A DNA stretch of 64,000 bases, taken from positions 2,467,131 to 2,531,130 of the forward strand of contig JAOSJT010000001.1 in assembly GCA_027493955.1 (NCBI GenBank). The letters run 5' to 3'. The translations under genes were made by a program, and so were the position numbers. This document shows positions 1 through 64,000 of the stretch, piece by piece. Under the pieces are notes generated by a model that ran no database searches, had not been told where the DNA came from, and was given only the letters and a program-made list of their open reading frames with translations. This DNA comes from Bacteroidia bacterium (GTDB taxonomy: Bacteria; Bacteroidota; Ignavibacteria; SZUA-365). Numbering within the stretch: the stretch's first letter is position 1; each line of letters begins with the position of its first letter.

Positions 1-147
1 AGGGCATCACCTCCCGGTCCGGTTAGTGTATGACGTTCGGTCCGGTGTCTCCATCATATCCCGGCACCCTGAATACGGAACCATCACTGCGTGACGGTTT
101 TTATCGAGTGTGATAGAATCTATCAAATATCGTCATGCCGAGTCATG

Positions 148-336
148 TAACCATCAGCCTGAGGCTGACGGTTTATTTCGAGTGTGACATGCATTCGAAG
201 CGGTCTACTCAAACCCCGTCACGCTGAGCGAAGTGCTGCGGCAGGTTTTCGGTCTAAGGTACAAATACAGGTCAGCACGCAGTCGAAGCGCCCGCGTCTG
301 TCCTGTTCGGTGTTCCCAAGTCCCGATCCCAACATG
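148..336. repeat. Dispersed intergenic repeat, copy 1
   Basis: This block shares ordered sequence islands with 16418-16600: a hairpin core followed by TTTCGAGTGTGACAT, then CGTCACGCTGAGCGAAG, then AGTCGAAGCG, then a CGGTGTTC segment ending in a CATG. Spacing is similar in both copies. The first part (150-172) folds as ACCATCAGCCT / AGGCTGACGGT with one G-T pair. A shorter version of the same hairpin plus CGAGTGTGA lies at 80-112. The block has no coding capacity and resembles the GCTGAGCGAAG-type intergenic repeats common in Bacteroidota genomes (from memory). Confidence 0.7.
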
Positions 337-588
337 CCATGAGCAATCCAGCAACCATTCCGCCCGGACGGACGTCGGTTCATTTCGTGGATGACGTTGT
401 GTCCCGGTTGTTTCTGCCCCTTCGGCTCCGCTCAGGGCCCGAAACGCCGTCGCCGGTGGCTGAGCGGAGCCGAAGCCACCACGGAAGATCGTATACTAAA
501 ATGCGCGGTAGCTTTCGCGTTAATGTCGTGCGAACGAAATCGAGCAACTCCACATCGTCCCGAATGTGTATTGTGCGCAGTAGAGACG

Positions 589-652
589 TTGCACGCAACG
601 CCTCTTGCACGCAACGTCTCTTGCACGCAACGTCTCTTGTACGCAACGACGA
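589..652. repeat. 16-bp tandem repeat, four units, palindromic core
   Basis: Four head-to-tail units of exactly 16 bp start at 589, 605, 621 and 637. The unit is TTGCACGCAACGTCTC. Unit 1 has one change, units 2 and 3 are identical and unit 4 is degenerate. Together with the preceding GAGACG, unit 1 forms an inverted repeat GAGACGTTGC / GCAACG(T/C)CTC, so the array can fold. It lies 150 bp upstream of the T9SS cargo gene. Confidence 0.85.
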
Positions 653-801
653 TTGCCCTTGTCAAAACAATTCCGTACCTTCCCTTTAAGATATTTATAC
701 CGCTTTGGAGGTATATACGCATGTGGCATCCGATACAGCGTTGCTCCGCGGTTCATTCGCCTGAACTTCCCCACGGAGCAAAGCCAGATTCTGAGTGCAC
801 C

Positions 802-3078
802 ATGAGATATTTCATCCTGGTGTTGCTGTGCCTGTTGTGCCAACCGCTTGACACCCAGCAATGGGAGCGCTTGCCGCTGAATGGCGGGCAACTCGATAAA
901 TTGGTCCAGAATCCCTACAACGAAAAGGACATCATCGGGTATAACCGGCAAGGGAATTTCTTCAGAACAAAGAACGGAGGGAATAGCTGGGCTCGTATGC
1001 GGAACGAGACCTTCCGCTTCGATCAAAGCTTTGTGAATTTTACGTTTGATCCGCAAGGGCGCATATACGCGACCTCGTTGAATGGATTATGGCGATCAGA
1101 TGCTGACGGTGTCGTATGGGACTCTCTGCCTGTGCCGGGGAGCGATCATTATTTTGCTTACAGTCAAACAAAGGTAACAGCGGATGGATCGATCTTCGTC
1201 TGGGATAGCGACACGGAATCCCTGTACAAATCAACAGATGATGGCGATTCATGGAGGGAAATAGGACCAAAGAATCTCGGCTCTGGAACAGTCACTGACT
1301 TTTGTACTGCTTCCACAGATGGGAGTATAATTATGGCCTTGAAACAGGGTTACAAGGTAAAGAATTCCATTGTCGTGACGACGAATGGTGGAAATGATTG
1401 GATCCCATATCCACTTCCGGACTCTATACGTTCATTTATCCATTCCTTCCTCAGGAGCGGTAGACGTGTATTTCGCTTGACATCCGGTATTGATAACTTG
1501 AAGGTATTTGAATCATGCGATACCGGTAAAACATGGCGGCAGTTGAACCCGCAAACGATTCAAGTTATCGGAGGAGATTGTAATCGTTATGACGGAAAGC
1601 ATTTCCACATAAATGATACAATGGACATTATTCAACCGTGCCAATCATTGCTGCGATCCATGGATTCCGGAAAAACCTTTACACAACTGACAAATTTCCT
1701 CATTCTGGATGTTGTTCTTGTGGATACAGTTCTTATCGCAACCGTCCCGATTCGTGGGATTCTTCGATCCATGGATTATGGGACCACCTGGTCCGAGGTG
1801 CCATCCGCGCCGGTACTCTTTAATTTTGCGAGCATTGAATTTGCGCATGCCCACGACGATACAATGTTCGTACTTATTTCGGACGGTGGAAAGCTTCAAA
1901 GCAACTACGCCTTACTGGAGAGCGACGATGGCGGGATGACCTGGGACACTCTGTTTACCTCCCGCGCCGTCTATGAACTCTTTGTGGACGCGGGAAGGCC
2001 CTCGCGATACTACCTGCATGTTGACGTGCCCGATGGACGCTTTGCATTGATATCGGGTGTGGCTGGTCAGAGCGTACCGGATACGATACTGATTACAACT
2101 TCCATTTCACGGCCGATACCCATTGACAGAACATCGACGCGAACATTCAGAGCAATCCCTTCTGAACGATTTCCGGGTTGGATTTATGTATCCAAGCATA
2201 CCTCCACTATCGGATGGTCGTCGAATCACGGAACCTCCTGGCAGTGGTTCGGCATCCCTGCCAGTGTGTCCGCAGTAACGCCATGGCCGTCGCAATTGGA
2301 TCCTCTGAGGATAGTTATAGTCGCCATAGAGAAGGACCCCTTACAAAATGACGTCGGCGGCTTTTATTATACACCAGACGGTGGACGTTCGTATTCCTGT
2401 ATAAATATTAATGAGCGCGATAACAACCATACCTACAATTTGTATACCACGAATGCGGATCGCTATTTTCTCTATAATACAGCGGATTCTTGTTCCACTG
2501 ATTATGGTTGTTCATGGAAGAGGATGCCATCGGGGTTCAGTGGTCGCGTTCAACACATACAAAATTTCCAGTCTCATGGAGAAATCATACTTGAAACAGA
2601 TACGGGGATGTACATTTTTCATAATGACCGCTGGCGATTATTGCGCGATCAAGAGGGGAATTCGATATGGACGCCGGAGATGCATAATTTGAGCAGAGGA
2701 TGGACCATTCATGTCGATAAAACCGACACGTACATCTATGTTCTGAGACCGAATTATGGTTTATATCGCATTAAGTATGATCCCTCGACAAACCGAATCG
2801 AAACTGGTAACATGCCGCTGCAACTACCACGACTTCATACGTACCCTCAACCCGCCCGTAACGAATTGCGCTTTGTGGTGGATGGAGCAGTACCCGAAGC
2901 AAGACGGGCGCAACTCTACGATCTGCTTGGTCGCCGTGTAGCAGAGGCTCCACTGCTGTGCAACGGACCCAATGCATATGGAAGTATGCAGATTCAAGAT
3001 CTCGCACAAGGCGTGTACATACTTACCGCCCCAGGGTCAGACGGTGTGCGAACCGCGAAAGTGTTGGTGACAAAGTGA
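802..3078 (+). CDS. Secreted BNR/sortilin-like beta-propeller protein with T9SS sorting domain
   Basis: Predicted 758-aa extracellular or surface protein. The start at 802 is chosen because it gives a signal peptide (MRYFILVLLCLLC, cleaved near Gln18), whereas the longer frame only adds translated repeat DNA. The body has many Asp-box/BNR-type units such as SxDxGxTW (for example STDDGDSW, SMDYGTTW, SDDGGMTW), as in photosynthesis-stability-factor, sortilin and sialidase-like propellers. The last about 80 residues are a type A T9SS C-terminal domain: YPQPARNELRF, a LYDLLGRRV motif, then GVYIL and a Lys-terminal end. The family is known to be exported by Sec and then T9SS; substrate or ligand is unknown. 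No close downstream partner: a 700-bp repeat patch follows. Confidence 0.85.
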   Translation: MRYFILVLLCLLCQPLDTQQWERLPLNGGQLDKLVQNPYNEKDIIGYNRQGNFFRTKNGGNSWARMRNETFRFDQSFVNFTFDPQGRIYATSLNGLWRSDADGVVWDSLPVPGSDHYFAYSQTKVTADGSIFVWDSDTESLYKSTDDGDSWREIGPKNLGSGTVTDFCTASTDGSIIMALKQGYKVKNSIVVTTNGGNDWIPYPLPDSIRSFIHSFLRSGRRVFRLTSGIDNLKVFESCDTGKTWRQLNPQTIQVIGGDCNRYDGKHFHINDTMDIIQPCQSLLRSMDSGKTFTQLTNFLILDVVLVDTVLIATVPIRGILRSMDYGTTWSEVPSAPVLFNFASIEFAHAHDDTMFVLISDGGKLQSNYALLESDDGGMTWDTLFTSRAVYELFVDAGRPSRYYLHVDVPDGRFALISGVAGQSVPDTILITTSISRPIPIDRTSTRTFRAIPSERFPGWIYVSKHTSTIGWSSNHGTSWQWFGIPASVSAVTPWPSQLDPLRIVIVAIEKDPLQNDVGGFYYTPDGGRSYSCININERDNNHTYNLYTTNADRYFLYNTADSCSTDYGCSWKRMPSGFSGRVQHIQNFQSHGEIILETDTGMYIFHNDRWRLLRDQEGNSIWTPEMHNLSRGWTIHVDKTDTYIYVLRPNYGLYRIKYDPSTNRIETGNMPLQLPRLHTYPQPARNELRFVVDGAVPEARRAQLYDLLGRRVAEAPLLCNGPNAYGSMQIQDLAQGVYILTAPGSDGVRTAKVLVTK

Positions 3079-3281
3079 CTGCCTGAGGCCACAGAAGAGT
3101 ACAGGGCTCGCAGCGATACCGTGCGTCTGGAGGCGCGGGGGACCTCTGTTTACGCCTGGGTCTCCGCTTCCCGCCTGCACGCCGGGTGGACGGTGCGACA
3201 TCCCTGAGCATCGCACGCAACTCTCATGGCAGCGGGTACATCCAGGCATCTACCCCCGGGCAAACAGATGTTCGTCGTGCC

Positions 3282-3337
3282 GATGCCGGCCGTTTTCACC
3301 ACCCATTTCCACCGTCCCGACGCGACGCTTCTTGTTT
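3282..3337. repeat. 56-bp direct repeat, left copy
   Basis: GATGCCGGC...CACCACCCATTTCC...CGACGCGACGCTTC is repeated at 3690-3745 with only a few mismatches, 408 bp apart. The two copies bracket a large inverted repeat. No transposase or target-site duplication is visible. Confidence 0.8.
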
Positions 3338-3489
3338 CCTGACTTCCTCACGCTTTTTTGGGTTGCAAATGTGAGTCATTGTTTTCAATGATTTACGGGA
3401 ATTCCGGTTGTGATTTGGGTGCTGCATTGGCGATATCAGGACGGAAGTGCCTACTTCATGAAGCGACAGGACTCGTGAGAATAGCCATT

Positions 3490-3583
3490 CTTTGCGTCTT
3501 TGCACCTTGGCGTCTTTGCGTTGAATTCCCCTCTGATTTCCGAAGAATGGAACGCAACGTCGCAGAGAAGCAAAGACGCAAAG
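3490..3583. repeat. Large inverted repeat (REP-like hairpin)
   Basis: Perfect 14-bp arms CTTTGCGTCTTTGC (3490-3503) and GCAAAGACGCAAAG (3570-3583) enclose a further matching pair TTGCGTT (3517-3523) / AACGCAA (3551-3557). The TTTGCGTCTTTGCG wording recurs widely as an intergenic repeat in bacterial genomes (recollection, not searched). There is no T-tract, so it is not a canonical terminator. Confidence 0.8.
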
Positions 3584-3689
3584 TGACGAGATGGTGCTGT
3601 TCTCGTTTCGCGATTCAATGAGCCTTCTGCAGCGAGGAGGATATTGTGATTCTTTCACGTGTCTCGGGTGCTGCAATGGCGAAGTCAGG

Positions 3690-3745
3690 GATGCCGGCTG
3701 CTTTCACCACCCATTTCCACCGTCCCGACGCGACGCTTCCTGTTT
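3690..3745. repeat. 56-bp direct repeat, right copy
   Basis: Second copy of the element at 3282-3337. It ends 33 bp before the probable start codon of the M50B-like gene, so this gene's leader is built from repeat DNA. Confidence 0.8.
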
Positions 3746-3777
3746 GCATTCGCCGCTCCGGGGGTATAGATTTCACG

Positions 3778-4473
3778 ATGATGCGTTCGTCGCCCGAACA
3801 TACGACGTACAGAAATGCGGCACTGCTGCTGCTCGTTCTTCTGTCCATAGTCTTCTGGGACTCTGTGTTCATTGCACCAGTCAAGCTGTTCGTGGTCCTG
3901 CTCCATGAGGCCGCGCATGCGCTGGCCGCCATCCTCACGGGCGGCAGTGTCGAGCGCATCGAAATCGACTCCCGTATTGGCGGCCTTGCCGTCACGCGCG
4001 GCGGCTGGCACTGGCTGGTGGTATCCAGCGGCTATGTCGGCAGCATGCTGTTCGGCTCGCTGATACTGCTGGCATCGGTGCGCGGCCGGGGCACACGCGT
4101 TCTCGCGGCGGCGCTCGGCATCGCCGTCCTGCTCGTGACGCTGCTCTTTGTGCGCAATGTGTTCGGCCTGGTGTTCGGTGTGCTCTTCGGTGCGGCACTG
4201 CTCGCGGCGGCGCGCTATTTCTCCGAATTCTGGCTGCCGCTCGCCGTGCAGTATCTCGGAACGGTAAGCTGCCTGTACGCGCTCATCGATGTGCAGGAAG
4301 ATCTCATCACGCTCGAGCACCGGCTCACGGACGCAAGCATCATGGCTTCGGCCACCGGCATCCCCGCCATCGTCTGGGGTGTGCTCTGGAGCGTGATGTC
4401 GCTGCTCGTGCTGCTGTTCACGCTGCGTCTGATCTGGAAGCGACGACCGAAACAGGATACGTTGATCCCCTGA
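3778..4473 (+). CDS. M50B-like membrane zinc metalloprotease
   Basis: 231-aa polytopic membrane protein. An HEAAH zinc-protease motif sits at residues 43-47 inside the first hydrophobic stretch, followed by about five more hydrophobic segments and a basic tail (KRRPKQ). This pattern and length fit the peptidase M50B-like family (site-2-protease relatives of uncertain substrate). The start is put at tandem ATG codons 3778/3781, because everything upstream in frame is translated direct-repeat DNA and the hydrophobic region begins soon after. It ends 61 bp before gltX and may be cotranscribed with it. Whether it is an active protease is not known: I did not firmly place a second metal-ligand motif. 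Confidence 0.7.
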   Translation: MMRSSPEHTTYRNAALLLLVLLSIVFWDSVFIAPVKLFVVLLHEAAHALAAILTGGSVERIEIDSRIGGLAVTRGGWHWLVVSSGYVGSMLFGSLILLASVRGRGTRVLAAALGIAVLLVTLLFVRNVFGLVFGVLFGAALLAAARYFSEFWLPLAVQYLGTVSCLYALIDVQEDLITLEHRLTDASIMASATGIPAIVWGVLWSVMSLLVLLFTLRLIWKRRPKQDTLIP

Positions 4474-4534
4474 ACAGCACAACACGGGGAATGAGCGCCG
4501 AACCTTTCCACTCACCTTCAACCACCGACCTTGC

Positions 4535-5968
4535 ATGACTGACCATCTCACCGTCCGCTTCGCCCCCAGTCCCACCGGGTATCTCCACGTCGGCGGCGCG
4601 CGGACCGCGATTTTCAACTGGCTGTTCGCCCGCAGTCAGGGCGGACGCTTCCTCCTGCGCATCGAAGACACCGACCGGCAGCGCTCGAGCGACGCAATGA
4701 CGCGCGAAATACTCAACGGCCTCCGCTGGCTGGGCATAGACTGGGACGACGAGCCCCTCATTCAATCTTCACGCATCGAGCGGCACCGCGACGAGTGCCT
4801 GCGTCTGCTGGACGAGGGCAAGGCGTACTGGTGCTACTGCTCGCAGGAGGAGCTCGAGATCAAACGCGCCGCGGCCGAGCAGGCGGGCGGGGCCTTTCTC
4901 TACGACCGCGGCTGCCGCGCACTCACCGCCGAAGACCGTGCGCGCAACGACGCCGCGGGCATGCCGCGCGTGCTGCGCTTCGCCGTGCCCGATGCGCGCA
5001 TCACCTTCAGCGACATCGTGCACGACGAAACCTCCTTCAATTACGAAGAACTCGACGATTTCGTCCTCCTCCGCTCCGATGGCACACCCACCTACATGGT
5101 CGCCGTCGTCGTGGACGATCACGACATGGGCGTGACGCATGTGCTGCGCGGCGACGACCATCTTTCCAACACGCCCAAGCAATTTCTGCTGTACAAGGCG
5201 TTCGGTTACGAAGCTCCGATGTTCGGTCACCTGCCGTTGATTCTTGGCGCCGACAAGAAGCGGCTGTCGAAGCGCCACGGGGCCACCTCGCTGGGGGAAT
5301 TCCAGCAGCGCGGCTACCTCGCGTCAACGGTCTTCAATTTCCTCGCCCTGCTGGGATGGTCGCCCGGTGATGACCGCGAAATCCTTTCCCGCGACGAACT
5401 GATCGATTCCTTCGATGTGCGTCGCATTCTTAAAAAAAGTTCTGTTTTCGATGAAGAGAAGCTCCGCTGGATGAACGGCCAGCACATTCGCCGGCTCGAC
5501 ACGGATACGCTGCTCGACGAGGTGATGCACTTCCGTCCGGCTGACCTTCCCGAAGCGGATGTGGAGAGCGTCCGCCGCATTCTGCCTCTGTTGCGCGAGC
5601 GCATCGTGCTCCTGCCGGACTTCTTTGACGCCGCCATGTACTTCTTCCGCGACCCTGAAACATACGATGAGGCAGCCGTCGCCAAACACTGGAAGCAGCC
5701 CCTGCCGGACGTACTGAGGGATTTGCTGACGGCGCTCGAAGCACAGCCCTTCGATGCCGTGTCTCTGGAGGCCTTTATCCGCGCCGAGGCCGAGCGCAGG
5801 GGTATCGGTGCCGGGAAGCTGATACATCCCCTGCGCCTCGCCTTCACCGGCCTTGCCACCTCGCCGAGCCTTTTCGACGTGATGGAAGTGCTCGGAAGAG
5901 ACTGCTGCCTCCGCCGGCTCCGTTACGCTCTGGACGTGTTGGGCGAGGGCGTTCAACCGGTTGTGTGA
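4535..5968 (+). CDS. gltX: Glutamyl-tRNA synthetase
   Basis: 477-aa class I aminoacyl-tRNA synthetase that charges tRNA-Glu with glutamate using ATP in the cytoplasm. The N-terminus carries the signature FAPSPTGYLHVGGART (HIGH-type motif), and a KMSKS-type loop KKRLSKRHG lies near residue 245. The Rossmann core, a YWCYCS cysteine cluster and the C-terminal helical anticodon-binding region are present in order, and length is normal for the family. It begins 61 bp after the M50B-like gene, and 27 bp separate it from folB, so a housekeeping operon continuing into the folate genes is likely. A single GltX-type enzyme here does not say whether it is discriminating or non-discriminating. Confidence 0.96.
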   Translation: MTDHLTVRFAPSPTGYLHVGGARTAIFNWLFARSQGGRFLLRIEDTDRQRSSDAMTREILNGLRWLGIDWDDEPLIQSSRIERHRDECLRLLDEGKAYWCYCSQEELEIKRAAAEQAGGAFLYDRGCRALTAEDRARNDAAGMPRVLRFAVPDARITFSDIVHDETSFNYEELDDFVLLRSDGTPTYMVAVVVDDHDMGVTHVLRGDDHLSNTPKQFLLYKAFGYEAPMFGHLPLILGADKKRLSKRHGATSLGEFQQRGYLASTVFNFLALLGWSPGDDREILSRDELIDSFDVRRILKKSSVFDEEKLRWMNGQHIRRLDTDTLLDEVMHFRPADLPEADVESVRRILPLLRERIVLLPDFFDAAMYFFRDPETYDEAAVAKHWKQPLPDVLRDLLTALEAQPFDAVSLEAFIRAEAERRGIGAGKLIHPLRLAFTGLATSPSLFDVMEVLGRDCCLRRLRYALDVLGEGVQPVV

Positions 5969-5995
5969 GAACAGGATGTAGCGTAGTTTGAGTGG

Positions 5996-6364
5996 ATGCA
6001 GAAGCGGCACCATATCCGACTCCATAACGCCGTTTTCTTCGGTTATCACGGCAATTACGCGGAAGAGCGCTCGCTCGGCGCCCGCTTTCACGTCGATGTG
6101 GATATCTGCACGGATTTCACCGAAGCGGCCAGAAACGATGACCTTTCGAAGACGGTCAATTACGAAGCGGTGTATCTGTTGATTCAAAACCTCGTGACGA
6201 ATCACAGCTTCAAACTGCTCGAGTCCATGGCGTGGCGTATCGCAAGAGAAATCCTGGACCGCTTCCCCGAGGCCGAGTCCGTCAACGTCCGCGTCCGCAA
6301 ACCCGGCGTCCCGATCAAAGGCGCCATTGATACGGTGGAAGTCGAAGTCGATGAATATCGCTGA
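5996..6364 (+). CDS. folB: Dihydroneopterin aldolase
   Basis: 122-aa enzyme of tetrahydrofolate synthesis, converting 7,8-dihydroneopterin to 6-hydroxymethyl-dihydropterin plus glycolaldehyde. Family landmarks are visible: FFGYHGNYAEER near residue 15, a NYEAVY segment, and the C-terminal KPGVPIKGAID motif whose Lys is the conserved catalytic lysine of the family. The start at 5996 follows a weak GAGTGG ribosome-binding sequence. The end overlaps the folK start by 14 bp, indicating translational coupling with the next enzyme of the same pathway. Confidence 0.93.
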   Translation: MQKRHHIRLHNAVFFGYHGNYAEERSLGARFHVDVDICTDFTEAARNDDLSKTVNYEAVYLLIQNLVTNHSFKLLESMAWRIAREILDRFPEAESVNVRVRKPGVPIKGAIDTVEVEVDEYR

Positions 6365-6899
6365 AACAACCGTCTATCTCGGCCTCGGCTCCAATCTCGG
6401 TGACCGCACCGCCATGCTGCAAGCTGCTGTGGATCACATCGCGGACCTGGGGGATACGATGCCCTTGCGCTGCTCCGCGGTGTACGAGACCTCGCCCTGG
6501 GGCGAGTATCAGCAACCCGGCTTTCTCAATTGTGTGCTGGAAGTCGTCACGACGCTGGAACCGCCAGCGCTCTTCGAACAGCTGAAACAGATCGAACGTA
6601 CGCTCGGAAGAGTGCCAGGTCCGAAAAACGGTCCGCGCATCATAGACATAGACATTCTGCTGTACGGAGAGCGCGTTTTGCAATCGGATGACCTTCGCAT
6701 CCCGCATCCGATGATGGAGCACAGAAACTTCGTTCTCGTGCCGCTCCGCGATCTTGCTCCGCTGCTGAAGCATCCCGTGAGCGGCCATACCATCAGCGAG
6801 TTGGCTCTGCGCTGCCCTGACAGCGGATCCGTGACACCAACCGATTTCCGCCTGTATCTGCACACGGTGCACGGCGATGGAGAAGCGCGTGGAACATGA
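6351..6899 (+). CDS. folK: 6-hydroxymethyl-7,8-dihydropterin pyrophosphokinase
   Basis: 182-aa HPPK that pyrophosphorylates the product of FolB using ATP, the step before dihydropteroate synthase. Family features are the N-terminal YLGLGSNLGDR motif, SAVYETSPWG, and the diagnostic GPRIIDIDILLYG segment with metal-binding aspartates, then PHPMMEHRNFVLVPL. The start at 6351 (MNIAETT) is preferred over the upstream in-frame 6327, because strand 1 begins right after it. The 3' end overlaps the kinase gene by 23 bp. Confidence 0.95.
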   Translation: MNIAETTVYLGLGSNLGDRTAMLQAAVDHIADLGDTMPLRCSAVYETSPWGEYQQPGFLNCVLEVVTTLEPPALFEQLKQIERTLGRVPGPKNGPRIIDIDILLYGERVLQSDDLRIPHPMMEHRNFVLVPLRDLAPLLKHPVSGHTISELALRCPDSGSVTPTDFRLYLHTVHGDGEARGT

Positions 6900-7548
6900 A
6901 GTCCGGTACATAGCGATCGAAGGCGTGATCGGGGCGGGAAAGACCAGTCTCACACGTCTGCTGCACGAACGTCTCGGCGGTCAGCTCGTTCTCGAGCGTT
7001 TCGAGGAAAATCCCTTCCTCTCCCGCTTCTATCAGAATCCCGAACGCTACGGTTTCCAGACCCAACTCTTTTTCCTCCTTACCCGCTACAAGCAGCTTCA
7101 GGCGCTCGCGCAAAAAGAGCTGTTCGCGGAGTATCTGCTCACGGATTACATTTTCGAAAAAGACAGAATTTTCGCGCATCTCAACCTGCAGGACGACGAG
7201 TTGCATCTCTACGACATGCTAGCGGCGAATATGGAGAAAAATCTCGCAAAGCCCGACCTCGTCGTGTACTTGCAGTCCAGCGTGGACAGACTGATGCAGA
7301 ACATACGTATGCGCGGCCGCGATTTCGAGAAAACGATTTCCCGCAAATACATCACCGATCTCAACGACGCGTATAATTACTTCTTTTTCCGCTTCAAGGG
7401 CTCTCCCCTGCTCATCGTCAACGCCACGGAAATTGATTTCGTCCGGCATGAAGATCACCTCGATGAACTGATCCGGGAAATCACCAAGCCCAATCATGTT
7501 GCTGTCGAATACTACACGCCCATGTCTCGCATCGCACGGGGTCAGTAA
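6877..7548 (+). CDS. Deoxynucleoside kinase (dGK/dAK-like)
   Basis: 223-aa P-loop kinase of the dNK family, phosphorylating a deoxynucleoside in the salvage pathway. Walker A is EGVIGAGKTSL (residues about 15-25). An ERFEENPFLSRFY segment matches the substrate-binding glutamate region, LLTDYIFEKDRIFA gives the D/ERS-like motif position, and an arginine-rich lid MRGRDFEKTI follows. Length fits bacterial dGK/dAK-like kinases; base specificity cannot be read from sequence alone. Both neighbours overlap it, so it sits in the folB-folK operon. A folK-dNK pairing is familiar in Bacteroidota and Chlorobi (recollection). Confidence 0.88.
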   Translation: MEKRVEHEVRYIAIEGVIGAGKTSLTRLLHERLGGQLVLERFEENPFLSRFYQNPERYGFQTQLFFLLTRYKQLQALAQKELFAEYLLTDYIFEKDRIFAHLNLQDDELHLYDMLAANMEKNLAKPDLVVYLQSSVDRLMQNIRMRGRDFEKTISRKYITDLNDAYNYFFFRFKGSPLLIVNATEIDFVRHEDHLDELIREITKPNHVAVEYYTPMSRIARGQ

Positions 7549-7769
7549 TGCTTTTTCGAACAATTCTGTATGGTTTGATTTTTTACGGCATTTTCTGGCT
7601 GATCCGGCGGGTGCTCGGCGGAATCACGGGGATGAAGCAGCAACGCGCGACCGGCGCGGGTGCGTCCCGCGGAAGGCGGTACGCCGGCAAAGCCGTGGAC
7701 GCCGATTTCGAGGAGCTGGACGACGACACGCGCACATCGTCCGGCGGTAAGGAAACGCGGAACGAATGA
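7548..7769 (+). CDS. Small single-pass membrane protein
   Basis: 73-aa hypothetical protein. Residues 1-25 form one hydrophobic membrane segment (FRTILYGLIFYGIFWLIRRV), followed by a basic patch rich in Arg/Lys/Gly and then an acidic tail (DADFEELDDDT). Start and stop are embedded in the operon: its ATG shares one base with the stop of the kinase gene (TAATG), and its end overlaps the glycosyltransferase start by 4 bp. Such coupling supports it being real despite the size. It resembles DUF4834-type Bacteroidota proteins in outline, but I cannot confirm this. Function unknown. Confidence 0.7.
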   Translation: MLFRTILYGLIFYGIFWLIRRVLGGITGMKQQRATGAGASRGRRYAGKAVDADFEELDDDTRTSSGGKETRNE

Positions 7770-8902
7770 GCAAGCTCGAGAAAGGCGTCAAACGCTTCCT
7801 GTTCTCACTGCTGCGCATGCTTGTGCATTCGCGCCCCGTCACCACGGTGCCCCGTTCGTCCGTACGCCGCATTCTCGTCATTCGTCAGCATAATCAGCTC
7901 GGCGACATGCTCTGCGCCGTGCCCCTCTTTCGCGCCCTGCGACGCACGTATCCCGACGCGCATATCGCGCTGCTCTCGCGGCCGCTCAACAGCGAAATTC
8001 TCCGCGGCTCCGCGGTACTCGACGAAATTATCGTGTACGACAAGGCAAAATTCCTGCAATCGCCCATGCAGGTATTCCGCTTCGGCCGCGCCCTGAAGCG
8101 GCGGGAATTCGACCTGGCCATCACACCGGCCACCGTATCCATGTCCGTCACCAGCGACGTGCTGGCCTGGCTGTCCGGCGCCCCGCGCCGCATCGGTCCG
8201 CGGTCGCTCAACGGCAAAAAAAACATCACGGGGTATTTTTACAATGTGCAGGTGGATCTCGATTGGTCCACCGATCCCAACAAGCATCAGACCCAGCGCA
8301 ATCTCGATATCGCTTCCATTCTGGTGCTCGAAGACGATTCCATCGAGTTGCATATCGGCCTCTCGGACGAGGAACGCTCCACCGGACGCGGCACACTCGA
8401 CGCAGCACGCGGAGCCCGCGATGTCGTCGTGGGTTTCCATCCCGGCGCGGCGAAAATCCCCAACCGCTGGGATGCCCTCCGCTTCGCGGAAATCGCCAAT
8501 CGCTGCGCGGAAATCTATGGCGCCTTCATCGTCATTACCGCAGGCCCCGACGACGATGAGCCGCTGCGCGAAATGTCGCTCAACATGCCGAACCAATGCC
8601 TCGTGCTGCATAAGGAACCCATTCGGCATGTCGCCTCGGTGATCAGTCACTGCGATGTATTCGTAACCAACGACACCGGCATGATGCACGTATCAGCCGG
8701 TGTCGGCACCCCAACCCTTTCCCTGTTCGGTCCGACGGATCCGCTGCAATGGGCGCCGCCGGGATCGCAACACCACTTCATTCTCGGCCGCGGCGGCACG
8801 CTCGACAGCATCAGTACCGACAAGGTGTGGACGGTGCTTTCGCATATGCTGCGGGAGGCACGCGTCGGCAAGCGCGAACTTGCCACGGTGCAGCAGGACT
8901 GA
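7766..8902 (+). CDS. Glycosyltransferase family 9 (heptosyltransferase-like)
   Basis: 378-aa GT-B fold enzyme resembling ADP-heptose:LPS heptosyltransferases, which add sugars to lipopolysaccharide core on the cytoplasmic face of the inner membrane. The N-terminal domain opens with ILVIRQHNQLGDMLCAVPL, the classic GT9 nucleotide-sugar/acceptor motif. The C-terminal domain has GFHPGAAKIPNRW and the donor-site segment TNDTGMMHVSAGVGTP followed by LFGPTDP. Both half-domains are intact and length is typical. The ATGA overlap with the preceding small membrane protein indicates cotranscription. The exact sugar transferred is not deducible. Confidence 0.88.
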   Translation: MSKLEKGVKRFLFSLLRMLVHSRPVTTVPRSSVRRILVIRQHNQLGDMLCAVPLFRALRRTYPDAHIALLSRPLNSEILRGSAVLDEIIVYDKAKFLQSPMQVFRFGRALKRREFDLAITPATVSMSVTSDVLAWLSGAPRRIGPRSLNGKKNITGYFYNVQVDLDWSTDPNKHQTQRNLDIASILVLEDDSIELHIGLSDEERSTGRGTLDAARGARDVVVGFHPGAAKIPNRWDALRFAEIANRCAEIYGAFIVITAGPDDDEPLREMSLNMPNQCLVLHKEPIRHVASVISHCDVFVTNDTGMMHVSAGVGTPTLSLFGPTDPLQWAPPGSQHHFILGRGGTLDSISTDKVWTVLSHMLREARVGKRELATVQQD

Positions 8903-8947
8903 TTTTTTCCCACACAATCAGAAACGCACGCGAGAGAGGTACAGCAC

Positions 8948-10513
8948 ATGCCCAACACCATACGACGCCTCGCTGCAATTGATCTCGGAACGAATTCCTT
9001 CCACCTCGTCATCGCCGACGTGAAACCGAACGGCAAATTCACCGTCGTGTCCAAGGACAAGGAAATGGTACGTCTGGGCGAGGGCTTCAATGAAATGAAG
9101 CACCTGAGCGAGGAGGCCATGACGCGGGCCATGGAGACGTTGCGTCGCTTCACGCTCATCGCGCAGAGCCAGGCGGCGCCCGTCCGCGCCGTGGCCACCA
9201 GCGCCGTGCGCGAAGCACTGAACCAGGACGAATTCCTCCAGCGCGCGCGGGATACCGTGGGACTCGACATCGAAGTCGTCAGCGGTTACGAAGAAGCCCG
9301 GCTCATTTATCTCGGTGTGCTGCAAGCCCTGCCCGTGTACCACAAAAACATTCTGCTTGTAGATATCGGAGGCGGTAGTACGGAATTTCTCAGCGGCACG
9401 CGCGGCGTCGTGGAATATGCCAACAGTCTGAAACTCGGCGCGGTGCGGCTTACGCAGAAATTTTTCCGCGAAGACAGCATCCGCCCGAAAAACATCGCCG
9501 CCTGTCGCGAACATCTCGCCGGCGCCATCAATCCCATTGCACGCGTCATGCAGGGCAAGCAGATCGACGTCGCCATCGGATCGTCAGGCACCATCATCAG
9601 TACCGCAGTGATGGTGCAGGCCATGAATGGAACACCGCTGCTCACCGAAGAGACCAACAATCTCACCATCACCCGCGCGGATCTTGCGCGAGTCGTGGAC
9701 GCTATTCTGGGCGCACGCACCGTGGGCAAGCGGCGCGAACTCGAAGGGATGGATACCTCGCGCGCGGACATTATCGTGGCCGGGGTGCTGATTCTCGAGC
9801 AGGTGTTCGAGCAGCTCGGACTCGACAGCATGGTCACCGCGAAGTATGCGCTGCGCGAAGGCATTCTTCTGGACACCTTGCACAAGCTTATCGGCGAAGA
9901 GCGCTCGGTCGCGCATCTCACCGACATCCGTAAAGCCAGCGTGCTGCATCTCGGCGAATCCTGTCATTACGAAGCCCGTCATGCGGACACCGTCCGCCGC
10001 ATGTCGCTTGAACTGTTCGACCAATTGCGGCCGCGGCATGGGCTTGGAAATGCGGAGCGCGAATACCTTGAAGCGGCGGCACTGCTGCACGATATCGGCT
10101 ATCACATTTCACACTCCGAGCATCACAAGCACAGCTATTACCTCATCCGGCACAGCGAGTTGCTCGGCTTCACCGACAGGGAGATCGAGATCATCGCCAA
10201 CGTGGCGCGGTATCATCGCAAGAGCCATCCAAAGATCAAGCATGAAGGCTATCCACGACTGAAAGATGAGGACCAGCGTATCGTCCGCGCGCTTGCGGGC
10301 ATTCTCCGTGTTGCCGACGGTCTCGACAGAAGGCACAACAATATTTTCCGCTCCCTGCAATGTACCGTGCGGAACGCCGGCGTGCTGATCGAACCCGTGC
10401 TGCGCAGGGAATGTGACACCAGCATCGAGATCTGGGGCGCGGAACGTCGTAAAGAACTGCTGGAGGAGGAACTCGGCCTGCCCGTCGCGCTGCGTGTGAC
10501 GCAAACAGCCTGA
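8948..10513 (+). CDS. ppx: Exopolyphosphatase / Ppx-GppA phosphatase with HD domain
   Basis: 521-aa member of the Ppx/GppA family, which hydrolyses terminal phosphates of polyphosphate or the gamma phosphate of pppGpp. The ASKHA ATPase-fold N-terminal part shows AAIDLGTNSFHLVIAD, RAVATSAVREA, and LLVDIGGGSTEFL. The C-terminal third is an HD-type domain with LLHDIGYHISHSEHHKHS and LRVADGLDRRH. That two-part organisation is usual for long Ppx proteins. The start is supported by a GAGAGAGG ribosome-binding sequence 8 bp upstream. Ppx versus GppA activity cannot be separated from sequence, so the symbol is provisional. Confidence 0.9.
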   Translation: MPNTIRRLAAIDLGTNSFHLVIADVKPNGKFTVVSKDKEMVRLGEGFNEMKHLSEEAMTRAMETLRRFTLIAQSQAAPVRAVATSAVREALNQDEFLQRARDTVGLDIEVVSGYEEARLIYLGVLQALPVYHKNILLVDIGGGSTEFLSGTRGVVEYANSLKLGAVRLTQKFFREDSIRPKNIAACREHLAGAINPIARVMQGKQIDVAIGSSGTIISTAVMVQAMNGTPLLTEETNNLTITRADLARVVDAILGARTVGKRRELEGMDTSRADIIVAGVLILEQVFEQLGLDSMVTAKYALREGILLDTLHKLIGEERSVAHLTDIRKASVLHLGESCHYEARHADTVRRMSLELFDQLRPRHGLGNAEREYLEAAALLHDIGYHISHSEHHKHSYYLIRHSELLGFTDREIEIIANVARYHRKSHPKIKHEGYPRLKDEDQRIVRALAGILRVADGLDRRHNNIFRSLQCTVRNAGVLIEPVLRRECDTSIEIWGAERRKELLEEELGLPVALRVTQTA

Positions 10514-10573
10514 GTTTCCACTACGGGCGGGAATTCCTATTTTGTGTATCTGTATCACACTGCATCGAATACC

Positions 10574-12076
10574 ATGGTTGACGTTTACATCGAGAATCTG
10601 GGAGCCCATGTCGGCGAAGAAGTGACCCTCAAGGGATGGCTGTACAACAGCCGATCCGGAGGGAAAATCGTCTTTCTCATCATTCGCGACGGAACCGGCA
10701 TCTGTCAGTGCGTGGCCACCGCGGACGCCCTCACCCCCGAGGAATTCGCCAGCGCCCAGGCGCTCACGCAGGAATCCTCCTTCATCGTCACCGGAAGCAT
10801 CCGCGCCGACGAGCGAGCCCCCGGCGGCTATGAAATGGACGTGCGCACCCTGCAGGTCGTTTCCCTCGCCCACGAGTATCCCATCACCCCGAAAGAACAC
10901 GGGGTGGAATTCCTCGCCGACCGCAGGCATCTCTGGATTCGTTCACGCAGGCAAACCGCCATTCTTCGCATTCGTCACACCATCATCAACGCGATACGCA
11001 ATTTCTTCGACGACCGCGGTTTCGTGCTCTTCGACGCGCCGATTCTGACACCCAACGCGGCCGAAGGGACCTCCACGCTGTTCGAGACGGAGTACTTCGA
11101 TCTCGGCAAGGCCTATCTCACGCAATCCGGCCAGCTCTACGGCGAGGCCGGAGCAATGGCGCTCGGGCGCATCTACGTGTTTGGACCGACCTTCCGCGCG
11201 GAAAAATCCAAGACCCGTCGTCACCTCACCGAATTCTGGATGGTGGAACCCGAGATGGCCTGGTTCGACCTCGACGACGACATGCGCCTCGCGGAGGACT
11301 TCATCTCCCACATCGTACAGACGGTGCTGCAAGAGCGCAAAGCAGAACTGGAAATACTCGAACGCGACACCTCGGTGCTGCAAAATATTCTCCCGCCGTT
11401 TCCCCGAGTCTCCTACGACGAAGCCGTGGCTATGCTGCACAGCGAGGAAACCGCCCGCCGGATTGACGAGCGCATGCAATCCCTGCGCGATGAGGATGCC
11501 GCGCTTCGAAGTGAATTGGCGGAGAATAAAAAGCAGTACAACGCGGTCAAGGAGCATATCCGCCGCAAATTCGACGCACGCGAAATCCAGATCAACTCCC
11601 GTCTGGAGGAAATCACCGAAATGCTGCGCAATCTTCCCAAGTGGAAGGAATCGGCCGCAAACTTCGTGCATGGCAACGACCTCGGCGGCAGCGACGAAAC
11701 CGTGCTGACCTGGTACTTCGACAAACCGGTCATCGTGCATCGCTACCCCGCCGCGGTGAAGGCTTTCTACATGAAGCGCGATCCGGAGGATATGAGCAAG
11801 GCCCTCGCCATGGACGTACTCGCTCCGGAGGGCTACGGCGAAATCATCGGCGGCAGCCAGCGCGAGGACAATATCGATTTTCTGTTGGAGCGCATTCGCG
11901 AGCACAATCTACCCGAGGAGGTGTTCCAGTGGTTCCTGGATCTCCGCCGCTACGGCAGCGTGCCGCATTCCGGTTTCGGGTTGGGCGTCGAGCGGACCGT
12001 CTCCTGGATTTGCGGCCTCGAACACATCCGCGAAACTATCCCCTTCCCCCGCATGATTCACCGCAACACTCCGTAG
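10574..12076 (+). CDS. asnS: Asparaginyl-tRNA synthetase with coiled-coil insertion
   Basis: 500-aa class IIb synthetase charging tRNA-Asn. The N-terminal OB-fold anticodon domain includes [13 protein letters not shown]. Motif 2 ([21 protein letters not shown]) and motif 3 ([15 protein letters not shown]) are intact, and [11 protein letters not shown] is characteristic of AsnRS. Start 10574 ([10 protein letters not shown]) aligns with the domain; ten extra in-frame codons upstream are ignored. Residues about 290-365 are an unusual charged, heptad-like helical insert between motifs 2 and 3, explaining a length about 35-70 aa above the usual 430-465. A bidirectional terminator follows 47 bp after the stop. 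Confidence 0.95.
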
Positions 12077-12122
12077 CGACGTTTCCCGCAATTCGCAACA
12101 CCGCAATCACTTCTGATCTATA

Positions 12123-12151
12123 AAAAACCCGGCAACACGCCGGGTTTTTTT
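12123..12151. terminator. Bidirectional rho-independent terminator
   Basis: Stem AAAACCCGGC / GCCGGGTTTT around an AACAC loop, with an A-run on the left and T7 on the right. It sits between the converging asnS (plus) and POT transporter (minus) genes and can serve both strands. Confidence 0.92.
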
Positions 12152-12169
12152 CACGTCGTTGGAAACAGG

Positions 12170-13558
12170 TCAGATCTGCTTTTTCAGCCAGCGGTTGTAC
12201 ATCCACATGCTGAACGCCGACACCAGACCGATGGCCATCAGCACCACCCAACCGAGCGCATTCCAGGTGGGGTCCAGTTCCAGCAAGCCATTCTCGAGTA
12301 CGCTGGAGTTCTTACACATGATCTCGTTGAAAATCGCCGCGCCCGCCGGTCCGCCGATGAGTGCGCCGATGGCCATGGGGAGATTCGCGTACCCGAGGAA
12401 GAGCCCCTCCTGTCCCTTCGGTGCCAGCGCACCGATATACTCGTATGTGCGCGCCGAAGTGAACAATTCACCGAACGCGATCATCGCCACGGTGAGGACG
12501 ATGAACAGCGAACCGATCGGAAGCAGATTCATCACTTCCATCCTCACGCCGCCGGCCATGAACACCGGCACGAGATTGATGAGCATGGACAACCCGATGA
12601 TGATAATGCCCACGATGATGGAATTGATCGGCTTCATCTTCCCGAACGTCTTCGTGATAAGCAACTGGAAGAACACGATGGTGAAGGGATTCGCCATGGT
12701 GTAGATATCCACCGCCGGATCGGTCTCGACGACTTTCTTCAGGTACAGCGGCAGCACGTTGTACACCTGGCTATAGATGAAGAAAAAGCCGCTGGATACG
12801 AGCAGGAACATCGCGAAGCGTACGTTCTTCAGCACCAGCACCATGTCCAGCAGAATACGTCCCACACTGCGACGGCCTGTGCGGTTACGCCGGGCAGCGA
12901 TGTCTTCCTCGGTATCCTTGTACAGGAAGAGCACCACTATGAACGCCACGATGGAACAGCCGACAGCGACCGCGAAAATAAAGCTCAAATCGTAGCTGGT
13001 CCGCACATAGTAGCTGATTCCGCGTCCGACCAGCGAACCGATGTTGATGACCATATAGAAAATGCCGAAGGCCAGCGTCGCGCGTCCCGCGGCGGTTTTC
13101 TGCACCGTTCCTGAAATGCAGGGCTTGATCACCGAGCCACCCATGCCGATGATGATGATACCCAGAAGCACCGGCACCAGTACGCCCGCTCCGGCCGTGA
13201 TCTCGCTGGACACCATCTCGCTCATCACCTGCCCGCCAAACCAGACCGGATACCCCATGAGGAAGTATCCCGCCGCGAGCAAAATGAAAGCAGTCAGCAG
13301 CGCGCGCTTGAAGCCCACCTGATCGGCGATGGTACCGGAGAGAATCGGGAGGAAGTACACGAGCGTCCAAAGGATGCCGTTGAGCGTGCTCGGCCAGTAA
13401 TCGCCCAGGCCAAGCTGACCCAGGTACAGCACCACGAAACTCGCGACAGCGTAATACGCCGCGCGCTCGAATAATTCAGTGAGATTGGCCGTCCAGAACG
13501 TGGCGGGGAATTTCTGCGGCACTTCTGCCGCGGGCGTCGGGGATGTCGGTTGACTCAT
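12170..13558 (-). CDS. POT/PTR-family peptide:proton symporter
   Basis: 462-aa inner-membrane major-facilitator protein with about 12-14 hydrophobic segments. The first helix contains ELFERAAYYAV, matching the ExxER proton-coupling motif of the POT (PTR2) family, which imports di- and tripeptides. The loop after helix 2 has DQVGFKRALL, the MFS loop 2-3 signature. The start is set at 13558 because GAGGAAAC lies just upstream of that ATG; seven additional codons exist in frame. It is divergent from the FG-GAP cargo gene across a 400-bp gap. Substrate could also be other small amino-acid derivatives; the peptide assignment is family-based. Confidence 0.86.
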   Translation of the reverse strand: MSQPTSPTPAAEVPQKFPATFWTANLTELFERAAYYAVASFVVLYLGQLGLGDYWPSTLNGILWTLVYFLPILSGTIADQVGFKRALLTAFILLAAGYFLMGYPVWFGGQVMSEMVSSEITAGAGVLVPVLLGIIIIGMGGSVIKPCISGTVQKTAAGRATLAFGIFYMVINIGSLVGRGISYYVRTSYDLSFIFAVAVGCSIVAFIVVLFLYKDTEEDIAARRNRTGRRSVGRILLDMVLVLKNVRFAMFLLVSSGFFFIYSQVYNVLPLYLKKVVETDPAVDIYTMANPFTIVFFQLLITKTFGKMKPINSIIVGIIIIGLSMLINLVPVFMAGGVRMEVMNLLPIGSLFIVLTVAMIAFGELFTSARTYEYIGALAPKGQEGLFLGYANLPMAIGALIGGPAGAAIFNEIMCKNSSVLENGLLELDPTWNALGWVVLMAIGLVSAFSMWMYNRWLKKQI

Positions 13559-13960
13559 TGTTGTTTCCTCGTTGAACAAGCATCGGGGAAAAATAGCACT
13601 TTTCTTCGGAATACGGAATTCGATACTCCGGAATGGAAATTGATCGTGCGCGTTACACTGTTAACCGTTAACGCTAAACGTTAACGGGTGAAGGTGAAGG
13701 GTAAAGAGTAAAGGGATCAGAGCCCGCAGACTGCCCGGCGCCCTAAGCACGAAGTGGATGTCTGTAGAACGAACCCTATCCGGCGCCCGGGAGCGTAGTG
13801 CGGAGGGCATAGCGCATAGCGCGATCTTTTGATCTCCATCGTTCGAGATGCAGTCGCTACGCGCTCTGCGCCTCCGCTCGCATCGACAGGCCTTGTCATT
13901 GTGCAGCTGAAATCGTATACTCGGAGCATCCGCTCCGCAATTCTTTACCGCAGGTCCGAC
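13559..13960. other. Divergent intergenic region with CGTTAACG palindromes
   Basis: Contains the promoters of the divergent POT transporter and T9SS cargo genes, though no consensus could be fixed. Two CGTTAACG palindromes lie at 13666-13673 and 13679-13686, 13 bp apart, preceded by a half match TGTTAACC at 13659-13666. A short GTGAAGGGTAAAGAGTAAAG run (13694-13713) belongs to the same simple-repeat family as 22194-22415. Further right are direct GCATAGC repeats (13808-13823). No gene seen. Confidence 0.55.
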
Positions 13961-16327
13961 ATGAAAATTTTTGCGACAATGCTGCTCACGGTGCTTCTCT
14001 GCACAATCTCGTTGCAAGCCCAGGATGTATTGATCCAGCGTGACAACGGCACCTCCTTTGGTGCCTATTACAACGCTCCATCCTTCACCAACGAATCCGT
14101 CATCATTCCTGTTGCGGGACCCCTGCCGGTGCTGGAAATCCGCATCTACTACCTCGGACAAACCGCGTCGCGGGATACGCTCATCATTGCCGGAGATGCG
14201 TCCGAGGGAGCGGTGCCTCCCACGCATTGGGTCTGGGGATACAACACCGTCATTGATCCGATCGTCGTGGACTACAACGGCACTCCCGGCTGGAAAACCA
14301 TAGACGTGCGCGATAAAAATCTCCGCAGCGACGGCTACGACCGTATCGTGATACAGCACTGGCTGAAACCGGGCGGGCCCCGCATCTCCGTGGACAGCGA
14401 TGCGCAAACCACGCCGTACTGGTCCTTCCTCATGAATCCCACCGAAACCAACAGTCTCGGTGGTCCCGGCCGCTACTACCTCTCCACCAACGATTACATG
14501 GTCCGCATTCTTGTCCGCTATGATTATCCTGACGGCCAAGGCTCACTGCCTCCGCCCGCCCCCACGTTCACGAATGTGGCTGTCGCGGCCGGACTCGTGA
14601 CGTCGGGCCTCCCTGTCAAATCCGCCATCGCGTCGGTTACCGACTGGGATACGGACGGCTGGGACGACATTTCCATCGGTGGGAATTACTTCCGGAACAA
14701 AGGCGATGGCACTTTCGAGAATGTCACCTCCGCTCTGGCCATAGGCGGAGGCTACGCCATGTGGGGCGATTACGACAGCGACGGCCTCCCCGACGCCTAC
14801 GTCCTCAACGGCGGTGATAATGATAAACTGTTCCGAAACACCGGAACAGGGCGCTTCGAAGACGTCACCGCCGCGAGCGGACTGAGCAACCCCGCTCCCA
14901 CCGTATCGGCCGTGTGGCTCGACTACAACGGCGACGGTCATCTGGATCTCTTCCTTGCAAATGGACGCCGAGAAAGCGGCGGCACCGAAACCTATTTCCA
15001 GGACCGCCTCTGGAAAAATAACGGCGACGGCACCTTCACGAACGTCACCGCCGCGAGCGGCATAGCGGCCGCGGAGCCCGCTCCCTATCTCGACACCTGG
15101 GGCGCCACCGCCTGCGACTACAACAACGACGGGTTAACCGATATTTTCGTGGCCACCTATCGCCTCGCGGCGGATATGCTTTTTCGCAACAACGGCGACG
15201 GCACCTTCACCGAGGTCGGTGCGCAAACCGGCGCGCGCGGCGTACCCACCGCTTCTCCCCAGTATTTCGGCCATGGCATGGGTTGCGACTTCGGCGACTT
15301 CGACAACGACGGCTGGAGCGATCTCGCCGTGGGCAACCTCGGACACCCGGATTGGCGCGGGGCCGTCTCCAATCCCTCGCTCATATTCCATAACAACATG
15401 GGCGTGAGCTTCACCAACATGCAGCGTGATATGGGATTGAAGTTTTTCGAGATGAACAGCGGCGTCGCCTGGGCGGACCTGGACAACGACGGCTGGCTCG
15501 ATCTCTGGCAGTCGCAGTATTCCTATCAGGCCGCCGGCAGCAACGGCGAACCGACCCGCTACTCCCGTGTCTATTTCAATGAAGGGCCGCCCAGCTACCG
15601 CCTCCGCGACAGGACCTGGCACACCGGCGCCCTGATTCACGGCGCCTGGACGGTATCGCGCCTGGACTATGACAACGATGGCGATATCGATTTGCTCGTC
15701 GCCAGTCCGCACGACGGCGTCGCGCTGTTCCGCAACGATTTCCCACGCGGCGGCGGCTACATCACCGTGACTCTGCAGGGCAATCCTGCCGAAGGCGTAC
15801 CGCAATCCGCATTCGGCACGCGCGTCGTGGCCTATGTCGGCGGAAAGACCATCACACGAACGCTTTCGACCTCCAGCGCCGGTTCGCGGGCCGCCACGCA
15901 CAGCACGCGCCTGCATTTCGGGCTCGGCTCCGCCTCAATCGTGGACAGTCTCGTCCTGCATTACCCCAACGGACACACACGCACCGTTCCCTCGTTGGCG
16001 GCCAACCGCCGTTATATAATCCCCTACAGCGGCGACATAAGCGTCAGTGTGCAAAGCATCCCGACAGCGACAGAATGGAGTATCGGATACGCATCGCTTT
16101 CGGCCGGTGTGCTTGACTTCACGGTGCAGACGGCTTCGGCGTTGCCTGCGAGCGAGGTGGAACTGTACGATATGCTTGGCAGACGAACGTTCAGCATCGG
16201 CATGCACTCTCTCGAGCCGGGCCGCCACACGCTGCATCTCCCTGTCCGCCCCGCGAGCGGTACGTATTTGCTTGTGCTTCGCAATGCCCTGGGTACTCGC
16301 AGCAGCAAGTTGCACCTATTCCGCTGA
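13961..16327 (+). CDS. Secreted FG-GAP/VCBS-repeat protein with ASPIC/UnbV domain and T9SS sorting domain
   Basis: 788-aa surface protein. The start at 13961 gives a clear signal peptide (MKIFATMLLTVLLCTISLQAQ). Residues about 190-580 hold repeated calcium-binding propeller blades of the form DxDxDGxxD (DWDTDGWDD, DYDSDGLPD, DYNGDGHLD, DYNNDGLTD, DNDGWSD, DYDNDGDID) alternating with NNGDGTFT. An ASPIC/UnbV domain follows (FGTRVVAYVGGKTITR ... LHFGLG), then a type A T9SS CTD with VELYDMLGRR and SGTYLLVLRN. This is the CRTAC1-like arrangement, known as secreted and Ca-stabilised; the ligand is unknown. It stands alone, divergent from the transporter. Confidence 0.88.
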   Translation: MKIFATMLLTVLLCTISLQAQDVLIQRDNGTSFGAYYNAPSFTNESVIIPVAGPLPVLEIRIYYLGQTASRDTLIIAGDASEGAVPPTHWVWGYNTVIDPIVVDYNGTPGWKTIDVRDKNLRSDGYDRIVIQHWLKPGGPRISVDSDAQTTPYWSFLMNPTETNSLGGPGRYYLSTNDYMVRILVRYDYPDGQGSLPPPAPTFTNVAVAAGLVTSGLPVKSAIASVTDWDTDGWDDISIGGNYFRNKGDGTFENVTSALAIGGGYAMWGDYDSDGLPDAYVLNGGDNDKLFRNTGTGRFEDVTAASGLSNPAPTVSAVWLDYNGDGHLDLFLANGRRESGGTETYFQDRLWKNNGDGTFTNVTAASGIAAAEPAPYLDTWGATACDYNNDGLTDIFVATYRLAADMLFRNNGDGTFTEVGAQTGARGVPTASPQYFGHGMGCDFGDFDNDGWSDLAVGNLGHPDWRGAVSNPSLIFHNNMGVSFTNMQRDMGLKFFEMNSGVAWADLDNDGWLDLWQSQYSYQAAGSNGEPTRYSRVYFNEGPPSYRLRDRTWHTGALIHGAWTVSRLDYDNDGDIDLLVASPHDGVALFRNDFPRGGGYITVTLQGNPAEGVPQSAFGTRVVAYVGGKTITRTLSTSSAGSRAATHSTRLHFGLGSASIVDSLVLHYPNGHTRTVPSLAANRRYIIPYSGDISVSVQSIPTATEWSIGYASLSAGVLDFTVQTASALPASEVELYDMLGRRTFSIGMHSLEPGRHTLHLPVRPASGTYLLVLRNALGTRSSKLHLFR

Positions 16328-16417
16328 GCGTGATCTCTAGTGCCGTACTCCGCTCCATTTCGCGGATGACATGTGGTCTTGAAAATAATGAAAACAAACT
16401 CCGTCACACTGAGTCCG

Positions 16418-16600
16418 GTAACCATCGCTACACGCCGGTTTCTTTCGAGTGTGACATTTGAGGCAATGTTAAAAGATATCGTCACGCTGAGCGAAGCACC
16501 GCGGCAAAAATCGAGTTCGGAGAAAAATGTTAATACGGTGCGGAGTCGAAGCGCACACGTCCGTCCTCCACGGTGTTCACAGGTCCAGATTCCAGACATG
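16418..16600. repeat. Dispersed intergenic repeat, copy 2
   Basis: Matches copy 1 (148-336) in the same order and orientation: GTAACCATC hairpin half, TTTCGAGTGTGACAT, CGTCACGCTGAGCGAAG (16480-16496), GAGTCGAAGCG, CGGTGTTCAC, and a closing GACATG. Sequence between islands has diverged. This suggests an old, mobile or recombining non-coding element. Confidence 0.7.
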
Positions 16601-16942
16601 TCAAGAACAGCGGAGTGCCCGTAGCAGGATGCGTGATGGATGTACGGACGTTCACGGGCACGGAGTCGAAGGGGCAGCGTCCGGTCTTCAACAGGTTCGG
16701 CAAGTAAAGACTACTCGATGTCATCAACAGGAGCCACCGCGGCAAGCTCGATAGGCAATGATGAAATGTTGCTCGGTGGTTCCGCTACTGCGGAAAAGCA
16801 TGATTCGCTTCGAAACGCACAATGAGACTCGGCTTTTCATGATGTCAAAAGAACTGCAGTGATGACACATCCCACTCGCGTCTGTTAATACCCTGCGAAC
16901 AACCATTGCATTAACCCGCCATGCCTTGCTGTGTCGGGAATG

Positions 16943-17006
16943 ACCGGTAATATTTCTTGCCAGTTATGCCTAAAACCGGTATATTCCATTACCAGTTAGC
17001 ACGGGG
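16943..17006. repeat. Four 16-bp iterons upstream of ATPase gene
   Basis: Four units with exact 16-bp period begin at 16943, 16959, 16975 and 16991. The conserved left half is (A/G)CC(G/A)GTTA-like: ACCGGTAAT, GCCAGTTAT, ACCGGTATA, ACCAGTTAG. Units 1 and 3, and 2 and 4, are closest. The array ends 34 bp before the ATG at 17040, a position expected of an operator. Confidence 0.75.
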
Positions 17007-17039
17007 TTATGACAGAATACACAATGAGAGAGTGTTTGC

Positions 17040-18350
17040 ATGATTGACCTGCTCAAGGAAATAATTCTTGATTTTCAGGAACTTGACCCGGCAACGGGGA
17101 TTCCCCGGCGCATCGCGGTTACTCCGGTGCCCGGTAAAGCAACCGTATGCATCGGTGTGCGCCGCGGCGGTAAATCAACACTGATGTCGCAATTCATGAT
17201 GAGGTTGCGCGACTCGGGTGTATCCCGGGAGAACATTCTCTACCTGAATTTCTTTGATGATCGCCTGCACTGGCTGCGACATCACCAGCCAGGAGTGATT
17301 TCCGAGACCTATTTCTCGCTCTACCCGGAGAAAAAACATGTCGAAACAGTGTATTGTTTTTTCGACGAAATCCAGGTCGTGCCGGGCTGGGAGTCCTTCG
17401 TTGACCGCTTGATACGCATGGAAAAATGCGAGGTATACATCACCGGATCTTCGGCTCACATGCTTTCACGGGAGATCGCAACACAGATGCGTGGAAGAGC
17501 GCTCTCATGGGAACTCTTCCCGTTCTCATTCCGGGAATTTCTCGATTACAAGCGCATCGCGAGCGAGGGTCAACTCTCGACAAAGAAGCGCCTGACTGTA
17601 CAAAAAGCATTCGAGGAGTATTGGGAGACCGGTGGTTTTCCCGAGGTTGCGGGCATCAATCCTGCGCTGCGGATAAAGATCCATCAGGAATACTTCAATG
17701 CGATGCTTTTCCGTGACCTCGTCGAGCGTCATGACATCTCGCATCCCAAGGCGGTCGCGGATCTCGCACATTGGCTGGTGGACAATGCGGCCGCGCTCTA
17801 TTCCATAAACAAGCTGACCGGCTATCTGAAATCCTTGGGTCATAAGGTTCCGAAATCCACTGTTTCGGATTATCTCGATTGGTTTGAAGATGCGTACGTC
17901 CTGTTTACTGTGCGGATCTTTGACGCATCGCTGGCCCGGGCCAATACGAATCCGAAAAAGATCTATTGCATCGATCACGCTCTGGTGTCCTCCGTAAGTT
18001 CCGGTATTCTCGTCAACTCCGGCCATCTGCTTGAGAACCTTGTATTTACTGCACTGCGCCGGATAACGCCGGACATTTTCTATTACAAAACCCGGACCGG
18101 TCGCGAGGTCGATTTCATCTTCGGGCGAAGAGCTACGTCGCACAGGCTTGTTCAGGTTTGTGAATCTCTCGCCGCTCAGCAAGCCCGCAAGAGAGAAATA
18201 ACAGCTCTCGCCGAAGCCATGAAAGAACTGAAGCTGTCTCACGGTACCATTGTAACGCGCAATGAGGAAGAGCGGATACAGGTCGATTCCGGAACGATAG
18301 ACGTGCTGCCCGCCTGGCGGTTTTTGTTGAGTCTCCCTGACAGCGCCTGA
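17040..18350 (+). CDS. AAA_14/DUF4143 family ATPase
   Basis: 436-aa P-loop ATPase. Walker A is GVRRGGKSTL (residues about 39-48) and Walker B is CFFDEIQ (about 105-111). A sensor-like VYITGSSAHML and FPFSFREFLDY follow, which are hallmark motifs of the AAA_14 domain. The C-terminal half has the DUF4143 pattern including YLDWFEDAYVLFTV, KIYCIDHAL and GREVDFIF, the last resembling a PD-(D/E)XK nuclease-like core. The family is widespread, often horizontally acquired, and of uncertain function (toxin-like or DNA-related roles have been suggested). The gene stands alone between repeat DNA and a T9SS cargo. Iterons just upstream suggest specific regulation. Confidence 0.88.
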   Translation: MIDLLKEIILDFQELDPATGIPRRIAVTPVPGKATVCIGVRRGGKSTLMSQFMMRLRDSGVSRENILYLNFFDDRLHWLRHHQPGVISETYFSLYPEKKHVETVYCFFDEIQVVPGWESFVDRLIRMEKCEVYITGSSAHMLSREIATQMRGRALSWELFPFSFREFLDYKRIASEGQLSTKKRLTVQKAFEEYWETGGFPEVAGINPALRIKIHQEYFNAMLFRDLVERHDISHPKAVADLAHWLVDNAAALYSINKLTGYLKSLGHKVPKSTVSDYLDWFEDAYVLFTVRIFDASLARANTNPKKIYCIDHALVSSVSSGILVNSGHLLENLVFTALRRITPDIFYYKTRTGREVDFIFGRRATSHRLVQVCESLAAQQARKREITALAEAMKELKLSHGTIVTRNEEERIQVDSGTIDVLPAWRFLLSLPDSA

Positions 18351-18479
18351 CCTGCGCAGCCCGAATCATCGCGAATCCGCGTACCCCCGTTTTTTGCATC
18401 TCTCCGCGTCTCATCTTTTACTATCTTACGAAGTTATGCGAATTCTCAAGATCTCAGCAACACTCGAAGTGGCACGATA

Positions 18480-20156
18480 ATGAAACAACTGCTGTACTGT
18501 CTGTTTTTCCTCGCCTTCACCGCTCCGGCCGGGGCGCAATTTCTCGAGCAGATCACCGTCAAGGAGCCGCTGTCGCTGGTACAATCCCGCGCACACAGCG
18601 ATTTCGCTCCCGACGCGGTGCTTACGCACGCCATGTTCTACGGCGTGGAGTATCAGGGCATTCGTCTGGAAATGGATGTGACGAACGGCAAAGCCAGTGG
18701 CTGGGTGTACCGCTACTATTCCCCCGCACAGAATGCCTCGGCGTGGTTCGTCGGCGTGAAAGTCACCATACTCGGATATCAGGCCATCAAGTTCGATCTC
18801 GATACGCTCAGCAACAACGTGCCGGTGGACCTGGGCAGCACGCCGCTCAGCGACTCCTGGGTGGATTCGGACGCGGCCTTGCAGGGCTCGAAAGATGGCG
18901 GTGCGGAGACCTTCCTGCAGCAGCACCCCGACACGCGCATGCTGCTCGCATTGATCATGAACAATCCCGTGCAGAACGGCTACGTACCGATGGGACAGTA
19001 CTGGCTGTTGCGCTACGGAGCGAGCACCGATACCCTTACCTGCCTGGTGCATGCCGAAACCGCCCTGCCCTTTCGCTGCCTGAGCGGCAACGCCCCGCTC
19101 ATCACCTCGCTGCCGCACACCGTCGCCCGCGTAGGCGAACCCTATCAGTACATCGTCACGGCGTGGGGCACACCGAGTCCGACCTACGCGCTCACGACTT
19201 CTCCCGCCGGGATGACCTTACATCCGACCAGCGGTGTCATTACATGGACGCCCGCTACAGGACAGGAAGGTCCGCAGAACGTCACGGTCACGGCGGTGAA
19301 TCCCTCCGGCAGCGATGCGCAATCCTACACCATCGCGGTGCAGGGCTCGGCCACCGGACCGCGTATTACCTCCACGCCGGTAACCGAAGCGATTGCGGGC
19401 AAGCCCTATACCTATCAGCTCGCCTCGTCGGCCAGCCCTCCTCCGCAATATGCGCTTGTGGAATCTCCGCAGGGTATGATCATCGATGCGGTGCGCGGCA
19501 CGGTGTACTGGTCTCCCACGCGCGCGTATGCCGGTGCGCACAACGTACGCATCAAGGCGAGCAACAGCGGCGGCGACACCGAACAGGCCTACGTCCTCGA
19601 AGTGTACAAGGCGCCCATCATTTCGGCGGTCTCGAACAAGATCACGGGCCCAAATCTCCCGTTCTGGTATTCCCTCGAAGTGGATGCGCGTCCGCAGCCC
19701 GTTTTCAAATTGAATGCGGCTCCCGCCGGCATGGAAATCGACACCGCCTGGGGCTTCATCACCTGGACCCCGACGGATACGCAGCTCGGCACGCACGTTG
19801 TGTTGATTCAGGCGACAAACCGCGCGGGCATGCATCAGCAGAGTTTCGAGATTGTGGTGGACGCCACGGTGTCCGTCCCTGATCTGTCCCAACCGCAATC
19901 ATGGAAAGTCGCCTCTGTGTGGCCGTCTCCCGCACGCGAGAGCGCCAACATCTCCGTCTCGACGCGCAGCGCAGGACTGCTCCGCGTTGAGCTGTTCGAC
20001 GCGCTCGGACGGGTAGCCTCAGCCATGACGCGGGACGTACAGTCCGGAAGCACCTTGCTTTCGCTTCCCACCGCAGATCTGACGAACGGCCACTACCTGC
20101 TGCGCCTCAGCCTCAACGGCGAAATGGCCTCGAGGAGACTTGTCATCGCGAAATAA
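18480..20156 (+). CDS. Secreted protein with putative Ig (He_PIG) repeats and T9SS sorting domain
   Basis: 558-aa surface protein. The signal peptide is MKQLLYCLFFLAFTAPAGAQ. An N-terminal domain of about 190 residues is not recognised. It is followed by three tandem cadherin/Ig-like He_PIG repeats, each with ITS.P......G.PY.Y, a PAGM.....G.I.WTP core and VRIKASN-type ends (about residues 200-480). The end is a T9SS type A domain with WPSPARESANIS, VELFDALGR and GHYLLRLSLNG. Such repeats usually act as adhesion or spacer modules. A terminator lies 52 bp after the stop. No adjacent partner gene. Confidence 0.85.
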   Translation: MKQLLYCLFFLAFTAPAGAQFLEQITVKEPLSLVQSRAHSDFAPDAVLTHAMFYGVEYQGIRLEMDVTNGKASGWVYRYYSPAQNASAWFVGVKVTILGYQAIKFDLDTLSNNVPVDLGSTPLSDSWVDSDAALQGSKDGGAETFLQQHPDTRMLLALIMNNPVQNGYVPMGQYWLLRYGASTDTLTCLVHAETALPFRCLSGNAPLITSLPHTVARVGEPYQYIVTAWGTPSPTYALTTSPAGMTLHPTSGVITWTPATGQEGPQNVTVTAVNPSGSDAQSYTIAVQGSATGPRITSTPVTEAIAGKPYTYQLASSASPPPQYALVESPQGMIIDAVRGTVYWSPTRAYAGAHNVRIKASNSGGDTEQAYVLEVYKAPIISAVSNKITGPNLPFWYSLEVDARPQPVFKLNAAPAGMEIDTAWGFITWTPTDTQLGTHVVLIQATNRAGMHQQSFEIVVDATVSVPDLSQPQSWKVASVWPSPARESANISVSTRSAGLLRVELFDALGRVASAMTRDVQSGSTLLSLPTADLTNGHYLLRLSLNGEMASRRLVIAK

Positions 20157-20751
20157 CAGCTTGGCTGCCGCCGCGGCTCCAGACGATATTAGAATTGAAT
20201 GCATACGACAACCGCTCCGGGATATTTCCGGAGCGGTTTTGCATAGATCGATTCCAGGCGCTGTAATCTGTAGTACTGGCCGTTTCAGGCAGGTTTCATA
20301 GATATCATGCAGACTGGTGGCCGATTACGTCGCGTATTCGCTGTTCACTTTGTCCCATGCATACCGAATCAGAAATGCGTCATTGCTGTGCCGCACGGAA
20401 AAGGACTGCGAAAAGCCCCAACCCTGTCCCCATACTCCCTATTTGCTGTGCTCGGCTTTGTGCAGGAGCAGACGAAAACGGAGAGGATGAGGAATATTCT
20501 CAGCAAAGTAGTCCGCAAAAGGGAGGTGAAATCGTCGTGAAACCGCTTGGGACACTCGGGATCGCCAGTAGTTCCTTGTGGCCACTCAGCAGAGCATTCG
20601 GATTCCGGCTTGCAAGCAACTCATTGCAGACGGAAGTGAATGGAATCCCCATTACATATAACGTTCTTGTACCGATGTCCCCGTACAATGCTGTACTCCA
20701 CCCGGCCGCCCTGACCTGCCAGGCATACCCTTCGTGTGGTGGTCGCGGGAC
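20157..20751. other. Intergenic region, no gene recognised
   Basis: After the terminator at 20209-20240, about 500 bp remain to the end of the minus-strand hydrolase. Short open frames exist on both strands but none has a recognisable protein, plausible start context or family motif. Slightly lower-GC and mixed composition could mark decayed coding DNA, but no reading frame can be restored by eye. Confidence 0.45.
20209..20240 (+). terminator. Rho-independent terminator
   Basis: Stem AACCGCTCCGG / CCGGAGCGGTT with a short GATATTT loop and a TTTT tail. It follows the He_PIG/T9SS cargo gene. Confidence 0.92.
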
Positions 20752-21594
20752 TTACTCCCGGCTGCGCGCATCCTCGACGAAACGGCAGACCGACGCGATC
20801 ACCGCTTGCCGCTCCTCCAGATGCGGCACATGCCCGCAATCCTTCAGCCAGAGTATCTCGTGCTTGCCGTGAACATGCTCCGCTATAGCATCCACCTGTG
20901 CGCGGCTGCCATAGGCGTCGCGTTCGCCCTGGATAATCAACACCGGACAGGTGATGAGCCGAAGATCGTCCAGCATATTCCATTTTTTCATGCCGGGCTG
21001 CAACCAGGTGCCGGCCCAGGCGGAAAAGACGGCGTCCGTCTTGTCCCCGTGATAGCGTGTGAGCTTGGCGCGGAGATCCGTTTCAGTATATAACCGCTGT
21101 GCGTCGCGTATGCCGTCGAGCGTAATGTCCTCGATGATCACATGCGCGGCCATGGACACCACTCCCACCGCTGCCTCCGGAAAGCTGGACGCAAATTTCA
21201 ATGCTATCGTGGCGCCGTCGCTATGTCCCAGCAGCAGCGGCCGCCTGATATTCAATGCGGAAAGGAGCGCGGGCAGTACGACCTCGGCCTCCTCTTGATA
21301 GAAATGCAGGTCCCGGGGCTTGTGCATCGGCGAGGATTGCCCGTGCCCTATCCGATCATATACAACACCGTCGCAGCCTGTCGCCTGGCATAATTCTTTG
21401 GGAAAACTTTTCCATTGCCCGACGCTCCCGAGCGCCTCGTGCAGAAACAGCAGTGTGGGAGACTGCTCCCTCGTCTCCGGAGATCTGTGCAGCAGCAGCT
21501 TCACATAGATGGAATCACCGTTCACTTCTATGTGCATCGCGCGTTCGAGTATACTGTCGCCTGCGTGCGGGTTGCGTGTCATGGCTGAGCTCAT
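20752..21594 (-). CDS. Alpha/beta-hydrolase
   Basis: 280-aa alpha/beta-hydrolase fold protein. The nucleophile elbow is GHSDGAT (Ser in GxSxG), the oxyanion region is FLHEALGSVGQW, the acid position follows VLIIQGERDAYG, and the catalytic His is in DCGHVPHLEE. The start is taken at 21594, where ATG overlaps the stop of the upstream DinB gene (ATGA-type coupling); an internal ATG at 21537 (MHIEVNGDS) is the alternative that aligns best with the fold. No signal peptide, so likely cytoplasmic. Esterase, lipase-like or MhpC-like activity cannot be chosen from sequence. Confidence 0.85.
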   Translation of the reverse strand: MSSAMTRNPHAGDSILERAMHIEVNGDSIYVKLLLHRSPETREQSPTLLFLHEALGSVGQWKSFPKELCQATGCDGVVYDRIGHGQSSPMHKPRDLHFYQEEAEVVLPALLSALNIRRPLLLGHSDGATIALKFASSFPEAAVGVVSMAAHVIIEDITLDGIRDAQRLYTETDLRAKLTRYHGDKTDAVFSAWAGTWLQPGMKKWNMLDDLRLITCPVLIIQGERDAYGSRAQVDAIAEHVHGKHEILWLKDCGHVPHLEERQAVIASVCRFVEDARSRE

Positions 21595-22091
21595 GGCTGC
21601 GCCGGCATGCCCATTGCTTCCCATTCCTCGCGCGCCGGGCCGTAGATGCCGGGTACACGCAGTCCGGCTTGCCGCATGAGTACGGTGAGCTGTGCACGGT
21701 GATGAATTTGATGCACGAGTAGTACGGAAAGCGTTTTCGCATTGCTCCACATCTCGCCGTACATGTCATGCTCCGTCGCGAGGGTTTCGTCCGTCCAGGT
21801 TTGCAGCAATTGCTCACGCAGCGAAGTCGCCGCAGTCGCGTACACCTGCGCTATCACGGCCGCGCTATCCGGCGCCGCATCGTGCTCGCCAACTCCTTCT
21901 ATGCCGAGTCCGACGCGTTTCGTCATCTCCGGCAACGATGTAACGATATGCCACGCCAGCATCCTGATGTCGCGTCCTTCGGGCGAGACCCTTTGCGCCA
22001 GCGATGCGTCGGTCAGTGCGTTGAACATGCCCAGTGTCGCATCCGCTTCGTACTTCCAGTCCCGCAAAAATTCATTGATGGTGTGATACAT
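21591..22091 (-). CDS. DinB-family metal-binding protein
   Basis: 166-aa four-helix-bundle protein of the DinB/DfsB-like superfamily, usually with three histidines binding a divalent metal. Candidate ligands here are His in LAWHIVTS and the HQIHHRAQ pair in the third helix, followed by the typical LRQAGLRVPGIYGP end. Family members include thiol S-transferases (bacillithiol or mycothiol dependent) and uncharacterised DNA-damage-inducible proteins; no specific activity is assigned. It overlaps the downstream hydrolase by 4 bp, so the two are likely cotranscribed. A second, distinct DinB gene lies at 26557-27042. Confidence 0.85.
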   Translation of the reverse strand: MYHTINEFLRDWKYEADATLGMFNALTDASLAQRVSPEGRDIRMLAWHIVTSLPEMTKRVGLGIEGVGEHDAAPDSAAVIAQVYATAATSLREQLLQTWTDETLATEHDMYGEMWSNAKTLSVLLVHQIHHRAQLTVLMRQAGLRVPGIYGPAREEWEAMGMPAQP

Positions 22092-22193
22092 GGTCCGTCC
22101 TGTAGAATCGGTGAATCATATCTTGTAATTTACGGGGATTGGGTGGGATACGGAAATCGCTCTGATGGAGGGGAGGGGAGGGGAACGGTAAAA

Positions 22194-22266
22194 AGTAAAG
22201 GGTGAAGAGTAAAGAGCGGTAAAGTAACGAGTAAAGAGTAAAGGGTGAAGAGTAAAGAGCGGTAAA
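22194..22266. repeat. Duplicated GTAAAGGGTGAAGAG 30-mer
   Basis: Two identical 30-bp units (22194-22223, 22237-22266; 43-bp period) read AGTAAAGGGTGAAGAG followed by TAAAGAGCGGTAAA. All-purine-biased top strand. The complementary pyrimidine wording appears at 22333-22415, so the two sides are inverted relative to each other. A related short run is at 13694-13713. Confidence 0.8.
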
Positions 22267-22422
22267 TTGTATATCGGTGAAAGTGCCAATAATAACGTGC
22301 TCATCATATCAGACACCGACCCCGCTATATAACCTTTCACCTCTTCACCTTTTACCCCTTCACCCTTTCACCCTTTCACGATCTACCCCCTTCACTCTTC
22401 ACTCTTTACTTCACCAATCGCA

Positions 22423-22457
22423 ACAGCGGCGTCCACCGAAAAGACGAACGCCGCTGT
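22423..22457 (-). terminator. Terminator-like hairpin after serpin gene
   Basis: Perfect 10-bp arms ACAGCGGCGT / ACGCCGCTGT with a 15-nt loop, 33 bp beyond the serpin stop codon. There is no T-tract, so it may stabilise the mRNA end or act with Rho rather than being intrinsic. Confidence 0.55.
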
Positions 22458-22489
22458 CATGGCTGTGTTTGCCGGGAGAAAGATTTGCG

Positions 22490-23710
22490 TCAGTTGCCTA
22501 TACTCGCAACGCGGCCGATGAAGAGAATGGCACCGGTATTCACCTCGTGGATGACGAAGATGAAAGGCCTGTCCGCACGCAGTGTGGGTGGTACGGATAC
22601 AACGCCGACGCCGACGGATGTCGCAGCGGCAGCTTCCGTCCCCTCTTCGTCCACCGCGATAAAGGTTTTCTGGCGAACACTGCTGATATACAATCCTCCC
22701 TCCGGATTGATTCTGGTAAATTCGGCGACGCCGGGCTGGAAGGCCCTCGGCATGCCCATGGCCTCAAGTGTGGTGTTGAGATTGTGGTCATCCTCGAGCG
22801 TGAAACGCGGGATTTGCACTTCTACGTCTGTTTCCACCATGTTTTCAAGAATGCCGGTGGCGAATTCGGCCTCACCGAGACTGCTCTCCAGCATGCGGAG
22901 AGTTTCCACGTTTTTCGGCACGAGAACCGCCATGCGGTAGCGGTCCCAGCCGTAGGGAAGATCGGCAACGGTGTACAGCATCGTCTCGAGGTATCGGACT
23001 TTCGCCTTGCGCGCCATCATGGGCACGGTTTTCTTCACGCCGCGAATGTCGGTGAATTCCGCGTCGCGCGTGTTTTTCGCGTCGAATTTGTGCTTCCACT
23101 GTCCTTTGAAATACACGGCGTTGATCAGGTACATCACCATTTCCGGCGATATGGGCGGATCGATGATGGACGGAATTTTTCCGCCGGTGTGTGTTTTCAC
23201 CCAGTCGTTGATGATGCCCGCCGCATCGGCGCGATCGAAATCCAGGTTGCGGGCCTCCGCGTCGAAACTGGTCTTCAGCGTGGAGATAAAGTCCGGCAGC
23301 ACGGAAAAACCCTGCCGCGTCCACACCGAGTTCGCTATCGTCGTGGTCACACGGGGATCCATGGATTTGAGCACGTCCATGAGTCCGCGGTATCCCGTGT
23401 TGATGTCGCCCTGCGCCAGGGTGCCGTGCCGGAGGGCGTCACGCATTTGCGACCAGGTTTCGCCGTCGGCGCCGTTCATCGTCATTCCCAGCGCCAGCGA
23501 GGCGCTGAGAGGCGAGAGGACGATATTCGCGTCGGGTTTCGCATTCGCGACAGTGGCATACAGGCCCCAGCCGAAGGCAGAGGTGGAGCGCGAAATCTGT
23601 CGCTCGCCGGCCGTGAGTTGTCGAATCGGAGTGGGCTCGTCGGGCTGTGTCGCCTGCTCCGAGCACGCGGGGAAAAGCATTGCTATCAGAAGCGCGGGTA
23701 GAAGTCGCAT
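22490..23710 (-). CDS. Serpin, predicted lipoprotein
   Basis: 406-aa serine-protease inhibitor of the serpin fold. The start at 23710 has AGGAG 7-8 bp upstream; an ATG two codons earlier would overlap that site. The N-terminus MRLLPALLIAMLFPAC ends at a candidate lipidated Cys16, so it is probably anchored in the periplasm or outer membrane. The serpin core is recognisable: NIVLSPLSASLALGM, INAVYFKGQWKHKFD, and a reactive-centre loop with an inhibitory-type hinge EEGTEAAAATS. Alignment to alpha-1-antitrypsin puts P1-P1' at Val371-Ser374's predecessor pair, i.e. Val371-Ser372, implying an elastase-like target. It follows the anti-sigma/barrel gene by 13 bp (7 bp from the first ATG), the last gene of an ECF sigma operon. 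Confidence 0.88.
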   Translation of the reverse strand: MRLLPALLIAMLFPACSEQATQPDEPTPIRQLTAGERQISRSTSAFGWGLYATVANAKPDANIVLSPLSASLALGMTMNGADGETWSQMRDALRHGTLAQGDINTGYRGLMDVLKSMDPRVTTTIANSVWTRQGFSVLPDFISTLKTSFDAEARNLDFDRADAAGIINDWVKTHTGGKIPSIIDPPISPEMVMYLINAVYFKGQWKHKFDAKNTRDAEFTDIRGVKKTVPMMARKAKVRYLETMLYTVADLPYGWDRYRMAVLVPKNVETLRMLESSLGEAEFATGILENMVETDVEVQIPRFTLEDDHNLNTTLEAMGMPRAFQPGVAEFTRINPEGGLYISSVRQKTFIAVDEEGTEAAAATSVGVGVVSVPPTLRADRPFIFVIHEVNTGAILFIGRVASIGN

Positions 23711-23723
23711 CGTCATTCTCCTG

Positions 23724-25115
23724 TCAGAAACCGAGGGCTACGCCAAACGAGTAATTCAGTTTCGCGCTGTAGTAGGAGGTCTGTTCCACGGAGTATCGAA
23801 GCATGCCGCCTTCGATGCCCACGTTGAACATGGAGAAATTCGAGGGATACATTTCGACGCCGATGCGCACTTTGCCGAGCGGGCCCTGCTTCGTGGCGCC
23901 GACGAACGTGCGCATGTACGGATAGATCATGCCGAACATTCCGTACTCGGGCAGCGACAGCTTCCAGACTGCGCCGAATACATCGAGCATGCGACGCTCC
24001 TGGAATTCCGCCATGGTTGCTGTTTCCGCAGGTACGCCGACCTGCAGGACATTCGGGTCATCCGTCGGGAAGCGACGGACGGGGATCATCCGGGAAAATT
24101 CCTGTCCGAAGTCTTCCCGCCCGTATTCGAAACCGAAGGCGTGATGCTCGGTGGCCTTGTACACCGCGCTGAGCGCCATGTTCTCGAACACCTTATGCGA
24201 ACTGTGCTGTAGGTCCACATCCGGATATGATTTGCCGTATTGCTTACGGATTTCAAATACCATGTTCGAAAGCAGCGACGCTCCGGCAACCGGTCGGAAG
24301 AAATGCCAAGGCTCGATGATGCCGGTCTGTGTCATGCTAATTGGCTCCGGTGCCGGCGTACGCAGGATGATATCGTCGGCAGTACGGCGCAGGACCACCG
24401 GCAAGGCGACAAACGTTGAAGCGGCCGGCCCCGGATACGCAAGTGCATCCGGCTGTGGCATGGCAACTGCCGCTCCGGATTGCCCGCTGCTCACAGGCTG
24501 CGTGCGCAACGACGCCATGGGAGGAAGAGAGGGCGTAGAGGAAATGCCTGCCGTTGCCCTTGCAGCGTCCTGTGGCGGGGATGTCGCTCCGGTTACATCC
24601 GTATTCTCAATCCGCGGCTGCCGCGGGTCCGCGTTCTCGCGCGGTTCGTACGCCTCGGATTGGCGTGTTCCCTGTGTGTATGACTCAACGGTTTCGACCC
24701 CAATCCCGCCGCCCGGTACTGCCGGGGTCTCGATTGCGGCACGCTGATCATTGTATGTGAACAATAGGGCTGTGATGCCGGCCGCGGCGACTGCGGTGGC
24801 CACGTATCCGCGATATTGCGACAACCAGGTACCGAGGCCGAGGATGGCAGCGGCGGAGCGTTTCAGCCAGGAAGACGAGGCGGCGGGAACGGTTTGCGGG
24901 GTGGAAAGACCGAGATCAACGAACAACTTTTCCTTGACATGCGCCGGCGTGGTAATGGATGCCGCGTCTTCCTGAATCATGGAATGCAGCCGCATGTGCT
25001 CCAGGAATTGCCTTCGCAGTTCGGGATCGGCCGCCATGTCGCTGAACAGCGCATCCTCAAGCGACTCGTCCAGTCCCTCGTCGAAAAAGCCGTGTAATAA
25101 TTCCTCGTGACGCAT
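23724..25115 (-). CDS. Anti-sigma factor fused to outer-membrane-barrel-like domain (Dma-like)
   Basis: 463 aa with no N-terminal signal peptide. Residues 1-70 are an acidic helical anti-sigma-like domain (HEELLHGFFDEGLDES). Residues about 87-121 are hydrophobic with one clear inner-membrane helix (GYVATAVAAAGITALLF). Residues 123-280 are a Pro/Ala/Thr/Ser-rich disordered linker. Residues 281-463 have alternating amphipathic strands and end KLNYSFGVALGF, a textbook C-terminal beta-signal with terminal Phe. It lies 26 bp downstream of an ECF sigma gene. This is the layout of dual-membrane-spanning anti-sigma proteins (Dma) reported in Bacteroides thetaiotaomicron; the assignment here is inference from layout. 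The N-terminus is similar to the anti-sigma at 30512, and the C-terminus to the barrel protein at 31235. Confidence 0.75.
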   Translation of the reverse strand: MRHEELLHGFFDEGLDESLEDALFSDMAADPELRRQFLEHMRLHSMIQEDAASITTPAHVKEKLFVDLGLSTPQTVPAASSSWLKRSAAAILGLGTWLSQYRGYVATAVAAAGITALLFTYNDQRAAIETPAVPGGGIGVETVESYTQGTRQSEAYEPRENADPRQPRIENTDVTGATSPPQDAARATAGISSTPSLPPMASLRTQPVSSGQSGAAVAMPQPDALAYPGPAASTFVALPVVLRRTADDIILRTPAPEPISMTQTGIIEPWHFFRPVAGASLLSNMVFEIRKQYGKSYPDVDLQHSSHKVFENMALSAVYKATEHHAFGFEYGREDFGQEFSRMIPVRRFPTDDPNVLQVGVPAETATMAEFQERRMLDVFGAVWKLSLPEYGMFGMIYPYMRTFVGATKQGPLGKVRIGVEMYPSNFSMFNVGIEGGMLRYSVEQTSYYSAKLNYSFGVALGF

Positions 25116-25141
25116 GGGTCGTCTGCTTTCTGTACTACTTG

Positions 25142-25705
25142 CTACTTGTTGAGGTCGCTGATGTACGGAGAAAGAATACTCCGCACCTGATCCTTTGCGC
25201 GCATCACACGGATTTTCAGGGATGCGACAGAATCGCCTGTGATTTCGGAAATTTCCTTGTACGAAAGCCCTTCATAAAATCGCATGATGAATGCCTCTCG
25301 ATAGGTGTCGTCCAGCAGGTCCAGAGCCGAACGGATGAGATTCATCAATTCGTTGCGCTCATACAGCGGGACCTGCTCGGCAATTTGCTGCTCGTCGTCA
25401 AAGGGCGACCATTGTACCACATTTCTTCGCGTGTTCAGGAAAATGTTTCTGGCGCTGGTGAGCAGATACGCAAGGATGTTCAGAATCTGCTCGTCCGTCT
25501 GCGTGTGCTTGTAGAAGCGTGTAAACGTTTCCTGAAAAATGTCCGCCGCACTGTCGGGATCGCCTGTCATGCGCAGGCAAAAGGTGTACACTCTGCGTTC
25601 ATACCGGGAAAACAGCTCTCGAAACGCTGCGTCCTTCTCCTTGCCGTTCAACTTGAACGCCGCGAAGAGCTCTGTGTCGGTATGTCTGCTGAAATCCGCG
25701 GACAT
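25142..25705 (-). CDS. ECF-type RNA polymerase sigma factor
   Basis: 187-aa sigma-70 family factor with only regions 2 and 4. Region 2 shows ELFSRYERRVYTFCLRM and DSAADIFQETFTRFY (core-binding and -10 recognition). Region 4 shows LDDTYREAFIMRFYEGLSYKEISEI and the SLKIRVMRAKDQV recognition helix. It directs RNA polymerase to a dedicated regulon and is presumably held inactive by the adjacent anti-sigma/barrel protein encoded 26 bp downstream. A GTAAC-N17-GTCT promoter candidate lies upstream, suggesting autoregulation. The regulon beyond its own operon is unknown. Confidence 0.92.
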   Translation of the reverse strand: MSADFSRHTDTELFAAFKLNGKEKDAAFRELFSRYERRVYTFCLRMTGDPDSAADIFQETFTRFYKHTQTDEQILNILAYLLTSARNIFLNTRRNVVQWSPFDDEQQIAEQVPLYERNELMNLIRSALDLLDDTYREAFIMRFYEGLSYKEISEITGDSVASLKIRVMRAKDQVRSILSPYISDLNK

Positions 25706-25760
25706 GGATCGCGTTGTTGGTCTTCCGGTTATTGTCCGGTGCGAAGCTGCGCGAATCCGT

Positions 25761-25792
25761 CTATATAGACACTGTCGCGCAGAGTCGGTTAC
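25761..25792 (-). promoter_or_regulatory. Candidate ECF sigma promoter (autoregulatory)
   Basis: Read on the minus strand: TGTAAC (GTAAC at 25792-25788), a 17-nt spacer, then GTCTATA (starting 25770). This resembles ECF -35 (xxAAC) and -10 (GTC) elements. It lies 56-87 bp upstream of the sigma start codon at 25705, in the short gap after the rhomboid gene. A similar pair precedes the second sigma gene. Confidence 0.5.
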
Positions 25793-25804
25793 AAATTAGC
25801 ACGT

Positions 25805-26434
25805 TTAGCCGCCATTCAACAGCGTTGCAATCCCGGTCAAAAATATCTGCACTGACCGGGGATCGAGTATGACCGTGAGCAGCAGGCCCGAAAGTGCTCC
25901 GTACAGATGCACGTCGTGACCGACATTTCCCCACTGTCGCTTATTGCCCATAATGCTGACAAGCACAAACAGCACCGCAAATACGGGCCACGGCAAGGGA
26001 ATCGGCAGAAGAAAGATCATGACTTTCGCGCCCGGAAAATAGAGCATCCCGCTGAAAAACAGGGCGGAAACGGCGCCGGAAGCGCCCAGGGCGCTGTAAT
26101 GCGGATTATCCCGCTGTTTCCGTGTCGGGAGTATGGCGGCCGCCGCGACGCTCGCCAGGTAGAGCACGGCCAGTCGCGCGCTTCCCATCACGCTCTCCAG
26201 CGCAAAGCTTACGGAATACAACGCGATCATGTTGAATGCCAGATGAATGATATCAGCATGTATGAAACCGTAGCTGAAGAGGCGGTAGTACTCGCGTCTG
26301 CGGACAATATCCCATGGATACAGCAGTGCCGCGGCGCGAAACCGTTCCGAACGAAAGGCAAGAACGCTGGCCGCGATAGTGGCTGCCAGCAGTATCCAGG
26401 AAACAGGGAAGGCGGTAAATCCGGGATCGGCCAT
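25805..26434 (-). CDS. Rhomboid-family intramembrane serine protease
   Basis: 209-aa polytopic membrane protein with about six helices. Rhomboid catalytic features are present: HLAFNM (His64 and Asn68, oxyanion-side), GASG with the nucleophile Ser119, and VGHDVHLYGALSG with the general-base His176. WxR-like loop-1 residues are less clear. Rhomboids cut single-pass membrane proteins within or near their helix, preferring small or helix-breaking residues. The gene is immediately upstream of, and codirectional with, the ECF sigma/anti-sigma-barrel/serpin genes, making the Ala/Gly-rich helix of the anti-sigma protein a possible substrate (inference). Confidence 0.88.
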   Translation of the reverse strand: MADPGFTAFPVSWILLAATIAASVLAFRSERFRAAALLYPWDIVRRREYYRLFSYGFIHADIIHLAFNMIALYSVSFALESVMGSARLAVLYLASVAAAAILPTRKQRDNPHYSALGASGAVSALFFSGMLYFPGAKVMIFLLPIPLPWPVFAVLFVLVSIMGNKRQWGNVGHDVHLYGALSGLLLTVILDPRSVQIFLTGIATLLNGG

Positions 26435-26556
26435 GCGGTCTTCCGTCTTGTGTCGTGTTCAGTGTAAAGGTAACTTTTCTGTCGGTCATCTTCTCAACAC
26501 GGAATGCCGTCGTTCCGGTTCACACACCGCATTCTGCAGTACGAAAGGTCCTTCGC

Positions 26557-27042
26557 ATGGATACGTTGTCGCAACTGAAAAAAACCTTTGTCTGGAATAC
26601 CCTGGCCAACAAGCGCGTACTCGCCGCAATCGAAGAAGCTGCAGCGGATGCGGCTGTGGTGACCTTGCTCTCGCACGCACTCATGGCCGAGTACATCTGG
26701 TTCCTGCGCATCGAGGGCTTCGACACCACCACGCGTGAGGTGTGGCCGGCGTTGAGTCCGGCCGAATGCCGTGAACGCTGCGGCGAAAATGACGCCATCA
26801 TCAGCGCGTATCTCACCAGTGCATCGGAGGCGGAACTGGCGCGGGACGTTTCATACAAGAACAGCCGGGGAGACGCGTTCACGACCTCCGTTGCCGATAT
26901 CCTGACCCACGTCACGCATCACTCCGCCTATCACAGGGCGCAGATCAACCGGCGACTGCGCGAGTGCGGCGCGAAACCTGCGGTGGTGGACTTCATCTCC
27001 TTCGCACGCGGCGAATGGCCTGAAACCGGCGTGCAGGGCTGA
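26557..27042 (+). CDS. DinB-family protein (second paralogue)
   Basis: 161-aa DinB-like four-helix-bundle protein. Probable metal ligands are His in LSHALMAEYIW and the THHSAYHRAQINRRL helix, followed by the common VDFISFARGE ending. The start at 26557 follows a GAAAGG ribosome-binding sequence; the longer upstream frame has no support. It differs clearly from the DinB gene at 21591 and most resembles the YfiT/damage-inducible type in outline. It converges on the alkaline phosphatase gene with a 67-bp gap. Activity unknown. Confidence 0.85.
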   Translation: MDTLSQLKKTFVWNTLANKRVLAAIEEAAADAAVVTLLSHALMAEYIWFLRIEGFDTTTREVWPALSPAECRERCGENDAIISAYLTSASEAELARDVSYKNSRGDAFTTSVADILTHVTHHSAYHRAQINRRLRECGAKPAVVDFISFARGEWPETGVQG

Positions 27043-27109
27043 GTATTCCACGAACAGCGGCTGACGGTGTCATGGTAGCGGCCTCGCACTGCTTCGCCGG
27101 ACTGCCGGA

Positions 27110-28210
27110 TCACGGTGTACCTTCGAAGGCTTTGTCACCGAGGCAGTGGAACAGCTTTCTGGCCAGTTCGTCGTTGCGCTGAATACCACCGAAACGCTCC
27201 GCACCCGGTCCGTAAGCGAGCACGGGGACAAGTCCGCCGCTGTGTTCCTTGTGCAGCCATTGGCCTTGCATGTCCGATCCATCGGGATTCGTACCCATGA
27301 CTCCGAGTCCGCCGGTTTCATGATCGGCGGTCACAACGATGAGTGTGTTACCGTCCTTCGCGGCGAAATCCAGCGCAATTCTGACCGCGTTGTCGAAATC
27401 GAGCAGTTCGTCACGTGTCCGTGCAAAATCGTTGTCGTGGCAGGCCCAATCAATTTGCGATCCTTCGAGCATGAGCACGAAGCCGTGTTCCTTTTTCGAC
27501 AACAATCGCAGCGCTTCGCCAAGCATTTCGGCAGACGTCGGCTTCCGCCCCGGAGCCGGAGCAGTGCCGTCGTTCGCCGTGAGCCAGATGGCCTTGTCGC
27601 TGCCGTCGGCAGGCGGATTCTGTGTAACGGACACAGTGTATCCTTTATTCTGCATTTCGGATAAAAGATTACGGCCATCGGTGCGCTTGCCACCCTGCCC
27701 TTCAGGCAAAAACCATTGACGTCCGCCTCCAAAAATGACGTCTGCACCGGACGCTGCCATCTGTTCCGCGATGTCGAATTCCAGTTTCCTTGAGGACACA
27801 TGCGCCAGGAAGGATGCCGGCGTGGCATGCGTCACCGAGCTGGTTGCTATAACGCCCACCGCCTTCCCGAGGTCACGGGCAAATTCCAGGAGGGTCTGTG
27901 CGGGCTTTCCGTCGGATCGCAGTCCTACCGACGCGTTGTTGGTGCGATAACCGGTGCTCAACGCCGTTCCTCCGGCCGCCGATTCCGTGACAAAATGTGT
28001 CGCGGACTGTGTCGCGCTCAATCCCGCCACGGGAAATTCGAGAACCGCCGCACCGGGCTTCGCCAGCACCAGAGCACTCAACTGCCCTGTACCCATGCCG
28101 TCGCCGATCATGAAGATGATGTTTCCGGGCTGCTCTCGCTGTGCGGTGACAATTGCAAGCGGAAGGAGCAGCAAGTGAACAATATGAATGACTCGATATC
28201 TGCCTCTCAT
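27110..28210 (-). CDS. Alkaline phosphatase
   Basis: 366-aa exported phosphomonoesterase of the PhoA superfamily. The N-terminus MRGRYRVIHIVHLLLLPLAIVTAQ is a signal peptide. NIIFMIGDGMG gives the first metal ligand Asp. VTESAAGGTALSTG holds the nucleophile Ser, with Glu in place of the common Asp next to it. LMLEGSQIDWACHDND and VVTADHETGG supply the zinc ligands. Slightly shorter than E. coli PhoA but complete. It likely releases phosphate in the periplasm. The redoxin gene upstream ends 43 bp away on the same strand; no Pho box could be identified with confidence. Confidence 0.9.
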   Translation of the reverse strand: MRGRYRVIHIVHLLLLPLAIVTAQREQPGNIIFMIGDGMGTGQLSALVLAKPGAAVLEFPVAGLSATQSATHFVTESAAGGTALSTGYRTNNASVGLRSDGKPAQTLLEFARDLGKAVGVIATSSVTHATPASFLAHVSSRKLEFDIAEQMAASGADVIFGGGRQWFLPEGQGGKRTDGRNLLSEMQNKGYTVSVTQNPPADGSDKAIWLTANDGTAPAPGRKPTSAEMLGEALRLLSKKEHGFVLMLEGSQIDWACHDNDFARTRDELLDFDNAVRIALDFAAKDGNTLIVVTADHETGGLGVMGTNPDGSDMQGQWLHKEHSGGLVPVLAYGPGAERFGGIQRNDELARKLFHCLGDKAFEGTP

Positions 28211-28253
28211 TCGAAAATCTCCATGACATCATTGCTTAATCGCATCGGTACGC

Positions 28254-28925
28254 TTACACATCGCTCTCGTTCTGACGGACAATCGCGCAGCCCGGAGCGG
28301 GACGCTCGCTCACCAGCAGAGGGCGTCCGTCGAGCAGTGTGTCCAGGGCCAGCGAGAGGCTGGGATGCGTCATGTGCGCGCCCAGCTTTTCATCGTCAAT
28401 CTGTCCGTGATAACGCAGCTTCCATGCGGCATCGAAGACGAACACCTCGGGTGTAACCGCAGCGCCGAGCGCATCCGCCGCCGCTCCGTGTTCGTCGCGA
28501 TACACCGGCAACGGGTACTTTCTCCGGGTGATATACCGCTGCATGCCATCGATGTTTTCGTTCGCACTGGAATGGATGGCGGCGAAGGCCACGCCCCTGC
28601 CCTCATACTGCGTGCGCAGTGTTTTGAGACGATCGATATATCCGTCGGAGCAGGGACACAGGTAGGAGCAAAACACCAGCACCGTGAAGCGCTGTCCCGC
28701 GAGTTCGTGCAGCATGACGGGAGTGCGTGCAAGCGAGAGGAGCGCGAGGTCTTCCACGACGATTCCGTGCAAAGCGGATGGCGAGGAAACGGAATCGTCC
28801 TCGCACACCATAGGCGTTTCCGTACCCGGCGTCCCTTCGGGCACGGAGAACCACGAAAATGCGACGATAAGCACAGCCGCCAGAACAAGCAGTGCGAGCA
28901 GAGAAAAAAGCAGTTTCCGGGTCAT
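28254..28925 (-). CDS. Membrane-anchored redoxin (AhpC/TSA-thioredoxin fold)
   Basis: 223-aa protein with an N-terminal membrane anchor (LLFSLLALLVLAAVLIVAF) and a periplasmic thioredoxin-like domain. The active region FCSYLCPCSDGYIDRL has Cys residues in a CxxxCPC arrangement, reminiscent of SCO1 and redoxin proteins more than of classic CxxC thioredoxins. GVAFAAIHSS and TPEVFVFDAAWKLRYHGQIDD match the redoxin fold, including the cis-Pro. Start 28925 is one base after the stop of the DUF192 gene, giving tight coupling. Possible roles are disulfide exchange or metal/cytochrome assembly in the envelope; none is proven. Confidence 0.8.
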   Translation of the reverse strand: MTRKLLFSLLALLVLAAVLIVAFSWFSVPEGTPGTETPMVCEDDSVSSPSALHGIVVEDLALLSLARTPVMLHELAGQRFTVLVFCSYLCPCSDGYIDRLKTLRTQYEGRGVAFAAIHSSANENIDGMQRYITRRKYPLPVYRDEHGAAADALGAAVTPEVFVFDAAWKLRYHGQIDDEKLGAHMTHPSLSLALDTLLDGRPLLVSERPAPGCAIVRQNESDV

Positions 28926-28926
28926 T

Positions 28927-29520
28927 TCACGTACCGCGCCTCGTCCATGACACCGATGCTCCCTCCACGATACCATGTCGCGCACAGAATCCGGCAATCA
29001 CCTCAATCACGTACTGCGCGGGTGCGGAGGAGGGGATGGATTCTTCGGAAAACGGCACGGTGTTGCGTCTGATCGTGACGATGCGCAGTGCAGAATTAAC
29101 GTACAAAATATCCAGAGGAAGCGGTGTGTTTGCCATCCAGAAAGACCGGTATTCTTCATTCGGAAAAAGGAACAGCATGCCCTGGCGCTCGCCCATGCGC
29201 GTACGGCCCATGAGTCCCTGTGTGCGTGCTTCCTCGCTTTCGGCGATCTCTACGGAGATTTCCACGAGATTTTGACCGGATGCATCCGTGAAACGCAGTG
29301 CAGCGTCATCGCGAAACACGATCTCGCCTGCTGGTGCTTTCCGCTCCGCCATCGCCTCGCGGGCTTCCTCGCCCGGTTTTGGGAGGATAAACTGCGAGAC
29401 GACGAGGAAAATCACGGCGAGAAAGAGGAGGATGCCTCCGATAACGATCAGCGGTGCGTACCGTCCGACTGCACCGCGGTTATTTGTGTGAGTTTTGCTT
29501 ACTTTTTTCATACCCAACAT
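28927..29520 (-). CDS. DUF192 family membrane-anchored protein
   Basis: 197 aa from the start at 29520 (an ATG at 29511 is equally possible). One N-terminal transmembrane segment (LIVIGGILLFLAVIFLVV) precedes a DUF192 domain with the standard features EEARTQGLMGRTRMGERQGMLFLF, FWMANTPLPLDILYV and PAQYVIEVIAGFCARHGI. DUF192 proteins are small beta-barrel, envelope-associated proteins of unknown biochemical role. Followed with one base between stop and start by the redoxin gene, so the two are surely cotranscribed. The upstream 450 bp contain no gene and should hold its promoter. Confidence 0.87.
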   Translation of the reverse strand: MLGMKKVSKTHTNNRGAVGRYAPLIVIGGILLFLAVIFLVVSQFILPKPGEEAREAMAERKAPAGEIVFRDDAALRFTDASGQNLVEISVEIAESEEARTQGLMGRTRMGERQGMLFLFPNEEYRSFWMANTPLPLDILYVNSALRIVTIRRNTVPFSEESIPSSAPAQYVIEVIAGFCARHGIVEGASVSWTRRGT

Positions 29521-29997
29521 CGTTCTCAATCGGCTGAAAGTCAAAAATAGTCATTTTCCCTGAAGAAGACGATACGGATACTCACGAAAGCGCCTGAGGG
29601 GCATGACAGACAGCATTGCGGCAGCGGCAAGTGCTCAGAAATGTACCGGCATCCTCGCATCGAACACAGCACCCCCAATTCGCTGCTCCTCGCTCCCGGC
29701 TGCTACGCGATGAACAGGCCCTTCCATGGAATGTTGAGGTAGTATTGCATGCACCAGTTCATTTCATCGGCAGCTTGCGGTGATTTCCGCGGCGGAAAGT
29801 CACATGAAGGCCCGTCGGACCAGAAAACGGTGTTGTGACAGACGCCGAAACGGAATGAAAATAATCTGCTTCTCCCTCTGATAATTGCCCTGAAAAATGT
29901 AACTTTCCCTACTCGGAAGCGGTCATTCAACCACGGTGATTTTTGCGGTTTTTCACCGGATTCCCAACAATTGCCGAGCTTAGACATCGATTGATTG
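29521..29997. other. Divergent intergenic region with ECF promoter candidate
   Basis: About 480 bp between the minus-strand DUF192 gene and the plus-strand sigma gene. Open frames inside it have no recognisable product. The only feature I can support is a GTAAC...GTCA promoter candidate at 29899-29925. The rest shows nothing notable. Confidence 0.5.
29899..29925 (+). promoter_or_regulatory. Candidate ECF sigma promoter of second sigma locus
   Basis: TGTAAC (GTAAC at 29899-29903), an 18-nt spacer, and GTCA (29922-29925), about 72 bp before the sigma ATG. It shares the GTAAC and GTC elements with the site upstream of the other sigma gene, with one extra spacer base. Confidence 0.4.
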
Positions 29998-30519
29998 ATG
30001 ACGGAACACGACAGGCGCTCGCGCTTCGATGCAATTTACGCCCAGTACGACCGGCGTGTTCTGGCCTATTGCGTGTACGTGCTGGGCGACAGAGACAAAG
30101 CGAACGACGTGTTTCAGGATGTGTTCATCAAGACGTACACGATGCTGCACACCATACGTGAGGAAGACAAAACCGCCAACTGGCTTTTTCGCATTGCGCG
30201 CAACGAATGTCTCAACGCGATGAAATCGAGACAACGTGACGACAGACGCAACATTGCGATAGACGACGATTTCGAAATCGCCCAGCCGCAGCCGCTTTCG
30301 ATGGACGATATCGATCAGACACAGCACCTGAATTGGGCCCTGGCACAGCTCTCTCCCGAGCACCGCGACGCCCTTCTGCTCGCCGAGTTCGAAGGCTTTT
30401 CCCTGAAGGAAATTGCCGAGATGACGGGAGCGACCGTTTCCAACGTAAAAGTGCGCATTCATCGCGCGAAACTCAGAATGCAGAAACTCCTCGAACCGAT
30501 ATTGCACAACAATGAATGA
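29998..30519 (+). CDS. ECF-type RNA polymerase sigma factor (second locus)
   Basis: 173-aa sigma-70 family factor with regions 2 and 4 only. Region 2: RFDAIYAQYDRRVLAYCVYV, DKANDVFQDVFIKTY, and ANWLFRIARNECLN. Region 4: LSPEHRDALLLAEFEGFSLKE and TVSNVKVRIHRAKLRMQ. The start is the ATG at 29998 in preference to the TTG just before it. The stop overlaps the anti-sigma gene start by 8 bp, the typical arrangement for a cognate sigma/anti-sigma pair. It is divergent in sequence from the first locus sigma but of the same general class. Confidence 0.92.
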   Translation: MTEHDRRSRFDAIYAQYDRRVLAYCVYVLGDRDKANDVFQDVFIKTYTMLHTIREEDKTANWLFRIARNECLNAMKSRQRDDRRNIAIDDDFEIAQPQPLSMDDIDQTQHLNWALAQLSPEHRDALLLAEFEGFSLKEIAEMTGATVSNVKVRIHRAKLRMQKLLEPILHNNE

Positions 30520-31228
30520 ACGCATCCACGAACTGATCATCGGCTACCTGCACGGAGGCAACACCCCCGAACAGGACAAAGAGCTGTTTGATGCATGCAG
30601 CATGCATCCCGAGACCGCAGAACATCTGCGCATGCAGATCATGCTTTCGCTCAAACTCCGCGGCCTGAGGGAACAGACACAGGTTCCCGCCGATCTGAGA
30701 AACGACCTGCTGCTCCGCGTGAACGAACTGCAGGCCGGACGGGAAGCCGCGATGCCGCCAGCTCCCGTTGCGAGCCTCGCTCCCCGCCGCTTCGGCTGGG
30801 CACACATGTTCGGCAGCGCTCTGGCAGCGGGTGCCGCCGTCTGGATGCTCTTCTTCTTCGTGACCGAGAGCGATATCCCCGTATCGAACGCGGGCATCAT
30901 CGATACGCTGCGCGTTGTGGAACGAGACACGGTCGTGCAAACCCGTGATATTGTGCGTCCGGTGTACATCACACGCACCGCGGAGCAGGCACGTCCCGAC
31001 GATGCGGCGGCGGAAGACATGCCTGCGCTCACCGACAGACCGGTCGCTCCGGACGCCGTCACACCCGACATCCCGTCCGTACTCGAAGATGTGAGTTACG
31101 CGGAGGTGCAGCCGTTGCGCGAGCTGCAGCGCCAGGCAAAGGTGAGCCAGTATCTCCAACAGTACAACGCCATGCTGGCCTCGGTAGAGTCGGTTCAGCT
31201 CACTTCACGGGACAGAGTCTCACAGTAA
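30512..31228 (+). CDS. Single-pass anti-sigma factor
   Basis: 238-aa protein. Residues 1-75 form a helical, acidic cytoplasmic domain (ELIIGYLHGGNTPEQDKEL) similar in pattern to the start of the 463-aa anti-sigma/barrel protein at 23724. No zinc-finger HxxxCxxC is seen. Residues about 97-117 are the inner-membrane helix (FGSALAAGAAVWMLFFFV). The periplasmic tail has VVERDTVVQTRD repeats and a C-terminal helical stretch (RELQRQAKVSQYLQQY). It overlaps the sigma gene by 8 bp and precedes the barrel gene by 6 bp. It presumably sequesters the sigma factor at the membrane and senses the neighbouring envelope proteins (inference). Confidence 0.82.
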   Translation: MNERIHELIIGYLHGGNTPEQDKELFDACSMHPETAEHLRMQIMLSLKLRGLREQTQVPADLRNDLLLRVNELQAGREAAMPPAPVASLAPRRFGWAHMFGSALAAGAAVWMLFFFVTESDIPVSNAGIIDTLRVVERDTVVQTRDIVRPVYITRTAEQARPDDAAAEDMPALTDRPVAPDAVTPDIPSVLEDVSYAEVQPLRELQRQAKVSQYLQQYNAMLASVESVQLTSRDRVSQ

Positions 31229-31234
31229 AGCAAG

Positions 31235-32734
31235 ATGACGAGAGCTTCCCGATATACGGCGCTGACAATTCTGCTGCTCACGGCCATGAATCTGCATTCG
31301 TTGAAATCGCAGGACATAAGCCGCTACAGTGTTTCGGACGGCGGCGAGCTCTTCAAACGCGAAGTGCAGCAGGCCTTGCGCACTGCTGCCGGGAATCCCG
31401 CGCTGCCGCGGCTGGATTGTGCCGTCGAGTATCTGCGCCGCGATACCGGGAATGAAATCGTCTACCGACGCGGACCGATCGAGCTGCACCTCTCGGGCAT
31501 TCCGACAAAGGAAAGCGGAACGGTCTCATCAGGTGGCGCACCAGCGTCCGCGGAGCAGGCACCGCCAAATTTCCTTGGGGGCATGCTGCTCGATCTGCCG
31601 CGGGCGGGAGAAACAACGGAGGATCTTGCCCTGAATCCTGACGGCCATCGCTACATGCTCCGTGTCGCGATTGTCCCGGAGAGCTACGCGGCCTCCGTCC
31701 TGCGCGCGCGCGTCATTCTGGAGCGCGCAGTAGTCATCGAACGCGGAGACAGTGTGCGGGTCATCAACAGCGAAGTGTTTTCGCGTCCCGTCGAACTGGA
31801 AGGCAATCTCCCGCTCAAATTCGATCTCCCCCCCTGGGATGCCCTCGCGTCGGACGGCCGACCCTTGCTGCCGACGGCGCTGTCCGAGGCCGTACTGCTC
31901 ACACTCGAAACACCGCGACATTTCGCTCTCGCGCCGAATTTTCCGGAGCCGTTCAACGGCCGCACACTCATCAGTTACGCGGTGCCTACTCAAAGTTATG
32001 TCCGGCTGGCCATACGCTTACAGGGGGAGGAGCAGGTACTCGACGAAGGACAGCGCGAAGCTGGGGTATACGATGTCGCATGGAACAGCGGAAATATTCC
32101 CGACGGGAACTACACCGCCGTACTCGAAGCACAAAACGCGAACGGTGCCGCACTGTACCGCGACGAACGTCCGATGACGAAGAGCGCCTCCGTTCCCGAT
32201 ATGGCGCAGAGACCATCCACAGTATCCAGTGTACCATCGGTCACCGCTGCCCTCTACCCGCAGGAGTACAAACTGTTTTCCGCAGGCATTGAGAGCGGTC
32301 TCTCGTATCAATTCCCCGCGGATCAGGCGAAAGGTTTCCGCAACATGTTCACGCACATGGCCTTCCGTGCCGGGATGCGTGTGACACGCTGGATGGAAGT
32401 CGGCATCGTCGCCGGACAGGATGCGTTTCACGAGTATCCGGCGAATAATGTCGATATCGAGAAGATCTCCGATTTCGGTGGTGTCGTGGCCTGGACGTAC
32501 GGCTACGCAGGCCCCTATGTGCGCCTCCTGGCGTCGTCAGGCGCACTCATGCCTTTCGTACAGGCATCCGCCGTCTGGAGCGATGCCGCCGCCGGAGCCG
32601 AAGTCACCGCCGGCTTGCGCGCTGCGCTGCTGCCGCAGATCGAGGCGTATATCGGTCCGAGTCTCTTCTCGCATTTCCGCAGCGAAGTCAGCACGAAAGT
32701 CGGATTGCACTATGGCATGACGGTCCGTTTCTGA
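31235..32734 (+). CDS. Outer-membrane-barrel protein with FlgD-like Ig domain, anti-sigma partner
   Basis: 499-aa exported protein. The signal peptide is within residues 1-30 (LTILLLTAMNLHSLKSQ). The middle part carries a FlgD-type Ig-like module starting APNFPEPFNGRTLISYAV and ending IPDGNYTAVLEAQN. The last about 170 residues alternate in beta-strand pattern (MAFRAGMRVTRWMEVGIVAG) and end KVGLHYGMTVRF, a C-terminal beta-signal. That barrel-like part resembles the C-terminal domain of the anti-sigma/barrel fusion at 23724 (compare MALSAVYKATEHHAFGFEYG). Spacing of 6 bp to the anti-sigma gene and a one-base overlap with the next lipoprotein gene indicate one operon. Likely the outer-membrane sensor of the split system (inference). 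Confidence 0.78.
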   Translation: MTRASRYTALTILLLTAMNLHSLKSQDISRYSVSDGGELFKREVQQALRTAAGNPALPRLDCAVEYLRRDTGNEIVYRRGPIELHLSGIPTKESGTVSSGGAPASAEQAPPNFLGGMLLDLPRAGETTEDLALNPDGHRYMLRVAIVPESYAASVLRARVILERAVVIERGDSVRVINSEVFSRPVELEGNLPLKFDLPPWDALASDGRPLLPTALSEAVLLTLETPRHFALAPNFPEPFNGRTLISYAVPTQSYVRLAIRLQGEEQVLDEGQREAGVYDVAWNSGNIPDGNYTAVLEAQNANGAALYRDERPMTKSASVPDMAQRPSTVSSVPSVTAALYPQEYKLFSAGIESGLSYQFPADQAKGFRNMFTHMAFRAGMRVTRWMEVGIVAGQDAFHEYPANNVDIEKISDFGGVVAWTYGYAGPYVRLLASSGALMPFVQASAVWSDAAAGAEVTAGLRAALLPQIEAYIGPSLFSHFRSEVSTKVGLHYGMTVRF

Positions 32735-33384
32735 TGCCGCGCACACTCCACCATATCGCCGCAATGCTCATCGGGTTGTTCCTGCTTGCTTCGTGCGACT
32801 TCCCGGCCGATCCCCCATTGAAAACGCTGGACGGTACCATCACGCCGCCTGTGGCGGACACCGTGCGCACGCTGCTGCGGCTGACCGGCGAGGAGAGATG
32901 GACCTATCTCGTGGATCCGCGCAACCGACCGTTGAGCACTCCGCGCACCGTCTCTCCGCGCAAACTCGAAAAAGATGGTTTCGAATTTTATTATCTGCCG
33001 TACTTCTATATCAGCGGCGGCCCCCTCCCGAACGTGTTCGCGTTCCCGTCGCTTCTGCGCAACGACACGCTGGGTCTGGCGTTTTATCAACCTCTCATCG
33101 CCGAGGATACCACGCGCCTTTCCCGCCAGCCGAAGTTCATGTTCCGCCTTCCCTATCCCGCGAGAAAGGGGAGCACGTCCCACGGTGGTGATTATCGCGT
33201 CGTGTGCACGCACACAGACACCATGATGACCATTCTTTCGAGCGGGATACAGATTCCCACTCACCGCTACGAGGTTTGGCGAGGCAGCTTCCCCTCACAT
33301 GTATTCTACGTCATCCCCGGCGTCGCGCTGCTGCGTATTGTGGTGGAGGATATGACCTACCACACCGTCGGCTGGTCGCTCTGA
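32734..33384 (+). CDS. Predicted lipoprotein of ECF sigma operon
   Basis: 216-aa hypothetical protein with a lipoprotein signal (MLIGLFLLASCDFP; lipidated Cys21). The mature part is beta-rich, with no family I recognise. It contains YYLPYFYISGG and ends with a hydrophobic strand (HVFYVIPGVALLRIVVED). ATG shares one base with the preceding TGA stop (TGATG), so it is translationally coupled to the barrel protein and is the last gene of the sigma/anti-sigma/barrel operon. Its counterpart position in the other locus is occupied by the serpin lipoprotein, which suggests an envelope accessory role but no sequence similarity is apparent. Confidence 0.75.
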   Translation: MPRTLHHIAAMLIGLFLLASCDFPADPPLKTLDGTITPPVADTVRTLLRLTGEERWTYLVDPRNRPLSTPRTVSPRKLEKDGFEFYYLPYFYISGGPLPNVFAFPSLLRNDTLGLAFYQPLIAEDTTRLSRQPKFMFRLPYPARKGSTSHGGDYRVVCTHTDTMMTILSSGIQIPTHRYEVWRGSFPSHVFYVIPGVALLRIVVEDMTYHTVGWSL

Positions 33385-33487
33385 ACTTCGCCTCCTGTGG
33401 CATGAGGATCAGTGCGAGGGATGTCGTACGACCTCCGCTTCCCCCCCCTCGGATTCCACAGCTCGCCGAATTTCTCCATATTGGAGC

Positions 33488-34609
33488 ATGAATGAACGTC
33501 GTGGAATAGCGTTATTGTGCACGACACGGGCGCTGGGAGGGATAGAACTCAATGTGCTTCGCATCGCTTCCTGGCTCCGTGCACGTGGACATTCCTGTAC
33601 CGTGTACGGAATAGAGAATGCACCGCTGGTCGAACACGCGTCCGCGGCCGGCATTCCCGTGCAAGCGCTGGAGCCGGTGAGGAGGTACGGCGCATTCGGC
33701 GCTGCACGGCGCCTCGCCGCACAGTTGCGCGATCGAAATGAGCGCATACTGTTTCTGAACGCACCCCGCGACCTCAATCTCGGTGTACTGACGAAACGCT
33801 TCAGCCGACCTCCCCTACGCCTCATCCAGTTTCAGCATATGCAGTTCGGTACAGACAAACGCGATCCGTTCCACTCCTGGGAATACCGGCATCTCGACGC
33901 TTGGATCGCTCCGCTTCCCTGGCTTGCCGGACAAGTCGGCACACGAACAACCTTTCCACGTGACCGCATCCATGTACTGCCCTTCGGGATTGACATCGAG
34001 CGCTTCATGCGGAAACCGTCTCAAAACTCTGCACGCCGCCAGCTACAGCTTCCGGAACGGGTTTTTCTCTGCGGCACCGTCGGACGATTTGATCACGGGA
34101 AGGGCCAGGAATATCTCCTGCATACCGTCGCATCCCTCAAAGCATCGGGTTGGGATGTCCATGCCCTGCTTGTCGGCGAGGATACACGCGGTGAGGAGCA
34201 GGCGTATGGGGCGTACCTGCGCAAACTTTGCTCTGATTTGAATATCGTTGACCGTGTGCATTTCCGACCTTTCCTCGACGCGGTCGAAACAGCTTATGCG
34301 GCAATGGATCTCTTCGCTCTGACCTCCATATCCGAGACCTATGGGATGGTCACTATCGAGGCGATGGCATCGGGACTTCCGATCATTGCGACGGACTCGG
34401 CAGGGACTCCCGACATCATCGAGAATGAAAAGACCGGCTTGCTGATACCCGTGCGCGACGTCGGAGCCCTTTCCGACGCGATTCAGCGACTGCTGCGCAA
34501 CAGAGACGACGCGTTCCGGCTGGGTGCGGCCGCAAGCGCGGAAGCTGCACGACGTTTCTCGCATCATACCTACTGCGCGGGGATCGAAGCCGTCCTCGAC
34601 GGATTGTGA
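33488..34609 (+). CDS. Glycosyltransferase family 4
   Basis: 373-aa GT-B retaining glycosyltransferase, cytoplasmic or membrane-associated. The N-terminal acceptor domain begins with LCTTRALGGIELNVLRIASWL. The C-terminal donor domain has VGRFDHGKGQEYLLHTV, LLVGEDTRG and the family signature SETYGMVTIEAMASGLPIIAT with E-x7-E geometry. Length is ordinary. It is separated by about 100 bp from the sigma operon, with a lipoprotein gene after it. Likely extends a cell-surface polysaccharide or glycolipid; donor and acceptor unknown. A second GT4 lies on the opposite strand at 35266. Confidence 0.88.
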   Translation: MNERRGIALLCTTRALGGIELNVLRIASWLRARGHSCTVYGIENAPLVEHASAAGIPVQALEPVRRYGAFGAARRLAAQLRDRNERILFLNAPRDLNLGVLTKRFSRPPLRLIQFQHMQFGTDKRDPFHSWEYRHLDAWIAPLPWLAGQVGTRTTFPRDRIHVLPFGIDIERFMRKPSQNSARRQLQLPERVFLCGTVGRFDHGKGQEYLLHTVASLKASGWDVHALLVGEDTRGEEQAYGAYLRKLCSDLNIVDRVHFRPFLDAVETAYAAMDLFALTSISETYGMVTIEAMASGLPIIATDSAGTPDIIENEKTGLLIPVRDVGALSDAIQRLLRNRDDAFRLGAAASAEAARRFSHHTYCAGIEAVLDGL

Positions 34610-34672
34610 ACCCGGCAGCGGAATTTCGTGTTTTGCTACTTTCCTCCTCTATCACTTTCACAGGTTTTTACG

Positions 34673-35131
34673 ATGTTCAAACACGTTTCATACATTTTGT
34701 CCGCAGTGCTCCTGCTGACCGTTGCCTGCTCGAAGCAACAGGGTGGTGACGCGGAGCAACAGACGGATGCGACGGCGCAAACAGCGGACGCTCCGGCCCA
34801 ACGCGACATCTCCACGGCCACCCTTGTCCAGCTCGATCCTGAAATCCAGAAGTACGACGATGCAGTCACCGCAGCAAAAAAGGCCTTTGACGCCGGACAG
34901 AGCGCCGAAAGCAAGGCGGCGCTCGTTAAGGCGTACACGGATTTCGGTGACTACATGCAGTACGAAAGCCCCGTTTCTCCCCGACAGGGCAAATATCACC
35001 GTGCGCTGGTCGAGTATCGTCACGCGCTTGTGCTGGATCCGGGAAGCAACAAGCTCATAGGTGAAATAACGCAGATCGAGGACATCTATAGAAGCATGGG
35101 ACGCCCCGTCCCCGGCGACGAGAGTCTCTGA
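34673..35131 (+). CDS. Small lipoprotein with TPR-like helices
   Basis: 152-aa protein. Start 34673 gives a lipoprotein signal (ILSAVLLLTVACSK; Cys19). A Gln/Ala/Thr-rich low-complexity linker follows (GGDAEQQTDATAQTADAP). The rest is helical, with DPEIQKYDDAVTAAKKAFDAG and KYHRALVEYRHALVLDPGSN, the latter resembling one tetratricopeptide repeat. A scaffold or envelope-attachment role is possible; no specific family is assigned. A strong terminator ends the unit at 35171-35203. Confidence 0.78.
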   Translation: MFKHVSYILSAVLLLTVACSKQQGGDAEQQTDATAQTADAPAQRDISTATLVQLDPEIQKYDDAVTAAKKAFDAGQSAESKAALVKAYTDFGDYMQYESPVSPRQGKYHRALVEYRHALVLDPGSNKLIGEITQIEDIYRSMGRPVPGDESL

Positions 35132-35170
35132 CAACAATCCTCTTTCCCTGTCCCCCGACGCCCGCATATT

Positions 35171-35203
35171 GAGGACACGTCTCGTCGTGTCCTCTTTCTT
35201 TAT
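35171..35203. terminator. Rho-independent terminator
   Basis: Perfect 9-bp stem GAGGACACG / CGTGTCCTC with a 6-nt loop, followed by TTTCTTT. It lies 39 bp after the lipoprotein gene and 63 bp beyond the end of the converging GT4 gene. Confidence 0.9.
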
Positions 35204-35265
35204 AAGAATGTACATGATGCAGAGGCATGTTGCGGTCGAGCTCGAAGCGCCGGCGCAGGTCTGTT

Positions 35266-36327
35266 TCAGGGGGAAGGGAGCAATCGCTCATACACCTCGA
35301 GCGTCCCATGCAGCATGGCCTGCATGCTGAAGTGCTCCCGGACGAATACACGCGCCTGTGCACCCATGGTTCTCATGGTGTCGGGATGCTCGAGGGCGTA
35401 GAGCATCCGGTCCGCGAGCGAGTGCGCGTCGCCCGGAGTGAAGAGCAATCCTGTTTCGCCCGGTCGGACGAGTTCACGCAACTGTGGCAGGTCCGACGCA
35501 ATCACAGGCACTGCGGCAGCGAATGCCTCGAGTATGGCATAGGGCAAGGCATCGAGTGCGTCGGAGGGAAACAGCAACGCCATAGGGTTTCCGATCTCTG
35601 TCCAGGGATTGTCAACATACCCGTGGAACCGCGTCGCATCAGGTCGAGACAGCAGGTCAGCTTTCGCCCGCAGTTCGTCCTGCAATGTGCCGCCTCCGTA
35701 GTACCCGATACTACAGCGGACGGTGTCGGGGAAATACGTCAGCGCGTCGAGCGGAAGCCCCGGCAGTTTCTGCGGCTCCATCCTCCCCACAAATACGAAT
35801 TCTGTATCTGTTATTGCATGAGGCCGCTGTCCTTCCGCCAATGGAACACCATAGGGTACGACACGCACGTTTCCCTTTCTGTACAGGCGCGCGTTGCGCA
35901 GAAAGGAGGAGCGAATGGACTCCGAAGGCGCGATGACGGTGTCGGGGTACCAGGGCAGGAAAGAAAGATCAGCGAAGTCGTTATGGACGGTATACACGCG
36001 TCTGATGTTCTCATCGCGTGCAGCCGCCGCACCGAGCATGGTGGCGAAGCGGCTGTGCATGTGGAGTATATCGATACGCTCGGTGATCAGAAAGCGACGG
36101 AGCGCGGTGATGGTGCGTACCGCTCCGTACGGCGACTTCCTGCGACCATCCTGCGAGTACAACGGCAATACGAGGACGTCGTCGCGCGCGCGCAGCGTGT
36201 GACCGTCCGGCACCCAGGTCGCTATCCACGATGTGACGTCCTGTTGCGCAAGGCCCTCGGCCAGGTCTATGACATGTCTGAGTACGCCGCCGGCATCCAA
36301 TCTGTTGATGAGGTGCAGAACCCGCAT
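35266..36327 (-). CDS. Glycosyltransferase family 4 (second)
   Basis: 353-aa GT-B glycosyltransferase. The start at 36327 (MRVLHLINRLDAGGVLRHV) opens directly into the standard N-terminal Rossmann fold; the longer frame overlaps the upstream gene. The donor domain shows FVFVGRMEPQKLPGLPLDAL and DALPYAILEAFAAAVPVIASD, the E-x7-E-type region. It begins 8 bp after the GH13 amylase stop on the same strand, so the two form a unit. That pairing suggests alpha-glucan or glycogen-like metabolism, but a surface-glycan role is equally possible. Confidence 0.87.
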   Translation of the reverse strand: MRVLHLINRLDAGGVLRHVIDLAEGLAQQDVTSWIATWVPDGHTLRARDDVLVLPLYSQDGRRKSPYGAVRTITALRRFLITERIDILHMHSRFATMLGAAAARDENIRRVYTVHNDFADLSFLPWYPDTVIAPSESIRSSFLRNARLYRKGNVRVVPYGVPLAEGQRPHAITDTEFVFVGRMEPQKLPGLPLDALTYFPDTVRCSIGYYGGGTLQDELRAKADLLSRPDATRFHGYVDNPWTEIGNPMALLFPSDALDALPYAILEAFAAAVPVIASDLPQLRELVRPGETGLLFTPGDAHSLADRMLYALEHPDTMRTMGAQARVFVREHFSMQAMLHGTLEVYERLLPSP

Positions 36328-36334
36328 TGCCCGC

Positions 36335-37912
36335 TCATCTCGGAAGGAAGAGCCGGACACTCCGCGGCGGACAGGACAGCCGGATACTGCCATCCGCCTG
36401 CGGATGCAGGATTTCCCCATCCGGCCAGGCCGTCAGACCGTGCGCGCTGTGGAGTGTCACAGCGCTCGCGGCATGGTGCCGGTTGACGAAAGCATACGCC
36501 GAGGTGGCGTTCATGGTCCGCTGGAGAATGATTTCATTGCGCATCGTATCGATGTATGCGACGCGACTATTGCCTTTTCGCAGAACGGGTGTGCGCTCGC
36601 GCAAAAGGGTCAGCATCCGAACATGGCGCCAGGTATCCGTAGCGGGGTCGAAGGAGTCGCCCGCGGCATTCCTCCCTTTCCAGCCCGTGGAAAACATGCT
36701 TTCACGATTTTCGTAATCCGCTTCTCCGCCGAGGAAGTTCTGCTCGGTGCCGTAGTACAGCACAGGTATGCCTTCGGCGAAATAGAGGAGCGACAACGCC
36801 TGATGCAGCAGGGCTCTATCGCCACGCGCTATGTGAAGAAAGCGCGGCATGTCGTGGTTGTCGATAAACGTGGGCAGAAACGGCCGGGTGTCTGGATGAT
36901 ACAGCGCGAGGTTGGCGATGCTTCCGGCGATGACGTTCACAGAGGCGTCTCGTACAAGCACGTCGCGCACTGCCTCGGCAAAGCTGAAATTGAGCACCGC
37001 ATCGAAGCCCGGACGGCCGAGCGAATCCGGCCGGGTAAACGGCGCGCAGATTTCGTCCTCGCCGGAAAACACCTCTCCGAAGATAAAGAAATCGCTTTTC
37101 CCGAGCTGCAGGGCACGCACACGCAAGGCCTCAAGAAACGCGTACCAGAAAGGCATATCCACATGCTTCACCGTGTCTACACGATAACCGTCGCAGCCGG
37201 TCTGCTCCATCCACCACGTCCATATCCTCACCATGATATCGAGCACGCGCGCATCCTCCGTGCGCAAGTCATCCAGACCACCGGGGAGTTCTCCGAGCAC
37301 CTGCCAGGGATCGGCCCAGGCCTTCGCTTCGCCGAAATTATGGTACAGCGAGAGGTCCTGCAGCTCCTCGGGCAGCGGGAGCAGGGTGCTGTCGCGCCAG
37401 ACCAGTTGGTAGCCGGCATCATTCCATTCCCACTCCCCCCCCACCGGTTCGGACAGAGGACCGGTATGATTGCACACGATATCGAGGTACACGCGTATGC
37501 CCAGAGCGTGTGACTTGCGAATGAGACGGCGCAGGTCCGCCATCGTCCCGAGCCGGGGATCCACGGTCAGAAAGTCCTGTATCCAATATCCGTGAAACGC
37601 ACCGGGTACGTTCTTCTGCACAGGGGCTATCCAGATCGCATTCACACCCAGGGAGCGCAGATAGCCGAGGCGTCGCTCGATACCTTTCAGATCGCCACCC
37701 TGCACCGCCAGAGGATTGGATGCATCGGAGAGTCCGTTGCGATTATTGTTGGCGGGTTCCGCGTCATCGAAGCGGTCGGGCATTATCATGTACATGAACA
37801 CATCGGTGCGCTCCGGCAGCGATGGCACGGCCTGTCGGAAGGACGACAGGACGAGCAGGGAGAGCACGAAGGTCAGTAGCAGAAGGCCAATGGAAATGAT
37901 GCGGGATTTCAC
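36335..37912 (-). CDS. Membrane-anchored GH13 alpha-amylase-family glycosidase
   Basis: 525 aa when started from GTG at 37912. That start places a lone hydrophobic anchor (IISIGLLLLTFVLSLLVL) at the N-terminus, giving a periplasmic enzyme; longer frames have no support. The GH13 (beta/alpha)8 motifs are complete: region I DIVCNHTG, region II GYRVDTVKHV with the nucleophile Asp, region III FGEVFSGED with the acid Glu, and region IV FIDNHDM with the stabilising Asp. Typical substrates are alpha-1,4-glucans such as starch or maltodextrin. It lies just upstream of a GT4 gene (8 bp). Divergent from the histidine kinase gene. Confidence 0.88.
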   Translation of the reverse strand: MKSRIISIGLLLLTFVLSLLVLSSFRQAVPSLPERTDVFMYMIMPDRFDDAEPANNNRNGLSDASNPLAVQGGDLKGIERRLGYLRSLGVNAIWIAPVQKNVPGAFHGYWIQDFLTVDPRLGTMADLRRLIRKSHALGIRVYLDIVCNHTGPLSEPVGGEWEWNDAGYQLVWRDSTLLPLPEELQDLSLYHNFGEAKAWADPWQVLGELPGGLDDLRTEDARVLDIMVRIWTWWMEQTGCDGYRVDTVKHVDMPFWYAFLEALRVRALQLGKSDFFIFGEVFSGEDEICAPFTRPDSLGRPGFDAVLNFSFAEAVRDVLVRDASVNVIAGSIANLALYHPDTRPFLPTFIDNHDMPRFLHIARGDRALLHQALSLLYFAEGIPVLYYGTEQNFLGGEADYENRESMFSTGWKGRNAAGDSFDPATDTWRHVRMLTLLRERTPVLRKGNSRVAYIDTMRNEIILQRTMNATSAYAFVNRHHAASAVTLHSAHGLTAWPDGEILHPQADGSIRLSCPPRSVRLFLPR

Positions 37913-38055
37913 ATGTTTCGGTGTTGCAATGAAAAGAACATGTATGGTATGAAATTTCCGGTGAAGGTCCAACCCGTGTTTCGCAGAGTACGACAAACCA
38001 TTGCATGCAGTGTTACGTATGGAAGTCGTGTTTGCGGAGGGATGTGAAACAGAGA

Positions 38056-40143
38056 ATGCATTCTGCAATTCTCGCGGGGGTTTCGTACTATGTGCTGTAC
38101 AAAACCGGATCTGCCGTGATACCACACCTGTCCTTTCGAACGCGCCTTCTCCTTGTGGGCATGACCATTACCGCAGCCGCCCTTGTCGCCTTTGTCTATG
38201 TGGAGGTGACGCAAAGCCGCGACGAATTGCTTGCCCACGCCACCGCCGAGGCGGAAACCCTTGTCGAGACGCTCAATCTCGGAAGCGCGATGAACCTTCT
38301 GACAACGCGGGAGATGGAGACGTTCCTGCTCGACCGGCTCGTGGTCGCCGCCCGACTTGTGGATCATATCGGGGAACACATGCGACTCGACGAATCCGCG
38401 TTGACCGAGGAACTTCGCAACTCCGACCTCGACCTCATACTCGTGCTGACACCTGAAGGTCGTATTGTTTCCGGTGCCTCATCGAACGGGATACATCCGG
38501 CCGGCAGCGAAAATGCGATACACCTCGTCGCGAAGCCGGTACTCGAGGAAGAGTACCAGTGGTACGCCGCGCCCGCGGTTTCCCTGCCGGTGCTGAATGA
38601 CACGTTGTTCTTGCTGGCGGCATCACGACAGCGAGGGGGAGCCATCGTCGTCGGGGTTCGGTCGTCGTTTCTGCTCGACCTGAGAAAACGGTTGGGTATC
38701 GGACGCCTCGTGCGCGATATCGGCGACAATCCCGATATCGCCTACGTCGTTCTTCAGGACGTCGATGGCATTGTTACAGCAAGTGCCGGGATTGACACGC
38801 TCAGCGCCATCGTGGATGATCCCTTTCTCCTCTCGGCACTGTCGGGCTCAAAAACAGCGACCAGGATTACCGATACAGACGACGGCGTGGTGCTGGAAGT
38901 GGTGCGACCGTTGCACATCCCTGAACGCGAACCCATGCTGTCGAGAGTCGGCGTTTCTCTCGCACGCGTACGCGACATTCAGCAACGCTCGATGCGGCGC
39001 GTCATCATGCTTGCGGGAGGTCTCTTTCTTTGCATCGTGCTCGTGGCGGTGTTTCTGAGCACCCGGGCGAGGCTCTCTCTGCTGCATGACGAACACCGAC
39101 GCATGCGCGGTTCGACGGACGTGATACTGGACAACATAGCCGACGCCGTCGTCGCCGTTGATCCGGGAGGCAGGGTGACGGGAATCAACCGGGCGGCGAT
39201 GGAGATTTCGTCCGCCCGGGGCAGCACAGACGAGTCCCTGCCCTACGACTCCGCGTTCCCGGGAGATCTCCTGTTGCTCAACGAGACCGCGAACGCGGGT
39301 CCGATCGCGTATCGTGAACAAACCATTCGGACGGAACAAGGATCACGGATATACGCAATCAGAACATCCGTTGTCCTCGATGCCCAGGGGCGACCGGACG
39401 TCCGCATCGCCGTGGCCAGGGATCTGACGGAGCACCGGAGAGCTGTCGAGCAACTGCAGCGCAAGGATAAGGTCACCGCCATGGGCGAACTCGCCGGCGG
39501 CATCGCGCATGAAATCCGCAATCCGCTCAATGCCATTGGTATCATCGCGCAGCGATTTCAGCAGGAGTTCGTGCCATCACAGGATGTTGACGAATACCGC
39601 GGACTGGCCGCTACCATGCGCACCGAGGTGGAGCGGGTGAACGCGATCATTACCCAGTTCCTGGCATTTGCCCGCCCCCCGAGACCCGTATTCAGCGTGG
39701 TGGACCTTGAGCAACTCGTCGATCAGACAATTCAGACGGTGCGCAGTCAGGCGCGCGCGGTCAATATCGATGTACTCTTCATTTCGGAAGCACGGACGAT
39801 GATTCTGGGCGACGCAGACAGGCTTCAGCAGGCGTTGTTGAACATCCTCCAGAATGCCATCGAAGCCATCGGTACCGATGGACGGATCAAATGTGTTCTG
39901 TGCAGAGCGGATTCGCACGCCGTACTGAGCGTCGCCGACACCGGGCCGGGAATTCCTGAACACATCAAAGAACGCATGTTCAATCTCTATTTCACGACAA
40001 AGCCGGAAGGCAGCGGACTCGGCCTCGGGATGGTACAGCAAATCGTCAGCGAGCATGGAGGCGAGCTGCACGTCCTGAGCGAGCCGGGCGTTGGCGCGAC
40101 CTTCGTTTTGCGGTTTTCTCTTGCCGGCGGCAATCCGGCATGA
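38056..40143 (+). CDS. NtrB-type sensor histidine kinase
   Basis: About 695-aa membrane sensor kinase. The start is uncertain: ATG 38005, ATG 38056 and GTG 38116 all precede the first helix (RLLLVGMTITAAALVAFVYV). A periplasmic sensing region of about 250 residues follows, then a second helix (VIMLAGGLFLCIVLVAVFL), a PAS-like domain (VDPGGRVTGINRAAMEI), and the kinase core. HisKA has GELAGGIAHEIRNPLNA with the phospho-His. HATPase_c has NILQNAIEAI, DTGPGIPE and GSGLGLGMVQQI. The cognate regulator is 41 bp downstream. It is divergent from the amylase gene. Confidence 0.9.
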   Translation: MHSAILAGVSYYVLYKTGSAVIPHLSFRTRLLLVGMTITAAALVAFVYVEVTQSRDELLAHATAEAETLVETLNLGSAMNLLTTREMETFLLDRLVVAARLVDHIGEHMRLDESALTEELRNSDLDLILVLTPEGRIVSGASSNGIHPAGSENAIHLVAKPVLEEEYQWYAAPAVSLPVLNDTLFLLAASRQRGGAIVVGVRSSFLLDLRKRLGIGRLVRDIGDNPDIAYVVLQDVDGIVTASAGIDTLSAIVDDPFLLSALSGSKTATRITDTDDGVVLEVVRPLHIPEREPMLSRVGVSLARVRDIQQRSMRRVIMLAGGLFLCIVLVAVFLSTRARLSLLHDEHRRMRGSTDVILDNIADAVVAVDPGGRVTGINRAAMEISSARGSTDESLPYDSAFPGDLLLLNETANAGPIAYREQTIRTEQGSRIYAIRTSVVLDAQGRPDVRIAVARDLTEHRRAVEQLQRKDKVTAMGELAGGIAHEIRNPLNAIGIIAQRFQQEFVPSQDVDEYRGLAATMRTEVERVNAIITQFLAFARPPRPVFSVVDLEQLVDQTIQTVRSQARAVNIDVLFISEARTMILGDADRLQQALLNILQNAIEAIGTDGRIKCVLCRADSHAVLSVADTGPGIPEHIKERMFNLYFTTKPEGSGLGLGMVQQIVSEHGGELHVLSEPGVGATFVLRFSLAGGNPA

Positions 40144-40184
40144 TGCTTGCTGCATCACACAGATAACAGCCAGGACCAGATTCC

Positions 40185-41555
40185 ATGAGCACCATCGTAA
40201 TACTGATTGTCGACGACGAGGAAGCGCAGCGCTCTTCCATCGCGGGTTTTTTACTCAAGAAAGGATACTCCGTACATCAGGCCGCATCGGGTACGCAGGC
40301 GGTGGATATCGCCGCTTCCACGCATCTCGATCTCGTACTCACCGATTTCCGCATGCCGGACATGACTGGCGGAGATGTGCTGCACAGAATCCGTGAGATC
40401 AATCCGGATATTCCGGTGGTCGTCGTCACGGCGTATGGCTCGATAGAGAGCGCTGTCGGTCTGATGCGGCAGGGAGCATTCGACTATATCCAGAAGCCCG
40501 TCGATCTGGATGAATTGCTGCTGGTGATCGAGCGCGCGCACGAGCGATCCCATCTTATATCGGAAAATCGGCAACTCCGCGAACAGCTTGCGGGAAAAGC
40601 GTCTTTCGCCAATATCGTATCGCAAAGCGCGGAAATGGAAACCGTTCTCAATACCGCCGCCAGGGTGGCGGAAAGTAAGGCTTCCGTGCTCATTCGCGGT
40701 GAAAGCGGCACCGGGAAAGAACTCATCGCGCGGACCATCCATCTGGCAAGTGACCGGAGAGACATGCCGTTTGTGGTCATCAACTGCGCCGCGATACCTG
40801 AAACACTGTTCGAAAGCGAGCTTTTCGGTCACGAGAAGGGTGCGTACACCGGAGCCGAGCGCCAGCGCATCGGTAAATTCGAGCAAGCGGACGGTGGGAC
40901 CCTCTTTATTGATGAAGCCGGGGATATTCCGCCGGCCATTCAGGTGAAGCTGTTGAGGGCATTGCAGTTCGGTGAAATCCAGCGTCTGGGGAGTAACGAT
41001 ACTCTGCACGTCGATACCCGTATCATCGCCGCCACCAACAGGCCGCTGGAAGACCTTATACGCGACGGCTCCTTCCGCGAAGACCTGTATTACCGCCTCA
41101 ATGTCGTGACGATCACCCTCCCTCCCCTGCGCCAACGGAAAGCAGATATCGGATCGCTGACGCAAGCATTCGTGCGCACATTCGCGGAACAGAACGGGAA
41201 GCGCGTCAGCGGTGTTTCGCGGGAAGCAATGGATATGCTGCTCCGTTATGACTATCCGGGCAACATCCGGGAACTCGAAAATATTATTCAGCGCGCTGTC
41301 GTGCTCGCGCGCGAGGAGATTATCACAACAGGCGATCTGCCGCCGAACGTGCAACTCGCCATGAAAACCTCGGGTCCGCTTGCGATGGGCGACGTTGCCC
41401 TGGGTGATCTCAACGATGCCGTCGAGAGGCTGGAGGACGCGATGATTGAAAAAGCATTGCAGGAGAGCGGCGGGAATCAGGTTCGCGCGGCAGCGTTGCT
41501 CAACATCTCCGAGCGTACTCTCAGGTACAAACTCTCCAGAAGAAAAAACGAGTGA
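40185..41555 (+). CDS. Sigma-54-dependent response regulator (NtrC family)
   Basis: 456-aa three-domain activator. The receiver (1-120) has phosphoacceptor Asp54 in LTDFRMPDM plus VDDEE, TAYG and QKP motifs. The central AAA+ domain has Walker A GESGTGKE (172-179), the sigma-54 contact loop GAYTGA (219-224, Tyr in place of the commonest Phe), Walker B LFIDE, and the arginine-finger segment REDLYYRL. A Fis-type helix-turn-helix ends the protein (NQVRAAALLNISERTLRYKLSRRK). It should activate RNA polymerase-sigma-54 when phosphorylated by the adjacent kinase. A -24/-12 promoter lies 102 bp after its stop. Confidence 0.95.
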   Translation: MSTIVILIVDDEEAQRSSIAGFLLKKGYSVHQAASGTQAVDIAASTHLDLVLTDFRMPDMTGGDVLHRIREINPDIPVVVVTAYGSIESAVGLMRQGAFDYIQKPVDLDELLLVIERAHERSHLISENRQLREQLAGKASFANIVSQSAEMETVLNTAARVAESKASVLIRGESGTGKELIARTIHLASDRRDMPFVVINCAAIPETLFESELFGHEKGAYTGAERQRIGKFEQADGGTLFIDEAGDIPPAIQVKLLRALQFGEIQRLGSNDTLHVDTRIIAATNRPLEDLIRDGSFREDLYYRLNVVTITLPPLRQRKADIGSLTQAFVRTFAEQNGKRVSGVSREAMDMLLRYDYPGNIRELENIIQRAVVLAREEIITTGDLPPNVQLAMKTSGPLAMGDVALGDLNDAVERLEDAMIEKALQESGGNQVRAAALLNISERTLRYKLSRRKNE

Positions 41556-41558
41556 CGT

Positions 41559-41600
41559 TTCGACATTTTCTGACTGCACAACGGACCGTTCGACAATTTT
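41559..41600 (+). promoter_or_regulatory. Candidate activator-binding direct repeats (UAS)
   Basis: TTCGACATTTT (41559-41569) and TTCGACAATTTT (41589-41600) form a direct repeat spaced 30 bp start-to-start, close to three helical turns. They lie about 60-100 bp upstream of the sigma-54-type promoter, the usual position for binding of an NtrC-family activator. Repeat presence is seen; activator identity is inferred from adjacency. Confidence 0.5.
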
Positions 41601-41656
41601 TGCCGACTCCGAGAGATCCGGCAGCAGAAAGCGAGTACGCAAAGGCAAAGTACATT

Positions 41657-41673
41657 TTGGCACGGTAGTTGTA
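41657..41673 (+). promoter_or_regulatory. Sigma-54 -24/-12 promoter
   Basis: TTGGCACGGTAGTTGTA matches the sigma-54 consensus TTGGCACG-N4-TTGC(A/T) with a perfect -24 element and correct spacing; only the -12 C is replaced by T. Transcription would begin near 41685, about 27 bp before the first small gene, and read rightwards into the cassette at 41712-43768. Confidence 0.72.
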
Positions 41674-41711
41674 TTTATTCCGGCAACACCTTACTCACTC
41701 TGAGGACAATC

Positions 41712-42056
41712 ATGAAAACCATCTTTCAAATCAGTGCCATCGCGATCGTGTTGCTCGCGTTCGCATTCAACTCCAGCGCGGTAGCCCAGAGCAACCCGAA
41801 AGCCAACAAAGGCAGCAACACGACACAGGTCGGACCGAAATTCATTGATGAAGACGGCGACGGCGTGTGCGACAACAAGGGAACAAACACGGGACGCCAG
41901 TACCGCAACGGTGGCAAGGGTCAGGGCCAGGGTCAGGGCCAAGGCGAGTGCACCGGCGATCATCAGCGCCTCCGCCTGCGTGATGGATCCTGCGGCGATA
42001 CACCGGCGAACCGCACCGGCGCAAAGCAGCGGAAAAACACAAATTCAGCAAAGTAA
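41712..42056 (+). CDS. Small secreted DxDGDG-loop, Gly-Gln-repeat protein
   Basis: 114 aa with a signal peptide ending near AVAQ26. The mature protein is very basic and hydrophilic. It holds one calcium-loop-like motif DEDGDGVCD (46-54), followed by a (GQ)n repeat (about 69-78) and two Cys in the C-terminal half. No family recognised. It is the first gene after the sigma-54 promoter and is followed by a hairpin and a second, similar small gene, suggesting secreted partner proteins. The DxDGDGxxD motif resembles thrombospondin type-3 and dockerin-type Ca loops (known to bind calcium); binding here is inferred. Confidence 0.75.
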   Translation: MKTIFQISAIAIVLLAFAFNSSAVAQSNPKANKGSNTTQVGPKFIDEDGDGVCDNKGTNTGRQYRNGGKGQGQGQGQGECTGDHQRLRLRDGSCGDTPANRTGAKQRKNTNSAK

Positions 42057-42068
42057 GACCAACGATTT

Positions 42069-42089
42069 GGGGCGGGAAACACCCGCCCC
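42069..42089 (+). promoter_or_regulatory. Intercistronic hairpin
   Basis: Perfect 8-bp GC stem GGGGCGGG / CCCGCCCC with an AAACA loop, between the two small secreted-protein genes and 22 bp before the second start codon. It has no T-tract, so it is more likely an mRNA-processing, stability or attenuation element than an intrinsic terminator. Confidence 0.65.
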
Positions 42090-42110
42090 GCCTTCGTAGC
42101 GGAGCCGATC

Positions 42111-42458
42111 ATGATACGCACCCTCTTCCTCACCATTCTTCTCCTCTCGGGCATGCACGTTTCCCGCACCTGCGCACAGGAAAAGCAGGCGACGAAGCCG
42201 AAGCAGCAACAGACAACTGTTGACGAGCGGGAGAAAGCAACCCAAACACAACAATTTGTCGACAGCGATGGCGACGGCATTGACGACCGCAAGAGCGGTG
42301 ACGATGCCTCACAGACCGAGCCGACAAGACAGCACCGCAGGCAGCGTGCCCGCGATTGTTTCATCGACCGTGACGGTGACGGGATCCATGATTCCCGGGG
42401 CGCGGGAGTGGGAGCAACAACCGGTTCCGGCAAAGGAAAGCGCTGGGGTCGAAAATGA
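42111..42458 (+). CDS. Small secreted protein with two DxDGDG loops
   Basis: 115 aa, signal peptide ending near TCAQ23. The mature chain is rich in Lys, Arg, Gln and Thr, and has two calcium-loop-like motifs: DSDGDGIDD (51-59) and DRDGDGIHD (86-94). It ends in a Gly/Lys/Arg tail (GSGKGKRWGRK). It is related in plan to the preceding small protein but not a simple duplicate. ATGA overlap (4 bp) with the following barrel gene makes translational coupling likely. No family recognised; a role in building or decorating a surface structure with the barrel is a guess. Confidence 0.75.
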   Translation: MIRTLFLTILLLSGMHVSRTCAQEKQATKPKQQQTTVDEREKATQTQQFVDSDGDGIDDRKSGDDASQTEPTRQHRRQRARDCFIDRDGDGIHDSRGAGVGATTGSGKGKRWGRK

Positions 42459-43768
42459 AAAAGTTCAGTGCGATTGTGGTCCTTCTGCTTGTGAGTTTCG
42501 CCGGCGCCCGAGCGCAATTCCTCGGTACCGTGTCGCTCGAGAGCGGCTATTCCGACAATATGTTCAGCAGCGCTTTACGCACACCGGCGGCATCGACCGA
42601 CGCGACACTGATGCTCGGGGTTTTCCCGGAAGACGCCAACTGGGCAGTGAATTACACCGGCGCCCTGACAAGTTTCGCGCAATATCCTGACCGGTTGTTC
42701 TCGACACACAGTCTCGGCGGAAGCTTCGGTCTGCCGTATGGAGAGGACGGCAATAATAACCTTTCCCTCCTGGTCATGGGCGCACTGCGCACCGATAAAC
42801 CTGAGTACGCGTTGTATGACTACCGCCAGGCGATGGCCTCGCTCAGTGCGAAGCATTACTTCCTGGACAACCTGTTCGGCCAGGCATCGCTGCAGACGAG
42901 GTACCGCTCGTATCCCAACTTCGGCGAACTCGGCTACCTCGAGAATGTCGCAGCAATAGGCAGCATGGTGTTTCTTGAATCGCGTACAAGCATCCGTATT
43001 CAAGCCGAAGCGGGCTTCAAGAATTATCAGAAGTCATCCGCTTCGTCGCAAAGCACAGCGCAGTTCACGGGCTCATCCGCGACGACATCGCTGACAAAGG
43101 GTGTGGCGGGAATCGAAGGCGGCGGACCCGGCAATGGCGGAGGCGGAAATGGAGGCGGCGGGAACGGCGGTGGCGGCACAGGCGGCGGCAGCGGTTGGGG
43201 AGGCGGCGGGAGCGGCGGTATCGGAATGGGACAGCATGGGCTCAATCCTGAGGTCTCCTATCTGATGTACGACGAGCCATCCACCAGCCAGGTGCGACTC
43301 TGGGTGAATATCGGTCAGGCCCTCGGTGAGCAAACCGGACTGAGCCTGCGTTTTCAGCAGCGCATCAATCTCACCGAACGCGGCCGCGCATTCGTAGGCG
43401 GCACTGTGGATTTGATCGGAGAAGAGGAATTATTCGACGACCCATACAGCTACGAAGGCAGCGAGGCCTCACTGACGCTCACCCAGATCCTGCCCTGGAG
43501 TATGCAGGCCAGAAGCGGCGGATTCTACTTTTCAAAGCAATACGCCTACGCGGCCTCGCTGGATGAGAACGGCACCGCAGGCCCGATGCGCCTCGATACG
43601 CGTTTCGGCGCATGGATCGAAATCAGCAAAGAAATCGGCGGCGACTGGCTGCTGTTCCAGGGCATGAAGCTCTCGCTGCAGTACACGTATCTGCGCAACC
43701 AGTCCAACAGCACCTGGTACGACTACAGCGGAAACAACATCGGTTTCGGGATTAGCACGGATTTCTGA
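42455..43768 (+). CDS. Outer-membrane beta-barrel protein with glycine-rich loop
   Basis: 437 aa. The signal peptide is MKKFSAIVVLLLVSFAGARA. Repeated amphipathic strands with aromatic belts run through the protein, which ends NNIGFGISTDF, a C-terminal beta-signal with terminal Phe. Residues 222-259 are an almost pure Gly/Asn/Ser insert (GGGGNGGGGNGGGG) lying between strands, so it would be an exposed or lumenal loop. It is the last gene of the sigma-54-controlled cassette and overlaps the small DxDGDG gene. Plausible function is a secretion or assembly pore or surface anchor for the small proteins; no named family fits clearly. Confidence 0.75.
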   Translation: MKKFSAIVVLLLVSFAGARAQFLGTVSLESGYSDNMFSSALRTPAASTDATLMLGVFPEDANWAVNYTGALTSFAQYPDRLFSTHSLGGSFGLPYGEDGNNNLSLLVMGALRTDKPEYALYDYRQAMASLSAKHYFLDNLFGQASLQTRYRSYPNFGELGYLENVAAIGSMVFLESRTSIRIQAEAGFKNYQKSSASSQSTAQFTGSSATTSLTKGVAGIEGGGPGNGGGGNGGGGNGGGGTGGGSGWGGGGSGGIGMGQHGLNPEVSYLMYDEPSTSQVRLWVNIGQALGEQTGLSLRFQQRINLTERGRAFVGGTVDLIGEEELFDDPYSYEGSEASLTLTQILPWSMQARSGGFYFSKQYAYAASLDENGTAGPMRLDTRFGAWIEISKEIGGDWLLFQGMKLSLQYTYLRNQSNSTWYDYSGNNIGFGISTDF

Positions 43769-43926
43769 GTACATGCCCGGCGCCTTCGATGTAGAACCTG
43801 AATCGCGGGAAATAATACTTGTTCGCGTTCCATCCGATCCTCAGAAAGTGCCTATCAGCGACGATAGACAACGAATCCTGATCGGCCCAACCATCCTCCC
43901 GCATGTACATTCCCCACAATGCCGAC

Positions 43927-43956
43927 AGCGGAGGCGATCATTCGATCACCTCCGCT
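43927..43956. terminator. Terminator-like hairpin between convergent genes
   Basis: AGCGGAGG / CCTCCGCT 8-bp stem with an inner GATC / GATC pair. It lies between the barrel gene (plus) and the T9SS cargo gene (minus). No T-tract is present, so intrinsic termination is uncertain. Confidence 0.5.
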
Positions 43957-43987
43957 GAGCAACGATGACTGTGAGGTACACGTTGGT

Positions 43988-45760
43988 TCACCACACCACC
44001 ACCGAGGAGCGCGCAACGGGTATACCCTCGGCATCTTGCGCTACGAGCAGATAGCGGCCGGCAGCGAGACCCGTGAGCGGTAGCGGGATAGTGCTCGCTC
44101 CATCGCCGCTGTGCTCGAGGCGCTGCGTACTGTACAGCCTTCCGTCCATGCCATACAGATGCAAAGTGTAGGAGCCCCGCTTGCCCATAAGCACGATTGA
44201 TGCATTTTTCCCTGCCGGATTGGGGTAGGGAGTGATGGTGAGGAGCCGAGGCGATGCGTGCACCACTTCTTCCATCTCGTTTGTGTCGAAGTGGATTTTC
44301 CCGATGAACGAGGTCCCGCCACCGACATACTGCGTGCGCATGCCACCTGGACGGACAGGGATTTGCCGACCTGTATAGCCGGTGAAATACCACCCCAGCG
44401 GTGAGGGTATAATTTCGCTGATGCAATCAAGACCGCTCCCGTTCCAGAGATAGTGGACCTTGGTCGGCTGATATTGGGACAGATCAAATTCGACAAGAAG
44501 CATCATCATTGTGTTCCAGTCACCCTGCGGCGTTTTGAGAACGCCGAGAAGCGTATCCGAATTCGATGCCATACTTAATATTGCACGCTGATCATCTACT
44601 ATTGCGACGTCAATTATTTCCTCTGCACCATGACCAACGATCAATCCTGAAAAGGGAATTTCATCCCTTGCCGCATCGTAAATAACATAGCTGGCCGAGT
44701 AAAATCCGAGCGTATCTTGTCCAATTGCCGGGTGTGTAAGGGGAAAACCTTCCGTACCGTTGGTCATACCGACGATGTGTATCTTTTCGCCTTGTTGACG
44801 CGTCGAATAAATGAAGTCATTGGTTATTCCGCCGACGTAGCTGCAATACTCGATTGCGCGGAACTGCTTATCCGTGCGGAGAATGAACATATCGGTGACG
44901 CCGCCGAAATCCTTTTGAAACGCGTTCCCGGTCACCTTTAAATCCCAGGACCAGGTATCACCGACAAATACGAAGGAATCGTTGGTTTCATACAGGCCCC
45001 TGAATGTCTCGTCCTGAAGCCCTCCAAAGAACACGACCTGCTCCAGCGAATCGTTTCTGAGAACAAACACGGCGGCATCTCCCAACCATGATGTAGGTTT
45101 GCGCGAAAACGTTTCCGGATTTATCGGGAGATCCGTTGAATTGGAAAATCCGGCAAGCATCAGACGGCCATCCGAAGTCACCATCGAGTACGCTCGGGCT
45201 TCGTCCCCATCGCCTCCAAGATAGCTGATGTAGGTAAATCGGAACGAAGCAACATCGAATCGGGCATACCAGAGATCCCATTCGCCATTTCTTTGTTTCT
45301 GCCTCGCATTTTCCGTCACAGGGAAATCCGTTGAGTTGGTATGCCCGGCAAATATCACGGCGCCGCCGGTCTCATCCCAGCAAGGTCTGTAGGGAAAACT
45401 ATAGCCATTTCCCCCGAGGTAGCTCGCATACAGTATCCTGGACACGTCAAGATCGTACACGGCAATATACACACTCACTTTACTCGATAGTGCCATGCTT
45501 CCTTGGTAGGCATCCACCGTCACGGGCAAATCTCTCTCGGTTGTATAATACATGCAGATCAACCGTCCATGCGTACTGTCAACGAGTATACTTCCCAGAG
45601 CCACTTCATCATTATACGAAGCACTATCTCCGCTGAACAGCGTCAGAACCTCGATTCCCTTGATTTGCCCATGTAGGGAGCGAACTTCGAGGCCTACCAT
45701 TAAAATGATAAGAACAGAACTCAGTCGCATATATTGAATGAGGGAATTTCCTGATCTCAT
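43988..45760 (-). CDS. Secreted SBBP-repeat-type beta-propeller protein with T9SS sorting domain
   Basis: 590-aa surface protein. The start at 45760 has AGGAGA 6-7 bp upstream; a signal peptide follows (MRLSSVLIILMVGLEVRSLHG region). The body has repeated blocks like ILYASYLGGNGY, FAGHTNSTDFPVT and LAGFSNSTDLPI, typical of SBBP/PKD-like propellers often seen in T9SS cargos. The C-terminus is a type A sorting domain with TITPYPNPAGKNASI, LYGMDGRLY and GRYLLVAQD. Function unknown; adhesion or matrix binding is plausible. It stands alone, with about 370 bp of non-coding DNA upstream. Confidence 0.84.
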   Translation of the reverse strand: MRSGNSLIQYMRLSSVLIILMVGLEVRSLHGQIKGIEVLTLFSGDSASYNDEVALGSILVDSTHGRLICMYYTTERDLPVTVDAYQGSMALSSKVSVYIAVYDLDVSRILYASYLGGNGYSFPYRPCWDETGGAVIFAGHTNSTDFPVTENARQKQRNGEWDLWYARFDVASFRFTYISYLGGDGDEARAYSMVTSDGRLMLAGFSNSTDLPINPETFSRKPTSWLGDAAVFVLRNDSLEQVVFFGGLQDETFRGLYETNDSFVFVGDTWSWDLKVTGNAFQKDFGGVTDMFILRTDKQFRAIEYCSYVGGITNDFIYSTRQQGEKIHIVGMTNGTEGFPLTHPAIGQDTLGFYSASYVIYDAARDEIPFSGLIVGHGAEEIIDVAIVDDQRAILSMASNSDTLLGVLKTPQGDWNTMMMLLVEFDLSQYQPTKVHYLWNGSGLDCISEIIPSPLGWYFTGYTGRQIPVRPGGMRTQYVGGGTSFIGKIHFDTNEMEEVVHASPRLLTITPYPNPAGKNASIVLMGKRGSYTLHLYGMDGRLYSTQRLEHSGDGASTIPLPLTGLAAGRYLLVAQDAEGIPVARSSVVVW

Positions 45761-46135
45761 AACCGTCTCCTGATGCTGTAATTACATGTCACCAGCACCC
45801 CGTTGGTGTGCACTGGAGATCCGCTGAGGCGGAAGGATTATCAAGCCGGGAATACTCTACAGACGAACTAAAAACAACAAGCATGCAAATCGATCTTTCC
45901 GCACATTGATCGCCAGAAATATCACGAACTACATTATTAATGTCAACACCCCCGAAAATATTTCCTTTCTGTACGATTTTCACGCACAACGACCACCTTC
46001 CCTGCACAGATCATGGGGATGAGTCGGGTAATGTAAAGAACGTGTCCACGACATCGAACGGGAAGCGAACTTTCAATCAGCCACGTTGACTCAATTTCCG
46101 GACTTCACGAGTACTGGCTCAGGCGAACATGCGCA
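45761..46135. other. Intergenic region, no gene recognised
   Basis: About 375 bp between two minus-strand genes. The AGGAGA ribosome-binding site of the propeller gene is at its left edge. The rest is AT-richer than its surroundings around 45840-45990, consistent with a promoter, but no clear -33/-7 or other consensus and no terminator for the phosphatase gene was found. Confidence 0.45.
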
Positions 46136-47077
46136 TCAGCGGCGATTTCTCTCACGGGGGTCCACGGTCGAGTAGAGCAGCTTCGCATTGGCGTCGTACA
46201 CCTCGATCAGCATCGATTCCTTCGAGCAGGCGATACGCATGAAACCCATGGAGGCGGCGCAGAATTCGGTGCGCTCACCCGGCGCCGTCTTCCGATTGCT
46301 TGCTCCCCCGCCGCTGATCAGATAGCGTATACCGTGTACTTGCTTGATGACCTGCAAGTCGTGGTCGTGTCCGTTCACATACGCGTGGACACCGTGACGC
46401 TCCATCAGCGGGGATAAATGGCGCTTCATGGTTGCATTGTCCTTGTAATGCCCGTGCGAATACACCGGATGATGGCCCACGAGCAGCTTCCACTCCTCGT
46501 CCGAAGCCGCGAGAGCCGAGTCTATCCAGGCCAGATGCGCCTTGCGCTTTTCCGCTCCGGCGATGAGTTGCTGCGTGTCTATACCGATCACACGGACGCG
46601 CACATGCCCGTCCGCGGAGGCGAAGGCTGTGCTCCACGAGCGCCCCGGCATGCGCCAGCGGGTGACGGAACCGTCTGTGAGCGTGCGGCCGGAGTAGGCG
46701 ACCTGCGCATCCGGATTTTTGCGATAGTCATGATTGCCCAGCACCGCCCAGAACGGCACGGGAAGGTCCGAAGCGGTAAAGACTTTCTCGAACGTGCGTT
46801 GCCATTGCGGATCGTTCACATCACTGACACCGGAAGGATAGAAATTGTCTCCGGTGCTCAACACCGCGGTCGCGCCGTGCTGTCGGTACACCGAGGTCAT
46901 GGCCTTCGCGACACGCTTCGCGCCGACGCCGCCCGTTCCCCAGTCTCCGACGACAAGGAAGTCGACTGTCTGATTCGAAACCGGCGTCCCCTGCTGCGCG
47001 ATGAGGAGAACAGGGAGACTCACGAACGCGAGAAGGACTGCGAGCACGATCCGGCGAGGGAGGAAGGAACTTTTCAT
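46136..47077 (-). CDS. Exported purple-acid-phosphatase-like metallophosphatase
   Basis: 313 aa from the ATG at 47077, which gives a signal peptide (MKSSFLPRRIVLAVLLAFVSL). The calcineurin-like dimetal motifs occur in order: VVGDWGTGG, STGDNFYPSGV, AVLGNHDY, VGHHPVYSHG and NGHDHD. This order and the small size match the TRAP/ACP5-like purple acid phosphatase group. It likely hydrolyses phosphoesters in the periplasm or outside. The gene is divergent from crtI, and their shared upstream region contains an inverted repeat. Confidence 0.86.
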   Translation of the reverse strand: MKSSFLPRRIVLAVLLAFVSLPVLLIAQQGTPVSNQTVDFLVVGDWGTGGVGAKRVAKAMTSVYRQHGATAVLSTGDNFYPSGVSDVNDPQWQRTFEKVFTASDLPVPFWAVLGNHDYRKNPDAQVAYSGRTLTDGSVTRWRMPGRSWSTAFASADGHVRVRVIGIDTQQLIAGAEKRKAHLAWIDSALAASDEEWKLLVGHHPVYSHGHYKDNATMKRHLSPLMERHGVHAYVNGHDHDLQVIKQVHGIRYLISGGGASNRKTAPGERTEFCAASMGFMRIACSKESMLIEVYDANAKLLYSTVDPRERNRR

Positions 47078-47092
47078 GTGTATAATTGCCTT

Positions 47093-47120
47093 ATTGATAG
47101 CAGACTTGTAAGCTATCAAT
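47093..47120. promoter_or_regulatory. Candidate operator between metallophosphatase and crtI genes
   Basis: Perfect 9-bp inverted repeat ATTGATAGC (47093-47101) / GCTATCAAT (47112-47120) with a 10-bp spacer, midway between divergent start codons at 47077 and 47157. A further CTATCAA-type half-site follows at about 47132. Symmetry and placement suggest a dimeric repressor or activator site. Confidence 0.6.
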
Positions 47121-47156
47121 GATCAACGAACCTATCAACACCGGAGAAATGACCAG

Positions 47157-48635
47157 ATGAGCCGCATCGCAGTGATCGGTTCCGGATTCGGAGGCATGGC
47201 CGCGGCCCTGCGGCTCCGCGCCCAGGGGCATGAAGTAACCATTCTTGAAAAGCTCGACAAGCCCGGCGGCAGAGCGTACGTTTTCGAGCAGGACGGGTAC
47301 AAATTCGACGCCGGCCCCACTGTGATTACCGCACCGTGGCTGATTCACGAACTGTTCGAGTTGTTCGGAAAAAACAGTCGCGACTACGTGGAAATCGTCC
47401 CGGTGCATCCTTTCTACCGCATCTATTTCCACGACGGCAGTTTTTTCGAGTACAACAACGAACCCGGCTTCATAGAGGAGAACATACGGAAATTCAATCC
47501 TTCCGATGTGGACGGCTATCGTGCGTTCATGAAAAGTACGAAACCCATATTCGAGAAGGGCTTCGTGGAGCTGGCGGACAAGCCGTTTCTCACTATCGGC
47601 AGTATGCTCAAGGTGCTGCCCGACCTGGTCAAGCTCGGCTCGCATCGGAGTGTGTATTCGTATGTGTCGAAGTTCATCAGCGATCCGCGTCTTCGCATGG
47701 TCTTCACGTTTCATCCCCTGCTGGTCGGCGGTAATCCGTTCCACACCACGTCGATCTATGCCATGATCCACTATCTCGAAAAGGAGTGGGGCGTGCACTA
47801 TGCCATGGGTGGTACCGGACAGGTGATTCAGGCCTTTGCGAAGCTCTTCGCGGAACAGGGCGGGACGCTCCGTCTGAACACGGAAGTTGATCGCATCGAA
47901 GTGGCGAACAGACGGGCAACAGGAGTGCATCTCAAGAACGGCGAATTCGTCGAAGCCGACGCCGTGGTGTCGAATGCCGATGTGGCATACACCTATCTGC
48001 GTATGATAGACGGTGCACAGCGGAAAAAATACACCGACAAGAAAATCGCCGGCATGCGCTACTCCATGTCCTTGTTCGTGATCTATTTCGGAACGACCCG
48101 CCAGTATCCGGATATCGCGCATCACGACATCATCCTCAGTCATCGGTACAAGGAGCTGCTGGAGGATATTTTCACCAACAAAATTCTGGCGGACGATTTC
48201 TCCCTGTATCTCCACCGCCCCACCGCCACGGATTCCTCCATGGCGCCGGAGGGTTGTGACGCGTTCTATGTGCTCGCGCCCGTGCCGCACAACGCATCCG
48301 GCATAGACTGGACCGTGGAGGGACCCCGTTTCCGCGACCGCATCATGCGCTTCCTGGAGGAGCGTTTCCTGCCCGATCTCTCGAAGCATCTTGCGACAAT
48401 ACGCATCTTCACACCGGATGACTTTCAGCACCGGCTGAACAGCTATCTCGGTTCTGCATTCTCGGTGGAGCCCATACTGACACAGAGCGCCTGGTTCAGG
48501 CCGCACAACGTCAGCGAAGACGTGGACAATTTGTACTTCACCGGCGCGGGCACCCATCCGGGTGCGGGATTGCCGGGCGTGCTGTCGTCGGCCAAAATCG
48601 TGGAGCGTCTGGTTGCGGAGGCGCACGGCAGCTGA
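47157..48635 (+). CDS. crtI: Phytoene desaturase (carotenoid biosynthesis)
   Basis: 492-aa FAD-dependent desaturase that introduces double bonds into phytoene in carotenoid synthesis, at the membrane. The N-terminal dinucleotide site is AVIGSGFGGMAAALRLRAQGH with ILEKLDKPGGRA. Middle features FDAGPTVITAPW, HPLLVGGNPF and GGTGQVIQAF, and the C-terminal FTGAGTHPGAGLPGV, are CrtI-type signatures. Length is normal. CrtI relatives also include CrtN, CrtD and CrtO with other substrates. No other crt genes lie in the window, so the gene may be part of a dispersed pathway. A 9-bp inverted repeat sits 36 bp upstream. Confidence 0.9.
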   Translation: MSRIAVIGSGFGGMAAALRLRAQGHEVTILEKLDKPGGRAYVFEQDGYKFDAGPTVITAPWLIHELFELFGKNSRDYVEIVPVHPFYRIYFHDGSFFEYNNEPGFIEENIRKFNPSDVDGYRAFMKSTKPIFEKGFVELADKPFLTIGSMLKVLPDLVKLGSHRSVYSYVSKFISDPRLRMVFTFHPLLVGGNPFHTTSIYAMIHYLEKEWGVHYAMGGTGQVIQAFAKLFAEQGGTLRLNTEVDRIEVANRRATGVHLKNGEFVEADAVVSNADVAYTYLRMIDGAQRKKYTDKKIAGMRYSMSLFVIYFGTTRQYPDIAHHDIILSHRYKELLEDIFTNKILADDFSLYLHRPTATDSSMAPEGCDAFYVLAPVPHNASGIDWTVEGPRFRDRIMRFLEERFLPDLSKHLATIRIFTPDDFQHRLNSYLGSAFSVEPILTQSAWFRPHNVSEDVDNLYFTGAGTHPGAGLPGVLSSAKIVERLVAEAHGS

Positions 48636-49031
48636 TTCGGAGCAGGTATTTCCGTCTCCGGATAATGCTCCCGGAAAGGGGAATCGCCTTTCGCCGCCGT
48701 CCCTCCCCGGATGCGGTGACGCGCAGGGCGGGTATTGCGGGCACTATCCCATGATAGGCATGAAGGCAATGCATTTTACAATTCCGTGACACGTCTCCGT
48801 CACTGATTTCATAGATTCATACCTGATGATACAGCATGACGCTGTATCCGGGGTGCGACCCTGAGTCTGTCACGACGCACGAGTGACGCATCTCGAGTCA
48901 CGCGGTGCGCGGCGGTGTGCGCGCTGCGTTCTCTCCCGCACGGGCCGACCAATCCGGCGCGTTTGAGTTCAGGCGTTGAGCCCTTCTGATACTCCGGACC
49001 AGTCCATCACACAATGCACGGAGATGCTACC
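48636..49031. other. Intergenic region with one hairpin
   Basis: No gene found in about 395 bp. A perfect 8-bp-stem hairpin GATACAGC-ATGAC-GCTGTATC lies at 48828-48848, flanked by GTCACG/GTGACGC wording loosely like the dispersed repeats elsewhere. It has no T-tract. GGAG at 49020-49023 is the ribosome-binding site of the next gene. Confidence 0.55.
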
Positions 49032-50123
49032 ATGAACGAAGCAACGGATACGAACGGTGACCATCGCTGGATGCTGTATGGCGCAAACGGATACACGGGG
49101 ACGTTAATCGCGGAAGAAGCTGTCCGTCGCGGCGAGCGGCCTGTCCTGGCGGGCCGTAACGCAAAGGCGTTGGAAGACCTTGGCGCCCGCCTGGGTTGCG
49201 AAATCCGGGTATGCGGCCTCGGGGATGCAGCGCAGCTCGGAGATGCGCTGTCGGATATATCGCTGGTGTTGCATTGCGCGGGGCCGTTTACGCGAACGTG
49301 GGAGGCCATGGTGCATGCCTGTCTGAGCACCGGGACGCATTACATGGACATCAACGGCGAAATCCCGGTACTCGAAGCGCAGTACCCTTTACACGAGCAG
49401 GCGTGTGCGCGAGGCATCACCGTATTGCCCGGATCGGGCTTCGATGTGGTGCCCACGGACTGTCTCGCCGCTTCACTGCACAAGGACATGCCCGATGCGA
49501 CACATTTGCGTCTTGCCTTCGCGGGAAAAATTCATCAAAGCCCCGGCACCTGGAAAGCCACGCTCGAGGCGATTCCCCGCGGCGGGATGATACGGAGGGA
49601 CGGTGAGCTGCTGCACATTCCGCATGCGGACCGCATCGAACTCCTGCAATTCGATCATGGCAGTGAATGGTGCATGAGCATTCCCTGGGGCGACATCGCT
49701 TCGGCGTACAGAAGCACAGGCATACCCAACATCGAGGTATTCGGGGGCACGGGACGCGGCGCCGCGTATGTCATGCGTGCGATGCGTGGCGTGACCCACG
49801 TCATGCGGGGTGCGATGTTACGGGCGAGTGAAGCGGTGATTCACTCACTGGTGCGAGGGCCGAGCCTGCGGCAACGTCGCAACGGACGGTATCACATACT
49901 CGGGGAAGTTCGCAACGAGGCCGGTAATCGCATCAGAAAATGGATGATCACTCCCGAGGGGTACACGACCACTGTTCTTACCGCGCTGGCGCTGACCGAA
50001 CGCATTCTCTCGGGCCAGGTTCCGCATGGGGTGCTTACACCATCGCAAGCGGCCGGGTGCGGGCTCTTGCGGGAGATCGAGGGATTTCGGCTCATCGACC
50101 CTCCCATGCGCGAGAACGGATAG
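49032..50123 (+). CDS. Saccharopine-dehydrogenase-like (trans-acting enoyl reductase type) oxidoreductase
   Basis: 363-aa Rossmann-fold protein. Start 49032 has GGAG 8 bp upstream; an ATG six codons earlier lacks one. The N-terminus WMLYGANGYTGTLIAEEAVRRG is the NAD(P) site, followed by LVLHCAGPFTRTW and THYMDINGEIPVL, which match the saccharopine dehydrogenase/trans-acting enoyl-reductase family. The C-terminal half is hydrophobic in parts. Members act on short-chain or lipid intermediates or are uncharacterised; the reaction is not assigned. Downstream there is a frameshifted minus-strand gene. Confidence 0.82.
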   Translation: MNEATDTNGDHRWMLYGANGYTGTLIAEEAVRRGERPVLAGRNAKALEDLGARLGCEIRVCGLGDAAQLGDALSDISLVLHCAGPFTRTWEAMVHACLSTGTHYMDINGEIPVLEAQYPLHEQACARGITVLPGSGFDVVPTDCLAASLHKDMPDATHLRLAFAGKIHQSPGTWKATLEAIPRGGMIRRDGELLHIPHADRIELLQFDHGSEWCMSIPWGDIASAYRSTGIPNIEVFGGTGRGAAYVMRAMRGVTHVMRGAMLRASEAVIHSLVRGPSLRQRRNGRYHILGEVRNEAGNRIRKWMITPEGYTTTVLTALALTERILSGQVPHGVLTPSQAAGCGLLREIEGFRLIDPPMRENG

Positions 50124-50195
50124 TCCTGCGACTCCACCTCGAGTCTCTATGCTCACGGCAGAGCTTCTTCGAGTGGAAGAATACGGCGCACCATG

Positions 50196-50659
50196 CTATC
50201 GACCGCGTAGCGTTTTTCGTGGTCTCACGGTCTTGTTGGCATGTTCACGCAACGCAGCTTTGAACATGCGGTAATGCCGTTTCAGACGCTCCTCGTATTC
50301 ATCAGTCAGCACGACATTGATAAACACATCCAGCAAGGCGACAGAGTATTCGCTTTGCTCGTTGTAGGGATCGAGGGACGCACCGCTGCTCTCCAGAGCC
50401 AGTGGCTTGTCGTGGAGTGTCTTCTCGTAGAACGCAGGCCCTCCCAGCCGTAACTGATTGTTGCCAGCACCTTTGGAAGCGTCAATCTGGAGGAAACGAA
50501 AAGCACCACGCGCCTGCAGTCACAGGCGGGATCGTCGCAGTACAGCTCCAGAAATCCGTACACGTCGCCCGGTAATACAAGATCGCCATGTACAAACACT
50601 GATCGCGTTTCAGAAAATCCGATTTTCGGGACGCGTTCGTGGAAGTATGTATACGGCAT
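50196..50659 (-). pseudogene. Frameshifted gene for small Cys-motif protein
   Basis: From ATG 50659 the frame encodes MPYTYFHERVPKIGFSETRS, then YGFLELYCDDPACDCRR (C-x4-C-x-C) and ATISYGWEGLR, after which it becomes nonsense. Shifting by one base at about 50431-50433 continues in a sensible frame: FYEKTLHDKPLALES, DPYNEQSEYSVALLDVF and LKRHYRMFKAALREH, ending at a TAG at 50196. Adding one T to the CGTTC run would restore about 154 aa. The protein looks like a conserved hypothetical family I have seen beside SEC-C metal-binding proteins (recollection only). Could be a recent pseudogene, a programmed shift or an assembly error in a short homopolymer. Confidence 0.78.
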
Positions 50660-50895
50660 GATGATACCTTCGTGTGTTCACTGCGATGTAAGCAACAACG
50701 AAACCGGAAAAAATCATTTCCTGCCAACAAAAGCACACGAGATACAGCACCCGCCATTCATCAGGGATTCATCAGTGCCGCCGGGGCCGGAGTCACTCAG
50801 GAAGCACGTACGATGCGAATGCCGCTGCTCCCTGATAGCACCATCAATCGCGCTATGCTTCAGGAAGGCAGCTGACTGTCGCTATGTGCATGGTG

Positions 50896-51486
50896 TCAGC
50901 CGATACCCAGTGCGCCTTCCACACCGGAGCGAATCATCATCACCGCGATACCGGCCATGAACAGAGACGCAACCTTCGCGAACGCCTGCGATCCCGCCTC
51001 ACCCATGATACGGATGATGAATTTGGAATTGAGCAGCACAAGGAGGACGATCAGCAGATTTGCGAGCAGCGCTCCGAGAGTCATGGGGATGCCCTGCGTG
51101 TCCACGAGAATCAGGATGGTGGTGAGCGCTGCGGGTCCCATCATCAGCGGTATACCGATGGGGACCACGCCGACCGTTGCTTTGGGTTTGCGCCGATCCT
51201 CCTGACTCTGCGATGTCGCCAGATCCTGTATGGAGAGGATAAGCAGCAGTACACCGCCACCGATGCGGAAATCGTGTGCGGTGATGCCCATGAATTCGAA
51301 GAGCGCGGTGCCCGTGAACAGAAAAACCACGGAGATGATCAGTGCCGTGAGTGCGGCGCTGTAAATGAGTTTGCGGAGTTCCTTGTCTGCCATCCCTTGC
51401 GTGAGGCCGAGGAAGAGCGGAACGAGACCCACCGTGTCCATGGCGACGAACAGCGGGATGAACGACTTTGCGAATGATTCGAGCAT
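50896..51486 (-). CDS. MarC/UPF0056 family integral membrane protein
   Basis: 196-aa inner-membrane protein with about six helices. Family landmarks are FIPLFVAMDTVGLVPLFL at the start, FRIGGGVLLLILSI in the middle and PIGIPLMMGPAALTT near helix 4. The start at 51486 (MLESFAKSF) aligns with other members; a longer in-frame ATG at 51525 has no better signal. MarC proteins were once linked to multiple antibiotic resistance, but this is not supported; the transported substrate is unknown. Flanked by the frameshifted gene and engB; no operon partner obvious. Confidence 0.85.
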   Translation of the reverse strand: MLESFAKSFIPLFVAMDTVGLVPLFLGLTQGMADKELRKLIYSAALTALIISVVFLFTGTALFEFMGITAHDFRIGGGVLLLILSIQDLATSQSQEDRRKPKATVGVVPIGIPLMMGPAALTTILILVDTQGIPMTLGALLANLLIVLLVLLNSKFIIRIMGEAGSQAFAKVASLFMAGIAVMMIRSGVEGALGIG

Positions 51487-51589
51487 GATCTGTTGTAACG
51501 GATAACGGAGTGAAGCAGGCTTCATCCAGGTGAGGCCGGCGCTATGACGAGGAGTCGATCAGCCGGCTTGTATGAAACGATGTTGCGGT

Positions 51590-52177
51590 CTAGTCCACAT
51601 TCCCCGCGGAATCGAAAATACGCTGCAAGAGCTCCTTTTTCCCCAGTCCCTTCAGACTTGACACGAGAAGGAGATCTCCCGTGTACCCGATCTCGCGCAT
51701 GGCGTTCAGGAGCAGCCGTGTCTGTTTCGAGCGCTCGGATTGGTTCAGCTTGTCCACCTTGGTCAATACAATTTGTACGGGAAGCACCCGTTCGATGAAC
51801 AAGCCGAGCACACTCGCGTCGGACGCCTGCAGCGGCAAACGTGAATCGATGAGTTGCAGGACCAGACCGAGAGGCCGCTGTTCCCCGAAATAGTTGGTAA
51901 TCAACTTTCCCCACTCGGCTCTGCTGGTATGGGACGCCTTTGCATACCCATAGCCCGGCAGATCCACGAAGCGGAGGGTATCACCGATGCGGAAAAAATT
52001 GATCTGCCGCGTTTTGCCGGGCGTGGCACTCACTTTCGCGAGTCCCTTCAGACCGGTCAGCAGGTTCAACAGCGAGGATTTCCCGACATTGGACCTGCCG
52101 ACGAACGCGAATTCCTTGCGATCCGGTGCGGGGAATTGCGACGGCGAGACGGCGCTGATTTCGAAAACTGCGTGCAT
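51590..52177 (-). CDS. engB: Ribosome-biogenesis GTPase EngB (YsxC/YihA)
   Basis: 195-aa small GTPase that helps late assembly of the 50S subunit. All G motifs are visible: G1 GRSNVGKSSLLN, the G2 threonine in VSATPGKTRQ, G3 DLPGYGYA, G4 TKVDKL and G5 SSLKG. Length matches the family, including the KELLQRIFD C-terminal end. It is read from just beyond the strong terminator that closes the ribosomal operon, so it likely has its own promoter in the 58-bp gap or is read through at low level. Confidence 0.95.
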   Translation of the reverse strand: MHAVFEISAVSPSQFPAPDRKEFAFVGRSNVGKSSLLNLLTGLKGLAKVSATPGKTRQINFFRIGDTLRFVDLPGYGYAKASHTSRAEWGKLITNYFGEQRPLGLVLQLIDSRLPLQASDASVLGLFIERVLPVQIVLTKVDKLNQSERSKQTRLLLNAMREIGYTGDLLLVSSLKGLGKKELLQRIFDSAGNVD

Positions 52178-52186
52178 GGGTGTGCC

Positions 52187-52217
52187 AAAAAAAACGCCGT
52201 GGCATTGCCACGGCGCT
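52187..52217 (-). terminator. Rho-independent terminator of ribosomal protein operon
   Basis: On the minus strand GCGCCGTGGC-AAT-GCCACGGCG is followed by T8. This strong stem sits 19 bp after the rplQ stop and before engB. Confidence 0.95.
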
Positions 52218-52235
52218 GCAATGGTTACGTGGCGG

Positions 52236-52880
52236 TCAGGCCTTGGGCTCCTCTTCGGAGGCTTCGGCTGCGGGGGTCTCTGTTTCCGGAGTTTCCGCGT
52301 TTGCGAGGTCGTCGGTTTGCGCGACAGCGGCGGCGTCTTCCACCTCTGCGACGGGTGCTTCCACCTCTTCTTGCGCGGCAGCGACAGGAGCGGCTGCAGC
52401 TTTTTCCTTGCGATCCTCAGCGGCTTTGCGACGCTGCAGTGCGGCCTTGGAGCGGGCGACGCGATCTTTGCGCTGTTTGGTGTCCTGCGCCTCGTTGTAA
52501 TCCACGAGTTCGATCACCGCCATTTCCGCGCCGTCGCCGAGGCGATTGCCGAGTTTCAGCACACGGGTATATCCGCCCTGACGTTTGCCGACTTTTTCCG
52601 CGATTTCGGAAAAGAGCAGGTTGAGCGCTTCCTTGTCGCGAATGAATTTCGCGATGATGCGGCGTGAATGGATATCCACGGGTTCGCCGCTTTTTTCGCG
52701 CATATAGGCGTCACGGGCACGCGTGATGAGCGGTTCAACGATGCGGCGGGTTTCCTTCGCTTTCGCTGCCGTCGTCTGAATGCGTTTGTGTTTGATCAGC
52801 GCAACGGAGAGCGCCGAGAGGAGAGCCTTGCGATGACTCGCCGACCTTGAAAGTTTCCGTCCAACTTTTGCGTGTCTCAT
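52236..52880 (-). CDS. rplQ: 50S ribosomal protein L17 with long C-terminal extension
   Basis: 214 aa, compared with about 120-130 in E. coli. The N-terminal core is typical ([20 protein letters not shown] and [19 protein letters not shown]-like region), and the [25 protein letters not shown] segment ends the conserved part. The last about 90 residues are Lys/Arg then Ala/Glu/Pro-rich and probably disordered ([20 protein letters not shown]). Extensions of this kind are known for several Bacteroidota L17 proteins. It is the last gene of the operon, 21 bp after rpoA, and just before a terminator. Confidence 0.95.
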
Positions 52881-52901
52881 GATGATATTCTATTTCTTAG
52901 G

Positions 52902-53903
52902 TTACTCTTCTTCCTGGATCTCGCCAGCGTTCAGATATTTGTCGACGTCCATACCGAAATACAATCCGAACTCATCCACAATCGCGCCGAGTTCGGCGAG
53001 CGATTTACGTCCGAAATTGCGGAACTTGAGCATCTCCGCTTCGTCGCGACGGACGAGATCGGCGATGTTGCGAATGTTCGCGGCCTTCAGGCAATTGTGC
53101 GAGCGGACGGACAGTTCGAGGTCATCGACGGACGTGGTGAGAATCTTGCGAATGCGCATCACCTCGCCATCTTCCATGGAGAGCTCAATGTCCTCTTTCT
53201 TGCCGATATCGAAGCTGATGAACATTTCGATATGGTCAAGAAGAATTTTCGCGGCTTGCGACAGCGCGTTTTCGGGAGTGATGGAGCCGTCGGTTGTCAC
53301 TTCGAGCGTCAGTTTGTCGTAGTCCGTGCTTCCGCCCACACGCGTATTTTCGACGAGGACTTTTACGTTCTTGATCGGCGTGAAGATCGAATCGATAGTG
53401 ATCGTTCCGAGGGGTTGATCCGCCAGTTTATTTTCATCGGCGGGCACGTACCCTCTGCCGCGGCCGATGCGCAGTTCGATATCGAACGCAGCTTCCGGCC
53501 CGAGCGTGCAGATATACTGCTCGGGGTTCAACACCTGGAATTCGGGCGAGGCGGCCTGGATGTCGGCACCGGTAAACGTATGCGGCCCCTTGAGCGAAAT
53601 CATGATGCTGGAGGCCTTGGGATTCACCGCCTTGAAGCGAATTTCCTTCAGGTTAAGCACCATCTCCGACACATCCTCGACAACCCCGTGAATGGTGGAG
53701 AACTCATGCATCACGCCGTCGATCTTGATCGCGGTGATGGCAATGCCGCTGAGCGAGGAGAGCAGAACGCGGCGAAAGGAGTTACCGATCGTGATGCCGT
53801 ACCCCTTATCAAGCGGCTGAACAACGAACTTTCCGTAGGTTGCGGAATAGGTCGCCTCGTCAAGGACGATGCCCTCAGGCATTTGAATCATAGTCGTATT
53901 CAT
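52902..53903 (-). CDS. rpoA: RNA polymerase alpha subunit
   Basis: 333 aa. The N-terminal domain for assembly and beta/beta' contacts includes VVQPLDKGYGITIGNSFRRVLLSS-type residues near 30-50 and ends around residue 230. The C-terminal domain (about 250-320) has the helix-hairpin region ELSVRSHNCLKAANI and KFRNFGRKSLAELG used to bind UP elements and activators. The fold and size are standard. The usual neighbour rpsD (S4) is not between this gene and rpsK; only 112 bp of non-coding DNA separate them. Confidence 0.97.
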   Translation of the reverse strand: MNTTMIQMPEGIVLDEATYSATYGKFVVQPLDKGYGITIGNSFRRVLLSSLSGIAITAIKIDGVMHEFSTIHGVVEDVSEMVLNLKEIRFKAVNPKASSIMISLKGPHTFTGADIQAASPEFQVLNPEQYICTLGPEAAFDIELRIGRGRGYVPADENKLADQPLGTITIDSIFTPIKNVKVLVENTRVGGSTDYDKLTLEVTTDGSITPENALSQAAKILLDHIEMFISFDIGKKEDIELSMEDGEVMRIRKILTTSVDDLELSVRSHNCLKAANIRNIADLVRRDEAEMLKFRNFGRKSLAELGAIVDEFGLYFGMDVDKYLNAGEIQEEE

Positions 53904-54015
53904 CTGTGAAAATGTTCTCCTGTTAAAGGGTTCTGTGTCTGGTCACGGTCTGACAGTCTGACATCGGGTACACGACACGCGGCGGGCAAGGCTGCCGGGT
54001 CAGTTCGATGCTGCG

Positions 54016-54402
54016 TCAGACTCTTCTGCGCTTCGGCGGCCGACACCCGTTGTGCGGGATCGGTGTGACGTCACGGATCGCCATAATTTCCAGACCGGCG
54101 GTCTGCAGCGACCTGATAGCGGCTTCCCGACCTGAGCCGGGCCCCTTCACAAACACTTCAACTTTGCGAAGACCGAGATCATATGCTTCCTTGGCGGCGC
54201 CTTCCGCCGAGACCTGTGCGGCGAACGGAGTGTTCTTGCGGGAACCCTTGAATCCGTTCTTGCCGGCGGAGGACCATGAGATGGTATTTCCGTACACGTC
54301 CGTCAGCGTCACGAGAACGTTATTGAACGTGGCCTTGATATAGGCACGGCCCGTGGTGTCGACCTGGATCTTCTTCTTCGTCTTCTTTACGGCTTTTGCC
54401 AC
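54016..54402 (-). CDS. rpsK: 30S ribosomal protein S11
   Basis: 128 aa, platform protein of the small subunit near the mRNA exit. Landmarks are [52 protein letters not shown] and a KRRRV end. Follows rpsM by 33 bp. No anomalies. Confidence 0.97.
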
Positions 54403-54435
54403 AGCGACTCCTGTATAAAACTCTTGTGTGCGAGA

Positions 54436-54816
54436 TTACTTCTTCGAAGGCGCCTTTTTCTTGCCGGCGACCGTTCTTCTGCGGCCCTTACGGGTGCGCG
54501 CGTTGGTTTTCGTCCGCTGGCCGCGTGCCGGCAGACCTTTTCTGTGGCGAAGACCACGGTAGCAGCCGATGTCCATCAGACGCTTGATGTTCATCTGCAT
54601 TTCGCTGCGCACCGCACCTTCGACCTTCATACCGCTGATGATGTTGCGGATCGCGTTGATTTCGTCTTCAGTCAGATCCTCGATCTTCTTGTCGTGCGGT
54701 ATTCCCGTTTCATCGAGAATACTTTTCGCGGTCGAACGCCCGATGCCGTAGATGTAGGTCAAGGCGATGACGGCATGTTTCGCTCTTGGTAAATCGACTC
54801 CAGCTATGCGTGCCAA
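54436..54816 (-). CDS. rpsM: 30S ribosomal protein S13
   Basis: 126 aa, head protein of the small subunit contacting L5 and the P-site tRNA. Visible features are [50 protein letters not shown] and a lysine-rich end ([18 protein letters not shown]). The start lies 45 bp after rpmJ, and rpsK follows. Confidence 0.97.
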
Positions 54817-54861
54817 CTGTAACTCCTTGCAGCTCTTTGGTGAGTTCTGGATACCAACGGA

Positions 54862-54975
54862 TTAACCCTGGCGTTGCTTGTGCTTGGGATTCGTACAAAT
54901 GACCCGTACCACGCCTTTGCGGCGGATCACTTTGCACTTGTCACACATTTTCTTCACAGACGCACGGACTTTCAT
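54862..54975 (-). CDS. rpmJ: 50S ribosomal protein L36
   Basis: 37-aa protein read by direct translation of the minus strand: [19 protein letters not shown], then [18 protein letters not shown]. The zinc-binding pattern CDKC...C...H is complete, so this is the C+ form. It is the expected gene between infA and rpsM, too short for most open-frame filters. Confidence 0.96.
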
Positions 54976-54993
54976 GATATCTCCGTAAAAAAA

Positions 54994-55212
54994 CTATTTG
55001 TATCTATACGTAATTCTGCCTTTGGTCAGGTCGTACGGCGAGAGTTCCACCGTCACTTTGTCGCCCTGCAGGATGCGGATAAAATGCATGCGCATTTTTC
55101 CGGATACGTGGGCCAGCACTTCGTGCCCGTTTTCGAGGCGTACTCTGAACATCGCGTTCGGAAGGGTTTCCGTTATCACGCCGTCTACTGTAATGGAGCC
55201 CTGTTTAGCCAT
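54994..55212 (-). CDS. infA: Translation initiation factor IF-1
   Basis: 72 aa from [13 protein letters not shown] (start 55212; upstream in-frame ATG at 55224 would overlap map further). The OB fold is intact with [44 protein letters not shown] and [10 protein letters not shown]. It binds the 30S A site during initiation. It overlaps map by 8 bp and precedes rpmJ by 18 bp. Confidence 0.96.
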
Positions 55213-55990
55213 CGCGTCGTTCAAAGTGATTGGTGAGCAAAACCGGTCCTTCCTTAGAAATGTACACTGTATGTTCGAAGTGCGCGGATGCGGAGCCGTC
55301 CTTTGTCAGTACCGTCCATCCATTTTTTGCGATGCGTACCTTGAAGCTTCCGTAGTTGACCATCGGTTCGATCGCGAGCGTCATTCCAGCTTCCAGCCTG
55401 GGGCCGGTGCCGGCCTTTCCGAAATTCGGTACAGCCGGTTCTTCGTGCAGCCGCCGCCCGATTCCATGCCCGACGAGGTCTCGTACGACGGAAAAGCCGT
55501 TGGTTTCGACATGCTCCTGAATCGCTGCGGAAATATCGTACAGGTGGTTGCCGGGCACCGCCTTGTCTATTCCGAGGAACAGCGCTTCGCGGGTGACGTC
55601 CATCAGTCGCTGCCGTTCAGGATCCACGGTTCCGACGGGAAGCGTGATCGCTCCGTCGCCGAAAAATCCGTTTTTCTCCGCTCCGACATCTATCGAGATG
55701 ATCTGTCCATTTTTCAGGGCCTGAGGTCCGGGGATACCGTGCACCACTTCGTCGTCGATAGAGACGCAGAGCGTCGCGGGAAATGGCGGAATGGTTTTGC
55801 TGCCGGAACTGTAGCCCTTGAATGCAGGGCGGGCGTTGCAGGAGCGAATGAAGTCTTCCGCCATGGTGTCAAGCTCGGATACCAGAGTACCTTCCTTGAC
55901 GAGGGGCATGAGCAGGCGATGAACATCGGACACGATTGCGTTGCTTTCACGCATCAGCTCGATATCTGCCTCGGTTTTCCTTTCGATCAT
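55205..55990 (-). CDS. map: Methionine aminopeptidase, type I
   Basis: 261-aa dinuclear metalloprotease removing N-terminal methionine from nascent proteins. The five metal ligands of the family are visible in context: [17 protein letters not shown] (two Asp), [12 protein letters not shown] (His), [10 protein letters not shown] (Glu) and [11 protein letters not shown] (Glu). The His in [17 protein letters not shown] is the substrate-side His. Short type Ia form without an N-terminal zinc extension. Lies between secY and infA, the usual Bacteroidota arrangement. Confidence 0.96.
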
Positions 55991-56005
55991 GCCCGGTTCA
56001 GTGTC

Positions 56006-57346
56006 CTAACCGCGTCCGATTCGTCCGCGGATTTTGCCGCTCTTCATGAAGCCGTCGTAATGACGCATGAGGAGGTGGCTTTCAATTTGCTGCAGCGTGT
56101 CGAGCGCAACGCCTACGATGATCAGCAGACTGGTACCGCCGAAGAACTGCGCGAATTCCGGCGTGACATTTAATTTCATCATGAAGGTCGGGAGCACGGC
56201 GATGATAGCGAGAAAAATCGAACCAGGAAGCGTGATCTTGGTCAAGATGTTCTCGATGTAATCGCGGGTGTGCGTTCCCGGACGAATGCCGGGAATAAAG
56301 CCGCCCTGACGTTTCATGTTGTCGGCTACGTCCTGCGGATTAAAGGAGATCGCCGTGTAGAAGTACGTGAAGAAGATGATCATGATGCCGTAAATCGTCG
56401 CGTAAAAGAACGAGTCGAAGCGGAACCAGACGGCAAGCGTCTGCATGAACTCGTTCTCCGGGAAGAACATCGTGATCGTTTCCGGCACAAACATAATTGA
56501 TTGCGCGAAAATGATGGGCATGACGCCGGCGGTATTCACGCGCAGAGGAATGTACTGCGTCACGCCTCCGTAGACCTTGCGACCCACGACTCGTTTTGCA
56601 TACTGCACGGGTATTCGCCGCGTCCCCTGGGTCACCATGACCACTGCTCCGGTGATGACCACCATGAGGCCAATAATGATGATGGTGATGATGATGTTCG
56701 TTCCTCCCGTGAACTCGCTTAGCAGCGATTGCGGAAGACGCGCAACAATACCGACAAAGATGATAAGGGAAATACCGTTCCCGATACCCCTCTCGGTGAT
56801 TTGTTCACCGATCCACATCATGAGCATGGTCGCCGCGGCGATGATCAACATCGTCGTGAGCGCGAAGAAAAGCCCCTGTACCTCGGGCGGAACGACGGGC
56901 GCGCCACCGGGTGTCGTGAGGTTTTGCAAGCGCACACTCACGCCCCACCCCTGCAAGGCGGCGATGAAGATCGTCCCATAACGGGTGTACTGGTTGATTT
57001 TCTTCCGTCCTTCTTCGCCGCCTTCCTTCTGCAGCTTCTGGAAGTACGGCACTACCGCTCCGAGCAGCTGAAGAATAATCGAAGCTGTGATGTACGGCAT
57101 GATGCCGAGCGAGAAGATCGCGGCGTTACTGAAGGCACCGCCGACGAAAAGGTCAAACAGTCCAAACAGACCGCCGGAGCCCGTCTGTGAACTGAGATAA
57201 TCCGCCAGCAGGGACGCATTGACGCCCGGTAGCGTGACGTGTGAGCCGAAGCGCACAATCACGAGCATGACAAGGGTGAACAGGATCCGCTCCCGCAGCT
57301 CCTGGATCTTGAACATATTGCGAATACTTTCGCCGAACCCAGCCAT
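56006..57346 (-). CDS. secY: SecY protein translocase subunit
   Basis: 446-aa inner-membrane channel of the Sec translocon with ten predicted helices. The N-terminus is RNMFKIQELRERILFTLVMLVIVRFGSHVTLPGV, and conserved segments include GIMPYITASIILQLL (helix 2b region), the IGEQITERGIGNGISLIIF loop and the QGTRRIPVQYAKR cytoplasmic loop contacting SecA/ribosome. Length is standard. It follows rplO by 14 bp. All secreted, lipoprotein and T9SS-destined proteins in this window would pass through it. Confidence 0.97.
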   Translation of the reverse strand: MAGFGESIRNMFKIQELRERILFTLVMLVIVRFGSHVTLPGVNASLLADYLSSQTGSGGLFGLFDLFVGGAFSNAAIFSLGIMPYITASIILQLLGAVVPYFQKLQKEGGEEGRKKINQYTRYGTIFIAALQGWGVSVRLQNLTTPGGAPVVPPEVQGLFFALTTMLIIAAATMLMMWIGEQITERGIGNGISLIIFVGIVARLPQSLLSEFTGGTNIIITIIIIGLMVVITGAVVMVTQGTRRIPVQYAKRVVGRKVYGGVTQYIPLRVNTAGVMPIIFAQSIMFVPETITMFFPENEFMQTLAVWFRFDSFFYATIYGIMIIFFTYFYTAISFNPQDVADNMKRQGGFIPGIRPGTHTRDYIENILTKITLPGSIFLAIIAVLPTFMMKLNVTPEFAQFFGGTSLLIIVGVALDTLQQIESHLLMRHYDGFMKSGKIRGRIGRG

Positions 57347-57360
57347 TATATACCTGTGTG

Positions 57361-57828
57361 TTACGCTGAAACTGTGGTGACTGTACCGCCTGCCGCCTCA
57401 ATTTTCTCCTTGGCGGTAGCGCTGAAGGCGTGTGCGGAGATTTCGAGCTTGCTGCTGATCTCGCCGTTGCCCAGGATCTTTACCAGAGAGCGGCGCTTGG
57501 ACACGACACCCACGTTGTACAACACGTCCGGATTGATGATACCGTCGGTAACGACTCCGTTTTCAACGAGTTCCTGGAGACGCGACACATTGATTCCGAG
57601 GTATTCGACGCGGTTGTGATTCGTAAAACCGAATTTCGGCAGACGGCGCTGCAGCGGCATCTGTCCGCCTTCGAAGCCCAATTTGCGCTTGGCGCCCGAG
57701 CGGGACTGCGCACCTTTGTGTCCGCGTGTCGAGGTGCCGCCGTGACCGCTGCCCTGGCCGCGCCCGATGCGTTTGGGTTTCTTTCTCGAACCTTCCGCGG
57801 GTCGGAGATTTCCTAAATGATTCGTCAT
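57361..57828 (-). CDS. rplO: 50S ribosomal protein L15
   Basis: 155 aa. N-terminal features are LGNLRPAEGSRKKPKRIGRGQGSGHGGTS, the Gly/Lys-rich region that penetrates the 23S core. The C-terminal part holds RRLPKFGFTN and the LEISAHAFSATAKEKIEAAGG end. Between rpmD and secY as expected. Confidence 0.97.
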   Translation of the reverse strand: MTNHLGNLRPAEGSRKKPKRIGRGQGSGHGGTSTRGHKGAQSRSGAKRKLGFEGGQMPLQRRLPKFGFTNHNRVEYLGINVSRLQELVENGVVTDGIINPDVLYNVGVVSKRRSLVKILGNGEISSKLEISAHAFSATAKEKIEAAGGTVTTVSA

Positions 57829-57860
57829 TGTATTATCCTGCTATCGTTTTCTCGTCCGTC

Positions 57861-58046
57861 TCAGCCTTCCACTTCCTCGACCGATACGAGGTGGGAGACC
57901 TTGCGAATCATACCCCTGATTTGCGGGGTATCCGTGTGGATGACAACATTATTCGGCCGACCGAGTCCGAGCGCTTCAATCGTGCGCTTCTGATTTTCGA
58001 GTCTGCCGATGACGCTGCGCGTCTGTGTAATTTTGAGCTTCGCCAT
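57861..58046 (-). CDS. rpmD: 50S ribosomal protein L30
   Basis: 61 aa from [20 protein letters not shown]; an in-frame ATG four codons earlier lacks homology. The small two-helix fold is complete ([36 protein letters not shown]). Not every Bacteroidota genome keeps it intact, but here it is complete. Confidence 0.95.
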
Positions 58047-58061
58047 TTTTCTTTCCACCCT

Positions 58062-58580
58062 TTACTTGCTGACCTGGGTCGTGAACACGTCCTTCACCGT
58101 CACGTTACGCCTGGCCGCAACCGAACGCGCATCGACGAGGCGTTCAAGCGCGTCCATCGTCGCTTTGACGACGTTATGCTGATTGGACGTACCGAGAGAT
58201 TTCGTCAGCACGTCGAGGACGCCGGCGCTTTCGAGTACTGCGCGCACTCCCCCGCCTGCAATGAGACCGGTACCTTGCGATGCCGGTTTGAGAATGACCC
58301 TGCCTGCACCGTAGCGGCCGATGACCGGATGCGGGATGGTGCCTTTGATGATCGGGATGCGGATGACGCGTTTGCGCGCATCTTCCACACCCTTCGAAAT
58401 CGCGTCGGTCACTTCATTTGCTTTGCCGAGACCGATGCCGACATGCCCGTTGCCGTCGCCTACCACGACGATGGCGTTGAAACTGAAGCGACGACCGCCT
58501 TTTACGACCTTCGCAACTCGTTTGATCTGGACGAGTCGCTCCTTCAGTTCGAGCTCGCTTGCTTTAACTACGGTAGCCAA
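58062..58580 (-). CDS. rpsE: 30S ribosomal protein S5
   Basis: 172 aa. The dsRBD-like N-terminal half carries [22 protein letters not shown], with the [19 protein letters not shown] stretch. The C-terminal S5 domain has [23 protein letters not shown] and [14 protein letters not shown]5 is important for decoding fidelity. Sits between rplR and rpmD, no overlap problems. Confidence 0.97.
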
Positions 58581-58608
58581 GTATCACTCCTTAAAAATTC
58601 CGTCCAGA

Positions 58609-58983
58609 TTACAATTGGAGACCTGCTTCACGAGCGCCGTCGGCAACCGCCTTGACGCGACCGTGATACAGGTATCCGTTGCGGTCGAACACCACATTGG
58701 TGATGTTCTTTGATTGTGCGAGCTTTGCGATTTCCTTTCCGACAAGCTGTGCGGCCGACACTTTCCCTTTCTGGTTTTTCAATTCCTCCACGACCGCTTC
58801 GGTCTTGGTGGAGACAGTGCCGAGGGAAACACCGCGAGAATCGTCAAAGAGCTGCGCGTACATATGCTTGAGGCTGCGGTACACGGTAAGCCGCGGGCGA
58901 TCGGGGGTACCGACCACTTTCTTGCGAATGCGGATTTTGCGCTTTTCGCGTTCCGTGTACTTTTTCACTTTACGAATGGACAT
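58609..58983 (-). CDS. rplR: 50S ribosomal protein L18
   Basis: 124 aa, binds 5S rRNA. Landmarks are RIRKKVVGTPDRPRLTVYRS, KHMYAQLFDDSRGVSLG, AQLVGKEIAKLAQSK and FDRNGYLYHGRVKAVADGAR. Start ATG at 58983, with rplF 33 bp upstream. No irregularity. Confidence 0.97.
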   Translation of the reverse strand: MSIRKVKKYTEREKRKIRIRKKVVGTPDRPRLTVYRSLKHMYAQLFDDSRGVSLGTVSTKTEAVVEELKNQKGKVSAAQLVGKEIAKLAQSKNITNVVFDRNGYLYHGRVKAVADGAREAGLQL

Positions 58984-59016
58984 GATATTCTATGCTCCAG
59001 TATCGATACTTCTCAA

Positions 59017-59556
59017 TTACGATTTCGCGGTTTTACCGGCCTTACGACGAATCTGCTCGCCGGCGTATTTGATGCCCTTGCCTTTGTACGGTTCGGGCGG
59101 GCGGATGGCGCGAATTTTCGCGGTCACCTGACCGACGAGCTGTTTGTCGATGCCTGTGACGGTCATCGCCGTATTCGACTCAACGGTAAACGTGATTCCC
59201 GCAGGCGGGATAAACGCGACCTGATGCGAATAGCCCATGGACATCAACAGCTTGGTCCCGAGCATTTCAAATTTGTAACCCACGCCGACCAATTCGAGCT
59301 TCCGGGTGTATCCGTCAACGACGCCGACAACCATATTCTGGATGTTCGCGCGCGTGGTGCCATGCAGCGACCGGTGGGTTTTCAGGTCGGAAGGACGCGT
59401 AACGGTAACCTGGCCATCTTCGATGGCGACGGTAACCTCGTTGGACACGGGGCGCTTCAGCTCACCTTTGGGGCCTTTGACCGTAACGATGCCATCCATG
59501 AGCGTCACGCTCACGCCGGAGGGAATCACAATGGGGTTTTTACCAACTCTAGACAC
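59017..59556 (-). CDS. rplF: 50S ribosomal protein L6
   Basis: 179 aa with two tandem L6 domains. The first begins RVGKNPIVIPSGVSVTL and TVKGPKGELKRPVS. The second includes GYSHQVAFIPPAGITFTVES and GQVTAKIRAIRPPEPYKGKGIKYA, the conserved C-terminal signature near the sarcin-ricin loop. rpsH lies upstream by 24 bp. Confidence 0.97.
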   Translation of the reverse strand: MSRVGKNPIVIPSGVSVTLMDGIVTVKGPKGELKRPVSNEVTVAIEDGQVTVTRPSDLKTHRSLHGTTRANIQNMVVGVVDGYTRKLELVGVGYKFEMLGTKLLMSMGYSHQVAFIPPAGITFTVESNTAMTVTGIDKQLVGQVTAKIRAIRPPEPYKGKGIKYAGEQIRRKAGKTAKS

Positions 59557-59580
59557 GGTTCAACTCCTTCTCGATGATGC

Positions 59581-59970
59581 TTACCAGATTCTGCAAAGAA
59601 CTTCCCCACCCACGTTTTCCGCTCGCGCCTGTGCGTCGGTCAACAGCCCTTTCGGGGTGGAGACGATGGTGATACCCAACCCGTTGAGCGTGCGGGGCAC
59701 CTCGTGAGAGCCGGCGTATTTGCGCAGACCCGGAGAACTGATGCGCTCGAGACCTTCGATGACGGACTTCCCGCCCTTGTATTTCAGGTAAATGCGTATC
59801 GTGCCCTGCACGGTATCGTTGAGTATCGAGAAGCCGTTGATGTACCCCTGATGGTAGAGTATTTCCGTCAGCCCGACCTTCATGTTCGATGCGGGGATTT
59901 CGACCTGCTTGTGATTCGCGCGAATGCTGTTACGGATGCGCGTCAAAAAATCTGCGATTGGATCTGTCAT
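59581..59970 (-). CDS. rpsH: 30S ribosomal protein S8
   Basis: 129 aa, binds the central domain of 16S rRNA and represses the spc operon in E. coli. Landmarks are DPIADFLTRIRNSIRANHK, the LRKYAGSHEVPRTLNGLGI loop and STPKGLLTDAQARAENVGGE near the end. Size standard. Confidence 0.97.
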   Translation of the reverse strand: MTDPIADFLTRIRNSIRANHKQVEIPASNMKVGLTEILYHQGYINGFSILNDTVQGTIRIYLKYKGGKSVIEGLERISSPGLRKYAGSHEVPRTLNGLGITIVSTPKGLLTDAQARAENVGGEVLCRIW

Positions 59971-60004
59971 GATGAATTCTATCGTTTATCCGTCGTGAAT
60001 ACTC

Positions 60005-60190
60005 TTACCAACTGGCCTTGCGGACGCCGGGGATCTTACCTTCGAGGGCGAGGTCGCGGAAACAGAGACGGCAGAGGCCGAAGCGGCGGTAGTACGCGCG
60101 GGCACGGCCGCATTGCTTGCAGCGATTATATGCCCTGACGGCGAATTTCTGCTTTTTATTGGACTTGACAATCAGAGACGTACGAGCCAC
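60005..60190 (-). CDS. rpsN: 30S ribosomal protein S14, zinc type
   Basis: 61-aa short S14. [20 protein letters not shown] gives the CxxC-x12-CxxC zinc site, and [17 protein letters not shown] ends the protein. The N-terminus is [16 protein letters not shown]. This is the C+ (type Z) form, the common choice in this superphylum, versus the 89-101-aa zinc-free form of E. coli. Placed between rplE and rpsH as expected. Confidence 0.96.
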
Positions 60191-60216
60191 GGTGTATCCT
60201 CTTCTTCGTTAATCGT

Positions 60217-60843
60217 TTATGCAACTTCTTTTTTCCGGAACGGAAGGCCGAACTGCTTGAGAAGGGCCATGGCTTCCTCGTCCGTTTTGGCGCTGGTCAC
60301 GATCGTGATGTCCATACCGAACACACGAGCAATCTTGTCGACATCAATTTCAGGGAAAATGATCTGTTCCTTTACACCGATGCTGTAGTTTCCGCGGCCG
60401 TCAAAGGACTTGTCCGACACACCTTTAAAATCACGGATGCGGGGAATGGCGGTACTGATGAAGCGATCGAGAAATTCATACATGCGGGCGCGGCGGAGCG
60501 TGACACGCAAGCCGATTTGCATACCGGTACGAAGCTTGAAATTCGAGATGCTCAGTTTTGCCTTGGTGACGACGACCTTCTGTCCGGTGATCGTCTCAAG
60601 GTCGTCCGCGGCTTGTTCGATGAGCTTCGCGTCCTGAATCGCGTCTCCGAGACCCATGTTGATACAAATCTTCTCGATTTTCGGTACCTGCATGATGCTG
60701 GTGTAGGAGAACTGTTTCATCAGTTCGGGGACAATGGAGGTCTTATAGCGTTCGAACAGACGGACGCTTTCGACGGGATCGTCGCCGTACTCTTTCTGTT
60801 TTGCCGCGGATTTTGCCGCAGCTTTTTCCTTGGTCTTGGCCAT
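60217..60843 (-). CDS. rplE: 50S ribosomal protein L5
   Basis: 208 aa, about 25 aa longer at the N-terminus than E. coli L5. The extra part is Lys/Ala-rich ([20 protein letters not shown]) and probably contacts RNA. The core is standard: [37 protein letters not shown], the [20 protein letters not shown] loop, and the C-terminal [21 protein letters not shown]. Upstream is rplX (26 bp). Confidence 0.96.
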
Positions 60844-60869
60844 GATCTGAATATTGAGTGCGTTGAAGA

Positions 60870-61202
60870 TTATTCGATTGTTTCACCACTGGCTACGCTG
60901 CGTCGCACGTAGCGGGTCTTTCCGGTATTCTCGTCGGTGACAGGAGCTTTCCCGACGCGTGTAGGCTCGTTCGATTTCGGATCGAGGAGCATCACGTTGG
61001 AAATATGAATAGGCGCTTCCTGGCGGGAGATGCCGCCCTGGGGATTGGCCTGTGTCGGCTTTCTGTGTCGCGAGACGATATTGACACCTTCGACGATGAT
61101 GCGCGACTTTTCCGGGATCACGCGCAGGACTTTACCAGATTTCCCCCGCGAGTTGCCGGCGATGACCATCACCATGTCGTTTTTCTTGATCTTGAGCTTC
61201 AT
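60870..61202 (-). CDS. rplX: 50S ribosomal protein L24
   Basis: 110 aa with an N-terminal KOW motif ([20 protein letters not shown]) followed by [19 protein letters not shown] and [10 protein letters not shown]. Initiates 50S assembly at the 5' end of 23S rRNA. The C-terminal tail ([15 protein letters not shown]) is typical. No anomalies. Confidence 0.96.
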
Positions 61203-61227
61203 GATTCTTTACGCTGAATGATGGTTA

Positions 61228-61596
61228 TCAGAGTACTTCGGGTGCAAGTGAGACGATCTTCATAAAGGACTTTTCGCGCAGTTCTCTCGCGACGGGTCCG
61301 AAGATACGTGTACCGCGGGGTTCGAGGTTGTTATTGATGAGCACCGCCGCATTTTCATCGAAACGGATATAGGAACCGTCCGGTCGGCGGTATTCTTTTT
61401 TGGTCCGCACGATCACCGCCTTGGAGACTTCTCCCTTTTTCACGGCGCCGCCGGGAATGGCCGATTTAACCGTGATGACGATAATGTCGCCCACGCCGGC
61501 ATAGCGGCGTCCGGATCCGCCCAGAACGCGGATGCAGCGGATTTTTTTCGCGCCGGAGTTGTCGGCGGCGACGAGATTGGTTTCTTCCTGAATCAT
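61228..61596 (-). CDS. rplN: 50S ribosomal protein L14
   Basis: 122 aa, one of the most conserved ribosomal proteins, forming bridge B8. Landmarks are [57 protein letters not shown] and [15 protein letters not shown]. rpsQ is 25 bp upstream. Confidence 0.97.
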
Positions 61597-61621
61597 CGGT
61601 GATACCTATTACTTTAAGCCG

Positions 61622-61903
61622 TTAACGTGCACGTTCTACGATTTCGACCAGCCGCCAGCGTTTGCGTTTGCTGAGGGGACGGGTTTCCATGATCAGCACC
61701 TTGTCGCCGGGAGCGGCGGTGGAATGTTCGTCATGCACGAGATACTTCTTGGAGGTCTTGAAGTACTTCCTATACAGTGGGTGCGGAACCTGACGCTCGA
61801 CGGAAACAGTGATCGTCTTGTTCATTTTATTGGAAACAACGAGACCGACGCGCGTTTTGCGGAAATTCCTTTCGGTGGAAGGGGATGACTGTGCGTTCTC
61901 CAT
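61622..61903 (-). CDS. rpsQ: 30S ribosomal protein S17
   Basis: 93 aa OB-fold protein binding the 5' domain of 16S rRNA. Conserved blocks are [39 protein letters not shown] and [19 protein letters not shown] short N-terminal tail ([13 protein letters not shown]) precedes the core. It starts 2 bp after the rpmC stop. Confidence 0.96.
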
Positions 61904-61905
61904 GA

Positions 61906-62109
61906 TTACTTCTTCTCTCCGCTGATTTCGCGTTCGTTCAATACCGTTTTCATGCGCGCGACATCGCGACGCGCTTTGTTGATCTTTGAGGTGTCGGTCA
62001 GCTGCGAGCTGGCATGCTGAAAGTGCAATGTGACCATCTGATCGAGTTCCTGCGCAATGCGCTCCTCGATTTCAGCATTCGTGAGATTCCGGACTTCTGA
62101 TGCTTTCAT
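61906..62109 (-). CDS. rpmC: 50S ribosomal protein L29
   Basis: 67-aa helical protein near the tunnel exit: [36 protein letters not shown] and [16 protein letters not shown]. It contributes with L23 to the binding platform for SRP and trigger factor. Lies between rplP (18 bp) and rpsQ. Confidence 0.95.
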
Positions 62110-62127
62110 TATCTGCTGCTCCAGCGC

Positions 62128-62550
62128 TTATTCGCCCGAAAAATCGGGGCGGGTAACGATTTTGACCTTCAGGGGAAGTTTGTAGGCCGCAAGTTTGAGG
62201 GCCTCGTGTGCAAGTTCCGACGCGACACCGCCCACTTCGAACATGATACGGCCGGGCTTGATGACAGACACCCAGAACTCCGGTGCTCCCTTGCCTTTAC
62301 CCATACGGGTTTCGAGCGGCTTTTTGGAAACGGGCTTGTCGGGGAAAATGCGAATCCAGACTTTTCCGTCGCGCTTCATACGGCGCGTGATTGCAATACG
62401 CGCGGCTTCGATCTGGCGCGAGGTAATCCAACCCGGCTCCAGGGCCTTGAGGCCGAAGTCGCCGAAGCTCACGCTCGAACCTCTGTACGCCTTGCCGGTC
62501 ATGCGGCCGCGCTGCTGTTTTCTGAACTTGACTCGTTTGGGCATTAACAT
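62128..62550 (-). CDS. rplP: 50S ribosomal protein L16
   Basis: 140 aa at the base of the central protuberance, near the A site. Landmarks are [60 protein letters not shown] and [20 protein letters not shown]. Two possible start ATGs six bases apart (62550 and 62544); the longer is listed. rpsC lies 40 bp upstream. Confidence 0.97.
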
Positions 62551-62590
62551 GGTCTATATCCTTCGCTTGCTGTTCTGGTATCGTCCGCCG

Positions 62591-63247
62591 TTACACCCGG
62601 CCCGACTGCATGGCGGATTTTTTACCGATCACTTCACCCTTGCAAATCCACACCTTGACACCGATGGAGCCATAGATGGTTTTCGCGGTCGCTCGGGCAA
62701 ACTCGATGTTGGACCGGAGGGTATGCAGAGGGATGCGTCCGTCTTTGTACTGTTCGGTGCGGGACATTTCCGCGCCGCCGAGACGACCCGCACACATGAC
62801 ACGGACGCCATCGGCACCCATACGCATGGCCGAGGTGATGGCGGACTTCATGGCGCGACGGAACGAGACACGGCCTTCGAGCTGGCTGGCGATATTCTCG
62901 GCCACGAGATAGGCGTCGAGTTCCGGACGTTTAATTTCCGAAATCAGGATTTTCACATCCTTGTTCGTCACTTTCTTGAGCTCTTCTTCCAGCTGCGCGA
63001 TTTCCTTGCCGCTCTTTCCGATCACGACACCGGGACGTGAGGTATGAATGGCGAGAACGACGCGCTTCGGTGTGCGCTCGATGACGATACGCGCGATGCC
63101 AGCTTTTTTCAGACGGTTCCGGACGTAATTGCGGATCATCAGATCCTCGTCCAGCTTCGTCGCGAAATTCCTCTCATCGTACCAATTGGCATCCCACTCT
63201 CTGACGATGCCCAGGCGAATTCCAACGGGATGTGTCTTCTGACCCAA
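62591..63247 (-). CDS. rpsC: 30S ribosomal protein S3
   Basis: 218 aa at the mRNA entry site, with helicase-like function. The KH type II domain includes [20 protein letters not shown]; the N-terminus is [20 protein letters not shown]. The C-terminal S3 domain has [20 protein letters not shown] and [11 protein letters not shown]-like end ([15 protein letters not shown]). rplV is 18 bp upstream. Confidence 0.97.
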
Positions 63248-63265
63248 GATAGTGCTCCTGCTTGC

Positions 63266-63616
63266 CTAGTCTTTTTCGGTTACTACGATTGTAAGATGAT
63301 TCGACCGCTTGCGAACGCGGAACGCCCGGCCCATCGGTGCGGGCAGAATGCGCTTCGCCATGGGACCGCCATCAACGGTGATGGTCTTGACGAAGACGTT
63401 TTCGGGATTGATTCTTCCGCCATCCTTGGCGTTGATGAGATTCGCCACGGCCGAACGGAGTGTCAGCTCACACACTTTCGATGCGTGCTTGGGCGAGTAA
63501 TGCAGAATGTCCAGTGCCTGTTCGACGGATTTCCCGCGGATCAGGTCGGCCAGCAGCCGCATTTTGCGGGGCGACCCCTGGATGTATCGTTTGATAGCGC
63601 GTGCTTCGAGACTCAT
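63266..63616 (-). CDS. rplV: 50S ribosomal protein L22
   Basis: 116 aa with the extended beta-hairpin lining the exit tunnel. Features are YIQGSPRKMRLLADLIRGKS, LDILHYSPKHASKVCELTLR and GGPMAKRILPAPMGRAFRVR, the last at the hairpin tip where macrolide-resistance mutations occur in other species. rpsS lies 21 bp upstream. Confidence 0.97.
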   Translation of the reverse strand: MSLEARAIKRYIQGSPRKMRLLADLIRGKSVEQALDILHYSPKHASKVCELTLRSAVANLINAKDGGRINPENVFVKTITVDGGPMAKRILPAPMGRAFRVRKRSNHLTIVVTEKD

Positions 63617-63637
63617 GGTGTACCTTGACGAATTCGT

Positions 63638-63919
63638 TTATCGGGACGATCTTTCGGCCTTGCCGCCGGGATGGCTCCGGAAAATCCGCGTCGGGGAGAA
63701 CTCGCCAAGTTTGTGGCCGATCATGTTCTCCTGCACGTACACCGGAATGAACTTGTTACCGTTGTGCACCGCGAAGGTGTGTCCAATGAAATCCGGCGGA
63801 ATCGTACTGCGCCGCGCCCACGTTTTGACCACACGCTTCTGGTTCGTCCTGTTCAGTTCCTCGACCTTCCGGGCAAGCTTCTGATCGATGAAGGGTCCTT
63901 TTTTCAGTGAACGTGCCAT
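63638..63919 (-). CDS. rpsS: 30S ribosomal protein S19
   Basis: 93 aa, small-subunit head protein. Conserved blocks are [40 protein letters not shown] and [20 protein letters not shown]. Its ATG shares one base with the rplB stop (TAATG), the tightest coupling in this cluster. Confidence 0.97.
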
Positions 63920-64000
63920 TACTTCTTCCGCGACTTGATGATGTACTTATTGGACAAATTCTTCTTCTTGCGCGTCTTCAGACCTTTTGCATACTTGCCC
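63919..64000 (-). CDS. rplB: 50S ribosomal protein L2, C-terminal fragment (cut by window edge)
   Basis: Only the last 26 codons are inside the window. Minus-strand translation gives [19 protein letters not shown] followed by IIKSRKK and a TAA at 63921-63919. The KTRKKKN pattern and the place directly before rpsS identify the L2 tail. The rest of the gene lies beyond the right edge. Confidence 0.93.

Follow-up and report, generated by a model that had tools for sequence, protein, structure and literature searches.

The question raised by this locus is whether neighbouring genes for a rhomboid protease, a sigma factor, a membrane-anchored anti-sigma factor and a serpin act in one regulatory pathway, and how sigma might be set free in it. 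The genes lie in the window, the 64,000-nucleotide stretch of DNA from an Ignavibacteria-type bacterium that was analysed here. All four open reading frames, and all coordinates given below, are on its minus strand. In the direction of transcription, they encode a rhomboid intramembrane serine protease of 209 aa (25805..26434; Pfam PF01694, E=6.5e-26), an ECF sigma factor of 187 aa (25142..25705; Pfam Sigma70_r2 and r4_2), an anti-sigma/barrel protein (23724..25115) that lacks a Pfam match and was identified by its architecture and homologues, and a serpin with a lipoprotein signal peptide, MTMRLLPALLIAMLFPAC (22490..23716; Pfam PF00079 Serpin, E=5.7e-104). The gaps measure 99 bp between rhomboid and sigma, 26 bp between sigma and anti-sigma, and 7 bp between anti-sigma and serpin, which becomes 13 bp when translation is taken to begin at the second ATG. 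The open reading frames and Pfam assignments thus confirm the four adjacent genes, in the order and place reported by an initial annotation of this DNA, together with its spacings of 99, 26 and, given the second ATG, 13 bp.

The anti-sigma/barrel protein appears to be composed of four parts. Its N-terminal block (residues ~1-75; 24891..25115), conserved in two alignments, is predicted to form a cytoplasmic anti-sigma domain; a low-confidence AlphaFold model places helices at residues 3-67, and some homologues give weak matches to zf-HC2 and RseA_N. There follow a predicted inner-membrane helix (residues ~100-121; 24753..24818), delimited by a hydrophobicity scan and alignment, a putative low-complexity periplasmic tether (residues ~122-265; 24321..24752), which is poorly conserved and variable in length among the aligned sequences, and a strongly conserved, strand-rich, beta-barrel-like C-terminal domain (23724..24320) that ends in ...FGVALGF with a terminal aromatic residue. 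One homologue of the protein weakly matches OMP_b-brl, and a PDB profile search started from the Dma alignment returned nothing meaningful. AlphaFold confidence is poor (mean pLDDT of 37 for the full protein and 44 for the barrel alone), and the barrel and the topology, in which the helix should be oriented N-in/C-out, are accordingly predictions from sequence pattern. Likened by architecture, the predicted layout matches the Dma class of Bacteroides, which comprises an N-terminal anti-sigma domain, one transmembrane helix, a disordered tether and a C-terminal outer-membrane barrel, as described in the accessible part of the Dma2 paper (PMC13088901). An ECF sigma gene lies directly upstream in 63 of the 63 homologous Dma loci outside the window's orthologue group, and the matches of a phylum-wide search with the anti-sigma factor were confined to genomes of the same class. 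Architecture and homologous loci therefore support the sigma/anti-sigma pair with a putative barrel fusion recognised at the outset.

A candidate ECF-type promoter, TGTAACC-N14-GTGTCT, conserved in relatives, is located 5' of the sigma gene (25767..25793) and begins ~12 bp past the rhomboid stop codon. Since this element separates the two genes, the rhomboid gene would fall outside the sigma-Dma-serpin transcription unit at the window locus, and the four genes, initially presented as one module, do not look like a single operon. TGTAACC-N14-GTGTC was present 5' of sigma in 10 of 10 readable loci (the window and nine relatives, including a genome with a rearranged locus, G001). The spacer is 14 bp; a pattern with 15-18 bp missed the sites. 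A genome scan returned 32 sites with the exact core across 11 family genomes having this sigma or its operon and none in G004, the one relative without this sigma; the reversed pattern, used as a control, gave 0 sites. With one mismatch allowed, the window's own genome yielded 11 sites versus 4 for the reversed pattern. Among the 21 sites not associated with sigma, 16 precede genes for signal-peptide proteins (crude background, 15/45), and the remaining five precede one conserved 82-aa protein. The exported proteins encoded 3' of these sites are T9SS cargo, lipoproteins and TonB receptors, several of which carry a T9SS sorting domain, a TonB plug domain or an M1/S41 peptidase domain. In these genomes, T9SS sorting domains are frequent, with at least 150 matches in the genome of the window, which makes the enrichment of cargo less striking than it appears. 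The evidence for a regulon comes mostly from relatives; the window's own genome has a single exact site besides that of the sigma operon itself. Cognate sigma factors of the Dma class belong to group ECF21; for the window sigma, the best NCBIfam model is TIGR02985, with a score under its cut-off. The promoter is predicted to be used by this sigma.

The serpin gene is found directly 3' of the Dma gene, on the same strand and 7-92 bp away, in each of the seven genomes that carry both genes on one contig (the window and six relatives), and sigma, Dma and serpin are predicted to form a tight operon in the family relatives. Alignments place the serpin hinge and reactive-centre loop, EEGTEAAAATSVGVGVVSVPPTLR, at 22577..22648. 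The hinge, EEGTEAAAATS, matches the inhibitory pattern (EEGTEAAAAT-like), and the loop has the length of the alpha-1-antitrypsin loop, aligning without gaps to a conserpin that carries it; in a profile search, the nearest solved structures included miropin and conserpin. The predicted P1-P1' pair is Val373-Ser374, with Thr-Ser in the seven orthologues aligned. These features point to a lipoprotein serpin, as originally annotated, and more specifically to one of the inhibitory type with an elastase-like P1 Val/Thr, which is predicted to trap proteases; its target may be an elastase-like serine protease. Because of its position in the operon and the predicted regulon, the serpin appears to be produced in response to the sigma switch, as one of its outputs. 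This placement weakens the earlier proposal that it restrains the activating protease, and protection or negative feedback fits better than constitutive restraint.

A search of relatives, suggested by the initial annotation, recovered the rhomboid and serpin genes beside the sigma pair in two further genera of the family, with ~45-50% protein identity for Dma and serpin. Given this conservation, the four-gene arrangement is more than chance. In those genera, it sits within a conserved block of >20 kb in which unrelated neighbours, hydrolase and secreted-protein genes among them, are also kept, so that proximity alone proves little. The more informative case is G001 (locus L051), in which sigma, Dma and rhomboid lie together outside this block, with the rhomboid gene directly downstream and on the same strand, in a genome that contains no serpin at all.

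The rhomboid has GlpG as its nearest solved relative, and its catalytic residues, comprising Ser119 of the GASG motif, His176, and His64 and Asn68 of the HLAFN motif, are invariant in an alignment of 11 orthologues, in agreement with the motifs first noted for it. An identity as rhombosortase was rejected (TIGR03902 score of 45 bits versus a cut-off of 84). Close relatives occur in 69 of the 118 Bacteroidota genomes sampled, with no neighbours found to be widely shared among their loci. The regions upstream of the rhomboid gene showed no conserved promoter-like element. A general association of Bacteroidota rhomboids with sigma pairs was likewise rejected (0 of 32 loci). The rhomboid is thus a widespread Bacteroidota gene that usually lies far from any sigma factor. 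Its link to the sigma-Dma pair is suggestive, and a role in sigma release is speculative.

The reading that we favour, to which we assign a probability of roughly 0.7, joins what can be read directly from the DNA (the genes and their order, the promoter element, its conservation, the motif enrichment and the exported targets) into an envelope-sensing, autoregulated Dma-type sigma switch with a serpin output and the rhomboid as a linked, separate candidate component; that the switch senses the envelope and that sigma is released by proteolysis are steps that we infer. The anti-sigma factor would span both membranes. At the inner membrane, its N-terminal domain would hold the ECF sigma, and a flexible tether would connect this part to the C-terminal barrel in the outer membrane. 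When the outer membrane is disturbed or a ligand arrives there, sigma would be liberated, probably via cleavage of the anti-sigma factor. The freed sigma may then act on TGTAACC-N14-GTGTCT promoters, including that of its own operon (sigma, Dma and serpin) and those of a small exported set (T9SS-type cargo, lipoproteins, TonB-dependent receptors and some peptidases) and the conserved 82-aa protein. As an outer-membrane lipoprotein, the serpin would trap elastase-like serine proteases and thereby shield both the surface and proteins that have just been exported; it might also dampen the proteolysis that set off the switch. The rhomboid, predicted to be transcribed separately, would be a candidate for one sigma-freeing cleavage.

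Several alternatives concern the way in which sigma leaves its partner. Coming close to even odds is canonical regulated proteolysis, in which the anti-sigma factor is cut first by a periplasmic or surface protease and then by an M50 site-2 protease, the type of enzyme that normally processes such helices, and the rhomboid has no part in release. A site-2 protease is encoded in five of the five genomes checked, including that of the window, the rhomboid gene precedes the sigma promoter at the window locus, and the distribution of the rhomboid is generic; what this scheme leaves unexplained is the renewed presence of the rhomboid beside the pair at the rearranged locus in G001. Canonical proteolysis is a version of the release step of our favoured switch and does not rival its output side.

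The cascade put forward in the initial annotation is possible, but we consider it improbable. According to this proposal, a serine protease of the envelope is kept in check by the serpin; once this restraint fails, the protease sheds the barrel and tether, the rhomboid cuts the anti-sigma helix and sigma is freed. In its favour, the active-site residues of the rhomboid are intact, and its gene adjoins sigma-Dma in two arrangements (the family block and G001), although its position is not conserved elsewhere in the phylum. Moreover, the long disordered tether could loop into the active site of the rhomboid, a possibility considered for a type II substrate in PMC2941825, and the accessible part of the Dma2 paper leaves the manner of sigma release by Dma proteins unsettled (PMC13088901). 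Against it stand the 63 other Dma loci, none of which has a rhomboid nearby, the presence of the rhomboid without the sigma pair in G004, the occurrence of close relatives of the rhomboid in many of the Bacteroidota genomes sampled, the complete lack of a serpin in G001 and the site-2 protease encoded in the genome. The helix itself, described at first as of the Ala/Gly-rich type that rhomboids favour, is no more rhomboid-like than those of family paralogues without a rhomboid (Ala/Gly/Ser/Thr content 0.50 versus 0.44, p=0.38), and composition was consequently rejected as a mark of a rhomboid substrate; the helices of the orthologues are slightly richer in these residues than those of all other Dma proteins pooled (p=0.014). 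In addition, its predicted orientation is opposite to that of most known rhomboid substrates, which are mostly N-out. The initial interpretation is partly supported overall. A variant in which the rhomboid is the release protease, cutting the tether or juxtamembrane region, while the sigma-driven serpin traps the signal-starting protease in a negative feedback, appears similarly doubtful.

Many well-studied single-pass anti-sigma factors are freed by proteolysis, which argues against a mechanism without any cleavage, in which the barrel senses tension or assembly and, upon a conformational change or lost outer-membrane insertion, sigma leaves an intact anti-sigma factor. A tether joining two membranes could work mechanically, and Dma cleavage is not mentioned in the accessible part of the Dma2 paper (PMC13088901); still, we regard this mechanism as unlikely. 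Similarly unlikely is the view that the proximity of the four genes reflects conserved synteny without functional meaning, which would suit the large block kept across the family but is countered by the serpin lying tightly behind Dma in every relative with both genes readable, the recurrence of the rhomboid link outside the block and the invariant promoter element.

Several known systems share parts of the proposed switch. Like RseA-SigmaE/RseP of E. coli, in a comparison that draws partly on general knowledge, the locus would combine a single-pass anti-sigma factor whose cytoplasmic N-terminus holds an ECF sigma with an envelope-stress logic, an AAC/GTC-type ECF promoter and an M50 protease in the genome, whereas RseA has no outer-membrane barrel and its operon includes neither a rhomboid nor a serpin. 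Bacteroides thetaiotaomicron possesses Dma1-Das1 and Dma2-Das2 (PMC13088901, citing Pardue et al. 2024), which, as far as the accessible text describes them, share with the window locus an ECF sigma gene beside that of an anti-sigma factor, extra genes in the operon and, as predicted for the window protein, a four-part layout of the anti-sigma factor; the window locus differs in being of Ignavibacteria type and in its operon-borne serpin, adjacent rhomboid and predicted exported-protein regulon. The accessible part of the report on PorXY-SigP of Porphyromonas gingivalis describes an ECF sigma that forms a cascade together with a two-component system and acts on T9SS machine genes (PMC4800418). 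A tie between an ECF sigma and T9SS-related genes in Bacteroidota, predicted for the window locus, is common to both systems, but, unlike SigP as described there, the window sigma is paired with a putative Dma-type anti-sigma factor and is predicted to act on genes for cargo and envelope proteins. The serpin resembles miropin-type serpins (Tannerella forsythia) as a Bacteroidota serpin with an inhibitory hinge, and differs in its predicted P1 Val/Thr and in its apparent co-transcription with a sigma/anti-sigma pair. Similarly, the rhomboid has the core, Ser/His dyad and HxxxN motif of GlpG-type enzymes, yet adjoins a sigma/anti-sigma pair, in one bacterial family. As to the novelty claimed for the four-part module, no paper in the literature searched combines its parts or links a rhomboid to a Dma-kind sigma/anti-sigma pair, whereas the anti-sigma fusion layout was already known from Bacteroides Dma, according to the accessible text.

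If the doubtful rhomboid-dependent variant proved true, the locus would represent a rhomboid-gated, serpin-damped sigma pathway, of which we found no instance in the literature searched, and the manner in which this Dma-type protein releases sigma would be explained. In any case, a candidate promoter, a predicted target set, a candidate protease for the release step and a protease trap as output come together at this locus, with each step amenable to testing, and a bacterial serpin would gain a regulatory context.

The run consists of four genes on the minus strand, in the order given by the initial annotation: a rhomboid gene (25805-26434), an ECF sigma gene (25142-25705), a gene for an anti-sigma/barrel protein (23724-25115) and a serpin gene (22490-23716). 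The intergenic gaps measure 99 bp between rhomboid and sigma, 26 bp between sigma and anti-sigma, and 7 bp between anti-sigma and serpin (13 bp when counted from the second ATG). Low-complexity GTGAAAGG-like units (22320-22440, minus strand) lie immediately 3' of the serpin gene. DinB-family genes are found on both sides of the run (21591-22091, minus strand; 26455-27042, plus strand), the latter separating the rhomboid gene from its usual upstream neighbours and missing from this position in several relatives.

Sequence comparisons place the sigma, anti-sigma and serpin genes behind an invariant promoter of the type that the sigma factor itself is predicted to recognize. Alignment of the regions upstream of the relatives' sigma genes revealed the element TGTAACC-N14-GTGTCT (25767-25793, minus strand), which begins ~12 bp past the rhomboid stop codon and resembles an ECF promoter in its layout. 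Its shorter version, TGTAACC-N14-GTGTC, occurs 32 times across 12 family genomes, with at least one site in 11 of them and none in G004, the sole genome without the sigma pair, whereas the same pattern read backwards is absent from all 12. Ten of the 32 sites belong to the sigma genes. When one mismatch is permitted, the window's genome contains 11 sites, as opposed to 4 for the control, so that a few of the 11 are noise. Signal-peptide proteins are encoded downstream of 16 of the 21 other exact sites examined, against a crude background of 15 in 45 long ORFs of the window. These exported products include proteins with T9SS sorting domains, TonB-receptor-type proteins, M1 and S41 peptidases and a lipoprotein family. 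T9SS cargo is plentiful in the family genomes, and "exported and envelope proteins" is therefore the safe label for the predicted targets. Our results thus reveal that a limited number of genes for exported proteins share the predicted promoter of the sigma operon. The lipoprotein family, represented in relatives by loci L255, L257 and L260, follows the predicted promoter in three genomes; its copy in the window's genome (L295:3693-4247) is preceded by the motif with one mismatch and had no match in a Pfam search. At five of the 21 sites, the downstream gene encodes the same conserved 82-residue protein (NPLRDIIDD...FSEKAIRDYMIRRMFKNMRQ...QFDTVRKIVYQISK), which lacks a signal peptide. Eight family genomes have the motif ahead of this gene (in relatives, at loci L243, L244, L248, L249, L251, L302 and L303); in three of the eight, the window's among them, it carries one mismatch. 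A Pfam search with the window-genome copy (L296:3788-4033, ~2.337 Mb) returned no match.

The 463-residue anti-sigma/barrel protein likewise had no matches in a Pfam search, and two structure predictions were of too low quality for use. Its same-class homologues share a conserved N-terminal domain of ~75 residues and a single hydrophobic helix. A low-complexity tether, long and variable, leads from there to a C-terminal domain of ~200 residues that is conserved, rich in strands and aromatic at its last position; a few homologues match zf-HC2, RseA_N or OMP_b-brl weakly. This layout corresponds to the one described in Bacteroides thetaiotaomicron for dual membrane-spanning anti-sigma factors, the Dma class (PMC13088901). 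At all 63 homologous Dma loci outside the window's orthologue group, the gene immediately upstream encodes an ECF sigma factor. We thus assign the protein to the Dma class by architecture and context rather than demonstrated homology. The window's genome encodes at least four Dma-type sigma/anti-sigma pairs (that of the window, L066, L067 and L068), which suggests that several sigma switches sense the outer membrane in parallel. The window contains a second ECF sigma gene, placed divergently (29995-30519, plus strand) and with a TGTAAC...GGTC element 97 nt upstream; it is followed by an anti-sigma-like gene (30512-31228, plus strand), and this pair is kept within the same conserved block across the family.

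Three genera of the family, including the window's, preserve the order rhomboid-sigma-Dma-serpin, in a comparison in which some loci are broken at contig ends. As a caution, conservation extends over the whole block around the run, which exceeds 20 kb and includes apparently unrelated genes; two exceptions are informative. One relative (G001, locus L051) carries consecutive sigma, Dma and rhomboid genes on one strand in surroundings that differ from the family block, and no serpin was found in its genome. G004 possesses the rhomboid and lacks both an orthologous Dma gene and a serpin. The serpin is part of the sigma-Dma operon solely in the group of genera to which the window's belongs, which may reflect either its gain there or its loss in G001.

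The rhomboid itself carries the GASG serine, the histidine and the HxxxN residues, none of which varies among 11 orthologues, and close relatives of it occur in 69 of 118 genomes of a phylum sample. Neither a sigma or Dma gene (within ~5 kb) nor any widely shared neighbour was found at 32 examined rhomboid loci of this sample, and no rhomboid or serpin was detected within ~5-6 kb of the 63 other Dma loci (a few contigs being shorter). The rhomboid is thus a general gene whose position varies; it is linked to this one sigma pair within a single family, where two arrangements occur. This linkage makes it a candidate, albeit unproven, for the protease that would free sigma from the anti-sigma factor. 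The default protease for an N-in anti-sigma helix is an M50 site-2 protease, a standard member of which is found in the genome, and known rhomboid substrates mostly have the opposite orientation. However, if the recognition site belongs to a flexible segment at a distance from the helix, it could reach the rhomboid active site by looping (PMC2941825), as the tether of the anti-sigma would permit. The initial suggestion that helix composition marks a rhomboid substrate is weak, because the Ala/Gly/Ser/Thr fraction (0.50) is similar to that of rhomboid-less family paralogues (0.44; p=0.38), several of which match or surpass it.

The serpin combines a lipoprotein signal peptide with an inhibitory hinge (EEGTEAAAATS). 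Its reactive loop aligns without gaps with the alpha-1-antitrypsin loop borne by conserpin, which places the predicted P1-P1' bond at Val373-Ser374; seven aligned orthologues have Thr-Ser at this position. In most orthologues, the mature N-terminus reads Cys-Ser/Lys followed by two acidic residues (C-S-E-Q in the window), reminiscent of the acidic export signals of Bacteroidota lipoproteins (PMC5080379), which suggests that the serpin may be surface-exposed. A second serpin type, found without a linked sigma pair in two relatives (G003:C3:93565-94638, L069; G006:C2:48700-49773, L070), has a trypsin-like Lys at or near P1.

Collectively, the genes and layout described initially stand, and their interpretation as a rhomboid/serpin protease cascade acting on the anti-sigma factor was half right. 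The anti-sigma/barrel fusion shares its layout with a class already known from Bacteroides; new here are the serpin as a proposed output, the linked rhomboid and, for Ignavibacteria-type bacteria, a predicted promoter and regulon. The anti-sigma factor may bridge both membranes and hold sigma, such that a change at the outer membrane would lead to sigma release. The serpin would then be made as part of the sigma response and trap elastase-like serine proteases, thereby guarding the cell surface or damping proteolysis.
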